The notes under the pieces: generated by a model | What the model saw: the letters and a program-made list of their open reading frames with translations, nothing else | What the model was told of the DNA's origin: nothing | Database searches by the model: none | From: Candidatus Cloacimonadota bacterium | GTDB taxonomy: Bacteria > Cloacimonadota > Cloacimonadia > Cloacimonadales > Cloacimonadaceae | Reading direction: 5' to 3' | Assembly (NCBI GenBank): GCA_029565595.1 | Contig: JAKQNV010000161.1 | Coordinates: 1 to 54,365, forward strand | Length of the DNA: 54,365 nucleotides | Program-made: the position numbers and the translations under genes | Part shown: positions 1 to 54,365 of the stretch, piece by piece | Layout of the letters: every line of letters begins with the position of its first letter | Position numbering within the stretch: position 1 is the stretch's first letter

Positions 1-186
1 CAAAACCGCTTCGACGGCAACTGGACCCTCGTTCTGGCGGCCTACAACTGGGGCGAAAACAATGTGGCGCGTCGGATGCGCGGCGAGAAGATCGATCCCC
101 GGGCCGATTACCGCGGGCGCTTTTGGGATGTCCCGGAAACCTATAACTATATCAATAAAATCCTGCCGCCCGTAAAAAAGGCTTGA
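1..186 (+). CDS. C-terminal fragment of a lytic transglycosylase-like protein (SLT domain), truncated by window start
   Basis: Open frame from base 1: QNRFDGNWTLVLAAYNWGENNVARRM...RGRFWDVPETYNYINKILPPVKKA*; the 'LAAYNWGxNxV...ETxxYxxKI' pattern is typical of SLT/MltD-like transglycosylases. Confidence 0.75.
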   Translation, partial: QNRFDGNWTLVLAAYNWGENNVARRMRGEKIDPRADYRGRFWDVPETYNYINKILPPVKKA

Positions 187-241
187 CGGGATTCCAATGT
201 CTAAAAATAATAATAAAACTCTAATCTTTCAGGAGCTACTC

Positions 242-907
242 ATGTTGAAAAATCAACGTGGAAACGCACTTTTCTGGGTGATAAGCGCCATCCTGGCCAT
301 CGCGCTGATCTTTATCCTGGCGCTGTCCGGCAGCTTTAACCTGGATCCGGAAAAGAACGTTGACGACTGCACTACAAACATGAAAAATATCTGGGTCGCC
401 GCCAACGACTACATGCTGGACACCCAGAAAGACTTTACGGGAGATCTGAACGTCCTGCGCAAAACCATGCGTCCCAACGGCAAGGGCGCCTATCTTTCCG
501 ACGAAAAATACTGCCCCGAATCCCAGGGCCGCAAAGACGCATATCTGGTCTTCGGCAAACACGCCACCGAAATGTTCGAAGGCGAATTGCGCCACTACAA
601 CGGCATCATCGTCCTCTGCCCCAATCTGGACAAATTCCCCAAACACATTCTGGAAAAGAGTTTCTACGACAACATGAGCATCACCAAACTGCAGACTGTG
701 ATGATGAACGACATGGCTAAGATAGATGCCTTTACCAAATCCAATTCCAAACTCAAAGCCGAATATCTGCAAAAATACCTGGATTTCTGGAAGAAAACCC
801 CCAACGTCGATTTCCAGGCCTGCATCAGCGACCCCGCCTACCAAGCCATGCGCACAGAAGTGACCGGGGAAAAGGCGACGACCGAAACCGAAGAAGAAAC
901 CCAATAA
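242..907 (+). CDS. Hypothetical membrane-anchored protein with prepilin-like N-terminal helix
   Basis: Start chosen at internal ATG 242 (AGGAG upstream): MLKNQRGNALFWVISAILAIALIFILALSG then a soluble domain with several Cys. Confidence 0.6.
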   Translation: MLKNQRGNALFWVISAILAIALIFILALSGSFNLDPEKNVDDCTTNMKNIWVAANDYMLDTQKDFTGDLNVLRKTMRPNGKGAYLSDEKYCPESQGRKDAYLVFGKHATEMFEGELRHYNGIIVLCPNLDKFPKHILEKSFYDNMSITKLQTVMMNDMAKIDAFTKSNSKLKAEYLQKYLDFWKKTPNVDFQACISDPAYQAMRTEVTGEKATTETEEETQ

Positions 908-935
908 TATTGACCGGCCACGTGTCCGGATCTTG

Positions 936-1010
936 AGCCCGCAAGCAGCATCTGACGCCGTGTCCTTTTCCTTCGGCATGAAAGCTGTTGCCTGCGGGCT
1001 TCGCTTTTTC
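936..1010 (+). terminator. Terminator-like structure with large enclosed loop
   Basis: AGCCCGCA (936-943) pairs with TGCGGGCT (993-1000), inner GCCG/CGGC, followed by CGCTTTTTC; lies just downstream of the 242-907 CDS. Confidence 0.55.
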
Positions 1011-1371
1011 CCAAAAGAGGCCACGGAAAAGCTCAGATCTACGCAGAAAAAGATTCACCTCAGAGCAAAGCAGAATATGGCAGAGAAGCACAAAGATCTA
1101 TTAACCATAGAGGAGCAGAAAATCTGCGGCAATCCCCGCTTTTTTATCGGCGAAAATCTGCGGGAAACATCTTTTCCCCTTTTTTCCCCTCTTCAATTCG
1201 TGTCCATTTGTGGAATTAGTGGTTAGTTATCTTTGCTCTGTGTCTTTGTGCGTCAGTGTTTACGGCGCTTCAGCGAGCGCCGCTACAAGACATCCCTTTT
1301 TCCCTTTTCGCCTTTTTCCCTCCATGTCTCAGTGGTTTAATCTGTTTTAACATATAACAAGTAAGGTTCAT

Positions 1372-2658
1372 ATGCAGTATCAGGAATTTCTCGACCACAT
1401 CTACCGCAAATACTCCGGCAACGTCAAACTGGAGTTGGACCGCATGCGCAACCTGCTGCGGGAAATGGACGATCCCCAGTCCTCGCTGCGCGGTTTCCAC
1501 GTCGCCGGCACCAACGGCAAAGGCAGCGTCTGCGCCGCCCTCGAAGCCCTTTGCCTCGCCCACCGTTTCAGCACCGGCCTGAACACCTCGCCCCATCTGA
1601 TAGACTACACCGAACGTTTCCGGCTGCAGGGCCGGGACATCGGATTTCAGAGGATCCTGGACACTTTCCTGCGTAACGAAACTCTTTTTGCCAAATGGGA
1701 CGCCTCCTTCTTTGAGATCACCACAGCCATCGCCTTCCAGATCTTTAAAGAGGAAAAACTGCATACCGCGGTGATCGAAGTCGGCCTGGGCGGCCGCCTG
1801 GATGCCACGAACCTTTTTACCCCAGATGTTTGCGCCATCACCACCATCGGCCTCGACCACGTGAAAACCCTGGGCGGAACGCTGGAACTGATCGCCGCTG
1901 AAAAAGCCGGCATCATCAAGCCTGGCGTGCCCGTGGTCTTGGGCCGCATCGAGCCCTCGCCCCTGAAGGTCATCACTGCCCAGGCGCAAGAATTGAAAGC
2001 CCCGGTTTTCATCTACGGCAGGGATTTTTCCGCCACTGTCACCGCGCGTCGCGTCAGCGGTTTGGAGTTCGATTTCCGCTTCGGACGGCATGTTTACAGA
2101 GGGCTGCGCACCAACCTGCTCGGCGAACACCAGGCCGCCAATCTCGCCGTGGCCCTGACCGCCTTTATCCTCTACCTGCAAAAAAGGAACATCCTGCTGC
2201 GTCCGCGCGCCCTGCGCCAGGCCCTGCAAAACATCAATTGGAAGGGCCGGATGCAGGTCCTCAGCCAAAAACCGGTCGTCATCGCCGACGGCGCCCACAA
2301 CGTCCAGGGCGTCCAGGCTCTGCTGGCCACGCTGCGTAAGATCTTTCCCCGCCGGCGTTTCCGCTTTTTGGTCTCTATCCTGGCGGACAAGGATTTTTCC
2401 CAAATGCTAAACCTCATCTGCGCCAATGCTGAAAAGATCTACCTCGCCCAAAACGAATCCGACCGCGCCGCCACCGTGGCGGAACAAGCCCGGGAAGTTG
2501 AAAAATACGGTGTGCCCTACCAGACCGCCAACTCGGTCGCCGCGGCCTACCGCCTTGCCCGAAATGAACAGGGCCCCCAAGACATCCTGATCTGCGGCGG
2601 TTCGCTCTACACTGTCGGAGAGCTGCTGCGCTGCGCGGAAGAGGAAAAAGGGGGCTAA
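1372..2658 (+). CDS. folC: Bifunctional folylpolyglutamate synthase/dihydrofolate synthase
   Basis: HVAGTNGKGSVCAAL P-loop, TSPHLIDYTERF, EVGLGGRLDATNLF, DGAHN motifs of the FolC/Mur ligase family. Confidence 0.93.
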   Translation: MQYQEFLDHIYRKYSGNVKLELDRMRNLLREMDDPQSSLRGFHVAGTNGKGSVCAALEALCLAHRFSTGLNTSPHLIDYTERFRLQGRDIGFQRILDTFLRNETLFAKWDASFFEITTAIAFQIFKEEKLHTAVIEVGLGGRLDATNLFTPDVCAITTIGLDHVKTLGGTLELIAAEKAGIIKPGVPVVLGRIEPSPLKVITAQAQELKAPVFIYGRDFSATVTARRVSGLEFDFRFGRHVYRGLRTNLLGEHQAANLAVALTAFILYLQKRNILLRPRALRQALQNINWKGRMQVLSQKPVVIADGAHNVQGVQALLATLRKIFPRRRFRFLVSILADKDFSQMLNLICANAEKIYLAQNESDRAATVAEQAREVEKYGVPYQTANSVAAAYRLARNEQGPQDILICGGSLYTVGELLRCAEEEKGG

Positions 2659-2703
2659 ACAACAGTCAACCTATTCCCTGCCTTGACAGCAGCGATATTT
2701 AGC

Positions 2704-2733
2704 TTGACACGTGGGAGATATAACTTCTAAATA
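2704..2733 (+). promoter_or_regulatory. Sigma70-type promoter candidate
   Basis: TTGACA (2704-2709), 18-nt spacer, TAAATA; upstream of the 2782 CDS. Confidence 0.4.
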
Positions 2734-2781
2734 GCATCAGGTTTTATCCTTCAAAGAAAGGATTGGCCGTGGGAGGAAGCC

Positions 2782-4263
2782 ATGAAAAAGCTGATTGTGC
2801 TTATCCTGCTGCTTGGGTTGTGGGGGGCATCATGGGGTAAAGCGGATGTTTCGGCCTTGCTGGGAACGGCCTGCGCCGAGTTGGAAAGGCAATGTGGGGA
2901 AACCCTGGCGGGGCTGCGGTCGATCGCGGCGGGGAGCGTGGCGCAAAGAGGTAACTGGGAAGAGCTCAAACCACAGTTGGAAGAGCTGAATGCCAGGATC
3001 CCCGGGGCCTATTTCTATGCTCTGCCCGACGGCAATTATTACAGTATCGCCCTGGACTACACCAACCTGAACATCAGCGACCGGGAGTATTTTCCAGGCC
3101 TGATCGCTGGAGATGAGGTCCATGGCTGGCCGCTCTACAGCCGTTCCTCAGGCAAAAAATCCGCCCTTTTCGCAGTTCCCATAACCAGCGATGGCAAAAC
3201 AACCGGGGCTTTGGGCGCGTCACTGTTCCTGGACGATCTGAGCGCCAGCCTGACGCGCTCGGCAGCGATCCCGGCGGATTTCACCTGGTTTGTGGTGGAC
3301 CGCGAAGGCAAGACAATCCTGGACAGGGAACCGGAATACATCTTCATGAACGCTTTGGCCGATGGGGGTGAATCCCTCGCCGCGGCTATCCGGACGGTCA
3401 TTGGGAACGACCGGGGCGAGGTAAGCTACGAAATTGGAGGCATAAACCGGGAGGCGTCCTACCAAAAGCTGATCCTTCCCGATTGGTGGATGGTAATGGC
3501 GCACAGGGAGATCCCGGAACTGAGGATGCCGGACAAGATGGACCTTTCCCTGAACCACTTCGTCCCCCTCCTGCAGCGGACCTTGCAAGGCATCGACAGC
3601 TACCTGGCCTCAAGTTTGAAACTATGCCAGATCGACTGGGGGAAGAAATCCGAAATCCGGGCCGAGCTGAGGCGCTATCTGGCGGACCAGCCGCTGGTTT
3701 TCGAGGCGGCTTTCGTGGACGCGCGGGGCATCCTGCAAACGATCGAACCGCGTGATTACAAGAATTTCGAGGGGACGGACATCAGCGGCCAGAGCCACGT
3801 CCGCGAAATGCTGGCCAGGCGGACGCCGGTCTTCAGCGGGGGATTCATGACCGTGGAGGGTTACCTCGCGGTAAACATAAGTCACCCGGTGTTCGATCCG
3901 AAAGGGGAGTTTGTGGGCTCGATGAACCTGTTGGTGAGACCGGAGCTTTTGGTCTCCAACCTGACCAAGGACATCCACGTGCTGGAAAACTACGAACTCT
4001 GGATCATGCAGGACGACGGTTACGTCGTGTATGACCAGGACAAGGTGGAACTGGGCAAAAACGTCCTGACCGACCCCATGTACAAGGAATACGGAACCCT
4101 GCTGGAATTGGCCAAAAGGATCAGTTCAGACAAGCGGGGCCAGGGCCAATATGTCTATATGTTGGCCGGGCACAAGCAAAAGGGAGTGAAAACCGCCGCC
4201 TGGGACACCGTCCAACTTCAGGGCAGGGATTGGCGGGTCGTCATCACCCATCCCGAGCAATAG
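2782..4263 (+). CDS. Secreted tandem Cache-domain sensor protein without an obvious output domain
   Basis: Signal peptide MKKLIVLILLLGLWGASWG; two Cache-like segments (ISDREYFPGLIAGDEVHGWPLYSRSSGKKSALFAVPI... and FEGTDISGQSHVREMLARRTPVFSGGFMTVEGYLAVNISHPVFDPKGEFVGSMNLLV...); ends without TM/HAMP/MCP/kinase. Confidence 0.7.
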   Translation: MKKLIVLILLLGLWGASWGKADVSALLGTACAELERQCGETLAGLRSIAAGSVAQRGNWEELKPQLEELNARIPGAYFYALPDGNYYSIALDYTNLNISDREYFPGLIAGDEVHGWPLYSRSSGKKSALFAVPITSDGKTTGALGASLFLDDLSASLTRSAAIPADFTWFVVDREGKTILDREPEYIFMNALADGGESLAAAIRTVIGNDRGEVSYEIGGINREASYQKLILPDWWMVMAHREIPELRMPDKMDLSLNHFVPLLQRTLQGIDSYLASSLKLCQIDWGKKSEIRAELRRYLADQPLVFEAAFVDARGILQTIEPRDYKNFEGTDISGQSHVREMLARRTPVFSGGFMTVEGYLAVNISHPVFDPKGEFVGSMNLLVRPELLVSNLTKDIHVLENYELWIMQDDGYVVYDQDKVELGKNVLTDPMYKEYGTLLELAKRISSDKRGQGQYVYMLAGHKQKGVKTAAWDTVQLQGRDWRVVITHPEQ

Positions 4264-4590
4264 GGCTTTCGCTCCATCTTTCGCCACTCCAGGCCAAAAG
4301 CCACGGATCCCGGCCTTGATATAAATTAGCCGGACCGGCGTGCTCGATGTTTTGTCCGCTTGGACATTTGAAACTGGCGTTTATTGGAGAGGATTTTGTG
4401 CGTGCTTATCCGTAGTGTAAAAAATCCTTGACACAGCTGTGCCGCCGGAAAAACACTTATTTTATAAATAATGCCGGCGGTTCAGGCGGAAGAAGCCAAT
4501 CCCTTTTGCAGTTACGGGCTGCAGCCGGCCAGGCAGAAAATGCCGGAACCGGACACCGCCGGCCGCGAAAATAAGACTCTGGGAGGAGTG

Positions 4591-5286
4591 ATGGACAACG
4601 AAGCGATCCGCCGCGAGGCGAGGGACTTGCTCAAGGACAAATGGGGCTCGCTGGCTCTGGTTTGGCTGATCATCTACGCGATCTACGGGATCATGAACAT
4701 CGTCATTCCGGGCTTGGGCAGCGTGGTTCCGCTGATCGTGGGCGGGCCCCTGACTCTGGGCATCACCGCCATTTTTCTCAAACTCTGGCGCCGCGAGGAT
4801 TTCCGCATCGAAGAGATGTTCGAAGGCTTCCACGATTTTACCCGCTCGCTGGTCGCTTATTTGCTGATCGGCCTCTACTGTTTTCTTTGGGCGTTGCTGC
4901 TGATCGTGCCGGGAGTCATCGCCGGCATCAGCTATTCCATGACCTTTTTCATCCTGGCGGAAGATCCCAAGATCGAGGCGGAGGCGGCCATGCGCCAAAG
5001 CAAACAGATGATGGAAGGTCACAAGACCGAATTCTTTATGCTGATGCTGTCTTTCATCGGCTGGTTTTTGCTCAGCTGCCTGACCTTCGGGATCGGCTTT
5101 TTGTTTTTGTCTTCCTACACCATGATGGCGAGCATGCTCTTTTATCAAAAGCTGAAAGGCCAGACTGCCCAAAACGCACATCAGAATTGGACGGCCCCGC
5201 CGAACCCGGTCATGCCCGAGCATCCGGAAACACCCACGGAAACTGAAACCCAGGAAGAGCCACCCAAACCCCCTGAAGAAATGTGA
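4591..5286 (+). CDS. DUF975-like integral membrane protein
   Basis: Start at ATG 4591 after GGGAGGAG; MDNEAIRREARDLLKDKWGSLALVWL...; several hydrophobic helices, '...AEAAMRQSKQMMEGHKTEFFML' pattern. Confidence 0.7.
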   Translation: MDNEAIRREARDLLKDKWGSLALVWLIIYAIYGIMNIVIPGLGSVVPLIVGGPLTLGITAIFLKLWRREDFRIEEMFEGFHDFTRSLVAYLLIGLYCFLWALLLIVPGVIAGISYSMTFFILAEDPKIEAEAAMRQSKQMMEGHKTEFFMLMLSFIGWFLLSCLTFGIGFLFLSSYTMMASMLFYQKLKGQTAQNAHQNWTAPPNPVMPEHPETPTETETQEEPPKPPEEM

Positions 5287-5582
5287 CCGACACGGAAGCG
5301 ATAGTCGCGGCGATCAGATCAATCCCACCGGGCAAGGTCGCCAGTTATGCCGGGATCGCAGAACTGGCCGGGATTCCCCACGGAGCCCGGCAGGTCGCGC
5401 GAATTTTGCATACCTGCTCGGAAAAATACGGTTTGCCCTGGTGGCGTGTGGTGCGGGCTTCAGGAGAGATAGCCCTGCCGGGAGCCGGAGGGCTCGAACA
5501 AAAAAAACTCCTCCTGAATGAGGGAGTGGTTTTCAAATCCTCCCGGGTGGTGGATCTGCGGCAAAGCGGATATTTCGGCTAG
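5283..5582 (+). CDS. Alkyltransferase-like (ATL) protein, MGMT DNA-binding domain family
   Basis: GTG start overlapping the upstream stop; VAAIRSIPPGKVASYAGIAELAGIPHGARQVARIL and GLPWWRVVRASG, with Trp where MGMT has the acceptor Cys. Confidence 0.85.
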   Translation: MTDTEAIVAAIRSIPPGKVASYAGIAELAGIPHGARQVARILHTCSEKYGLPWWRVVRASGEIALPGAGGLEQKKLLLNEGVVFKSSRVVDLRQSGYFG

Positions 5583-5592
5583 CGCTCAAATT

Positions 5593-6576
5593 TCAATCCA
5601 CGATTTTTACACTGCCGTGCTCGGCGATCCATTTTTCCGCGCGGGCTTGCAGCTGTTGTAACTCCTCCTCAGTGAGTTCCCTGCTCACTTTTTCATAGAT
5701 GTAACGCGCCGATTCGTGGTTGTTGGCGGCGGCCAGCTTCCACCAGAAAATCGCCTCCAGGTCATCTTTTGGGACTCCGTTGCCGGTGTGGTAGCAATTC
5801 CCCAAAACGTATTGCCCGTCGGCAAAACCCTGTTCGGCGGCCATTTTGAACCATTTTACGGCTTCGGTATAATCGCGGGGAACGCCATCGCCGTTGTAGT
5901 AAACGGTTCCCAGGTTGAATTGCGCTCCGGCATGTCCCTGTAGGGCTGCGGAATGATACCAACTGATGGCTTCGATGGCATCCTGGGACGTTCCCTCGCC
6001 GAAGTTGTAACAGCAGCCCAAGCTGTATTGCGCCTTGGCGTACCCGCTTTGCGCGGCGCGACGGAACCATTTGACCGCTTCAACTTTGTCCACTTCAGTC
6101 CCTTCTCCGAAATTGTAACAGCAGCCAAGACAGTATTGGGCTTTCGAATAGCCCTGATCGGACGCCAGACGGAACCAGCGCAACGCGATCGCGCAATCGA
6201 CCGGCACGCCTAAACCCATGCCGTGGCAAAGTCCCATGCTGTATTGGGCTTCCGGAAGGCCCTGGTTGGCGGCTACGGAAAACCAGTTGTAAGCAGCGCT
6301 GTAATCCTTTTCCACCCCGTCGCCGTTGAAATAGCAGAGGCCCAGATTGTACTGCGCCCGGGCATAATTCCTTTCGGCGGCCAACTTTAGCCACTTGATC
6401 GCCTCGCGTTTGTTTTTGGCGACGCCCAGGCCGGTGTCGTAGCACATGGCGAGGTTGTACTGCGCTTCGGCGTTGTTGTCCTTTGCCTTTTGCACAAGGT
6501 CACGGTTGTAAATCTGTTCCGCCAGGAGCATTTCACAGCTTACTGTCATCAGTAATAATAGAATGACATAACGCAT
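5593..6576 (-). CDS. Secreted Sel1-repeat protein
   Basis: Signal peptide plus about 7 repeats of the A(Q/R)YxLGxCYxxGxGVxxDxxEAxxWxxxAAxxGxA type. Confidence 0.92.
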   Translation of the reverse strand: MRYVILLLLMTVSCEMLLAEQIYNRDLVQKAKDNNAEAQYNLAMCYDTGLGVAKNKREAIKWLKLAAERNYARAQYNLGLCYFNGDGVEKDYSAAYNWFSVAANQGLPEAQYSMGLCHGMGLGVPVDCAIALRWFRLASDQGYSKAQYCLGCCYNFGEGTEVDKVEAVKWFRRAAQSGYAKAQYSLGCCYNFGEGTSQDAIEAISWYHSAALQGHAGAQFNLGTVYYNGDGVPRDYTEAVKWFKMAAEQGFADGQYVLGNCYHTGNGVPKDDLEAIFWWKLAAANNHESARYIYEKVSRELTEEELQQLQARAEKWIAEHGSVKIVD

Positions 6577-6696
6577 TTTACGCCTCCATCTATGATTACT
6601 TATACATACATAATAATCAACAAACTTCTGGAAAAAAGGATATTCTTCTCCCTATCGAGCGCCATGTCCATCTTTCTCCGCAGCCTTTATCACTTC

Positions 6697-6762
6697 TTAG
6701 TCAAGCCTTAATCAAGCGTTAATAATTAAGACTTGATTAAGGCTTGATTATGACTTGATTAA
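6697..6762. repeat. Palindrome built of 11-bp units (TTAATCAAGCN / NGCTTGATTAA), family B
   Basis: Six consecutive 11-mers: TTAGTCAAGCC TTAATCAAGCG TTAATAATTAA GACTTGATTAA GGCTTGATTAT GACTTGATTAA; exact 16-bp inverted pair TCAAGCCTTAATCAAG (6701-6716) / CTTGATTAAGGCTTGA (6732-6747). Confidence 0.9.
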
Positions 6763-6898
6763 CGCTTTGGAGCGAGGATGAGCCGTCCTGAAATAGCTTG
6801 ACTCGTCGTTAGGAGGATGGCTGTAAAACTTGGATATCCTGGCTGTTGTTCAAAAAGATGGGGCCGCTGTTGAAACTATCTATCCGATTGCCAAAAAA

Positions 6899-7426
6899 TC
6901 ACTTAATCCGCAGTCCCGTTTCCTGATGGATAAACTGCCGGTGCGACTCGAAAGCGATCGGTGGCAAGGCGTCCAGAGGAAAAAACCTGGCTTCGGCGGC
7001 ATCGTCCCCGGCCTGAAGGGTTCCACCGGTAATCTCCATGCGGAAACAAAGGCTGAGCACTTTTTCCACGACCGGGCTATAGCCGAAATGCCAGCCGATG
7101 AAATGGCCAATTTTGCCCTCCAGTCCGGTTTCCTCGCGCAGTTCCGCGCTGGCGTTTTCCTCCGGGCTCAGATAGATCTCCATGTAGCCGCTGGGCAGCG
7201 CCCACTCGCCCGGATTGGGCTCGAAGATCCGTTTGACCAGGAGCAGCTCGCGCCTGTCGTTCAAAACCAGCATCGCCACGGCCGGTACGGGATTTTTGTA
7301 ATAGGTCCAGCCGCAGGCCGGGCAAACGGGCCGGAGTTTGCCCTCGCGGTCGCTGACCAGATCGAGTCTGGCTCCGCAGCTGAGGCAGAAATTCGCGTTG
7401 GCATAGCTATTCGCGTTTGTTTCCAT
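6899..7426 (-). CDS. NUDIX hydrolase with N-terminal zinc ribbon
   Basis: METNANSYANANFCLSCGARLDL...CPACGWTYYKNPVPAVAML; Nudix box GYMEIYLSPEENASAELREETGLEG. Confidence 0.88.
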   Translation of the reverse strand: METNANSYANANFCLSCGARLDLVSDREGKLRPVCPACGWTYYKNPVPAVAMLVLNDRRELLLVKRIFEPNPGEWALPSGYMEIYLSPEENASAELREETGLEGKIGHFIGWHFGYSPVVEKVLSLCFRMEITGGTLQAGDDAAEARFFPLDALPPIAFESHRQFIHQETGLRIK

Positions 7427-7830
7427 AAGTTGGCAGTGTGGCGCGGGACGGATTTTTGTCAATTGGTTTGGCTGTTGCTTTTCCAAACGTTCCCTGAAAA
7501 AAACTGTCAGAAGCGTCAGCCAGCACTTTTATGCCTCTCATTGTCAGACTATAGATTTCTTTCTCCATGCCTATTCATGTTATCCTGCCAAGGCAGCGTG
7601 CATGGACTTCGTGATTATTATTCTGGTTTGCGCTGAGTAAAGAAAAGTGCCTAAGTCGCTGCTCCTATATAGATCTACTCCAGCCTGGCAGGAATTGTGA
7701 TTTGACCGTCACGGCGATCCGGCTTTTTTGACTTGTTGTGAAAATCAGCCGTATTTTACTAAATATTGTCGCGCAGGGAATGGAAATTGCTTCTCTTTCC
7801 AAGAACATCCAAACGGAAAAGGAGGATACA

Positions 7831-9051
7831 ATGAGATATCTACTGATGTTTGCGTTGTTGGGCATTGCGCTGGCGGGATACGCTTTTGACTGTACCCAGT
7901 TCGGTCCGACCGTGGATGAGCTATGGTGTGCCGATCTGCAACAGGAACCCCTCAGTTTTGGTGGCATGTCCGGTGGCTGGTCCGGCATCTTCATCGAAGA
8001 AAACGACCAGTGGGCCTTTTATTCCAATTTTCCGCAGTATATTCCGCTCTGGGACATCTACAAACGGGACGCCTCCACTTTTATGGGGTTGTTTGGGATG
8101 GGAACCTACAGCGACGGGCTTTACAACTTCGACCTGAACGCGCATTCCTGGACCATAGACGAGTGGTTCGTCTGGCCGCATTTCATACAAAAATATCCCA
8201 ACACCGGACGCTACTACGTGGGCGAGTCGATGGGCCTGTTTGATTCCTTCGACGGCAGCGAGTGGAACATCGTCATCGGGATGGGCGGTGCCGACTGCTA
8301 CAGCCTGGCCTGGCAGGACAACCACCTGGTCACAAACATCGGTTCCAGCGTCCGCTATTCCAGCGATTCCGGCCAGACCTGGCAGCAGTCATCTATGATC
8401 CTGCTCAAAGGTTTCCGTTTTGCCGCGGACGGAACGCTCTACGGGCTGATGAACGCCGGCTCCGATTCCGACGGCCTCTGGCGCTCCGAGGATTTCGGCG
8501 CCACCTGGAACGTGGTTTTCTACACCACCGGGCTTTGCTGCATCGGACCGGACTTCAACGGCGTCCTGCCCCTGGGCTGGGACCAGGTCAACGAAGTTGG
8601 CTGTCACGCCGCCCTGGTCGATTCGCTGGGCAACCTGACCCCCCTCAACCATCCCAGCCTGGCCAGCGCGGTGCGGGAAATGGAGATCTTTCCGCTGATC
8701 AACACCCCCTCCTTTTATGTGATCAATGGCGACGGCTGCTTCTATATTACCGGTTTCATCAACACGGCGGCTGAGGATGAAACCATCCCGCCCGTTCCGG
8801 AACCAGCGCTCCGGGTCTGGCCTAATCCGGCGCGTTCGCAGCTGAGGATCGCAATCGACCGGGGCAGCCAGGAGCCGGTGAGCCTCGCATTCTACGATGT
8901 GAAAGGGCGCAAGGTCCTTTCCGCCGCACCCGTCGCTCTCCGTGACGGTTGTCTAGAACAAACGCTTCCTCCGCTGCCAGCCGGGCTGTATCTACTCAAA
9001 GTAAAGCAGGGACCGCGCGTTTTCCTTGACAGGATTGTTGTCTGCAAATAG
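7831..9051 (+). CDS. T9SS C-terminal-sorting-domain secreted protein
   Basis: ATG 7831 after GGAGG; signal peptide MRYLLMFALLGIALAGYAF; C-term LRVWPNPARSQLRIAI...VSLAFYDVKGRKVLS...LPAGLYLLKVKQGPRVFLDRIVVCK. Confidence 0.82.
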   Translation: MRYLLMFALLGIALAGYAFDCTQFGPTVDELWCADLQQEPLSFGGMSGGWSGIFIEENDQWAFYSNFPQYIPLWDIYKRDASTFMGLFGMGTYSDGLYNFDLNAHSWTIDEWFVWPHFIQKYPNTGRYYVGESMGLFDSFDGSEWNIVIGMGGADCYSLAWQDNHLVTNIGSSVRYSSDSGQTWQQSSMILLKGFRFAADGTLYGLMNAGSDSDGLWRSEDFGATWNVVFYTTGLCCIGPDFNGVLPLGWDQVNEVGCHAALVDSLGNLTPLNHPSLASAVREMEIFPLINTPSFYVINGDGCFYITGFINTAAEDETIPPVPEPALRVWPNPARSQLRIAIDRGSQEPVSLAFYDVKGRKVLSAAPVALRDGCLEQTLPPLPAGLYLLKVKQGPRVFLDRIVVCK

Positions 9052-9126
9052 GCTTGCTGAGGGAAGTAAGAAGCAAACAGAATTTTATGTATCGGGCCCG
9101 TTAGCGCCCGGAAGGAGAATAATCCT

Positions 9127-9876
9127 ATGTTCAAGCATTGTCTCTTACTGGTAACATTGTCACTTTGCCTGGCCTCCCTATCCGCCCAAACGGATTTTGC
9201 CACCGGGACCGGCTCTGGCGAAAACGCAGAGGATTCATTGCAGAAAGTAGCCGCGGACTCAAGCAATGCCGATCCCCAGTTCGTGGCAGCGGACCAGGCT
9301 TTGTTTGTCATCCCCACAGCCTACACCATGCCCAAAGGAAAATCGGCCATCACCGATTTCGAGCTGCTGATTTTACAGTACACCTATGCCCCCGTAGAAC
9401 ATTTACACATCAGCGCCGGCATGGCCTTTCCTATCGTTTCCGAACTGATCCGATCCCTGACCATTGGGGCCAAGTTCAACTACTTTCATCAGGGCAATGT
9501 ACAAGCCGCCGTCTTCGGTTCTTATTCACCGCATCCAGACATCCGGGCAGCCAATATCGGCCATGTGCTGAGCATCGGCAAACCCGGCGGAAGCGTGCAT
9601 TTTGCGGTCACCAAACCTTTCGGCGAGATCGAGGACATCGGAAAAGGAGGCGTGGTGGCGGCCCTGGGCGGAATTGCGGATCTCGGCCCGCGTGTGGCCG
9701 GCATCGGCGAATTGTATCTTTATCTCAGCAAAGATGAACCCCTCAAGGCCTTTAACCTGGGCCTGCGTTTCAAGGGCAAAAACATCAGTTGGGATCTGGG
9801 CGGCATGCGTCCCATTGGCATTGATACAGGAGGTTTTATCGCCTTTCCCTTTGTCAAGGCCACGTTCATTTTCTAA
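9127..9876 (+). CDS. Secreted hypothetical protein
   Basis: Signal peptide MFKHCLLLVTLSLCLASLSAQT; beta-rich, Gly-rich body; no T9SS CTD. Confidence 0.65.
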   Translation: MFKHCLLLVTLSLCLASLSAQTDFATGTGSGENAEDSLQKVAADSSNADPQFVAADQALFVIPTAYTMPKGKSAITDFELLILQYTYAPVEHLHISAGMAFPIVSELIRSLTIGAKFNYFHQGNVQAAVFGSYSPHPDIRAANIGHVLSIGKPGGSVHFAVTKPFGEIEDIGKGGVVAALGGIADLGPRVAGIGELYLYLSKDEPLKAFNLGLRFKGKNISWDLGGMRPIGIDTGGFIAFPFVKATFIF

Positions 9877-10032
9877 GTATGGCACATCACTACCATACAG
9901 GCATTGGAACCCGGCATCCCGAGAGAAATACTCAAACAGCGCGCCTTGGCTCTATAAGTGATTTGATACTGCAGTGCGCGAGTATCTTCGAGAAGAAAGA
10001 CAAGCAAGAGAACTTATAAAAGGAAATAGCAA

Positions 10033-11706
10033 ATGCGGACTCAGTCTGTTTCGGCCAATCATATAGTAATCCTCTGTGTTATGCTGGCAGCTGGTTCTTT
10101 GCTGAACGCCCAGATCCCAGGCTGGCTGTGGGCTTCCAGCGCGGGCGGCCGGCTTGACGATTACAGTTGGGACCTGGCGACCGATGCCGGCGGAAATCGA
10201 TATGTCACCGGTTATTTCACCGGCATAGCAGATTTCGGAGCAGTATCCCTGGCCGGAAATGACGGCTACAACTTCTTCGCCGCCAAATACGACGCCGCTG
10301 GCAATATTTGTTGGGCCAGGCCAGGAATATCTTCCTACAGCGAGGGCAAAGGTATTGCGGCCGATTCCACAGGTTGCTGTTATGTGGCCGGGTCCTTCCT
10401 CTACTCGCTTGATTTGGGCGATTTCACTCTCACGTCCCAGGGCGGAGCGGATATCTTCGTCGGCAAACTGGATACCGACGGCAACTGGCTTTGGGCAGTG
10501 AACGCCGGAAGCGGCGGCTACGATTACAGCGGCAAGGGCATCGCGCTGGACGGCGCGGGAAACGTCTGTGTCACCGGGCTATTTGAAGGAACGGCCACTT
10601 TTGGCGCGAACATTCTCGTCAGTTCGGGCGAAGCGGATATCTTCACCGCCAAACTGGATCCCGACGGCAACTGGCTCTGGGCCAGGCGCGCGGGCGGTCC
10701 CACCTATTGGGACATGGGACAGGACCTCGCTACCGACGATAGTGGCAATATCTACCTCACCGGTCACTTCATCGGCTCAGCTGATTTTGGCCCCACAACC
10801 CTCACGGCCACGGGACTCAGAGACATCTTCGTGGCCAAACTCGATCCCGACGGCAACTGGCTCTGGGCGACCAAGGCCGGCGGCATCGATGACGATTGGG
10901 CCGGCGGAATCGCCGTGGCTGCCGACGGTTCACAGTACATAACCGGAAGTTTTCGCCGCACGGCCCAGTTTGGTGCGGAGTCGCTGTTTAGCGGAAACAA
11001 CAACTATGACGATATCTACGCCGCCAAATTGGACAGCGCCGGAAACTGGCTGTGGGCCAGGCGGGCGGGAGGTTCAAGCTATCACGATTACGGCCACGGC
11101 ATAGCTGTCAGCGCCAACGGCGGCTGCCAGGTAACTGGATTGTTCAGCAATACAGCGGATTTCGGGGATTTTTTCCTCTACAGCCGGGGCAGCGGAGATA
11201 TTTTCGCTTCTGAATTGGACAGCGTCGGCAACTGGCTCTGGGCAAAACGCGCCGGCGGGGAAGGCTGGGATTCCGGTTTTGCCATAGCCGCAGTTCCCTC
11301 GGGAGAAATATGCGTGACAGGGATCATTGCCGAGGAGGCCGCCTTCAAACCATTTGTGCTGACCAGCCTCGGCGATCAGGACATTTTCATCGCGGAAATG
11401 GCGCCTGGAGTGGACAACGACGACGAACTTGCCCCGGAAGCGGTATCTTACTCGTGTCTATTCCCGGCCCGGCCCAATCCCTGCTTCCGGTCTGAAACGC
11501 TGCGGATCAAAGCGCAGATCTCAGCTGGCGAAGAGGGCGATTTGGGACTATTCAACCTCCGCGGACAGCGTCTCGCCCAGCACAATTTGGGACCGGGCCT
11601 GCACGACATAGATTTTGATACCGGTGATCTGGCCTCCGGGATCTATCTTTTCCGGCTCTCCACCAGGAGTTCCAATGAGATAAGGAAAGTTTTTATAATC
11701 AAGTAG
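10033..11706 (+). CDS. SBBP-type beta-propeller protein with T9SS-like C-terminal domain
   Basis: Recurrent 'D(P/T)DGNWLWAxxAGG' units; C-term SCLFPARPNPCFRSETLRI...LGLFNLRGQRLAQ...LASGIYLFRLSTRSSNEIRKVFIIK. Confidence 0.85.
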   Translation: MRTQSVSANHIVILCVMLAAGSLLNAQIPGWLWASSAGGRLDDYSWDLATDAGGNRYVTGYFTGIADFGAVSLAGNDGYNFFAAKYDAAGNICWARPGISSYSEGKGIAADSTGCCYVAGSFLYSLDLGDFTLTSQGGADIFVGKLDTDGNWLWAVNAGSGGYDYSGKGIALDGAGNVCVTGLFEGTATFGANILVSSGEADIFTAKLDPDGNWLWARRAGGPTYWDMGQDLATDDSGNIYLTGHFIGSADFGPTTLTATGLRDIFVAKLDPDGNWLWATKAGGIDDDWAGGIAVAADGSQYITGSFRRTAQFGAESLFSGNNNYDDIYAAKLDSAGNWLWARRAGGSSYHDYGHGIAVSANGGCQVTGLFSNTADFGDFFLYSRGSGDIFASELDSVGNWLWAKRAGGEGWDSGFAIAAVPSGEICVTGIIAEEAAFKPFVLTSLGDQDIFIAEMAPGVDNDDELAPEAVSYSCLFPARPNPCFRSETLRIKAQISAGEEGDLGLFNLRGQRLAQHNLGPGLHDIDFDTGDLASGIYLFRLSTRSSNEIRKVFIIK

Positions 11707-11762
11707 TTGCATCGTTACATTGGAGTCTGATTCGGGTGCGAAGGGTGGCTTGCCCGCTCGGT

Positions 11763-11781
11763 TACTTTGCGCGGCAAAGTA
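11763..11781. repeat. Short intergenic hairpin TACTTTGC-GCG-GCAAAGTA
   Basis: Perfect 8-bp stem with 3-nt loop in the 11707-11961 intergenic region. Confidence 0.7.
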
Positions 11782-11920
11782 CCTTAACTGGATCGAATGG
11801 ATTTAAGGAATAAAAACTCTCTCTCATCGAGTCGTTGATTTTGTTGCCTTGAATAGGGTCAGCTCTGAGGGCGATTATTAGCCAATCACCTGAGTTTTTT
11901 CGGGACCCCATACAAATATC

Positions 11921-11949
11921 TTGACATATTTCGGTATCCACTTAATTAG
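11921..11949 (+). promoter_or_regulatory. Sigma70-type promoter candidate upstream of the ArsR/SdpR-like gene
   Basis: TTGACA at 11921-11926 with AATTAG/TAATTA about 16-17 nt downstream. Confidence 0.45.
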
Positions 11950-11965
11950 GCATTTAATTAAATGC
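11950..11965. promoter_or_regulatory. Perfect 16-bp palindrome, candidate operator of the autoregulated ArsR-family gene
   Basis: GCATTTAATTAAATGC, self-complementary, between the candidate -10 and the preferred start codon at 11983. Confidence 0.55.
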
Positions 11966-11982
11966 AAAACAATGGAGACGTG

Positions 11983-12273
11983 ATGTCAGATTCCTTTTAC
12001 AAGGCCATCGCGGACAAGCATCGCCGCAGGATACTTTCGCTGCTGCGCAAAAACGGCACCATGGCGGCCGGCGAGATCGCGAAGAATTTCGAGATCAGCC
12101 TGCCCGCCCTGAGCGAGCACCTGAAGGTCCTGCGCAACGCGGATCTGGTCTCGGCCCGCAAGCACAAGCAGTTTGTGCTCTATACTTTGAATACGACGGT
12201 GTTTGAGGATGTGGCTAGCTGGATAAAAGAACTGACCGACAAAAAAGAGGTGGAACATGATGAGACTGAGTAA
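11983..12273 (+). CDS. ArsR-family HTH regulator (SdpR-like)
   Basis: MSDSFYKAIADKHRRRILSLLRKNGTMAAGEIAKNFEISLPALSEHLKVLRNADLVSARKHKQFVLYTLN; GGAG upstream of ATG 11983. Confidence 0.88.
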   Translation: MSDSFYKAIADKHRRRILSLLRKNGTMAAGEIAKNFEISLPALSEHLKVLRNADLVSARKHKQFVLYTLNTTVFEDVASWIKELTDKKEVEHDETE

Positions 12274-12919
12274 GTTCAAATGGGTATTGCTGGTCCTGGC
12301 GCTGCATCTGGCCGCGGTGGTTTATTTCATGGTGGCGCTGCCTGCCGGCGCCCGGGTGCCGATGCATTGGAACATCGAGAACCAGATCGATGGCTGGGCG
12401 GGCAAAACAACCGGCCTACTGGTCGGGATCGGAACGAATGTCCTGCTTTTTTTGCTGATCTATCTGATGCCCTGGTATTCCCCTTGGTACCGCAAATACC
12501 AGGAGCGGAACGAGGCTGTCCTGCCTGCCCTGCTCACCGTTTTGGTCGCCTTTTTCGCACTCATCAGCGTTTATTCGCTGGTCATCGCCAAATGGGGAGA
12601 GATCCCGGGCGTGAACATGATTCTGGTGCTGATCGGCTTCCTTTTCATCTTTATGGGCAACCTGCTGCCCAAGGTACCGAAGAACTTTTTCGTCGGTATC
12701 CGCACTCCCTGGACGCTGACCAGCGATAAAATCTGGCAAAAGACCCATCGTCTGGGCGGCATCTGCTTCGTGATCAGCGGACTGATCATGATCGCCAAGG
12801 GTTTCCTGCTCAAGGGAAACCAGCCTTTCCAGGTCGTGACCGCTGTGTTGGCTTTCGCTATACTGCTCTACCCGATTTTGTATTCCTTCATCCTCTACCG
12901 GAAGTTTGGCAGAGACTGA
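12257..12919 (+). CDS. SdpI/DUF1648-type membrane protein
   Basis: VPMHWNIENQIDGWAGKTTGLL (DUF1648 motif) and GNLLPKVPKNFFVGIRTPWTLTSDKIWQKTHRLGG (SdpI motif). Confidence 0.9.
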   Translation: MMRLSKFKWVLLVLALHLAAVVYFMVALPAGARVPMHWNIENQIDGWAGKTTGLLVGIGTNVLLFLLIYLMPWYSPWYRKYQERNEAVLPALLTVLVAFFALISVYSLVIAKWGEIPGVNMILVLIGFLFIFMGNLLPKVPKNFFVGIRTPWTLTSDKIWQKTHRLGGICFVISGLIMIAKGFLLKGNQPFQVVTAVLAFAILLYPILYSFILYRKFGRD

Positions 12920-13074
12920 GATCTGGTATATCTCGTTGGCATATATGCGGATATGGCTCTTCCCGAAGTAGGGCTGCTAACACTCGACCGCAACCACGGC
13001 CTCAAACTGCTATGATGAAATAAGCGTTGGCAAGGGAGTTGGAGTCTATTTCAGATAGAGCCCGCGCAAATCGG

Positions 13075-13983
13075 TCAGTCTTTTCCGCGCGGATGCCCTT
13101 TTTTATAGGCCTTTTTTACGTCTTCCAAGGTGACGTGGGTGTAGATTTCGGTGGTTTGAAGATTGGCATGGCCCAGCATTTCCTGCACAGCGCGCAAATC
13201 TGCACCCCTGGCCAACAAATGGGTGGCGAAGCTGTGGCGCAGCGTGTGGGGTGAAAACCCTTTCTGCAGCGCGATCCGGCGGAAATACTTGTCCAGGATG
13301 TTGGTCAGCTGGCGCTGGTCGAAATCCTTGCCGGACTTGGTCAGGAATAGTCGCTCCGAACTTTCTTCAGTGCGCAGTTTGGCCCGCGCCGGCAAATAAT
13401 CCCGGATGGCTGAAACGGCCTGGCTGCCCACCGGTACGACGCGTTCCTTGGAACCTTTGCCGACCACGCGCATCAGACCCCTGTTCAAGTCGATGTCGTT
13501 GAGGCGCAGCTCGGCTAGTTCGGAAATGCGCAAGCCGGAGGAATAAAGCAGCTCGAGGATGGCGCAGTCCCGCACTCCGGTTAGGCTTTCCCGGCCGGGC
13601 GCAGCGAGCAGGGCGCGAATTTCCTCCTCTGTGAAGTAATGCGGCAGTTTTTTCTCGAACTTGGGGCGTTTGACGCGGTCCATGGGGTTTTTGGCGATGC
13701 GGCCGGTCAGTTTCAAATAGCGGAAAAAACTGTTCAGCGCGGCGGTCTTGCGCGCCAGGCTGCGGTTGCCGACCTTGCCGTCGTGCAGCCAGCGCAGCCA
13801 GTCGCGGATCATTTGCACATCGATCCCGTCGCTGCGTACTTCTCCGCCCTCGAAAAACCTCTGCAAGTAGGACTCGAATTGCCTCAGGTCGCGCTCGTAG
13901 GCAATTAACGTGCAGGGGGATTTGGCTTCCGCCCGTATATATTGCAGGTAGTTTTCGAGGTCGTTTCGCATAACGTATTCCAT
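13075..13983 (-). CDS. Tyrosine recombinase, XerC/XerD type
   Basis: LYSSGLRISELAELRLNDIDL, HTLRHSFATHLLARGADLRAVQEMLGHANLQTTEIYTHV. Confidence 0.93.
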   Translation of the reverse strand: MEYVMRNDLENYLQYIRAEAKSPCTLIAYERDLRQFESYLQRFFEGGEVRSDGIDVQMIRDWLRWLHDGKVGNRSLARKTAALNSFFRYLKLTGRIAKNPMDRVKRPKFEKKLPHYFTEEEIRALLAAPGRESLTGVRDCAILELLYSSGLRISELAELRLNDIDLNRGLMRVVGKGSKERVVPVGSQAVSAIRDYLPARAKLRTEESSERLFLTKSGKDFDQRQLTNILDKYFRRIALQKGFSPHTLRHSFATHLLARGADLRAVQEMLGHANLQTTEIYTHVTLEDVKKAYKKGHPRGKD

Positions 13984-14051
13984 GGCGGCTTATTTTTTGC
14001 TTGCCTGAATGCTTGTCGAGGAAAAAATTGCTCTAGACCCAAGGAGGTTCG

Positions 14052-14807
14052 ATGAATCAGTATATATCCGGCACCGCCAAACTGGGCCAGAACGTGAGCG
14101 TGGGGATCAACGCCGTGATCCTGGATGACGTGCGCATCGGGGATAACTGCCTGATCGGCAACAACGTGGTGATCCATCCGGGCAGCGTTATCGGCGACAA
14201 CGTGCGCATCGACGACAACACCATCATCGGCAAGAAACCGCTATCCTCGCCGCGCAGCATTTTTAAGGTGCCCACGGACCTCAAGCCTGCTTCGGTCGGC
14301 TCCTTTTGCCAGATCGGCGCCAACGTGGTCATCTACGCGCAGTGCGAGATCGGCCAGCGTAACCTGATCGCGGATCTGGCCACGCTGCGCGAAAACGTGA
14401 GTGTCGGCGAACTGAACATCATCGGCCGCAACGTCTCCATTGAAAACTACGTGACCATCGGCTCGCGTAACAAATTTGAGACCAATTGCTATATCACGGC
14501 CTATTCCACCATCGGCGACTACTGTTTTGTGGCTCCCTGCGTGGCCACCAGCAACGACAACTACATGGCCCGCGATCCCGAGCGCTTCCAGCATTTCAAG
14601 GGCGTCACGATGGAGCGCGGAGCCCGCATCGGCGTCAACGCCACCGTTTTGCCTGGCCGGACCATCGGCGAGGATGGCTGTGTGGCCGGCGGGGCGGTCG
14701 TTTCACGCGACGTCCCGGCGCAAAAGGTGGTCCTGGGCAGCCCGGCCAAGCCGCTGCGCGACGTTCCCGAAGGGCAATTATTGAAGAACAATCTGGATAA
14801 ATCATGA
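14052..14807 (+). CDS. Left-handed beta-helix acyl/acetyltransferase (hexapeptide repeat), glycan biosynthesis
   Basis: Hexapeptide repeats throughout; PGRTIGEDGCVAGGAVVSRDVPAQKVVLGSPAKPLRDVP. Confidence 0.85.
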   Translation: MNQYISGTAKLGQNVSVGINAVILDDVRIGDNCLIGNNVVIHPGSVIGDNVRIDDNTIIGKKPLSSPRSIFKVPTDLKPASVGSFCQIGANVVIYAQCEIGQRNLIADLATLRENVSVGELNIIGRNVSIENYVTIGSRNKFETNCYITAYSTIGDYCFVAPCVATSNDNYMARDPERFQHFKGVTMERGARIGVNATVLPGRTIGEDGCVAGGAVVSRDVPAQKVVLGSPAKPLRDVPEGQLLKNNLDKS

Positions 14808-15520
14808 AAGCCCTGCTCATAATTCCCACCTACAATGAGATCGAAAACATCGGCCGCATCATCCCCGCTGCGCTCTCCCAGTCGCCGGATTTGCAGATAC
14901 TTGTGATGGACGACAACTCCCCCGATGGAACCGGAGCGGCGGTCAAAAAGATGATGGAGAGCGAGCCGCGTATCCAGCTGATCGAGCGTCCGGGCAAAAT
15001 GGGCCTCGGCTCGGCCTACGTGACCGGCTTCAAATACGCGCTGGAAAACGGTTTCGACTACGTCCTGGAAATGGACGCCGATTTTTCCCACAACCCCGCC
15101 GACCTGCCGCGCTTGCTGGAATCCGCGCACAACAAAGATCTCGTCATCGGTTCGCGTTACTGCCAGGGCGTCAACATCGTCAACTGGCCGATCAAACGCC
15201 TGCTGATAAGCTATTTTGCCTCAAAATACGTGCGTATGATCACCGGCATGCCGGTCAAGGATCCAACTGGCGGCTTCAAATGCTTCAACAGAAAGGTTTT
15301 GGAGGCCATCGACCTGGACCGGATCCTTTCCGACGGCTACGCCTTCCAGATCGAAATGAATTTCCGCGCCTGGGTCAAAGGCTTCCGCGTCCACGAGATC
15401 CCTATCGTGTTTACCGAACGCCTCAACGGCGTGTCTAAAATGAGCCGCCACATAGTCTGGGAAGCGGCCTGGATGGTCTGGAGGCTGCAGGCGATGAAAA
15501 TTTTAGGGATGCTGAAATAA
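14804..15520 (+). CDS. Family 2 glycosyltransferase, polyprenol-phosphate mannosyltransferase type
   Basis: [65 protein letters not shown] overlap with upstream gene. Confidence 0.9.
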
Positions 15521-16536
15521 TGCTCGAACGCATCAACACGCCGCTGGAACACACCGAGGACGCGGAATTCGACCGCGCGCTGCGGCCGCGCACCCTGGAC
15601 GAATTCATCGGCCAGCAGCACATCAAACAGCTTTTGGACATTTCCATCCGCGCCGCCAAACTGCGCAAGGAGCCGCTCGACCATGTGCTCTTCTTTGGCC
15701 CGCCCGGCCTCGGCAAAACAACCCTGGCTTCCATCATCGCGCGCGAACTGGATGTGGACATCACCGTCAGCAGCGGCCCCGTGATGGAAAAACCCGCCGA
15801 TCTGGCCGGCATCCTGACCAACCTGCAGCGCCACGAAGTGCTTTTCATCGACGAGATCCATCGCCTCAGCCACATCATCGAGGAATACATTTATCCGGCC
15901 ATGGAAGATTTCCAGATGGAGATCATCCTGGACAGCGGACCCAGCGCGCGCACTTTGAAGATCGGGATCGAGCCCTTCACATTGATCGGCGCCACCACCC
16001 GCGCCGGCTTGCTGACCCCGCCCTTGCGCGACCGTTTTGGCATCGTTTTGCGTCTGGATTATTACGATTTTGATTCCATCCGCCAGATCATCCGCCGCTC
16101 CGCGGGCATCCTGGATATCCCGGCCGACGAGGAGGGTATCTCCGAATTGGCGCGTCGCAGCCGGGGAACGCCGCGCATCGCCAACCGCCTCTTGCGTAGG
16201 GTGCGCGACTTCGCCCAGATCATGGGCGACGGCGTGATCACGCTGGATATCGCGCTCCAGGCTTTGGAAATGCTGCAGGTAGACCATGCCGGCCTGGACG
16301 AAATGGACAAACGCCTGCTGACCACTATAATCGAAAACTACCGCGGTGGCCCGGTTGGCCTCAAAACCCTGGCCACGGCGATCGGCGAGGATGCAGGCAC
16401 CATCGAGGAAATCTACGAGCCGTACCTGGTGCAGCAGGGATTTTTGGAACGCACCCCCTCCGGCCGCAAAGTGACCCTCAAAGCCTATCGCCACCTGGGT
16501 TTGCCCTTCAACGACCCCCAGCAGGAAATTTTCTGA
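15520..16536 (+). CDS. ruvB: Holliday junction branch migration helicase RuvB
   Basis: [72 protein letters not shown]. Confidence 0.97.
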
Positions 16537-16542
16537 GATCTA

Positions 16543-16577
16543 TCTCTGTTCTCTGCTCTCTGATCGCTGCTCTGAAC
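16543..16577. repeat. Degenerate heptamer tandem repeat (TCTCTGN) in the ruvB-flippase gap
   Basis: TCTCTGT TCTCTGC TCTCTGA TCGCTGC TCTGAAC, five consecutive 7-mers. Confidence 0.7.
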
Positions 16578-16580
16578 TGA

Positions 16581-17849
16581 ATGGGATATAAAACCAACAT
16601 CGCCAGCAACCTGGCCAATCAAGTCATCCGGCTCGTCATTGGCGCCCTGACCGGCATCATTGTGGCCAGGGTGCTCGGACCCCGTGGCCAGGGCTACGCG
16701 GCCTACATCATCCTGGTTTTCACGCTCATCGGCGATTACGGGCATTTTGGGCTCAACAACGCTGTCATCTATTTCCAGAAACGCAGCTCCTACCCTCCTG
16801 GCCGGGTTTTCAGCGTCAACCTGACCGCGCTGGGACTGGGTTTTTTAGTGATCGCTGCCGTAGCGATCGGACTCCGATTTGCGAAACTGGCGCTGGCCAG
16901 CTATTCCTGGCCCTACATCGCCGGCGGATTGCTCTTCGTGGCCTCGGATCTTGTCCTGACCAACCACCAGGCGTGGTTTGTGGGTGACGAACGCATCACC
17001 GCAAGCAACCGTTTGCAAATCCAGGCCTTTTTGGTGAAAAGCGCCGCGATCCTGGCGCTGTGGCTGGCCAAAGCCCTCACTCCCGCCACCTTTTTCGCCG
17101 CAGTCGTTTTCGGAGTGGCGGTCAGCGCCCTGCTCTTGCACTCACGCGTTGGGCGGAAATACAGGCCGCTACTGGATTTTGGGCTTCTCAAAAGGGAATA
17201 TTCCTACGGCCTGATCATCTGGCTCAGCGCGGCTTTTTGTTTTTTACTCTACCGCGTGGACCAGTTCATGATCCGCCGGATCCTGGGCGTGAGCGAGCTG
17301 GGGGTCTATTCCGTCTCCGTGAGTTTGGCCGAACTGATGTTTTTGATCCCGCTGAGCATCAATTCGGCTTTGCTGGGCCGCCTCTACAATACTCCGGAGC
17401 GGACCGCCTCGCGTAAGGTGCTGGCCCAAACTTTCAAACTCAGCCTCTACATCTGCGTTGCGCTGGCATTGGCCGGAATTCCGCTTTGTTTGCTGATCCC
17501 GCTGCTTTACGGCGCGTCCTATTCCGGGGCAGTGGCCTGCACGGTGGTCTTGCTGGCGGGAACGGCCTTCGCTTCATTGGCCATCGTTTCCGCGCAATAC
17601 TATTTTACGATCAACCGGCCGGTGCTGCATCTGATCGGCAGTTTGGCGGCGTTGCTGCTCAATGTCGCGCTCAATCTGCTGCTTATCCCTGCTTTGGGAA
17701 TTCTCGGCGCGGCGCTGGCTTCAGCCGCGTCCTACCTCGTTTTCGGGCTTTATTACCTCGGCTTGCTGCTCTGGCGGGAAAAATTCAGTGCGAGCGAGCT
17801 GCTGGCGCTCAGGCCCGCCGACATTCGCGAATTATGGAGAAAAAAATGA
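16581..17849 (+). CDS. Polysaccharide biosynthesis flippase (Wzx/MATE-like)
   Basis: Polytopic membrane protein: NLANQVIRLVIGALTGIIVARVLGPRGQGYAAYIILVF... Confidence 0.88.
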   Translation: MGYKTNIASNLANQVIRLVIGALTGIIVARVLGPRGQGYAAYIILVFTLIGDYGHFGLNNAVIYFQKRSSYPPGRVFSVNLTALGLGFLVIAAVAIGLRFAKLALASYSWPYIAGGLLFVASDLVLTNHQAWFVGDERITASNRLQIQAFLVKSAAILALWLAKALTPATFFAAVVFGVAVSALLLHSRVGRKYRPLLDFGLLKREYSYGLIIWLSAAFCFLLYRVDQFMIRRILGVSELGVYSVSVSLAELMFLIPLSINSALLGRLYNTPERTASRKVLAQTFKLSLYICVALALAGIPLCLLIPLLYGASYSGAVACTVVLLAGTAFASLAIVSAQYYFTINRPVLHLIGSLAALLLNVALNLLLIPALGILGAALASAASYLVFGLYYLGLLLWREKFSASELLALRPADIRELWRKK

Positions 17850-19393
17850 CCGACGTCCTGCGCGGCTACGTATGGCAAGACTCAAAACTGCTCGATCCCA
17901 TCCCCGCCGGCTTGTTTCCGGAAAATTGCACTCCCGGGGGTTTCGCGGAGATCCTGACCGGCCTTGACGGCTGTTTCTGCGTCATTATCGAACGCGGCAA
18001 CTTTATCTTGGCAGCGGTGGACCGCATCCGCTCCTATCCTCTGTTTTACGCGGTTCAGAACAACGAACTTCTCATCAGCGACGATGCCTTCGAACTCCGG
18101 TCCCGCCTGCAGGATCCCGCTTTCGACGAAGCCAGCCTGCCGGAGTTTCTCAGCACCGGAATCGTCAGCGGCAATAGCACTCTGTACCGCGACATCAAGC
18201 AACTCGAAGCGGGCCAGTACCTGGTTTGGGACAAGATCGCGGCCACGCTGCAGATCGGCGATCATTACGTTTACCGCCATGTTTTTGGGGAGGAAAATTG
18301 CGATCCGGCGGAGCTTGACAAAGTGCACGAACGCGTCATCGGCCGTCTGATCGCCAGCGCCCAAGGCCGCACTTTGGTGATCCCGCTCAGCGGCGGCCAC
18401 GATTCGCGCCTGATCGCGGTTATGCTCAAGCGTTTGGGCTATCCGAAAGTGATCTGTTTCACCTACGGCAGTTCCCATCTCCCGGAGTGCCAGACCTCCC
18501 GCAAAGTCGCGAAATTCCTCAATTTTCCCTGGTTGATCGTCGAACAGAACCGCCGCATGTGGTTCGAGGCCTTCCATTCCGAGGCCATGCGCCGGCATTT
18601 TCGCTACTCAACCCACCTTTCCGTGAGCCCGCACATCCAGGATTGGCTTGCCGTGCGGACCTTGAAAGAGCGCGCTCTCATTCCGGAGGATTCGCTTATC
18701 GTACCGGGCCATTCCGGCGATTTTCCCGAAGGCGCCAACCTGCCTCAGATTTTTGAGGACATGGAGGAAATCTCGGAACGGCAGTTGTTGAACACGATCT
18801 TCGAGCGCCAGTTCAACCTATGGTATTGCCCCAACGACAAGCGCCGCGAACTTTTCGCCGGGCGTGTGCGCGACTATCTGGGCATTCCCGAAAACCAATC
18901 CGCCGAAAGCGCTGCCTCGCTTTTCGACTTTTGGGACTGGCGCAACCGCGAGGCAAAATTCATCGTCAATTCCGTCCGCGTTTATGAATTTTTCGGCTAC
19001 GGCTGGCGCCTGCCGCTTTGGGATCTGGAATTTTTGGAGTTCTGGCGCCGCGTGCCGCTCTCCGGCCGGATGCACCAAAACCTGTATCAAAGCTACACGC
19101 GCAAATACCAGTATTTCCTGCCGGAATCCTCTAACAACCTGACTTTGGAGCAACGCATCAGAAAAAAGTACTTGTCCATGCAGTTCGGACACCTCACCGA
19201 TCCGGCTTACGGCCGTTTTTTGGATTACCGCAACCGCAGCGCCTACCTGAACGCCCGCGTGGCCTCGTTTTGCCTGCCCAACCTGCCCTACCCCGATTTC
19301 GTCAATCAGGAGCTGCCCGTCCTCAACGCCGACATCAACGGCTTGCAGGCCCTTATCTACATCCGCGAGCTGCTGTCGGGGCGCTTGGACTGA
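17846..19393 (+). CDS. Asparagine synthase-like protein (synthetase domain present, catalytic N-terminal Cys absent)
   Basis: ATG 17846 in ATGA overlap with the flippase; PPi-loop LVIPLSGGHDSRLIAVMLK; N-terminus MTDVLRGYVW has no Cys2. Confidence 0.8.
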   Translation: MTDVLRGYVWQDSKLLDPIPAGLFPENCTPGGFAEILTGLDGCFCVIIERGNFILAAVDRIRSYPLFYAVQNNELLISDDAFELRSRLQDPAFDEASLPEFLSTGIVSGNSTLYRDIKQLEAGQYLVWDKIAATLQIGDHYVYRHVFGEENCDPAELDKVHERVIGRLIASAQGRTLVIPLSGGHDSRLIAVMLKRLGYPKVICFTYGSSHLPECQTSRKVAKFLNFPWLIVEQNRRMWFEAFHSEAMRRHFRYSTHLSVSPHIQDWLAVRTLKERALIPEDSLIVPGHSGDFPEGANLPQIFEDMEEISERQLLNTIFERQFNLWYCPNDKRRELFAGRVRDYLGIPENQSAESAASLFDFWDWRNREAKFIVNSVRVYEFFGYGWRLPLWDLEFLEFWRRVPLSGRMHQNLYQSYTRKYQYFLPESSNNLTLEQRIRKKYLSMQFGHLTDPAYGRFLDYRNRSAYLNARVASFCLPNLPYPDFVNQELPVLNADINGLQALIYIRELLSGRLD

Positions 19394-19492
19394 CGAACCT
19401 TTTTTCGCTGGATAACCACGGAAAAACCGCCAATCTCACTTTTTGACGCCGGAACGTCCTTCCCGTAAGCTTTTCCCCTCTTCCCCCTTGCG

Positions 19493-19563
19493 ATCAATAC
19501 GGGATCAATACGGGATCAATACGGATTTCATCCGTAATGATCCCGTATTGATCCCGTATTGAT
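19493..19563. repeat. 71-bp 11-bp-unit palindrome, copy 1 (centre TTC)
   Basis: ATCAATACGGGATCAATACGGGATCAATACGGAT-TTC-ATCCGTAATGATCCCGTATTGATCCCGTATTGAT; 34-nt arms, one mismatched pair. Confidence 0.97.
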
Positions 19564-19660
19564 AATAAGAGCCCAGGCCGGAAAAAATAATCTGTCAAAG
19601 GGAACGATTTTTGCATTTGTAAAATACGGAAATTGCTGAATACGCTCTGTGAGGTGATAA

Positions 19661-21793
19661 ATGGCACGCAAGATAGCTTTGAGTTGCGCGTTGCTGTTGC
19701 TGGCCGCGACCGCTTTTTGCCAGTACCAGTATTGGGCAAACTACTGCAATACTTCATACTTGCAAGACCTGGCCTTCACGGCCACGGACATTTGGTGTCT
19801 GGCAAATTCGCCGCTGCGCATCGATCGCGCAACCGGACAGATCACGCAACTCACCCACGCCGATTCCCCGCTGCCGCAAAACCGCTTTACAGCTGTGGCG
19901 ACCGATCCCGCCGGCAATGTCTGGATGTTGCCCGAACGCGGCGCCCTACTCAAATACGACGGCACGAACTGGACGCTCTATGAGCCGGATTTCACCTACT
20001 ATGAGTTTAACTGCCTTGCCGTAGCCGGGACAAATGACATCTGGCTGGGTTCCTACTATGGCTTGGTGCATTTCGACGGATCCACCTTCACCAACTTTGG
20101 CGAATTCGATCAACTAAGCCAAATCTGCGTGGACCAGCTCGGTCGGGTGTGGTTTTGGGCTGAGGTGGGAGACATCGAATTCCGTTGGGATGTGCTGGTC
20201 TGCTGGGACGGAGAGAACTTCGACTTCAACTTCGACGTGCCGGACTATACCTTGGGCGGCGTCCAGATCGCCTTCGACGCTAATAACAACCTCTGGGCCG
20301 GGACCACGCATTTTGGTTTGGTGCAGTGGAATGGCAATGGCTGGTCCTATCTCAACACAGAAAACTCAGGCTTGCTGAGCGACGAGATCCGTTGCCTGGC
20401 CTTCGACGCCGCGGGCACGCTCTGGGCCGCGACTTCGGACGGGATCAGCTCTTTCGATGGGGTTACCTGGACCAATTTCACAGAGCAGAATTCAGCTTGG
20501 GGCGATCGCTATCCTTATCAGCTTAAAATCGCGGACGACCAAAGCGTTTGGCTCGCCACCGACGACGGCCTCGTGAAGGTCTCTGGTGGAGTCCTGAGCA
20601 CGGTGGACACCTCTCTGGGCGGATATCCTACTCCCTACTACTCCATTATGAGCCAGGCCCTGGCTCCGGACGGGTATTGGCGCTTCCTGATCTACGGCGG
20701 CATCTACCAATTCAATGCCGGCATCTGGACGCGGATGGAACTGCCGGTGGCGGATTTTGGCGCCAAAAGCATCCTCTACGACGCCTCCGGAAAACTCTGG
20801 GTGAACGGCTCTGCGGGATTGCTCTGCTTCGATGGCTCAACCTGGACGCATTACACCACGCAGAACTCCGGCCTGCCCAACAATGTGTGCAAAACCCTGG
20901 CGCTGGACCACGCGCAGAGGCTGTGGATCGGCACCCTGAACGGCCTGGCTTGCTTCGACGGCGCCACCTGGCAGGTCTATACCAGCTCAAACGCCCCCTT
21001 CCCCACCAACGAATTTTCTCTGGTGCGCTGCGATTTGCAGGGCCGGATCTGGTGCACCAGCGTCTGGACCTTCGATTCCTGGGGCGGCGCGGCGATCTGG
21101 GACGGACAGAGCTGGACCTGGCTGCCCATCCCGGAATTTGGCGATAATACCTACTATGTCTCGGATATCGACTTCCTTGGCAACGCCGCCTATTTCAGCA
21201 CCGGCGGGGGTTTGGCCAAGCTGGAAGACGGCACCTGGACTTTCTATACTGCCGCCAACTCCAATATCCCCTCCGGTTGGCTCAGTTGGGCGGCCACCGA
21301 CAGCTACGGCAACCTCTGGCTGTCTGGCCCAGGCCTTACACGTTTCAACGGCACTGCTTTTCGCAACTACCGGGTGGCCAATTCCGGCCTGGCTTCTGAG
21401 CCTTGCACAATCCTGCAGATCGACTCCCAAGACCGGATCTGGATCTCCTGTGGGATCTGGTCCTATCTGAGCGTGTTCGACTACGGGCAGGCGGTTCCGG
21501 CAACCGATCCCGTCGCCCCTTCAACTCTGACCTTGAAAGCCTGGCCCAATCCCTTCCGCGATAATGTTTCTCTGGAAATCCAGTTGGACCGCTCGCTCGA
21601 GTTAGAAGTTGCGGTTTTCAACTTGCGCGGCCAGCGCGTGAAAACAGTTCGCGCAGATCTTGGCGCAGGCAAAAACATCCTGGACTGGGACGGCAAGGAC
21701 GAAAAAGACATTTGCTGCGCTGCCGGGATCTACCTGATCAAGGCCCGGGGCCACGGTTTTGAGCGCTCCGCCAAGGTCCTGCTGCTAAAATAA
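19661..21793 (+). CDS. Two-component-regulator-type beta-propeller protein with T9SS CTD
   Basis: Repeated 'FDGxTWTxYTxxNSGLPxNxxxxLAxDxxxxLWIGTxxGLxxFDG'; C-term LKAWPNPFRDNVSLEI...VAVFNLRGQRVKTV...AAGIYLIKARGHGFERSAKVLLLK. Confidence 0.88.
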   Translation: MARKIALSCALLLLAATAFCQYQYWANYCNTSYLQDLAFTATDIWCLANSPLRIDRATGQITQLTHADSPLPQNRFTAVATDPAGNVWMLPERGALLKYDGTNWTLYEPDFTYYEFNCLAVAGTNDIWLGSYYGLVHFDGSTFTNFGEFDQLSQICVDQLGRVWFWAEVGDIEFRWDVLVCWDGENFDFNFDVPDYTLGGVQIAFDANNNLWAGTTHFGLVQWNGNGWSYLNTENSGLLSDEIRCLAFDAAGTLWAATSDGISSFDGVTWTNFTEQNSAWGDRYPYQLKIADDQSVWLATDDGLVKVSGGVLSTVDTSLGGYPTPYYSIMSQALAPDGYWRFLIYGGIYQFNAGIWTRMELPVADFGAKSILYDASGKLWVNGSAGLLCFDGSTWTHYTTQNSGLPNNVCKTLALDHAQRLWIGTLNGLACFDGATWQVYTSSNAPFPTNEFSLVRCDLQGRIWCTSVWTFDSWGGAAIWDGQSWTWLPIPEFGDNTYYVSDIDFLGNAAYFSTGGGLAKLEDGTWTFYTAANSNIPSGWLSWAATDSYGNLWLSGPGLTRFNGTAFRNYRVANSGLASEPCTILQIDSQDRIWISCGIWSYLSVFDYGQAVPATDPVAPSTLTLKAWPNPFRDNVSLEIQLDRSLELEVAVFNLRGQRVKTVRADLGAGKNILDWDGKDEKDICCAAGIYLIKARGHGFERSAKVLLLK

Positions 21794-21935
21794 CACGTTT
21801 TATAAACTTTAGTAAATAGACGCCCCTTCCCAACCTTTGAAGCGGCTGTGCCCGCCCTCAAAAAACCTGATCTTATGGGGTTTGGCACAATAGTTGCTTC
21901 GTTTATCGCAGACTTCGCTACCTTGGGAGGTCGCC

Positions 21936-24896
21936 ATGAAAACGACGTTTGCATCTCTTTTAGTCTTGTTGTCCAGTGTATGGCTGGCGGCACAGGAAAT
22001 TCCGCTGCGCCAGGCCTATGACCTCCGCTGGAACGGTTTTCACCAGCGTGCCGCGGATAACTGCGAACTGGTGTTTTGGACGGATACAAGCGCCGGGCAC
22101 CGCGATATCTTCGCGCAAAAGATCGGTCCCAACGGCCAGGCCTTGTGGAACGAAGCCCAGGCGGTCGTCAACCACGGCGGAGACCAGCAACTTCTGGATG
22201 TGGTTCCCAGCTCGGACAACAATTTTATCCTGGTTTGGGGAGAAGTAGAGATCGACGACATCCCACAAATCCGGACCCAGAAGATCAGCTCGAACGGTCA
22301 GCGCCTGTGGGCGGGTGCCGGAGTCGCGGTCGGCGGCGTTGACCATCTAAAAACGGCCAAACTCGTGCCGAACCTGGCCGGCGGGGCTTTCGTACTATTT
22401 CAAAACTGGTCTGAACAGACAATCCGGGGCCAAAACCTGGACGGCTGGGGCAACCAGCTCTGGCCAAACGGCGGGATCGCGCTCGTCAGCCACAGCTCGA
22501 TCCTGGACCTCGACAGCGCGGTCGCCGACGGGGAGGGCGGATTTATCGCCGACGTCAGTAAAAACACCAATTCTGTCTGGATCTCCGAACTGACCAGATA
22601 TTCCGCCCAAGGCACGGTGGTCGGCAGCGATCCCCTCATCCCGGTGGGTTCGATGCCCAATTTTACACGCTATTCCATCCTGCAGAGCACCCCGGGATCG
22701 TTTATCCTCTACCATTTCGGCTTTTCGCCCAATTGCGGGCTGTGGCAACGCAGGATCGACAACCTGGGAGTGCCTGCGTCGCCTTACACCACGGTGGCCA
22801 GCCTGCAACTGAATAACAATCTCCTCCTGCCGCCAATGCTGGTCCCTACAGAGGACGGCGGAACAATTGCCGGTTATGAATCCACCGCTGAATCCGGGGG
22901 AAAACTGCTCGTGGCGAGGTTTACCGCCGATTTCGACCTTGTCTGGCCTGGCGCCGGAGTGGAGATCGCCACCGGCGGCATCGGCTCCTGGCGCGATCTG
23001 CGGTTTGCTCCCACCGCTGCCGGCGGCGTCTGGCTGACTTGGACGCAAATCATTTCCGACCAGGACAGTACGCAGGTCCGGGGCCAATACGTCGACCCCA
23101 ACGGTTTGCCGGTCTGGGGCGTGGGCGGTATCGCGCTCAGCCAGCCGGGCAGATTCGACCGCAATCCGGTCCCTGCGGCCTATCCGGACCGGGGGATGTT
23201 TTTCTGGTTTGACAGGCTGGAAGGTATCTCCAGCCTCCCACGCCAGGTGGTCAGTACCGGCGGAGCGCTGTTTTTGACTGAAGGTGGCGTGCCGCTTACG
23301 GCGAGTTTGGCCGGCCGGGCCGATCTGGCCGGATGCGTCGATCTCGGCGACAGGTTTTGCAGCTTTTGGGTCGACGAACGTCGCAATATGCAGATCTATT
23401 ACCAGATCAGCGACGCCGCCCAACAACCTTTTCTGGAAGAGAACGGACGGCCTCTCAATCCTCCCGGGGCGGGCTTCGAGATCCTGACCCAGGTGGAAAA
23501 AACGCCCTGGAATACCGCGGCAATCCTTTACCGGTACGTTAGCGACGATTACAGCCAACAGCTGTGTTATCTGCAGGAAATCGAACCTTCGGGGAACTGC
23601 GTCTATCCCGGCGCGGGTGTTTTCCTGGGCAATAACTTCGATTTCAATTACGGGGACAGTATGGGCTTTTCTGGCGGAGACATCTATCTGGGCTGGACCA
23701 GCTGGGACAATGAAATCTACCAGATCTGCGGACAGCGGATCGCTAACGGCCTGAAACAGTGGGGCGAAACGGGAAAAGTGATCGCCGTTATGCCCGCCAA
23801 TTGCTTTGCTTCCCTGGAATCTGTAAAGGGTGCCTATTACCTCTGGCGCGTGGAGGATTACGACCAAAACACCACTCAGTGCCGGGTTTTGCGGGTTACG
23901 CCCGGCGGCATTCCTGCTCCGGGCTGGAGCGACAGCGGGATCAATATCCTCGAAGCTGCAGGATATTACAACCAGGAAGTGCAACTGGCCGGCTTGCAGG
24001 GCCAGGATCTGATCGTCTTCATCCGGCTCAGCGAATACGGAAACTACCCCACCCGGGCGCAGCGGATCTCCGCTTCCGGCCAGAGACTGTGGCAGGACAC
24101 AGGCGTCGATCTGGTTCCCGACGGAACGCCAGCCTGGGTGCAGGACGCGGATTTCGGCGTAGAGACTGGCTTCGTCTATTCGACTCAGGACACTCAAAAC
24201 GACAATCTGCTTTTCCAAAGGATAGACGCCAACGGCCAGCTGCTATTGGCTCCGGCCGTTGTAATCAGCGAAGGTCTGAACAACTGCTACGACGCGAATC
24301 TGGTCCGCTTTGCCGATGGCTCCTGGCTTTGCGCCTGGAGCGACAACGACGGCGCCTGGATCCAGAACCGCGATGTTTTAATCAGGCACATTTCGCCGCA
24401 GGGAATGCCGCTCGGCAACACTCCCGAAGTGTTTTGCGGCGCCCGCTATCAACAGGCCTCTGTCAAGGCCGCGACCATCGGAAACCTGGCTTTCCTGGCC
24501 TGGAGCGATGACCGCGCGGGCATTCTCGACAGCGAAACAGCCATCACCGGCATCTGGGGCAAATCCTATACCAGCCACTTTGCGCCTGTAGCCGATCCGG
24601 AACTTTCTGCATCGCCCCAACCCGCGCTGCACGCCAATTTTCCCAATCCTTTCAATCCCTGCACCACCGTCTCATTTTCCTTGCCTCATAGCGGAAATGT
24701 TATTCTGGCTATTTACAACCTCAAGGGTCAGCTCGTAAAAACGCTGATCCCGGATTCCGCTCTCGACACAGGCGATCACAGCCGCATTTGGGACGGTTCG
24801 GATGAGGCGGGAAGGCCCGTGGCCAGCGGCGTTTACCTCTGCCGTCTGGTCTTTGAAGATGCCGCGCTGACCCGGAAAATGCTGCTGGCAAAATAG
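21936..24896 (+). CDS. Large secreted protein with T9SS CTD
   Basis: Signal peptide MKTTFASLLVLLSSVWLAAQ; C-term LHANFPNPFNPCTTVSFSLP...AIYNLKGQLVKTL...DHSRIWDGSDEAGRPVASGVYLCRLVFEDAALTRKMLLAK. Confidence 0.9.
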   Translation: MKTTFASLLVLLSSVWLAAQEIPLRQAYDLRWNGFHQRAADNCELVFWTDTSAGHRDIFAQKIGPNGQALWNEAQAVVNHGGDQQLLDVVPSSDNNFILVWGEVEIDDIPQIRTQKISSNGQRLWAGAGVAVGGVDHLKTAKLVPNLAGGAFVLFQNWSEQTIRGQNLDGWGNQLWPNGGIALVSHSSILDLDSAVADGEGGFIADVSKNTNSVWISELTRYSAQGTVVGSDPLIPVGSMPNFTRYSILQSTPGSFILYHFGFSPNCGLWQRRIDNLGVPASPYTTVASLQLNNNLLLPPMLVPTEDGGTIAGYESTAESGGKLLVARFTADFDLVWPGAGVEIATGGIGSWRDLRFAPTAAGGVWLTWTQIISDQDSTQVRGQYVDPNGLPVWGVGGIALSQPGRFDRNPVPAAYPDRGMFFWFDRLEGISSLPRQVVSTGGALFLTEGGVPLTASLAGRADLAGCVDLGDRFCSFWVDERRNMQIYYQISDAAQQPFLEENGRPLNPPGAGFEILTQVEKTPWNTAAILYRYVSDDYSQQLCYLQEIEPSGNCVYPGAGVFLGNNFDFNYGDSMGFSGGDIYLGWTSWDNEIYQICGQRIANGLKQWGETGKVIAVMPANCFASLESVKGAYYLWRVEDYDQNTTQCRVLRVTPGGIPAPGWSDSGINILEAAGYYNQEVQLAGLQGQDLIVFIRLSEYGNYPTRAQRISASGQRLWQDTGVDLVPDGTPAWVQDADFGVETGFVYSTQDTQNDNLLFQRIDANGQLLLAPAVVISEGLNNCYDANLVRFADGSWLCAWSDNDGAWIQNRDVLIRHISPQGMPLGNTPEVFCGARYQQASVKAATIGNLAFLAWSDDRAGILDSETAITGIWGKSYTSHFAPVADPELSASPQPALHANFPNPFNPCTTVSFSLPHSGNVILAIYNLKGQLVKTLIPDSALDTGDHSRIWDGSDEAGRPVASGVYLCRLVFEDAALTRKMLLAK

Positions 24897-24920
24897 CGTC
24901 AGACGAGTCTTAAATAGCAT

Positions 24921-24950
24921 AAAAAGGCGCGGCCAGTCCCGCGCCTTTTT
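24921..24950 (+). terminator. Intrinsic terminator
   Basis: AAAAAGGCGCGG-CCAGTC-CCGCGCCTTTTT, perfect 12-bp stem with U-tract. Confidence 0.92.
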
Positions 24951-25021
24951 CATTTTCGCTTGACAGGGCGCTCATGGCCTCGACAATGTAAACCAATAGA
25001 AAAGAGAGCCGGGAGCCGTAA

Positions 25022-27133
25022 ATGGACGATATCAAGGGGATCCGCACCCTCATCCTGAAAAACAGGGATCCGCAACAATTGCGCGAGGAAGTCCGGCACT
25101 ACTTCCACCAGACATACAGCATCGATGAAAAACTCTACGAAACGCTGGCTGAAGACGACACTTTCTATCTGCGCGCCGATCCGCTACGCCATCCGCTGGT
25201 CTTCTATCTGGGCCACACCGCCTGCTTTTTCATCAATAAACTCATCTACGGCAAGGTCATCAACGAGCGCGTCAATCCGGCTTTCGAATCGATGTTCGCC
25301 ATCGGCGTGGACGAAATGAGCTGGGATGACCTCAACTCAGCGCATTACAACTGGCCTCCGATCCCGGAAGTGAGGAAATACCGCGATCTGGTGCGGGCCA
25401 GGATGGACGCCCTGATCTCCGAACTCCCGCTGGACGAAAATGGCATCGGCTGGTCGAGCCCGTGGTGGGCCATCATCATGGGCATCGAGCACGAACGCAT
25501 CCATCTGGAAACCTCGTCCGTGCTGATCCGGCAACTGCCCTTGGAGAGGGTGCGCCAACTGGATTTCTGGGCTTTGTGCACGGAAAGTGGAGCAGCCCCG
25601 AAAAACGAACTGCTCCCGGTCGCCGGCGGAAAGGTCGTCCTGGGCAAGGACGACAGCGATCCGCTCTACGGCTGGGACAATGAATATGGCCGCGCGGAGT
25701 TTGAGGTAAAGGGATTCAAGGCCTCCAAATATCTGGCTTCGAACACCGAATTTCTGGAGTTCGTCGAGGCCGGCGGCTACCGGGAACAGAAGTATTGGAC
25801 CGACGAAGGCTGGGCCTGGAAAGAATTCCAGCAAGCCACGGTGCCGCGTTTCTGGCGGCAAGATCCGGACGGAAGTTATCGCCTGCGTTTGATGGCCTGC
25901 GAGATCGCTATGCCCTGGAACTGGCCGGTCGAGGTCAACTATCTGGAGGCCAAGGCTTTCTGCAATTGGAAAGCCGCCCAAACCGGCAAACCGATCCGCC
26001 TGCCTTCGGAAGAGGAATGGATGCTGTTGCGCGACACTTTTGTCAAAGACGACCAGCCCTGGTGGGTCCAGGCTCCCGGGAACATCAACCTGGAGCATTT
26101 TTGCTCCTCCTGCCCGGTGGACCGCTTTGCCTTCGGCGATTTCTACGACGTCATCGGCAACGTCTGGCAGTGGACGGAAACGCCCATCTACGCCTTTCCC
26201 GGCTTCAAGATCCATCCCATCTACGACGATTTCAGCGTTCCGACTTTCGATGGCCGCCACAACCTGATCAAAGGCGGTTCCTGGATCTCCACGGGCAACG
26301 AGGCCCTGCGCAATTCGCGCTACGCTTTCCGCCGCCATTTTTACCAGCACGCCGGATTCCGCTACATTGAAAGCGACGCGCCGGTCGCCACGCACAACGA
26401 GCCTTACGAGACCGATCCCGCCATCGTCGTCTGGTGCGATGCCAATTGGGGCGACAATCCCCTGGGCGGAAAGCATGTCAGCCTCCAACTTCTGGAACTG
26501 CTGAAACCCTGGCTGGGCGAGACCAAAATGGCTCTGCACCTTGGCTGCAAGACCGGCCGCACTACTTTCGAACTGACCCGGCACCTGGATTTCGTGACCG
26601 GCCTGGATTTCACTGCCCGCTTGATCCGGGTGGCCGCGGCAATGAAAGCAAAAGGCCGCATTCGCTACGTGCGAAACGACGAGGGCGAGATCCAGTCCTT
26701 TGTGGAGAAAAGCCTGCGTGAATACGGCTTGGAAGGCTTGGCCGATAAGGTTGATTTCTGGCAGGCGGACGTTTCCAACCTGGTGGAAAAGTTCAGCGGC
26801 TACGACTTCATCCTGGCCGAAAACGCAGTCGAAGGCGCCGTCAATCCAAAGCGCTGGCTGTCGATGATCCATGAACGCCTCAATTCCAGAGGCATTCTGG
26901 CCATCGCCGACGGCTACGATTTCAATCCGGCCGTGACGCCTGTGGAAAACCGCGTCGGCGGCTTCCGCAAGGATGGCGAGCCCTATGGCAGTTTCGAGGG
27001 CCTCACAGATCTGCTCAGCGGGCATTTCGAACTGCTGGCTGAGCCTGCGGATCTCTGGCAGACTCTGCGCGAAAGCGAGCGCAAACACACCCTCAAACGC
27101 CTGCAAGTCAGCCTCTGGCGCAAAAAGGACTGA
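25022..27133 (+). CDS. ovoA: 5-histidylcysteine sulfoxide synthase with C-terminal methyltransferase (OvoA-like)
   Basis: N-terminal DinB-like region with HERIHLE (HX3HXE iron motif), FGE-like domain ending GGSWISTGNEALRNSRYAFRRHFYQHAGFRYIES, C-terminal SAM methyltransferase (ALHLGCKTGRTTFEL...). Confidence 0.9.
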   Translation: MDDIKGIRTLILKNRDPQQLREEVRHYFHQTYSIDEKLYETLAEDDTFYLRADPLRHPLVFYLGHTACFFINKLIYGKVINERVNPAFESMFAIGVDEMSWDDLNSAHYNWPPIPEVRKYRDLVRARMDALISELPLDENGIGWSSPWWAIIMGIEHERIHLETSSVLIRQLPLERVRQLDFWALCTESGAAPKNELLPVAGGKVVLGKDDSDPLYGWDNEYGRAEFEVKGFKASKYLASNTEFLEFVEAGGYREQKYWTDEGWAWKEFQQATVPRFWRQDPDGSYRLRLMACEIAMPWNWPVEVNYLEAKAFCNWKAAQTGKPIRLPSEEEWMLLRDTFVKDDQPWWVQAPGNINLEHFCSSCPVDRFAFGDFYDVIGNVWQWTETPIYAFPGFKIHPIYDDFSVPTFDGRHNLIKGGSWISTGNEALRNSRYAFRRHFYQHAGFRYIESDAPVATHNEPYETDPAIVVWCDANWGDNPLGGKHVSLQLLELLKPWLGETKMALHLGCKTGRTTFELTRHLDFVTGLDFTARLIRVAAAMKAKGRIRYVRNDEGEIQSFVEKSLREYGLEGLADKVDFWQADVSNLVEKFSGYDFILAENAVEGAVNPKRWLSMIHERLNSRGILAIADGYDFNPAVTPVENRVGGFRKDGEPYGSFEGLTDLLSGHFELLAEPADLWQTLRESERKHTLKRLQVSLWRKKD

Positions 27134-29104
27134 ATGCGCGCCTCTGTTCTGTTGCTGCTTTTCACGCTTCCGCTGGCTGCGGAGGTCGTCCAGATCGGTG
27201 ACGGAAACCTCACCAACCAGGGCCTGCCCATCGAGGCGGCCCGCGTTTACAGCTACTCGCAACAGCTCTATCTGGCCTCCGAGATCGGTTTTTCCGGCGT
27301 CATTAACTCCTTATCATTCCAATACAACATCGCCAGCAATATCTGGCTCGGCAACAGCGCGGCCTGGAAGATCTGGCTGGGGCAGACGGGGCGCGATTCG
27401 CTCAATTTTTGGGTTCCGCTGGATAGCCTTAGCCTCGCGTTTGACGGCGTTTTGGACGCGGGCGATTTTTCCGGAGCGCTACCTGGACAGGGCTGGCTGA
27501 CCATCAATCTGGACACGCCTTTTTTCTACGACAGCCAAAGCAATTTGCTGCTCGCGGTGGATGAAAACATGCCCGGCTCCAGCTCCACCTCGGACGAATT
27601 TATGTGCTCGCAGTGGCCAAATACGCGGGGCTTGATCTTCAATAGCATGTCCGTAAATCCCGATCCTGCCTCGCCTCCGGCCACGGGATTCTATCTGCGG
27701 AACGCCTTTGCGAACCTCCGGCTGGACCTGCAGTATTTCAGTTACACGCCTTACCAGCCACAACCGGCGGACCAGACAACCGGAGTGGATGTCAACACCG
27801 GATTCTTCTGGCAAAGCGACGCTACCAACTACGATCTTTATTTGGGAACCTCAGCTCAGGCGCTAAACCTTAAGGCGGAAAACCTGACTCAGGAGCAGTG
27901 GTTTCCAGACGAACCGCTACAGCTATTGCAGACCTATTTTTGGCAAGTGATCGCGCATCACGAAGGCTCGGTTTATCCCGGCCCGGTCTGGAGTTTCAGT
28001 ACCCGCGGCGAGGGCATCGGACCTCCGCGAAACCTGTCTGGATACTACATCGGAGACCATGTCCAACTGACCTGGGATGAGCCAGCCAGCGGAAATCCCA
28101 CGCTTTACCGGATCTACCGCGACGGCCTTTTCCTCGCCACCGGCCAGGCCTGCACGTATCAGGACTTTGAGGTGGCGACCGGGGAAAACTATTACTACTA
28201 TGTCCGGGCGGAGAACTACCTGGGCGAACTATCGGTGCCCTCGAACACAGTCACAGTGCATATTCCGGGCAACATACCGGATTTGATCCTGCAGGAAGGC
28301 TTCGAAGCCTGCGCGCCTTTTTCCCAAACGGTTTCCGGCTGGCAAAACCTCGATCTGGACGGCGCTGCCACCTGGAGCTGGGACGAGCTCGATTTTCCCG
28401 GCGAAGGCGGAGCATTAGGCTGGTTGAGTTTCTTTCCGTCGCAAACCACGCCGCCCTTGAACAGCGTAGCCGCCCACGACGGGGCCGCAATGCTCGTTTC
28501 CATGAGCAGTTTGACACCGCCCAGCAACGATTGGCTGATCTCGCCGAACCTGAATTTGGGCAGCGATCCCGCGCTGAGTTTTTGGGCGCGCTCGCATACC
28601 GCGGATTTTGGACTGGAGCGGCTGCGCGTCCTGATCTCGGGCACAGATGCCGAACCAGCAAGTTTTTCGCAACTCAACAGCGGCTCCTGGCTTTCCCTAC
28701 CGGCCGAATGGACCCAATACGCGATCGACCTTGATGCCTGGCAAGGCCAAAACGTATATCTGGCCTTCCAAAGCGTTTCCTGGGACGCCTTCGCGCTTTA
28801 TCTGGACGACATTGTCGTCACCGGCGCCGGCGGAAGCGTTGCCGCGCATGATGATTTCGTTCCTGCGGTGCGTTTTTCCGTCTTTCCCAATCCCTGTGCG
28901 GGCTCCTTTAGAATCGCCAATCCCGGCAAAGACAGGTTCGACCTCGCCATCTATGACCTGCGGGGTGGAAAGATCTATTCTGCCGAAAACCTGGCCGCAT
29001 TCGACAGCGCGGAACGCTCTCTGGATCTGCCTTCCGGGATCTACCTGTTAAAAATCCACTCCGGAAAACACAGCCAAATCCAGCGCCTGGCCGTGATCAA
29101 ATGA
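27134..29104 (+). CDS. Secreted protein with fibronectin III-like/MAM-like domains and T9SS CTD
   Basis: Fn3-like PRNLSGYYIGDHVQLTWDEPASGNPTLYRIYRDG...; C-term RFSVFPNPCAGSFRI...LAIYDLRGGKIYS...LPSGIYLLKIHSGKHSQIQRLAVIK. Confidence 0.85.
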   Translation: MRASVLLLLFTLPLAAEVVQIGDGNLTNQGLPIEAARVYSYSQQLYLASEIGFSGVINSLSFQYNIASNIWLGNSAAWKIWLGQTGRDSLNFWVPLDSLSLAFDGVLDAGDFSGALPGQGWLTINLDTPFFYDSQSNLLLAVDENMPGSSSTSDEFMCSQWPNTRGLIFNSMSVNPDPASPPATGFYLRNAFANLRLDLQYFSYTPYQPQPADQTTGVDVNTGFFWQSDATNYDLYLGTSAQALNLKAENLTQEQWFPDEPLQLLQTYFWQVIAHHEGSVYPGPVWSFSTRGEGIGPPRNLSGYYIGDHVQLTWDEPASGNPTLYRIYRDGLFLATGQACTYQDFEVATGENYYYYVRAENYLGELSVPSNTVTVHIPGNIPDLILQEGFEACAPFSQTVSGWQNLDLDGAATWSWDELDFPGEGGALGWLSFFPSQTTPPLNSVAAHDGAAMLVSMSSLTPPSNDWLISPNLNLGSDPALSFWARSHTADFGLERLRVLISGTDAEPASFSQLNSGSWLSLPAEWTQYAIDLDAWQGQNVYLAFQSVSWDAFALYLDDIVVTGAGGSVAAHDDFVPAVRFSVFPNPCAGSFRIANPGKDRFDLAIYDLRGGKIYSAENLAAFDSAERSLDLPSGIYLLKIHSGKHSQIQRLAVIK

Positions 29105-31635
29105 GCGGCGTGACGCCCGTTCCGGACATCGACGACTTCATCGCCAGCCTGCTCCGGGACCGGCATTTTTCCGACAACATCGTCGCCACGCAGGAACTGG
29201 AGCCGGTGGAAGCGCTCTGGACGGGGTTTCCGCCCCAGACCAGGCCTGAGTTGCTGGCCTTGTTGAAATCCCAGAATTTCAGCGCGCTTTACGAACACCA
29301 GCGCGCAGCCATCGACGCCGCCCTGAACGGCGAAAACGTCGTCCTCAGCACCGGCGTGGCCAGCGGCAAAAGTTTGTGCTACCAACTTCCCATTTTACAG
29401 ACCTTGCTCATCTCGCCGCAAAGCAGGTCCCTGCTGCTTTTTCCGACCAAAGCCCTGGCGCAGGACCAGCAGCAGAAAATGCAAAACCTGCTTATGGAAC
29501 TCAAGCGCCAGAATCCCAAAACGCCCAACTTGAAGAGCGGAATTTACGACGGTGACACGGCCTCCGAGGCGCGCCGCGGCATCCGCAACCAGGCCAGCCT
29601 GATCTTTTCCAATCCGGACATGCTGCATCTGGGTATTTTGCCCAACCACACGCTCTGGAGCGCTTTTTTCGCCAACCTGAAATGGGTCGTGATCGACGAA
29701 GTGCACATCTACCGCGGTGTTTTCGGATCCCATTTCGCCAACGTCCTGCGTCGTCTGAAGCGGGTTTGCGCCCTGTATGGCTCCAGGCCGCAATTCATTT
29801 GTACTTCCGCCACGGTCGCCAATGCCAGGGAACTTGCCCAGGAACTTCTGGAAAGCCCCGTAACCCTTGTGGAAAAAGACTCTTCGCCACACGGACGGAG
29901 GATTTTCATGATCCTCAATCCGCCGATCGTGGATTCTGCATTGGGAATCCGGCGCAGTGCTTTGATCGAATCCACCGCCCTGGCCAAACGCTGGCTGCAT
30001 ACGTCCGGACAGGCCATCCTGTTTTGCGGTCCGCGGCGCAGCGTGGAAATCCTTTACCTGTATTTGCTTTCCAATGATTTTTATAAAAACCGGGTGCGTA
30101 GCTATCGCAGCGGCTATTTGGCCGAAAATCGCCGCCAGATCGAAAAGGAACTGCGCGAAGGCAGCATCGGGATGGTGGTTTCCACCAATGCGCTGGAACT
30201 GGGCATCGACATCGGCGGACTGGACGCGGTTTTTTTAAACAGCTATCCGGGCACCATTTCCGCCACCCGCCAGCAAGCCGGGCGCGCGGGCCGCAAGGGC
30301 AATACAGCTTTGGCCATCCTCGTCGCGAGCGCCAATCCGCTTGACCAGTACATCTGCCAGCATCCCGGCTACCTTTTTGACAACAATCCCGAACACGCAC
30401 TGATCTCGCCCGACCACCACGAGATCCTGCAAAGCCAGTTGCTGTGCGCGATCCACGACCTCGCCCTGTTGGATAGCGAAGGATTTGGCAGCCTCGGCAG
30501 CGAACACATTTTCCCTTATCTAGAAGTTTTGGTCCGTGAAGGCAAAGCCCGCAAAATTGGCAACAGATATGTCGGCGTTTTGGATGCCTATCCGGCCGCG
30601 GAAGTATCGCTGCGCAACATTTCCGAGCAGGTACAGATCCTCTCCGCCGGCGAACAGATCGGCTGGGTGGACGCCGCCAGCGCGCTCTGGATGATGCATC
30701 CGAACGCGATCTATCTGGACAAGGGCGACACCTGGATCGTCCGGAACCTCGACCTTAAAGAGGGCAAGGCGGAAATCGAGCCGATCTCCGTGAATTACTT
30801 CACCCAACCTACGCGCGACACCGAGATCGAATGCACGGCCCTGATGAACCGCCAGCCCTGCCAGGGAGCGGAAAAATACCTCGGACGGGTGAAGGTCACC
30901 ACCACCATCACCGGCTTCAAAAAACTGAAATTTTACACCCAGGAAGTCATCGGGCGCGAAGCTCTGGAGCTGCCGCCAACCCAGCTGGATACGGTGGCCT
31001 GGTGGATCGGAATTTCGCCGGAAACCGTGGCCAAAGTCAAAGCGCAGGGACTTTGGAACACCGGAACCAACGACTACGGCAAGGACTGGGCCAAAATCAC
31101 GCGCCAGATCCGCGAACGCGACAGATTCCTTTGCCAGCACTGCGGAGTCGTCGAAACCGAAACCAATCACCACGTTCATCACATAATTCCCTTTAAGAAA
31201 TTCGCCACAGCTGATGAAGCCAATGCGCCGGAAAACCTGGTCACGCTTTGCGCGCGCTGCCATCGCCTGGCCGAACAGAACGTGCAGATGCAAAACGGAA
31301 TTTCCGCACTCGGCTACCTGCTGGTCAATCTTTCCCCGTTTTTTGTGATGTGTGACCGCAAGGACATCGACGTTTTCGCCGAGGACGATTCACCCCTGGC
31401 CGGCGGCGATCCCGTCGTTCTCATCTACGACAACATTTCCGGCGGCATTGGACTTTCCCGCAAACTTTTCGATTTGCATGACCGCGTTTTGGCGGCGGCT
31501 TTGGATTTGGCGGAAAAATGCCCCTGCAGCGATGGCTGTCCTTCCTGCGTGGGTCCCGTGGCGGAAAACGGAGTCGGCGCCAAAGCCCATGCCATCGCGA
31601 TTTTGGAACAACTTGTGGAAAGGGATGGTAAATGA
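29101..31635 (+). CDS. DEAD/DEAH helicase, MrfA/DUF1998 type, with embedded HNH domain
   Basis: VLSTGVASGKSLCYQLPIL, VIDEVHIYRGVFGSH, STNALELGIDIGGLDAV, QQAGRAGRKG; C-terminal CPCSDGCPSCVGP zinc cluster; HNH at 31111-31281. Confidence 0.9.
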   Translation: MSGVTPVPDIDDFIASLLRDRHFSDNIVATQELEPVEALWTGFPPQTRPELLALLKSQNFSALYEHQRAAIDAALNGENVVLSTGVASGKSLCYQLPILQTLLISPQSRSLLLFPTKALAQDQQQKMQNLLMELKRQNPKTPNLKSGIYDGDTASEARRGIRNQASLIFSNPDMLHLGILPNHTLWSAFFANLKWVVIDEVHIYRGVFGSHFANVLRRLKRVCALYGSRPQFICTSATVANARELAQELLESPVTLVEKDSSPHGRRIFMILNPPIVDSALGIRRSALIESTALAKRWLHTSGQAILFCGPRRSVEILYLYLLSNDFYKNRVRSYRSGYLAENRRQIEKELREGSIGMVVSTNALELGIDIGGLDAVFLNSYPGTISATRQQAGRAGRKGNTALAILVASANPLDQYICQHPGYLFDNNPEHALISPDHHEILQSQLLCAIHDLALLDSEGFGSLGSEHIFPYLEVLVREGKARKIGNRYVGVLDAYPAAEVSLRNISEQVQILSAGEQIGWVDAASALWMMHPNAIYLDKGDTWIVRNLDLKEGKAEIEPISVNYFTQPTRDTEIECTALMNRQPCQGAEKYLGRVKVTTTITGFKKLKFYTQEVIGREALELPPTQLDTVAWWIGISPETVAKVKAQGLWNTGTNDYGKDWAKITRQIRERDRFLCQHCGVVETETNHHVHHIIPFKKFATADEANAPENLVTLCARCHRLAEQNVQMQNGISALGYLLVNLSPFFVMCDRKDIDVFAEDDSPLAGGDPVVLIYDNISGGIGLSRKLFDLHDRVLAAALDLAEKCPCSDGCPSCVGPVAENGVGAKAHAIAILEQLVERDGK
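31111..31281 (+). other. HNH endonuclease-like domain inside the DUF1998 helicase
   Basis: RERDRFLCQHCGVVETETNHHVHHIIPFKKFATADEANAPENLVTLCARCHRLAEQN: CxxC...HHIIP...N...CxxCH. Confidence 0.85.
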
Positions 31636-31675
31636 TCGAAACCATGGAACGAAACATTTGCGCAAGGAGGCGAAA

Positions 31676-31933
31676 ATGGCGGAATTGAGTTTTTGCGGTG
31701 TCAACTGCGCTGCGGAATGCCACGCTTATAACACGGATTGCGAGGGTTGCCTCGAATTGGACGGAAAAGTTTCCTGGGCTGCGTTCTACGGTAAGGAATA
31801 CTGTCCCATCGTGGAGTGTCTGCGCGCCAAAGGCTTGAATTCCTGCAGCGATTGCGGGCTGGCGCCTTGCGACGTTTGGATCCTCACCCGTAATCCCAAG
31901 GCTTCGGACGCGGAATTCCAGGCCGACATCTAG
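31676..31933 (+). CDS. DUF3795-like Cys-rich small protein (possibly truncated by an in-frame TAG)
   Basis: MAELSFCGVNCAAECHAYNTDCEGCLEL...YCPIVECLRAKGLNSCSDCGLAPCDVW; frame continues after TAG 31931 for 15 codons to TAG 31979. Confidence 0.75.
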   Translation: MAELSFCGVNCAAECHAYNTDCEGCLELDGKVSWAAFYGKEYCPIVECLRAKGLNSCSDCGLAPCDVWILTRNPKASDAEFQADI

Positions 31934-32135
31934 CGCCGGCTGCGCAACCTGGAAGAAAAAGCCGCAAAACAAAAACAATAGAAAAAGTCGAATCCTTTTA
32001 ATTCCTATCCACGCAGTGGAATTTTAAGCAGCTATCCGGCCTTAGCTGCGGTAGGAAAATCTCCTGATATTTTCGTGATTTTCTGGTGTTGCTGCTGTTT
32101 CCAAAATCACTTTTTCCGCTCTTTTCCTCCTTTCG

Positions 32136-32206
32136 ATCAATACGGGATCAATACGGGATCATTACGGATGAAATCCGTATTGATCCCGTATTGATCCCGT
32201 AATGAT
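32136..32206. repeat. 71-bp 11-bp-unit palindrome, copy 2 (centre GAA)
   Basis: ATCAATACGGGATCAATACGGGATCATTACGGAT-GAA-ATCCGTATTGATCCCGTATTGATCCCGTAATGAT; two mismatched pairs. Confidence 0.97.
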
Positions 32207-32421
32207 AGAGAGAGCCAAGGCCAGAAGGAAAGGCTGGAAAAGGATTTTGGATACATCCGGGCAATTAAGGATAGATCCTGTCCTGATATCGAACTTCGAA
32301 AAGCTTCTGAACAGGCAGCTCGGCGGATGGCGTGTGATTTGGCGCAAATCCTGCTTGACACAAATCAATCCGTGTAAATGGATGAAAAATCGAAGCTGAA
32401 AGAAAAAGGATAAAAGCATCC

Positions 32422-33777
32422 ATGTCCCCAAAAGCCATTTTGCTCGTTGCTGTCCTGTTTTCCGCGCTGGCTTTGGCGGCCGCGTCCGGAGAATGGAGCT
32501 CCTACACCGACCAGAAATTCGCCTACAGCCTGCAATATCCGTCGGATTGGCAGGTCGCGCAAAACGTGGAAACCGGCTATTTCGAGGTCCGCAACCAGCC
32601 CGACAAAGCCGCTCCCGCCAACACTTTTGCGGTGCAGGTGGCCGATCTCGCCGAAGCGGACCGGAACATGGACTTTTACGATTACATGGCCAAAAGCCTG
32701 GCGGATATGAAAAAAAGCCTGGAAAGCCGCGGTTACAGGAACATCCGCGTGCTCAGTTCCATCGCGGACACCTTGAACGGCGCGGTGGTACATCGGATCC
32801 AAATCACTTCGAACCTCTACGGCAACCTTACCGAGCAGACGCAGATCGTCCGCATCCGCCACGGCGACAAACACTTCACCCTCACCTGCAGCGGCGAGCA
32901 GGGCTATTATTATGATCTGGCAAAACCCGATTTTGAGCGCATGATCGCCAGTTTCAAGTTCAAAACGACACTGCCAGCTTACCTGAACGACTATATCCGC
33001 GTGCGGGCCGATCTGGACGGCTCGGACACCGTTTTTCACTGGACGGGCAGCGTTTTCGGCTGGGTGCCGGGTGAAAAACGCCGCGAACTCTTTTCCGTCG
33101 AGGGTTTTTACATTGTCCGCGCCCAAGCGATGGACAACGGCTATTATCTCTTGGGACGCGAAGCCGCTTTCTTTTTGGATCACCGTACTGGCCAGTTGCT
33201 CCAGACTTGGCGCAACCCCTATACGGGAAACGATGTGCCTGTCCTGCAAGTTTTTAACGACCCGGTCAACCAGGATCTCACCTTCCCCGAGGACAATTTC
33301 CAACTATTGCCGATGATCCTGCCCAGCGAAAATCTCGGGGACATGGTGTCCTACCACAGCGAACTTTTCCCCTTCTATCCCAATCCCCTGCAGCGCAAGG
33401 ATTTTCCGCTGAGTTCACAGAACAACAATTACCAGGCGGCCGAATTCACGCAATACCTCGCGTCCCGGGCCGACCTGGCAAATTCAGATCTGACCAGCGT
33501 TCCGGCCACTTTCACTTTCACCAGGATCTATCCCTGGCTGCCTTTCATGCTGATGGGCGAGCGATCCGGAAACGTGGTCATGGTCTGCCGCGGACGCAAG
33601 CTGGAAAACGGATTTGACGACCTGCCGCAATACATCAAAGACCAGGTCAAACAAAACAAACCGGAGTTTTCCTCTGCGCCGGAAAACTACACTCAGCCAA
33701 ACGAAACGATCTGGTCCTATTTCAAAAAACAGGCGGAAAACGCCGCCGGAACGACCGTGGACGTCCCGGAACCCTGA
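32422..33777 (+). CDS. Secreted hypothetical protein with PsbP-like N-terminal region
   Basis: Signal peptide; 'DQKFAYSLQYPSDWQVAQN' resembles PsbP-like domains. Confidence 0.6.
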   Translation: MSPKAILLVAVLFSALALAAASGEWSSYTDQKFAYSLQYPSDWQVAQNVETGYFEVRNQPDKAAPANTFAVQVADLAEADRNMDFYDYMAKSLADMKKSLESRGYRNIRVLSSIADTLNGAVVHRIQITSNLYGNLTEQTQIVRIRHGDKHFTLTCSGEQGYYYDLAKPDFERMIASFKFKTTLPAYLNDYIRVRADLDGSDTVFHWTGSVFGWVPGEKRRELFSVEGFYIVRAQAMDNGYYLLGREAAFFLDHRTGQLLQTWRNPYTGNDVPVLQVFNDPVNQDLTFPEDNFQLLPMILPSENLGDMVSYHSELFPFYPNPLQRKDFPLSSQNNNYQAAEFTQYLASRADLANSDLTSVPATFTFTRIYPWLPFMLMGERSGNVVMVCRGRKLENGFDDLPQYIKDQVKQNKPEFSSAPENYTQPNETIWSYFKKQAENAAGTTVDVPEP

Positions 33778-33818
33778 TCTGGCGATGTGAAAGAGCTACA
33801 TTTTTACAGGAGAATCTG

Positions 33819-37427
<3,609 letters not shown>

Positions 37428-37557
37428 TTCATTTTCCGACTTGGAGCGAGTCTTAGTCGTGACCCTAAAACTCCAAATCACATAACTTCACAAATTGCAA
37501 GCCATTACGCAATGCACACTTATTTACGCTTCAAAGCCCTTTTTTCAAACAAATCAC

Positions 37558-37587
37558 TTGACACATATCTGGCGACTCTCATATTTT
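37558..37587 (+). promoter_or_regulatory. Sigma70-type promoter candidate
   Basis: TTGACA (37558-37563), 18 nt, TATTTT (37582-37587); perfect palindrome ACATATATGT at 37589-37598. Confidence 0.5.
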
Positions 37588-37651
37588 GACATATATGTTT
37601 AGAGCGTCATCGCACAGCACTCGAACAAACTAATGCAAGAGGAGGTGGCTT

Positions 37652-38425
37652 ATGAAAGCCGTTATCCTTGTCGCCCTGCTTTGCCTGGCTTCGGCCTTGT
37701 GCGCGGAGAGCGGGTTTGGCCTCTCGAACGTCGCTGAATTCGACACGGCGGATCCGGTCCTCACGCTTTCTTCCCCACTCGGAGGCGAGGTTTGGTACAT
37801 CGGTGAGAATTATGACATCCAGTGGGCGATCTCGGAAAGCCATCTGTCGCTGAATTCGATCTTTCTCTTTTACAGCACGGATGCGGGCGAAACCTACAAC
37901 ATCATCGAAGATTTCCTGGGCAACAGCGGATCCTATTCCTGGGAAATCCCCTCCGACCCGACCACGCAGGCCAAGGTGCGGATCCTGGCCAACGACACCT
38001 TCGGAAACATGGGCCAGGCCGAGAACGAGTCCGTTTTCGAACTCCGGTACATGAAACTCAAAGCCCCGGAAGGCCTCACGATCAGCATCAATGACGGCAC
38101 GGACGCCTATCTGGAATGGGAGCCGGTTTACGAGACCGTCAACGACGTCCCTCTGGAACCGAACGGATATTGGATCTTCCAAAGCCAGACGCCAAACGAG
38201 GAGGACTTTTCCTACCTGGCCACAAGTTTCGTGAACCTCTACAACCATGCCGACGCAACCGGCCTGTATCCCCGGTCGTTCTATTACATCGTGGCCTACA
38301 AAGATGTGGGCGGAAAGCTCGCCGCCCAACTCGAGCAGCTCATTTCACTCAGCCGGATGGGACTGAAACGCGTTTCCCTGAAAGATATTCTGGCCCTGCT
38401 GGACCAAGAGGGAGGAGGTGAATGA
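37652..38425 (+). CDS. Secreted protein with Kre9/GPI-anchored-family Ig-like domain
   Basis: LTLSSPLGGEVWYIGENYDIQWAISES...IFLFYSTDAGETYNIIEDFLGNSGSYSWEIPSDPTTQAKVRI. Confidence 0.7.
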   Translation: MKAVILVALLCLASALCAESGFGLSNVAEFDTADPVLTLSSPLGGEVWYIGENYDIQWAISESHLSLNSIFLFYSTDAGETYNIIEDFLGNSGSYSWEIPSDPTTQAKVRILANDTFGNMGQAENESVFELRYMKLKAPEGLTISINDGTDAYLEWEPVYETVNDVPLEPNGYWIFQSQTPNEEDFSYLATSFVNLYNHADATGLYPRSFYYIVAYKDVGGKLAAQLEQLISLSRMGLKRVSLKDILALLDQEGGGE

Positions 38426-40356
38426 CCATGAAACGGATCATCTTGATTCTCTTCCTTACTGCGTCAGCTGTTTTGCTGTGTGCGGTCCCGCCCTCGGTGG
38501 AAAACGTTTTCACAGCCCAACGCACCGACGGCTCCAAGATCGTCGACGTCTATTACGACCTTGTCGATCTGGACGGCGATCTCTGCGAAATTACCGTCAT
38601 TCTGTCCACGGACGGCGGATCGATCTTCGACATCTTTCCCAGCCCTGAATTTCTCAGCGGCGACGTGGGACTCGATATCGCGCCCGGACCCGGCAAACAT
38701 ATAGAATGGCAGGCCGGAAACGAAGGCTACCTCCTGGATGATGACCAATACGTCTTCCAGATCTGGGCCGAAGACCACACGATCACGCCTCCGGCGGAAT
38801 TCACATTCGTCGATGGCGGAATGTTTTTCAACGGAACTTCCAATGTTAGCGTTTCCGGATTCCAGATCGGCATCCATGAGGTCACCCAGGCCCAATTCGA
38901 AGCGGTGATGGGTTACAATCCCGTGCTGAACTATCCTCCGCCGCAATGGCCCGATTACGGAACCGGACCGGATTTTCCCGTCTATTACGTATCCTGGTTC
39001 GACGCGATCGCCTATTGCAACATCCGCAGCATGCAGGAAGGCCTGATACCCTGTTACAGCTACGGAATCTCCGGAACGGATCCCGGTGTGTGGCCAGACG
39101 GCTGGAATTCTTACTACGGCAACCACACCCAGGTCAGCTGCAATTGGAACGCCGAAGGCTACAGGTTGCCGACAGAAATGGAATGGCAATTCGCCGCCAG
39201 CGGTGGTAATTTCTCAATGGGCTTCACTTACAGCGGATCCAACGCCATCAACGACGTCGGCTGGTATGCTGGCAACTCAGGTTTGCTGGCACATCCGGTC
39301 ATGCAATTGATGCCCAACGAGATAGCCACGTTTGACATGAGCGGCAACGTGCGCGAGTGGTGTTGGGATATTTACGGACCTTACACTCCGGTTCCGCCCT
39401 TCTTCGATCCCGTTTCCGATCCGGACGGAGCGTTGACCGGAAACTTCCGCGTCAACCGCGGCGGTTATTTCCAGGATCCGGCTGGCATCTGCGCGGTAAA
39501 TTACAGGATGTGGGCCTATGCGGACCTGCACGAGCCGGATCAGGGTTTCCGCCTCGTCAAAGCGATGCCGCAGCCTGAATTCATCTGGGTGGAAGGCGGT
39601 ACTTTTAATAACAGCTTTGGCGACGTCACTTTGTCCAGTTTCCAGCTGGGCATGCACGAACTCACTCAAAAACAGTATGTTGCGACGATGCACGCCAATC
39701 CCTCCTATACATGGGCGCCACCCTACTGGTATGGGCTGGGCAGCTACCATCCGGAATACTACATCAGCTGGATGGATGCCGTAGCCTATTGCAATATGCG
39801 CAGTTACGACGAAAATATGATGCCCTGCTACAGCTATGTCGACTCTCAGGGATATGATTGGGGCACAAACCCGGATAATTGGCCGGACGGCTGGAACAAC
39901 AACTATCCCCAGCCTACGCACGATCTGAAAATTGTCTGCAACTGGCTTGCCAGCGGTTACAGGCTGCCCACGGAAATGCAGTGGCAATTCGCCGCGATGG
40001 GCGGAAATCTCTCCCAGGGATATGTTTACAGCGGATCCAACGACTTGGGTACCGTCGGCTGGTGGCAGGGAAATTCAGGCAATTCGACCCATCCCGTCAT
40101 GCAAAAAATACCCAATGAACTCGGATTTTTCGATATGAGCGGAAACTGCCGCGAATGGTGCTGGGACCTTTATGGCGCCTTACCCACAACGCCGCAGACC
40201 GATCCCACCGGACCAACCACCGGCACGCAACGCATTCACCGGGGTGGGTGGGCCAACGATGGCGCCGGATGGTGCACCGTTCTTTTCCGCAGCTACAACC
40301 TATCGAATTTCCACGAGCCGGATATGTCCGTGCGCATCATCAGACCAATGTTTTAA
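38422..40356 (+). CDS. Secreted protein with two tandem SUMF1/FGE-like domains
   Basis: Two copies of '(V/L)TQxQ(F/Y)xxxM...YYxSWxDAxAYCNxRS...YRLPTEMxWQFAA...FDMSGNxREWCWD...RGG'; ATGA overlap with upstream gene. Confidence 0.9.
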   Translation: MTMKRIILILFLTASAVLLCAVPPSVENVFTAQRTDGSKIVDVYYDLVDLDGDLCEITVILSTDGGSIFDIFPSPEFLSGDVGLDIAPGPGKHIEWQAGNEGYLLDDDQYVFQIWAEDHTITPPAEFTFVDGGMFFNGTSNVSVSGFQIGIHEVTQAQFEAVMGYNPVLNYPPPQWPDYGTGPDFPVYYVSWFDAIAYCNIRSMQEGLIPCYSYGISGTDPGVWPDGWNSYYGNHTQVSCNWNAEGYRLPTEMEWQFAASGGNFSMGFTYSGSNAINDVGWYAGNSGLLAHPVMQLMPNEIATFDMSGNVREWCWDIYGPYTPVPPFFDPVSDPDGALTGNFRVNRGGYFQDPAGICAVNYRMWAYADLHEPDQGFRLVKAMPQPEFIWVEGGTFNNSFGDVTLSSFQLGMHELTQKQYVATMHANPSYTWAPPYWYGLGSYHPEYYISWMDAVAYCNMRSYDENMMPCYSYVDSQGYDWGTNPDNWPDGWNNNYPQPTHDLKIVCNWLASGYRLPTEMQWQFAAMGGNLSQGYVYSGSNDLGTVGWWQGNSGNSTHPVMQKIPNELGFFDMSGNCREWCWDLYGALPTTPQTDPTGPTTGTQRIHRGGWANDGAGWCTVLFRSYNLSNFHEPDMSVRIIRPMF

Positions 40357-40391
40357 TAAAGAGGAAATATCGGCAAAGGTTTCCAGTCTTG

Positions 40392-40458
40392 AAGCTCAGC
40401 CGTCGACAGGCAGATCCTGCCAATTTGGAGGTTATTTGCCGCGGCTGAGCTTTTCTTT
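40392..40458 (+). terminator. Compound terminator-like structure
   Basis: AAGCTCAGCCG (40392-40402) pairs perfectly with CGGCTGAGCTT (40442-40452); internal hairpin GGCAG-ATC-CTGCC; followed by TTCTTTT. Confidence 0.7.
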
Positions 40459-40558
40459 TGCTTTGCCGTCCCAAATCGCCTTAACACACACGTATCATCT
40501 TTTCCTGCAATAGTATAGACAAATTATGCGCCGCCAGCCCTGACTCTTGGCTCCGCCT

Positions 40559-40629
40559 ATCATTACGGGATCAATACGGGATCAATACGGGTGAAATCCG
40601 TATTGATCCCGTATTGATTCCGTATTGAC
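40559..40629. repeat. 71-bp 11-bp-unit palindrome, copy 3 (centre GAA, most degenerate)
   Basis: ATCATTACGGGATCAATACGGGATCAATACGGGT-GAA-ATCCGTATTGATCCCGTATTGATTCCGTATTGAC. Confidence 0.96.
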
Positions 40630-40720
40630 AAAGAGGGCGGTCTGATTAATTTGTCCTTAAAAGGCAGATATGGAGTCACTTCCGTGTCTGTGCAAAACCA
40701 CGAAAAGGAAGTAAAACGCA

Positions 40721-41170
40721 ATGAAAGCAACCCGAGCCAATCTTTTGGGAGAATTCACCGGGACTCTGAACGGCCTGATCTATTACCGCCGCCGTCCCGG
40801 AGGCAAGATCTACGTGCGCAAGCAGTTCAAATTCAAAAACCATCCCGGACAACCCGGATTTGCCGGCGCCCAGAAAGCCATCTACGCCCTCAACCCCTCC
40901 TCCGGCTACATTCAGAACCTCAAGGATTACCTGTTGCTCTACAATCAGTTACCTGGTTTCAAAGACAAACCGGCCCAGTCCTGGACGAACCTTTACAACA
41001 AACTGATGTTCGCCCTGCAGAAAGCCCTGCCCGGCCAGGTCGTTTTGAAAAACATCACCCGCGAGCAGATCGCCGCCCAAAACCTGCCCTGCGTATCTGT
41101 GAAAGCCGCTGTGGAAGCGGGATTGCTGCCCGCGGTGCGGGACTACGAAAAGTTCAACCGCCCCTTGTGA
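40721..41170 (+). CDS. Basic hypothetical protein, family not recognised
   Basis: MKATRANLLGEFTGTLNGLIYYRRRPGGKIYVRKQFKFKNHPGQPGF...; single clean frame. Confidence 0.6.
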   Translation: MKATRANLLGEFTGTLNGLIYYRRRPGGKIYVRKQFKFKNHPGQPGFAGAQKAIYALNPSSGYIQNLKDYLLLYNQLPGFKDKPAQSWTNLYNKLMFALQKALPGQVVLKNITREQIAAQNLPCVSVKAAVEAGLLPAVRDYEKFNRPL

Positions 41171-41205
41171 CGGGTCTCTAGCGGCGGAATATCAGACACT
41201 ACCAG

Positions 41206-41766
41206 TCACAGTTTGAAATTGAAGGCGTAACGGTAACCGAGGTAATAGCTTATGCGGCTGACAGGGTCGATGGTATAACCCTGATGTTCCAATTCGTCGA
41301 TCCTGTCGAAGATCCCGGAGCTCACCACATAGATGATCCCGAGGTCAAAGCCGTGTTTTTTGCTTTTGCCGAACATGAATTGCGAGCCCAGCCCCGCCGA
41401 AAATCCTGAATATGACTCCCGTTTGTCCCCGGCGATGGGGTCTGTGATCACCAAAACCTTGTTGACACCGTAGATCAGTAAAATTTCGGGCCGCCAGGTC
41501 TTGCTGTAGGGCCGGAAAAGGTATTTCAGGCCGACCGCGTAGCCCGGCGCGTAGCCAAAGGAGCCGATCCCTGCGGTGAGCGCGAGATTGTCGATGAAAT
41601 AAACATCGGCATTGAGCCCCAATCCGCCGTAGGGCAGTCCATAACCCAAGCCCAGGCCGCCGCGTTTGGCCAGCATTCCGGAATAGCCGGGATCCGCCAC
41701 CTGGGCGAAACAAAGGGTCGCGGCCAACAGCAGCAAAACTTGGAACAGAGCGGTTTTTTTCAGCAT
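41206..41766 (-). CDS. Outer-membrane beta-barrel-like protein
   Basis: Start at internal Met MLKKTALFQVLLLLAATLCFAQ; alternating beta pattern, C-terminal aromatic-rich strand YYLGYRYAFNFKL. Confidence 0.7.
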   Translation of the reverse strand: MLKKTALFQVLLLLAATLCFAQVADPGYSGMLAKRGGLGLGYGLPYGGLGLNADVYFIDNLALTAGIGSFGYAPGYAVGLKYLFRPYSKTWRPEILLIYGVNKVLVITDPIAGDKRESYSGFSAGLGSQFMFGKSKKHGFDLGIIYVVSSGIFDRIDELEHQGYTIDPVSRISYYLGYRYAFNFKL

Positions 41767-41946
41767 CGGAGCAGTCTCCCGCGGTGAAATATAGCTTTTT
41801 GGTAGCATTCCCGGAGCTGACCCGGTGTCAAGGTTTTTTCGCTGTTGCGGGCGCTTTGGCGGACATTTTGCAGGGGAAAACTTTTGCTTGACAAGCCCCT
41901 GCGCTTTTAATAAGGTGCCGGCAAGATCTACACAGAGGTTTGCAGC

Positions 41947-42429
41947 ATGGAACTCAGGCTTGAAGAGCTTCAATTCCCCTCCGACGCCAATGTCATCTTG
42001 GGGCAGAGTCATTTTATCAAAAGTGTGGAAGACCTTTACGAGGTTTTAGTGAACAGCGTTCCTGAGATCAAATTCGGGCTGGCTTTTTGCGAAGCCTCCG
42101 GGCCCTGCCTGATCCGCAAGGAAGGCACAGACAGCGAATTGATCGAATGCGCTGTGGAAAACATGTTGCGCATCGCGGCCGGACACGCTTTCCTGATCGT
42201 ACTCAAAGACGCTTTCCCCATCAATGTTTTAAACGCTGTCAAGGACTGCCGCGAAGTGGCCAACATTTTTTGCGCGACCGCCAATCCGGTGCAGGTCATT
42301 TTGGCCCAAACCGAACAGGGTAACGGCATTTTGGGCGTCGTGGACGGTGAGCCGCCGAAAGGGATCGAATTGGACACCGATATCGCGCATCGCAAGGATT
42401 TTTTGCGCAAGATCGGTTACAAGCGCTGA
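41947..42429 (+). CDS. Adenosine-specific kinase family protein
   Basis: GQSHFIKSVEDLYEVLVNSVPEIKFGLAFCEASGPCLIRKEGTD...GHAFLIVLKDAFPINVLNAVK...NGILGVVDGEPPKGIE. Confidence 0.9.
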   Translation: MELRLEELQFPSDANVILGQSHFIKSVEDLYEVLVNSVPEIKFGLAFCEASGPCLIRKEGTDSELIECAVENMLRIAAGHAFLIVLKDAFPINVLNAVKDCREVANIFCATANPVQVILAQTEQGNGILGVVDGEPPKGIELDTDIAHRKDFLRKIGYKR

Positions 42430-42981
42430 ATGAAATATCGCTGTTTTATCGCACTGGAAACCCCGGACGCGGTGCATGCAAGCCTGAGTGCCAAACTGCG
42501 CCTGTTGAGACCGCAACCGGGCGTGAAATGGGTCGAGGAGCAAAACCTGCACCTGACGCTGCTTTTTCTGGGCGATGTGGAAGCCGGACTGATCCCTGAA
42601 TTGGAGGCCTTGATCCGGGAAAACGTATCCGGCTGCAGGACATTCCCACTGGCGCTGAAAGGCCTGGAACTCTTTCCGGCCCGCGCTCCGCGTCTGGTCT
42701 GGGCCAGCCTCGCCCATCGGGACGAAGAGCTGTTCCGCCTTCATAAAGAGCTGCTGGGCTCGCTGCGCCGCAACGGTTTCGAGCCGGATCCAAAGCCGCT
42801 CAAGCTGCATATCACGCTGGGCCGCATCCGCAACCAGCTTCCGCCCTTGCTGGAAAAGGAGATCATGGCCGGCGAAGTCGAACGTTCCTGGCAGAACTAC
42901 GGCACCCTCACGCTCTACCGCAGCGTCCTAAAGCCGGAAGGGCCGACCTATCACGTTTTGGAACAATATAAAATGCCATAA
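42430..42981 (+). CDS. thpR: RNA 2',3'-cyclic phosphodiesterase (LigT-like)
   Basis: RCFIALETPDAVHASL, two HxT motifs HLTLLFLG and HITLGRIR. Confidence 0.92.
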   Translation: MKYRCFIALETPDAVHASLSAKLRLLRPQPGVKWVEEQNLHLTLLFLGDVEAGLIPELEALIRENVSGCRTFPLALKGLELFPARAPRLVWASLAHRDEELFRLHKELLGSLRRNGFEPDPKPLKLHITLGRIRNQLPPLLEKEIMAGEVERSWQNYGTLTLYRSVLKPEGPTYHVLEQYKMP

Positions 42982-42993
42982 AAGGAAAGAACT

Positions 42994-44049
42994 ATGCAAG
43001 ACAAAAACAAAGACATGGCGCTCAAAACCGCGATCACGCAACTGGAGAAAAAATACGGCGTGGGCACCCTGATGCGCCTGGGCGACAAGCCGCAACAAAA
43101 GGTGGATGTGATCCCCACCGGGGCCTTCAACCTCGATCTGGCGCTGGGAATAGGCGGCATCCCGCGCGGCCGAGTCACCGAAATCTACGGCGCCGAGGCC
43201 AGCGGCAAGACCACCCTGGCTTTGCACATCGCGGCCGAAACGCAAAAACTGGACGGCATCGTGGCCTTCATCGACGCGGAACACGCTCTGGACACGGCTT
43301 ACGCTAAAAAACTGGGTGTGAAGACCGAAGAACTTTTGCTCTCCCAACCTGATGGCGGCGAACAGGCCCTCGAAGTTTGCGAAACCCTGGTGCGCAGTTC
43401 AGCTGTGGACCTGGTGATCGTGGATTCCGTGGCAGCTCTGGTGCCCAAAGCCGAAATCGAAGGCGACATGGGCGACAGCCACGTCGGCTTGCAAGCCCGG
43501 TTGATGAGCCAGGCTTTGCGCAAACTGACCGCGATCGTCTCCAAATCCAATACTGCAGTTATTTTCATCAACCAGACCCGTATGAAGATCGGCGTCACCG
43601 CTTATATGAATCCCGAAACGACCACCGGCGGCGTGGCGCTGAAATTCTACTCTTCCGTGCGCCTGGAAGTCCGTTTCGCCGGAGCGATCAGGGCTGGCGG
43701 CACCGAAAGCGACGTCATCGGCGCCAAAACGCGCGTCAAGATCGTGAAAAACAAACTCGCACCGCCCTTCAAAACCGTGGTTTTCCCCATCATTTTCGGC
43801 GAAGGTATCTCCAACCTGGACATAATCCTCGACATGGCAACCGAAATGAACATCATCAAGAAAAGCGGCTCCTGGTTCTCCTACGAAGATACCAAACTCG
43901 GCCAGGGCGCGGAAAAAACGAAGCAGTATCTGAAAGACAATCCCAAACTGCTGGAAGAAGTCGAAACCAAGGTGCGCGAGAAAGCCAATCCCGAACAGCT
44001 CTTCAGTTCCGACCGCTCAAATGAAGCTGAGGATCCAGCCGAAGACTAG
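42994..44049 (+). CDS. recA: Recombinase RecA
   Basis: [60 protein letters not shown]. Confidence 0.98.
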
Positions 44050-44635
44050 GTTTTCGGCGCACGTCGAGATCGACGGAATTTGCCGGGGCACCCTTCCTCT
44101 GAGGGTGCTCCTGCAGTATTATCCCGCGGAATTTGCCGGAGAGGTCGGATCCGCTGAGGTTGAAGATCTGCTCAAACTCTTGCGGGATCAGGCTTTCAAC
44201 CTGTTGGTGGATTATCTGGCCAAGGCCGAACACAGCGAGTGGCAATGCCGGAATTTCCTGAAAAGAAAGAACTTTGAAGACTCCATCATCGAAGGCTGCC
44301 TGGCGCGGTGCCGCAAACTCAACTACCTGAACGACAAGAGGTTTTCCGAATTACTGGTCTCTTCCTACCTCGAACGCCGGGCCAGCAAACGCGCCATCAT
44401 CGCGAAACTGCGTGAACAACGAATATCCGAAACTATCTGGAGCCCTTTATTGGAGAGGCTTTACGACCCCAAACAGGCTTCCGGCGGCCTATCCGAACTG
44501 TTGCAAAAATACTGCCTCTCCCACCGCGGCCTGCCGCGCAACAAACTGAAGGAAAAAGCGTTCTCACATCTCTTCCGCAAAGGTTTCGAACTCGAGGACA
44601 TCCGCGCGGCCTGGGAAAGCCTCGACGGGGAATAA
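44021..44635 (+). CDS. recX: Regulatory protein RecX
   Basis: [54 protein letters not shown]...; overlaps the end of recA. Confidence 0.88.
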
Positions 44636-44663
44636 AAAAACCGGTTTCAGCGAAGAAACCGGT
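44634..44663 (-). terminator. Intrinsic terminator for the minus-strand gene at 44686-44967
   Basis: ACCGGTTTC-AGCGAA-GAAACCGGT with a 7-A run at 44634-44640 (U-tract on the minus transcript). Confidence 0.85.
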
Positions 44664-44685
44664 CTTGGGCTGATGTAAACAGGTC

Positions 44686-44967
44686 TCAGGACACTGAGTT
44701 CAGAATGCCGCCCATCGTCGCCGCAATGGCGCCCCAGGCAAAAACCGCGATCAAGATCCCGATCGCGTACATGATCAATGTGGCGATCGCCCAATTCCTG
44801 CGGTTGGGATTTTCGCTTGAACTGGCGGCCCAAACGATGAGCAGGATGAGATTGACCAGCGGGATCATCATGAGCAGCAGGGTGCCGATCCAGGAACCGA
44901 TCGAAATGACCGGGGCATCCTGAACCGGATAGTTCGTAGTCCGATATTGCGGGGCTTGCTGTTCCAT
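44686..44967 (-). CDS. Small two-TM hypothetical membrane protein
   Basis: MEQQAPQYRTTNYPVQDAPVISIGSWIGTLLLMMIPLVNLILLIVWAASSSENPNRRNWAIATLIMYAIG... Confidence 0.75.
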   Translation of the reverse strand: MEQQAPQYRTTNYPVQDAPVISIGSWIGTLLLMMIPLVNLILLIVWAASSSENPNRRNWAIATLIMYAIGILIAVFAWGAIAATMGGILNSVS

Positions 44968-45081
44968 AGGGGAACCTCCTGATGTTTTTTTCCAGACTAT
45001 CGCGGCTGAATCTTCAGTCAAGGGATATTTGCGGACTTTAAACTTGACGCGTGTCCGGAGGATTGATTTTCTATACTGGGT

Positions 45082-45726
45082 TTAAACGCCGATCCGCTGG
45101 CAGTATTGATAGATGGGACAAGCGGAGCAACGCGGCTTGCGCGGGTAACAGAGATTCTGGCCGAAAGCGACCACGTAGGAATTGTAAGTGAGCCAGTGTT
45201 TTTCCGGCAGGATTTTCCTTAGCGCCATCTCACTTTCCAGCGGGTTTTTGGTTTTGATGTAGCCCCAACGGTTGCTGATCCGGTGCACGTGCACGTCCAC
45301 GCAGATCGCCGGCAGGCCAAATGCCACCGCGCGCACGAGGTTCGCGGTTTTACGTCCCACGCCTGGAAGTTGCAGCAGATCGTCGATCTCCGCGGGTACC
45401 TGGCCGCCGAAACGGTCTCTTAAAACCTGCGGGAGTTGCTTCAGGTGTTTGGTTTTGTCGTTGTGGAACCCGACCTGGCGGATGATGGAGTCCAATTCCG
45501 CGGTGCTGAGTTTATCCAGGTCGTTGGCTTTGTGGACTACCTTGAAAAGTTCCGTGACGGCCTTCGTGGTCGTCTCGTCCTTGGTGCGCGCGCTGAGGAT
45601 CGTGGCTACCAGGACTTTGAAGGGATCTTTGGTCTTGGCCTGGATGAAGTCCACGACCGGAGTTTTGACTTGGTGGAAATGCTTTTCCAGTTCCTGCATC
45701 ACGGCGTCGATGTCGAATTTGGGCAT
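45082..45726 (-). CDS. nth: Endonuclease III
   Basis: LLQLPGVGRKTANLV, VDVHVHRISNRWGY, CYPRKPRCSACPIYQYC (CX6CX2CX5C Fe-S cluster). Confidence 0.96.
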   Translation of the reverse strand: MPKFDIDAVMQELEKHFHQVKTPVVDFIQAKTKDPFKVLVATILSARTKDETTTKAVTELFKVVHKANDLDKLSTAELDSIIRQVGFHNDKTKHLKQLPQVLRDRFGGQVPAEIDDLLQLPGVGRKTANLVRAVAFGLPAICVDVHVHRISNRWGYIKTKNPLESEMALRKILPEKHWLTYNSYVVAFGQNLCYPRKPRCSACPIYQYCQRIGV

Positions 45727-45809
45727 CAGTCCTTCCTTTGCAACTGATAAGAAAAATATGTTGCACAAATCCGCACGGCTTCATTCTTGTCAACCAGAAG
45801 GAGTTTGCC

Positions 45810-46478
45810 ATGTGCGGAAGATTCGCCCAAGTAATCAAGTACGACCGGCTGCAGAAACTGGAGAAGGAACTGCGCCTCACCCAAAAAGCCCAGCAGTTGG
45901 AACTGAATTTCAATGTGGCGCCGACGCAGACCGTATCCGCCGTACTCAGCCAGGACGCCGGACGCTACATCGGAGCGTTCCGATGGGGTCTCATTCCTTC
46001 CTGGAGCAAGGAAATCCCCTCCTATTCGATGATCAACGCCCGCGCTGAAACGATCACCGAAAAGCCGACCTTTCGCAGCGGCCTTCAGCGCCAGCGCTGC
46101 CTGCTCCCCGCCAACGGCTTCTACGAATGGCGCAAAAGTGACAAGCAGCCTTTTTTCGTCCACGCCGCCAACGACGACCTGATCTACATGGCCGGGATAT
46201 ACGACGCCTGGTACGGCCCCGACGGCAGTTATGTGCCTTCCCTGACCATCATCACGACAGCCGCCAACACCGCCATGAGCCAGATCCACGACCGCATGCC
46301 GGTCCTGCTCTTTGATGAAAACAGGCAGGCCTGGCTGGAACACAAAAACACCGACGCCTCCTCCTTTTTACCTTTGCTACAACCGGCTGCGGAGGATTCC
46401 ATCGCCATGTATAAAGTGGGTAAATTGGTAAACAAGGTGGGAAACAACACCGAGGAGTGCCTCCTGCCGGAAGAATAA
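45810..46478 (+). CDS. SOS response-associated peptidase, YedK/HMCES (SRAP) family
   Basis: MCGRFAQVIKY (Cys2), NVAPTQ, WGLIPSWSKE, INARAETI, RCLLPANGFYEW, HDRMPVLL. Confidence 0.95.
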   Translation: MCGRFAQVIKYDRLQKLEKELRLTQKAQQLELNFNVAPTQTVSAVLSQDAGRYIGAFRWGLIPSWSKEIPSYSMINARAETITEKPTFRSGLQRQRCLLPANGFYEWRKSDKQPFFVHAANDDLIYMAGIYDAWYGPDGSYVPSLTIITTAANTAMSQIHDRMPVLLFDENRQAWLEHKNTDASSFLPLLQPAAEDSIAMYKVGKLVNKVGNNTEECLLPEE

Positions 46479-46529
46479 CAGTCTTCCGTTCAGTCCCCAT
46501 CAAGCTTTGTAAGGTCTTCAAAAAAACAC

Positions 46530-46558
46530 TTGACGTTTACACCTTATCTACCTATTAT
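46530..46558 (+). promoter_or_regulatory. Sigma70-type promoter candidate
   Basis: TTGACG, exact 17-nt spacer, TATTAT; upstream of the C25 peptidase gene. Confidence 0.6.
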
Positions 46559-46608
46559 GTTTGAACTTATCAATAACGATGAATCTGAGTCCCAAGGGAT
46601 TGAATAAT

Positions 46609-49600
46609 ATGAAAAAACTGATTTTACTCAGCGGGCTGATCGCCCTTTGCGGAGCGGCTTTTGCCCTCACGCTCAACCTTAATGTGGATCCCGCCGCCTG
46701 GACCGGCCAGACGCGTGGAATGCAGACCGAGCCTCTGTTGGAGCCGGGAGTTCCGCAACTGAATTATGTGCCGGTGCGTGTCCTGCTGCCTTTCGGAGAA
46801 AAGGTGCAAGGCGTAACTATAACCTGTTCCAATCCCGTTCTGCAAAGGGAAAACCTGGTTTTGGACTACGTCCGCGCCCAACAGCCGACTTCGCAGCCCC
46901 AACCCGACGCGACGGTTCCGGATCCGGCGATCTGGAACAGTTCCGCGCTTTATCCTGTTAGGGATTTCGAGTATCTAGGCACGCAGTTCATGCGCGGTTA
47001 CCAGATCGCGGTGCTCAATCTTTTTCCCTGGAAGTACAATCCGGTCGCCCGTGAACTCTTTGCCAGCGCGGATTTCGAGATCGAGATCGACACCGCCTGG
47101 GACGCCGTAACGGCGGAAAAATCCGCCAATTTCTTTGCCCCCGCTTTGAGTGATGCCGACGTCCGCGCTTTGGTTCTGAATCCTGACATTGCCAGCAGCT
47201 ACAGCGCCGCCCCGGCCTGGCGTTCGCACACTCCGCAGAGCCGTCTGATCGACCTGACCGTCCCCAAAAAGATGATCATCGTTACCAACGACGCCAGTGC
47301 GTCCTACTTCCAGAATTACATCCAGTGGCGCGCCAACCAGAACGTCAGCACCGCGGTGTACCTGACCTCGGATATTTATTCTTCCTACACTGGGACGGAC
47401 AACGCCGAAAAAGTCCGTAATTTCATACTCGATGCCTATCAAACCTGGGCCGGGACCTCCGAGCCTTTGGAATACGTGATCCTCGGCGGCGACGACGAGA
47501 TCGTGCCGCTGCGCGGCTGCTACGGCCAGGTGGGCGATACTGTCGATCAACGCATGCCGACGGACATCTATTTCAGCAACCTAGACGGCACCTGGAACGC
47601 CGACGGAGACTTGCTTTGGGGCGAACAGCTCGACGAAGTGGACATGTTGCCCGAAGTCCATATCGGCAGATTTCCCGCGGAAACGGCGGCCGAATTCGCC
47701 AACATGTTCCGCAAGATCGAATACTACGTCAACAACAACACTTTCAGCAACAACATCGCTATCATGTTCGGCGAAAACCTGAACTGGAATCCCGTCACCT
47801 GGGGCGGCGACTACAAAGACGACGTTGCCACGCACATTCCGGAGTCCTACCATCTGCGCACCATGTACCAGCGCGATGGCACCTACAGCGAACAGGGCGT
47901 TTGGAACGCCATCAACAACGGCGCCCACGTGATGAACCACATGGGCCACGCGAACGAAACATTTCTGATGGGCCAGGGCAACAACACCATCGAACAGCTG
48001 GATAACAGCGAATACGGATTCCTCTACACGCAAGGCTGCTATCCCGCCGCTTTTGACCAGGCTACCAGCGGCGACGGCGAAAGCATCGCCGAACATATGG
48101 TCACGACCGACGGCGGCCTCTTTGCCTTTATCGGCAACACCCGTTACGGCTGGTACGCGCCCGGCAGCATCAACGGCGCTTCGGAATTCTATGACCGCCA
48201 GTATTTCGTCGGGCTTTATGAAACCCTGAACACCCAGTTCGGCAAGGCCCTCAGCTATTCGCGCCTGCAAAATCTTAACGCGGCCCTGAGCAACGATGTG
48301 ATGCGCTGGTGCTACTACGAGGTCGTCCTGTTTGGCGATCCCTCCATCGAGGTCAAATACCCGGATCCCTCGCTGCCTTTGCTCAGCCTGGAAAACTACA
48401 CCATTTCGGACGTCGAGGGCGATAACGACGGCAGCATCAACCCCGGCGAGATCTTGCGCATTTATCCGGTGATCCGTAACGAACAGGGTTGGGCCACGGC
48501 CTACAACGTCAGCGTCAGTTTGGAAGACCTTCCCGCCGGAGTGCAGATCCTGGACGGCGGTCTGACCATTCCGCAGATCCAACCCGGCCAGACCAACGAT
48601 CCCAACCTCTTCATCCGCTTGCAATTGCCAACCGACAGCGGCTACGGAAATTACACCCTCCGCCTGGTCCTGGACGCGGTGCACCCGGTCACCAACCTCA
48701 GCATCGGAGTGCGCAAATTCAAGATCGATTATACAATTACACTGATCGACAATCGCTTCCCCTGGGATTGCCAGGTCGGCACCAAATCCGCCCCCATCGT
48801 CTATGACATGGACGGCGATGGCAGCCTGGACATCCTGTATCAGGACGTCTTTGGCGAAGCGTATTACATCAACGGCCAGGGCGACGATTTCGACGGCTTC
48901 TATAACGGCCCGCAGCAGGACATCATGCGCAGCTCGGCCTTTGGCGACATCACCGGCGACGGCAGCCCCGAAATTGTTTACGCCAGCCGCACGGGACACA
49001 TTTTCGCCTCTTCCGGAGAAGGCGTCCAGATCCTGAATTATCAAGGCGGCAGCCCCTTCCTTTTCACTCCGGTGATCGCCAGACTCGATAATTCCGGCAC
49101 GGACAAGGTCGTGGCCGGGTCACTGAACGGAAACCTGCACGCCGTCAATGCCAACGGTACGCCCGTCAGCGGATTTCCGGTCAACCTGGGCTCCGCATTT
49201 TACTCCGAACTGGCAGCCGCAGACCTCGACGGGGACGGCGCTATGGAGATCATTGCCGGCACTCAGGACGGCAAACTGCATATCGTCCGCGGCAACGGCA
49301 CCGAGTCTTCCGGATTCCCCATCCAACTTGACGCCGCGATCACCGGCGCGCCTGTCGTGCTTGACGACAACAGCATCCTGGTGGGCACGAACACCCACGC
49401 TCTGCGTATTTCGCACCAGGGATACATCCTTTTCAACGAGCCGATCGAGTCGCCCATGGCCGGCGGCGCGGTCCTGGCGGATATGGACGGCAGCGGCGAC
49501 CTGGACATCGTTTTTGTCACGCTGGGCGGAATGCTCTATGAGATGTACCAGAACGGCGATGTCGCGGGCGGTTTCCCGGTTTCCCTGGGCGCCAATTTCA

Positions 49601-50223
49601 ACACCCCGCCGCTGATCGCCAATCTGGATGCTGATTACTACCCGGAAATACTGCTTTCCAGCTATATCAATTCGGTTTATGCCTACAACAACGACGGCAG
49701 CCCTGTGGCGGGATTTCCTTTCCTGACCTCGTTCAACGGCTGCACGCCCGGCACGCTCTGCGATTTTGACGACGACGGTATGCTCAAGCTTGTAAGCGGT
49801 TATTCGACCGGCGTTTTGGTGCTCAACCTGCGCCGCGCGGAAACGCCCGTCATGCCTTGGACGACGTATCGCGGCTCGCTCAAGCGCCAGGGCAGTTTTG
49901 CCGCCACTGGCTACGTGGAGGACGGAGACGTTACCGCGCCTGTGTTTTCCGACCGCTTGGGCCAAAATTTCCCGAATCCTTTCAACCCCAGCACCACCAT
50001 CTCTTTCCAGACCGCGAAGGACGGCGACGCCAGCCTTGCCATCTTTAACCTGAAAGGCCAGCTGGTGCGCCAGCTGCAGACCGGTTTCGTTGCCAAAGGC
50101 GACCACCGCCTCGTCTGGGACGGCCAAGACGCAAACGGCAAAACAGTCGCCAGCGGAGTGTATCTCTACCGCCTGCAGACGCGGGACGCCGTCCTCACCC
50201 GGCGCATGTTGCTGGTGAAATGA
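46609..50223 (+). CDS. Gingipain-like C25 family cysteine peptidase with FG-GAP/VCBS-like propeller and T9SS CTD
   Basis: YVILGGDDEIVPLRG, NHMGHANETF (His), TQGCYPAAFD (Cys), Asp-rich DxDGDG propeller repeats, C-term LGQNFPNPFNPSTTISFQTAKDG...DGQDANGKTVASGVYLYRLQTRDAVLTRRMLLVK. Confidence 0.93.
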   Translation: MKKLILLSGLIALCGAAFALTLNLNVDPAAWTGQTRGMQTEPLLEPGVPQLNYVPVRVLLPFGEKVQGVTITCSNPVLQRENLVLDYVRAQQPTSQPQPDATVPDPAIWNSSALYPVRDFEYLGTQFMRGYQIAVLNLFPWKYNPVARELFASADFEIEIDTAWDAVTAEKSANFFAPALSDADVRALVLNPDIASSYSAAPAWRSHTPQSRLIDLTVPKKMIIVTNDASASYFQNYIQWRANQNVSTAVYLTSDIYSSYTGTDNAEKVRNFILDAYQTWAGTSEPLEYVILGGDDEIVPLRGCYGQVGDTVDQRMPTDIYFSNLDGTWNADGDLLWGEQLDEVDMLPEVHIGRFPAETAAEFANMFRKIEYYVNNNTFSNNIAIMFGENLNWNPVTWGGDYKDDVATHIPESYHLRTMYQRDGTYSEQGVWNAINNGAHVMNHMGHANETFLMGQGNNTIEQLDNSEYGFLYTQGCYPAAFDQATSGDGESIAEHMVTTDGGLFAFIGNTRYGWYAPGSINGASEFYDRQYFVGLYETLNTQFGKALSYSRLQNLNAALSNDVMRWCYYEVVLFGDPSIEVKYPDPSLPLLSLENYTISDVEGDNDGSINPGEILRIYPVIRNEQGWATAYNVSVSLEDLPAGVQILDGGLTIPQIQPGQTNDPNLFIRLQLPTDSGYGNYTLRLVLDAVHPVTNLSIGVRKFKIDYTITLIDNRFPWDCQVGTKSAPIVYDMDGDGSLDILYQDVFGEAYYINGQGDDFDGFYNGPQQDIMRSSAFGDITGDGSPEIVYASRTGHIFASSGEGVQILNYQGGSPFLFTPVIARLDNSGTDKVVAGSLNGNLHAVNANGTPVSGFPVNLGSAFYSELAAADLDGDGAMEIIAGTQDGKLHIVRGNGTESSGFPIQLDAAITGAPVVLDDNSILVGTNTHALRISHQGYILFNEPIESPMAGGAVLADMDGSGDLDIVFVTLGGMLYEMYQNGDVAGGFPVSLGANFNTPPLIANLDADYYPEILLSSYINSVYAYNNDGSPVAGFPFLTSFNGCTPGTLCDFDDDGMLKLVSGYSTGVLVLNLRRAETPVMPWTTYRGSLKRQGSFAATGYVEDGDVTAPVFSDRLGQNFPNPFNPSTTISFQTAKDGDASLAIFNLKGQLVRQLQTGFVAKGDHRLVWDGQDANGKTVASGVYLYRLQTRDAVLTRRMLLVK

Positions 50224-50296
50224 AAGAAAGGCCTTGACACCGGATCGCCGTATCTAAAACATAGAAATATAAAAATATACTGATAAGGAGCACACC

Positions 50297-51217
50297 ATGC
50301 CCAAAGTACTGATCGCCACCGAAAAGCCCTTTGCCGCCGAAGCAGTGCAACTGATCAAGGCTGAACTTGACAAGGCCGGCTATCCCCACGCCTGGCTGGA
50401 GAATTACACCGATCCGAAAGATCTCCATGCCGCCGTAGCCGACGCGGAAGCCCTCATCATCCGCAGCGACATCGTGGATGAAGCCGTTTTCAATGCGGCA
50501 CCGGATTTGAAAATTGTCGTGCGCGCCGGCGCGGGATACGACAACATCGACCTCAAGGCCGCCACGGCACACAACGTCGTAGCCATGAACACCCCCGGCC
50601 AGAATTCCAACGCCGTGGCCGAACTGGCCCTGGCCATGATGATCTACATGGCCCGCGGAAAATTCAACGGCAAGAGCGGCACCGAACTTTCCGGCAAGAA
50701 ACTCGTTCTTTACGGATTCGGCTTCGTGGCCCGTTATCTGGCCAAAATGGCCAAAGGCGTCGGCATGGAAGTCTTTGCCTACGACCCCTACCTCAGCGCG
50801 GAGATCATGACCAAGGAAGGCGTGACAGCGCTGCATTCCGTCGAGGAAATCTTCAAGACCGGCGATTACATTTCCCTGCACATCCCGGCCACCGCCGAGA
50901 CCAAAAAGTCCATCAACTGGGATCTGCTTGGCCTGGTAAAACCCGCCTGCATCCTCATCAACACCGCCCGCAAGGAAGTCATCGATGAGGAAAGCCTGCT
51001 CAAGGCCTTCGCCGAAAAGAAGAAATTCCGTTATGTGAGCGACATCGAGCCCGAAAAACATGCCCAACTTATGGAACTCTACGCCGACCGTTATTATTGC
51101 ACTCCCAAGAAAATGGGCGCCCAGACCGAGGAAGCCAACATCAATGCCGGCGTCGCCGCTGCGCGCCAGATCGTGGCCTTCTTTGAAAAAGGCGACAAGA
51201 CCTACAAAGTGAACTGA
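50297..51217 (+). CDS. D-2-hydroxyacid dehydrogenase family, probable D-3-phosphoglycerate dehydrogenase
   Basis: RAGAGYDNIDLKAATAHNVVAMNTPGQNSNAVAELAL, VLYGFGFVARYLA, ILINTARKEVIDEESLL; TPKKMGAQTEEA in place of the usual catalytic PH motif. Confidence 0.85.
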   Translation: MPKVLIATEKPFAAEAVQLIKAELDKAGYPHAWLENYTDPKDLHAAVADAEALIIRSDIVDEAVFNAAPDLKIVVRAGAGYDNIDLKAATAHNVVAMNTPGQNSNAVAELALAMMIYMARGKFNGKSGTELSGKKLVLYGFGFVARYLAKMAKGVGMEVFAYDPYLSAEIMTKEGVTALHSVEEIFKTGDYISLHIPATAETKKSINWDLLGLVKPACILINTARKEVIDEESLLKAFAEKKKFRYVSDIEPEKHAQLMELYADRYYCTPKKMGAQTEEANINAGVAAARQIVAFFEKGDKTYKVN

Positions 51218-51242
51218 TCCCGGCTTTCGAAACCACCGATAC

Positions 51243-51269
51243 AAACCCCCGTCACCCAACGGGGGTTTT
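51243..51269. terminator. Bidirectional intrinsic terminator
   Basis: AAACCCCCGT-CACCCA-ACGGGGGTTT(T) between convergent genes. Confidence 0.88.
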
Positions 51270-51302
51270 CTCTTTCACCAATTTCCTCTACTTCAATGGC
51301 CT

Positions 51303-52940
51303 TTATTTGAGCAGGAGCATCCGCTTCGTGATACAATTTCCGGGAACTGTCAGCCGATAAAGATACACTCCGCTGGAGACTGGCTTGTTGCGCGTGTCGG
51401 TCCCGTCCCAGACGAAGGTGCTGATCCCTTCGGGCAGGTTGCCGGAACAGACGGCGCGGACCTTCTGGCCCCTGAGGTCGAAGATCTCCAGAGTGACCGC
51501 TTGCGCGGCGGAAAGGCTGATCCGGAGCGTGGTTGAGGGATTGAAGGGATTGGGAAAGTTATCCAGGGCTGGCTCGGGAATGGGCTGCGTTTCAGAAGCA
51601 ACATCGCTTTGCCCGTATTGCCATTCGATCGCCCCAAGGTCTATTCCGCCTCCGGAAATCCGCGGAGAGCCGAACAGATCATAATATTGCAGATACGGGT
51701 CGTCAGTCATCGCCCCGGCATCGATGCAGGGCGAATCATCCGTCAGTTTCCAGCCCGAGGCAGGGCAATGATCCCCGGCCCCGGCACCACTTGCGGGATT
51801 GGAGAATTGCGGGTCCGCGGTCGAAATGTTCACATTCTGGTTGAAATCGTAACCGCCCATGCCAGTTCCTCCGAAATACGCATATCCCCCTTCAATGCAG
51901 CAGTTTGTGAAGTTGGGAGTGCAAAGTTCGCCGATGCTTACCTCGTTATAGGTTTCCGCCTGGTTGCCCCAAAAGATACAGTTGACGGCCTGCACGTCGA
52001 TGTATTGAAAAAGGCAGATCCCGCCACCCTCGTCGGCATAGTTGTTGCAGACTGTGTCGTTGACTATGCTGATGCCGTTGCCGCTGAAGCTGTATAAGCC
52101 GCCGCCCTGGTTGCCGGTGTTGTTGCAGATCAGGTTTCCCGTCAGATAGGGTGGGCTTCCGCTCCAGACGCACACGCCGCCGCCGAGGTATCCGGTGTTG
52201 TTGAATATTATGTTGTTCACGATGGGTGCGGAAGAATTGAAAAGAAAGATGCCTCCGCCGACGTAACTGGCATGATTGCCTTCGATCCTGTTCCCGTAGA
52301 TGAGCGGGATGCAATTGGCGACGCCGATACCGCCGCCGCTGTCTTTGCACTCATTGTTGATAATGGTATTGCGGGCGATTAAGGGGGTGCTGTTTTCATA
52401 AACGTATATCCCGCCGCCGTTTCCGTAGGAGTAGTTATTCTTGATAAGATTGTCTGTGATCACGGGTGTGGAGTCGTAGATGAGTATCCCGCCGCCGTAG
52501 TCACTGATGTTTTCGCTTATCCGGCAATGCCGGACGCTCACCCGGAAGGCGGTTTCACACGATATGCCGCCGCTGCTGCTGCCCGTTACGACGCAGTGCT
52601 CGATCCGGGTGGAATCGACGTCCCAGTTGGCGCCGTAGATATGGATGCCCGTCCAGAATTGGTTGGCGGCTGCGAACCGGATGCTGTCCTGCGTGGTCCC
52701 GACAGCGCTCAGGCAACCGTCGAGGCTCAATCCGCAGGCGTCATCAAAGAAAACATCCACTCCCGGCTCGATGATCAAAGTATTTGTTTCGGCCACCTGG
52801 ATTTCCACATGCACCCGATAAGGGGACCCGGCAGCGGTCCACGTCCCCTCCACATAGGTTGTATAGATATCAGTTTCGGCGTGTGCCACACTGCAGGCGG
52901 CCAAGACCAGTAACAGTGCAAACAATCCATTTGATCGCAT
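51303..52940 (-). CDS. Right-handed parallel beta-helix protein with T9SS CTD
   Basis: Repeated GGGIxVxxxxxPLIxxNxIxxN units; C-term LDNFPNPFNPSTTLRISLS...LEIFDLRGQKVRAV...WDGTDTRNKPVSSGVYLYRLTVPGNCITKRMLLLK. Confidence 0.92.
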   Translation of the reverse strand: MRSNGLFALLLVLAACSVAHAETDIYTTYVEGTWTAAGSPYRVHVEIQVAETNTLIIEPGVDVFFDDACGLSLDGCLSAVGTTQDSIRFAAANQFWTGIHIYGANWDVDSTRIEHCVVTGSSSGGISCETAFRVSVRHCRISENISDYGGGILIYDSTPVITDNLIKNNYSYGNGGGIYVYENSTPLIARNTIINNECKDSGGGIGVANCIPLIYGNRIEGNHASYVGGGIFLFNSSAPIVNNIIFNNTGYLGGGVCVWSGSPPYLTGNLICNNTGNQGGGLYSFSGNGISIVNDTVCNNYADEGGGICLFQYIDVQAVNCIFWGNQAETYNEVSIGELCTPNFTNCCIEGGYAYFGGTGMGGYDFNQNVNISTADPQFSNPASGAGAGDHCPASGWKLTDDSPCIDAGAMTDDPYLQYYDLFGSPRISGGGIDLGAIEWQYGQSDVASETQPIPEPALDNFPNPFNPSTTLRISLSAAQAVTLEIFDLRGQKVRAVCSGNLPEGISTFVWDGTDTRNKPVSSGVYLYRLTVPGNCITKRMLLLK

Positions 52941-53168
52941 TTATCCTCCTTTGCAGAGATGGATACAGCTTTGGCATTCCCCCCATTTTGTTTACTTCCG
53001 TATGTTTGTGTATAACCAACTATTTGTTTTTCAGGTTTTGGGAGGGCATGCGCCTTCCCCCGCCACACGCATCTATGCGATCCGCGGCATTATCCCCAGT
53101 CTCATTCTGGCTGTCAAGTTCTAATTCACCAGATCTGCCCCGAGTTCATTTACGGCAACCCTCCCCTT

Positions 53169-53239
53169 ATCATTACGGGATCAATACGGGATCAATACGG
53201 ATTTCATCCGTATTGATCCCGTATTGATCCCGTATTGAT
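53169..53239. repeat. 71-bp 11-bp-unit palindrome, copy 4 (centre TTC)
   Basis: ATCATTACGGGATCAATACGGGATCAATACGGAT-TTC-ATCCGTATTGATCCCGTATTGATCCCGTATTGAT; one mismatched pair. Confidence 0.97.
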
Positions 53240-53259
53240 CGCGAGAGCCGAGTCGCCAA

Positions 53260-53291
53260 GCTTATACTAGAGACAATTATCCCGTATAAGC
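53260..53291. repeat. Inverted repeat GCTTATAC-N16-GTATAAGC
   Basis: Perfect 8-bp arms immediately downstream of palindrome copy 4. Confidence 0.65.
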
Positions 53292-53346
53292 AAATTCCGT
53301 CGGAGAACATCCAGTAAGAAAACTCTTGACATAAATTCCAGAAGTA

Positions 53347-53360
53347 ATTTTCATGAAAAT
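53347..53360. promoter_or_regulatory. Perfect 14-bp palindrome ATTTTCATGAAAAT, candidate operator
   Basis: Self-complementary; overlaps the expected -10 region of TTGACA at 53326-53331. Confidence 0.45.
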
Positions 53361-53577
53361 GTAGACAAGGGTTATGGTGTGCCATGAGTGAGTTTATTTT
53401 CTTGAAGAAGGATCTGACAGCGTCAGGGACCGGAAAGCCTGCGTCAGGCCGCGGGCTGGCCGGGAATTCCTTTCTCAGGGGAACGAAGGATTCGAAAGCA
53501 CGATGATCGGATGGTATCGGGCCATGAATAATGACGCAATGCGGTTGAATGCATCTTAACAACCAAAGGAGTCCCTT

Positions 53578-54365
53578 ATGAAAAAAACCCTCATCCTGGT
53601 TACCCTGTTGCTTGGTGTAAGTATGTTTTTCGCGTTTGCCAACGAGTACACATTTGTCCAGGAAAGCGCGACTTATACTGAGATCACCGGCGGAACCGTT
53701 CTCGTCACCGGAAACATTGACGATGCTCAGTATCTCATCACCATGCCTTTCAATTTTGTCTATGATTCCGCCCTCATCCCCACTGTGGCAATGTCTACCA
53801 ACGGTTATGTGAGTTTCAATGCCGGCACGGTCGGCTTCGGTTATGGCGCGATCAGTTCCACCGCGGTCGGCAACGGCGTTGCCGCCGTTATGAGCCGCGA
53901 CCTGCGCGGCAGCCCCATCGGCGAATTGCGCTATGAAGTTTTAGGAACGGCCCCCAACCGTCACGTGGTGTTTCAATGGAAAAACTGGACGGCTTATGGC
54001 GCCAGCTATGTCAACGATCACTGGAATTTCCAGGTCATTATCTATGAAGGGAGCAATAAGATCGAGTACCACTACGGCCCCCTCAACTTTGAGAGCTCCT
54101 TCACAGACTTCGCCCAGGTGGGTCTGCGCGGCGCCACCAACGCCGATTACACGAACCGCACCACGCTCACCGATTGGACTGCCACCACTGCTGGAGCCGC
54201 CAACAACGCCACCTGCAGGATCGGCTACCTGATCTACCCTCCCTCCGGCCTCAAATTTGTTTTCAGGCCTCCTGTCGCTACAGATCCGCCTAATCCGGCG
54301 GTCTTGACCAGCCCTGCCAATGGAGCTGTTGATGTGCCCCTGACCCAAACGCTTAATTGGGCAAC
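53578..54365 (+). CDS. Large secreted protein, N-terminal part (truncated by window end)
   Basis: MKKTLILVTLLLGVSMFFAFANEYTFVQES...; ends in a PPNPAVLTSPANGAVDVPLTQTLNWA Ig-like segment; AAAGGAG upstream. Confidence 0.85.
   Translation, partial: MKKTLILVTLLLGVSMFFAFANEYTFVQESATYTEITGGTVLVTGNIDDAQYLITMPFNFVYDSALIPTVAMSTNGYVSFNAGTVGFGYGAISSTAVGNGVAAVMSRDLRGSPIGELRYEVLGTAPNRHVVFQWKNWTAYGASYVNDHWNFQVIIYEGSNKIEYHYGPLNFESSFTDFAQVGLRGATNADYTNRTTLTDWTATTAGAANNATCRIGYLIYPPSGLKFVFRPPVATDPPNPAVLTSPANGAVDVPLTQTLNWA

Follow-up and report, generated by a model that had tools for sequence, protein, structure and literature searches.

The palindrome at 6697-6762 raises the question of what kind of element is built in this way, and whether it belongs to a wider class. 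The window, by which we mean the whole stretch of 54,365 bases analysed here, is one contig of a 2,062,541-base assembly of 190 contigs that is 83.7% complete. The six contiguous 11-mers at 6697-6762 indeed read exactly as the preliminary description wrote them, and its exact 16-bp inverted pair was located at 6701-6716 (TCAAGCCTTAATCAAG, left half, plus strand) and 6732-6747 (CTTGATTAAGGCTTGA, right half, plus strand), about a centre at 6724. The 11-mer at the centre, TTAATAATTAA (6719-6729), is self-complementary as described apart from its middle base. This core, which is of the unit type that we call B, is complementary at 27 of 33 flanking positions and lies inside a full imperfect palindrome (6676-6772) with 48-nt arms of 79% complementarity, the left end of which departs from the type B consensus ends TCCGCCCTTG...CAAGGGCGGA. 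Folded as a single strand and compared with dinucleotide shuffles, the palindrome gave z values of -6.4 as RNA and -7.9 as DNA, and none of 200 shuffles equalled it. It sits in the gap between the genes of a Sel1-repeat protein (5593-6576) and a NUDIX protein (6899-7486), both on the minus strand and both outside the element. The locus had been introduced as a second palindrome; it is a real one but not an isolated one, as about 20 type B copies exist in the genome.

Two-unit matches to type B (CTTGATTAAGG) numbered 27 and 24 on the two strands of the host genome (reversed-pattern control, 1 and 0), and those to type A (ATCAATACGGG) numbered 79 and 78 (control, 0 and 0); with several matches per element, these correspond to an estimated ~20 type B and ~50 type A elements. 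Type A palindromes in the window lie at 19492-19563 (centre 19528), 32135-32206 (centre 32171), 40559-40628 (centre 40594) and 53169-53240 (centre 53204). A palindrome scan that was blind to sequence and covered 665 kb of the host genome, read as stretches, returned 39 strong palindromes (one counted twice because stretches overlap), 38 of which had 11 as their best period, all of them type A or B, while mononucleotide shuffles of the same 665 kb yielded no palindrome of such strength. Consistent with this, 96 tandem arrays with period 11 were counted in 1.91 Mb, compared with at most 12 for any other period, and an inverted partner was missing in only four of the 96.

Thirty-six of 37 copies are intergenic, and the remaining one overlaps a predicted gene near a contig end. 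Copies with two flanking genes (32) lie in tandem (18), convergent (8) and divergent (6) gaps; the background for gaps of at least 100 bp is 94:28:44 in the same order, and placement tracks the supply of long gaps in each orientation. The loops showed no evident orientation bias. No target-site duplication was detected around 28 and 14 copies, a sample of limited power, and no clean empty site was recovered, a type B copy aligning with G005 on one side only. Searches of phage records, plasmid records and viral contigs gave no match to the element, no Rfam family matched the window, and we found no literature on such repeats in this bacterial group. Regular chromosomal spacing was also considered (intervals in the window are 12.8, 12.6, 8.4 and 12.6 kb) and was rejected, as element positions in G003, read by eye, look irregular.

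Aligned at their centres, types A and B carry ATCA at six shared offsets, three in each arm. An arm approximates three 11-bp units, each of one helical turn, and the two arms flank a short asymmetric centre. The centre of type A is asymmetric (GAA/TTC), and the innermost units of type B are mostly unlike between the arms; the type A consensus end reads GGCYCT.... Some arm columns are systematically non-complementary and present in both orientations, namely type A positions 36 (T/C 14, G/A 7) and 45 (G/G 14, C/C 6) and type B positions 6 (G/G in 11 of 14) and 30-31. Copying of an imperfect founder palindrome, with inversion of its inner segments, would account for these columns. At the variable arm positions of type A in the host genome, complementarity was below the expectation from base frequencies, which is unlike a hairpin under strong pairing selection. 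Across genera, the inner palindrome of type B is strongly conserved and covariation links its arms: both members had changed in 10 pairs, compared with 1-4 when the partner was slid, and the covariation score was 0.117, compared with 0.011-0.033 in the slid controls. The signal is clearest in the second unit (AAG/CTT, TAC/GTA, CCC/GGG). Either symmetric recognition of the duplex or a folded single strand would yield such covariation.

The preliminary description proposed a class of elements defined by unit length and an ATCAA core. A generic pattern, ATCAA-N6-ATCAA..TTGAT-N6-TTGAT, was found in 15 of 61 genomes, all of the same family as the window, and never with the reversed control; it brought out a distinct unit type, ATCAAGAGCAA/ATCAAGTCGAA, in G019. 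The units of other relatives are ATCAATACGGT/A in G003, TCATTGCGCGG in G005 and ATAAATACGGG/A in G010 and G012. Period-11 palindromes without ATCAA occur in G013, G016, G021, G028 and G030, with TATAACCTTAG in G013, GAGTCTTCACC in G030 and GCAATGGGTAA in G021 among the further unit types. The other genomes of the family yielded 50 strong palindromes over 953 kb; 42 had period 11 and none had any other period, the period-11 count being raised somewhat by stretches with known type B relatives; some relative stretches had been picked for holding elements or Y1 genes, which biases densities, and the further unit types turned up without being searched for. Other families of the order (297 kb) gave two strong palindromes, one with period 11. 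A single period-11 palindrome with GTTAGGAGAAT-type units was observed in G049, from another family of the order (L225, 16992). The proposed class thus stands in part. Further 11-bp-periodic palindromes of other sequence do exist, with several unit types in one genome and many across the family. ATCAA is common to types A and B and to some relatives, but as a universal, defining core it is ruled out by the family members that lack it. Since unit types without ATCAA exist, the class is defined by unit length and palindromy.

We then compared matching loci between species, taking as anchor for orthology a gene without a Pfam match (40745-41170, plus strand) downstream of the 40594 element. A palindrome lies upstream of this gene in G000, G007, G010 and G012, 151-172 bp from the start codon; G003 has a half copy upstream of its orthologue, and G005 carries an element of the TCATTGCGCG type in the same gap, ~300 bp off. 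Counted over 71 positions, identities to the consensus of the own genome and of the best other genome were 67 and 65 for G000, 61 and 45 for G005, 62 and 59 for G007 (on a single comparison copy) and 68 and 66 for G010, a lead of just two positions for G000 and G010, and the G012 copy has the sequence of the G012 consensus. By these sequence comparisons, the intact copies appear to fit the dialect of their own genome best, as expected under concerted evolution. The G012 copy is moreover offset by one 11-bp unit, which leaves the conserved TTGACA outside it, and the units of the G003 half copy are unlike those of other G003 copies. Both features look like replacement, the signature of copy-over, rather than stepwise change. 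Different dialects were also found at matching places in two more pairs, G003/G012 and G003/G010, and the place in G005 that matches the 19528 element holds an element of another unit type. These matching-locus dialects bear out the earlier suggestion that units diverge and re-homogenise within genomes. The gap between the NUDIX and Sel1 genes holds an element in G000 and G005 only, among the genomes seen, and in most other gaps examined the element is not common to different species, being absent at the projected place; sites are thus gained and lost too.

In the element at 40594, TTGACA occupies the outermost right unit of G000, G003, G007 and G010 in place of the family's TTGAT; in G012 it is found one unit outwards and falls outside the palindrome. 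All five species have a -10-like hexamer 16 bp past TTGACA (window 40618-40660). The pair is promoter-like in sequence and may be regarded as putative -35 and -10 boxes.

Taken together, these results make it reasonably probable that the palindromes are an interspersed non-coding family of the REP/REPIN-like kind, acting at the DNA level and copied into new sites and over existing copies by way of a trans-acting factor. A protein of this kind may contact the same face of successive helical turns, and such turn-by-turn contact would account for both the 11-bp phasing and the two-fold symmetry. Driven or permitted by this protein, the element would be copied to further intergenic sites and over existing copies, which would periodically rewrite each genome in one dialect. 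No gene for the factor was found, and the missing empty site and target duplication, the narrow dialect leads of G000 and G010, the gain and loss of sites between species and the low complementarity of variable type A arm positions also count against this reading. A bolder form, which we put forward only tentatively, is that of a so far undescribed class of chromosomal palindromes in which each unit spans one helical turn and a multi-domain protein reads successive turns. Their loci would outlast the divergence of species, and copy-over would rewrite the whole set in a new dialect in each lineage.

It is also conceivable, if rather doubtful, that the palindromes are arrays for a regulatory or nucleoid DNA-binding protein of drifting specificity, in which each site evolves by selected point mutations and none is copied from another. 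The usual three units per arm, the shared ATCA offsets of types A and B, the conserved inner palindrome of type B with its symmetric arm changes, and the apparent co-option into a -35 box at 40594 are all in keeping with such arrays. However, replacement is suggested by the G012 copy, shifted by one unit, and by the G003 half copy, written in a different dialect; placement follows the availability of gaps, convergent ones included, and the spacing in G003 looks irregular. The strong RNA fold and the compensatory changes would suit a transcription terminator or transcript stabiliser, but the occurrence of copies between genes in all orientations, divergent and convergent gaps included, and the lack of loop bias argue against any transcript element; the consensus moreover has no T-run after the stem, and the window lacks an Rfam match. 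We therefore regard an RNA hairpin as very improbable.

Two explanations by known mobile elements have to be weighed as well. Mobilisation of REP/REPINs by a Y1 transposase, either a RAYT or an IS200-type enzyme, is brought to mind by the only Y1 gene found in the host genome, whose distance to the type B copy of highest perfection is ~230 bp, and by an element density of 0.145 per kb within 1 kb of 42 Y1 genes, compared with 0.061 further off (2.4-fold). However, the flanks of Y1 genes are intergenic, which is where the elements usually lie anyway, and the host gene, which has another repeat (CCGTCCCTACGGGACTC) upstream, encodes an IS200 TnpA (NF033573, 80 bits, above cut-off) and not a RAYT (score 19, cut-off 80). 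The RAYT family (NF047646) was absent from six element carriers (G000, G004, G005, G009, G011 and G012), in assemblies 71-99% complete, so that single absences are weak and jointly stronger; G004 and G009 showed no Y1 gene, and neither a GTAG nor a CGTC tag was seen by eye in the consensus ends GGC-CT (type A) and TCCGCCCT (type B). Mobilisation by Y1 enzymes is thus unlikely. Still less do we favour miniature relatives (MITEs) of a DDE insertion sequence, perhaps of the IS that abuts the copies. All seven junctions seen, which come from two species and involve type A palindromes, do place the IS end (TGTCAACTTTTTTAGGACG[C/A]GACA, the IS ending TTTTTTAGGACGCGACA) exactly 11 nt away from the outermost ATCA; four are in the host genome (L092, L093, L121, L335) and three in G003 (L156, L339, L340), in stretches mostly chosen for their palindromes. 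The gene beside this end encodes a product that resembles HTH_Tnp_1 but scores slightly below the Pfam cut-off, and other, different IS-like ends abut copies in G003 (L338, L341) and G001 (L353). But the IS end is unlike the palindrome ends, no target duplication was detected, and the four of 96 arrays without an inverted partner leave no case of arms split around a gene; in 1.9 Mb, no autonomous element with split arms or palindrome-like ends was seen. Target-site choice is the simpler account of the junctions, as in IS insertion in REPs (PMC1525189).

REP elements and REPINs, which are REP doublets that form hairpins, go with RAYTs (PMC3116915, PMC3733652, PMC8266576), and GTAG or CGTC at the hairpin base is their defining motif (PMC3733652). 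Like them, the present elements are short intergenic palindromic repeats in tens to hundreds of copies, with several families in a genome, compensatory changes between the arms, sequences particular to each genome and use as IS targets. Unlike them, they have arms made of 11-bp tandem units, no GTAG/CGTC tag, and a layout that is kept while unit sequences vary by species. Because RAYT is absent from several carriers, the family is REP-like and not RAYT-associated REP. As in IS insertion in REPs (PMC1525189), an IS recurs at one fixed position in a dispersed palindrome, although here it is an IS with an HTH_Tnp_1-like product at the palindrome base, exactly 11 nt outside the outermost ATCA. MITEs are likewise non-coding, short, symmetric and dispersed, but here no target duplication and no parental IS with matching ends were found. 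Iteron-like or operator arrays consist of helically phased direct units, as does the present element, which differs from them in its dozens of dispersed copies, inverted arms and species-specific dialects. The reading that we favour is a REP/REPIN-like family of DNA palindromes, distinct in its build, with evidence for re-homogenisation at matching loci. Palindromic repeats of bacteria tend to be described as families of sequence. In the present ones a geometry of 11-bp units and symmetric arms stays constant and the sequence changes between species, partly at the same chromosomal positions, which offers a natural experiment on the homogenisation of the repeats and on their reader. The matching loci form a set that allows copying to be distinguished from selection.

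Several further repeats were observed near Y1 genes or among relatives. Some eight repeats, each reading CCGTCCCTACGGGACTC or its complement, lie upstream of an IS200-type transposase gene (L096, 16750-17160), and more short palindromic repeats cluster by Y1 transposase genes in G003 (L159), G019 (L181) and G031 (L191). A palindrome family without period 11, CCCCACCCC...GGGGTGGGG and similar, occurs in G007 (L165, L166), G003 (L155) and G005 (L239).
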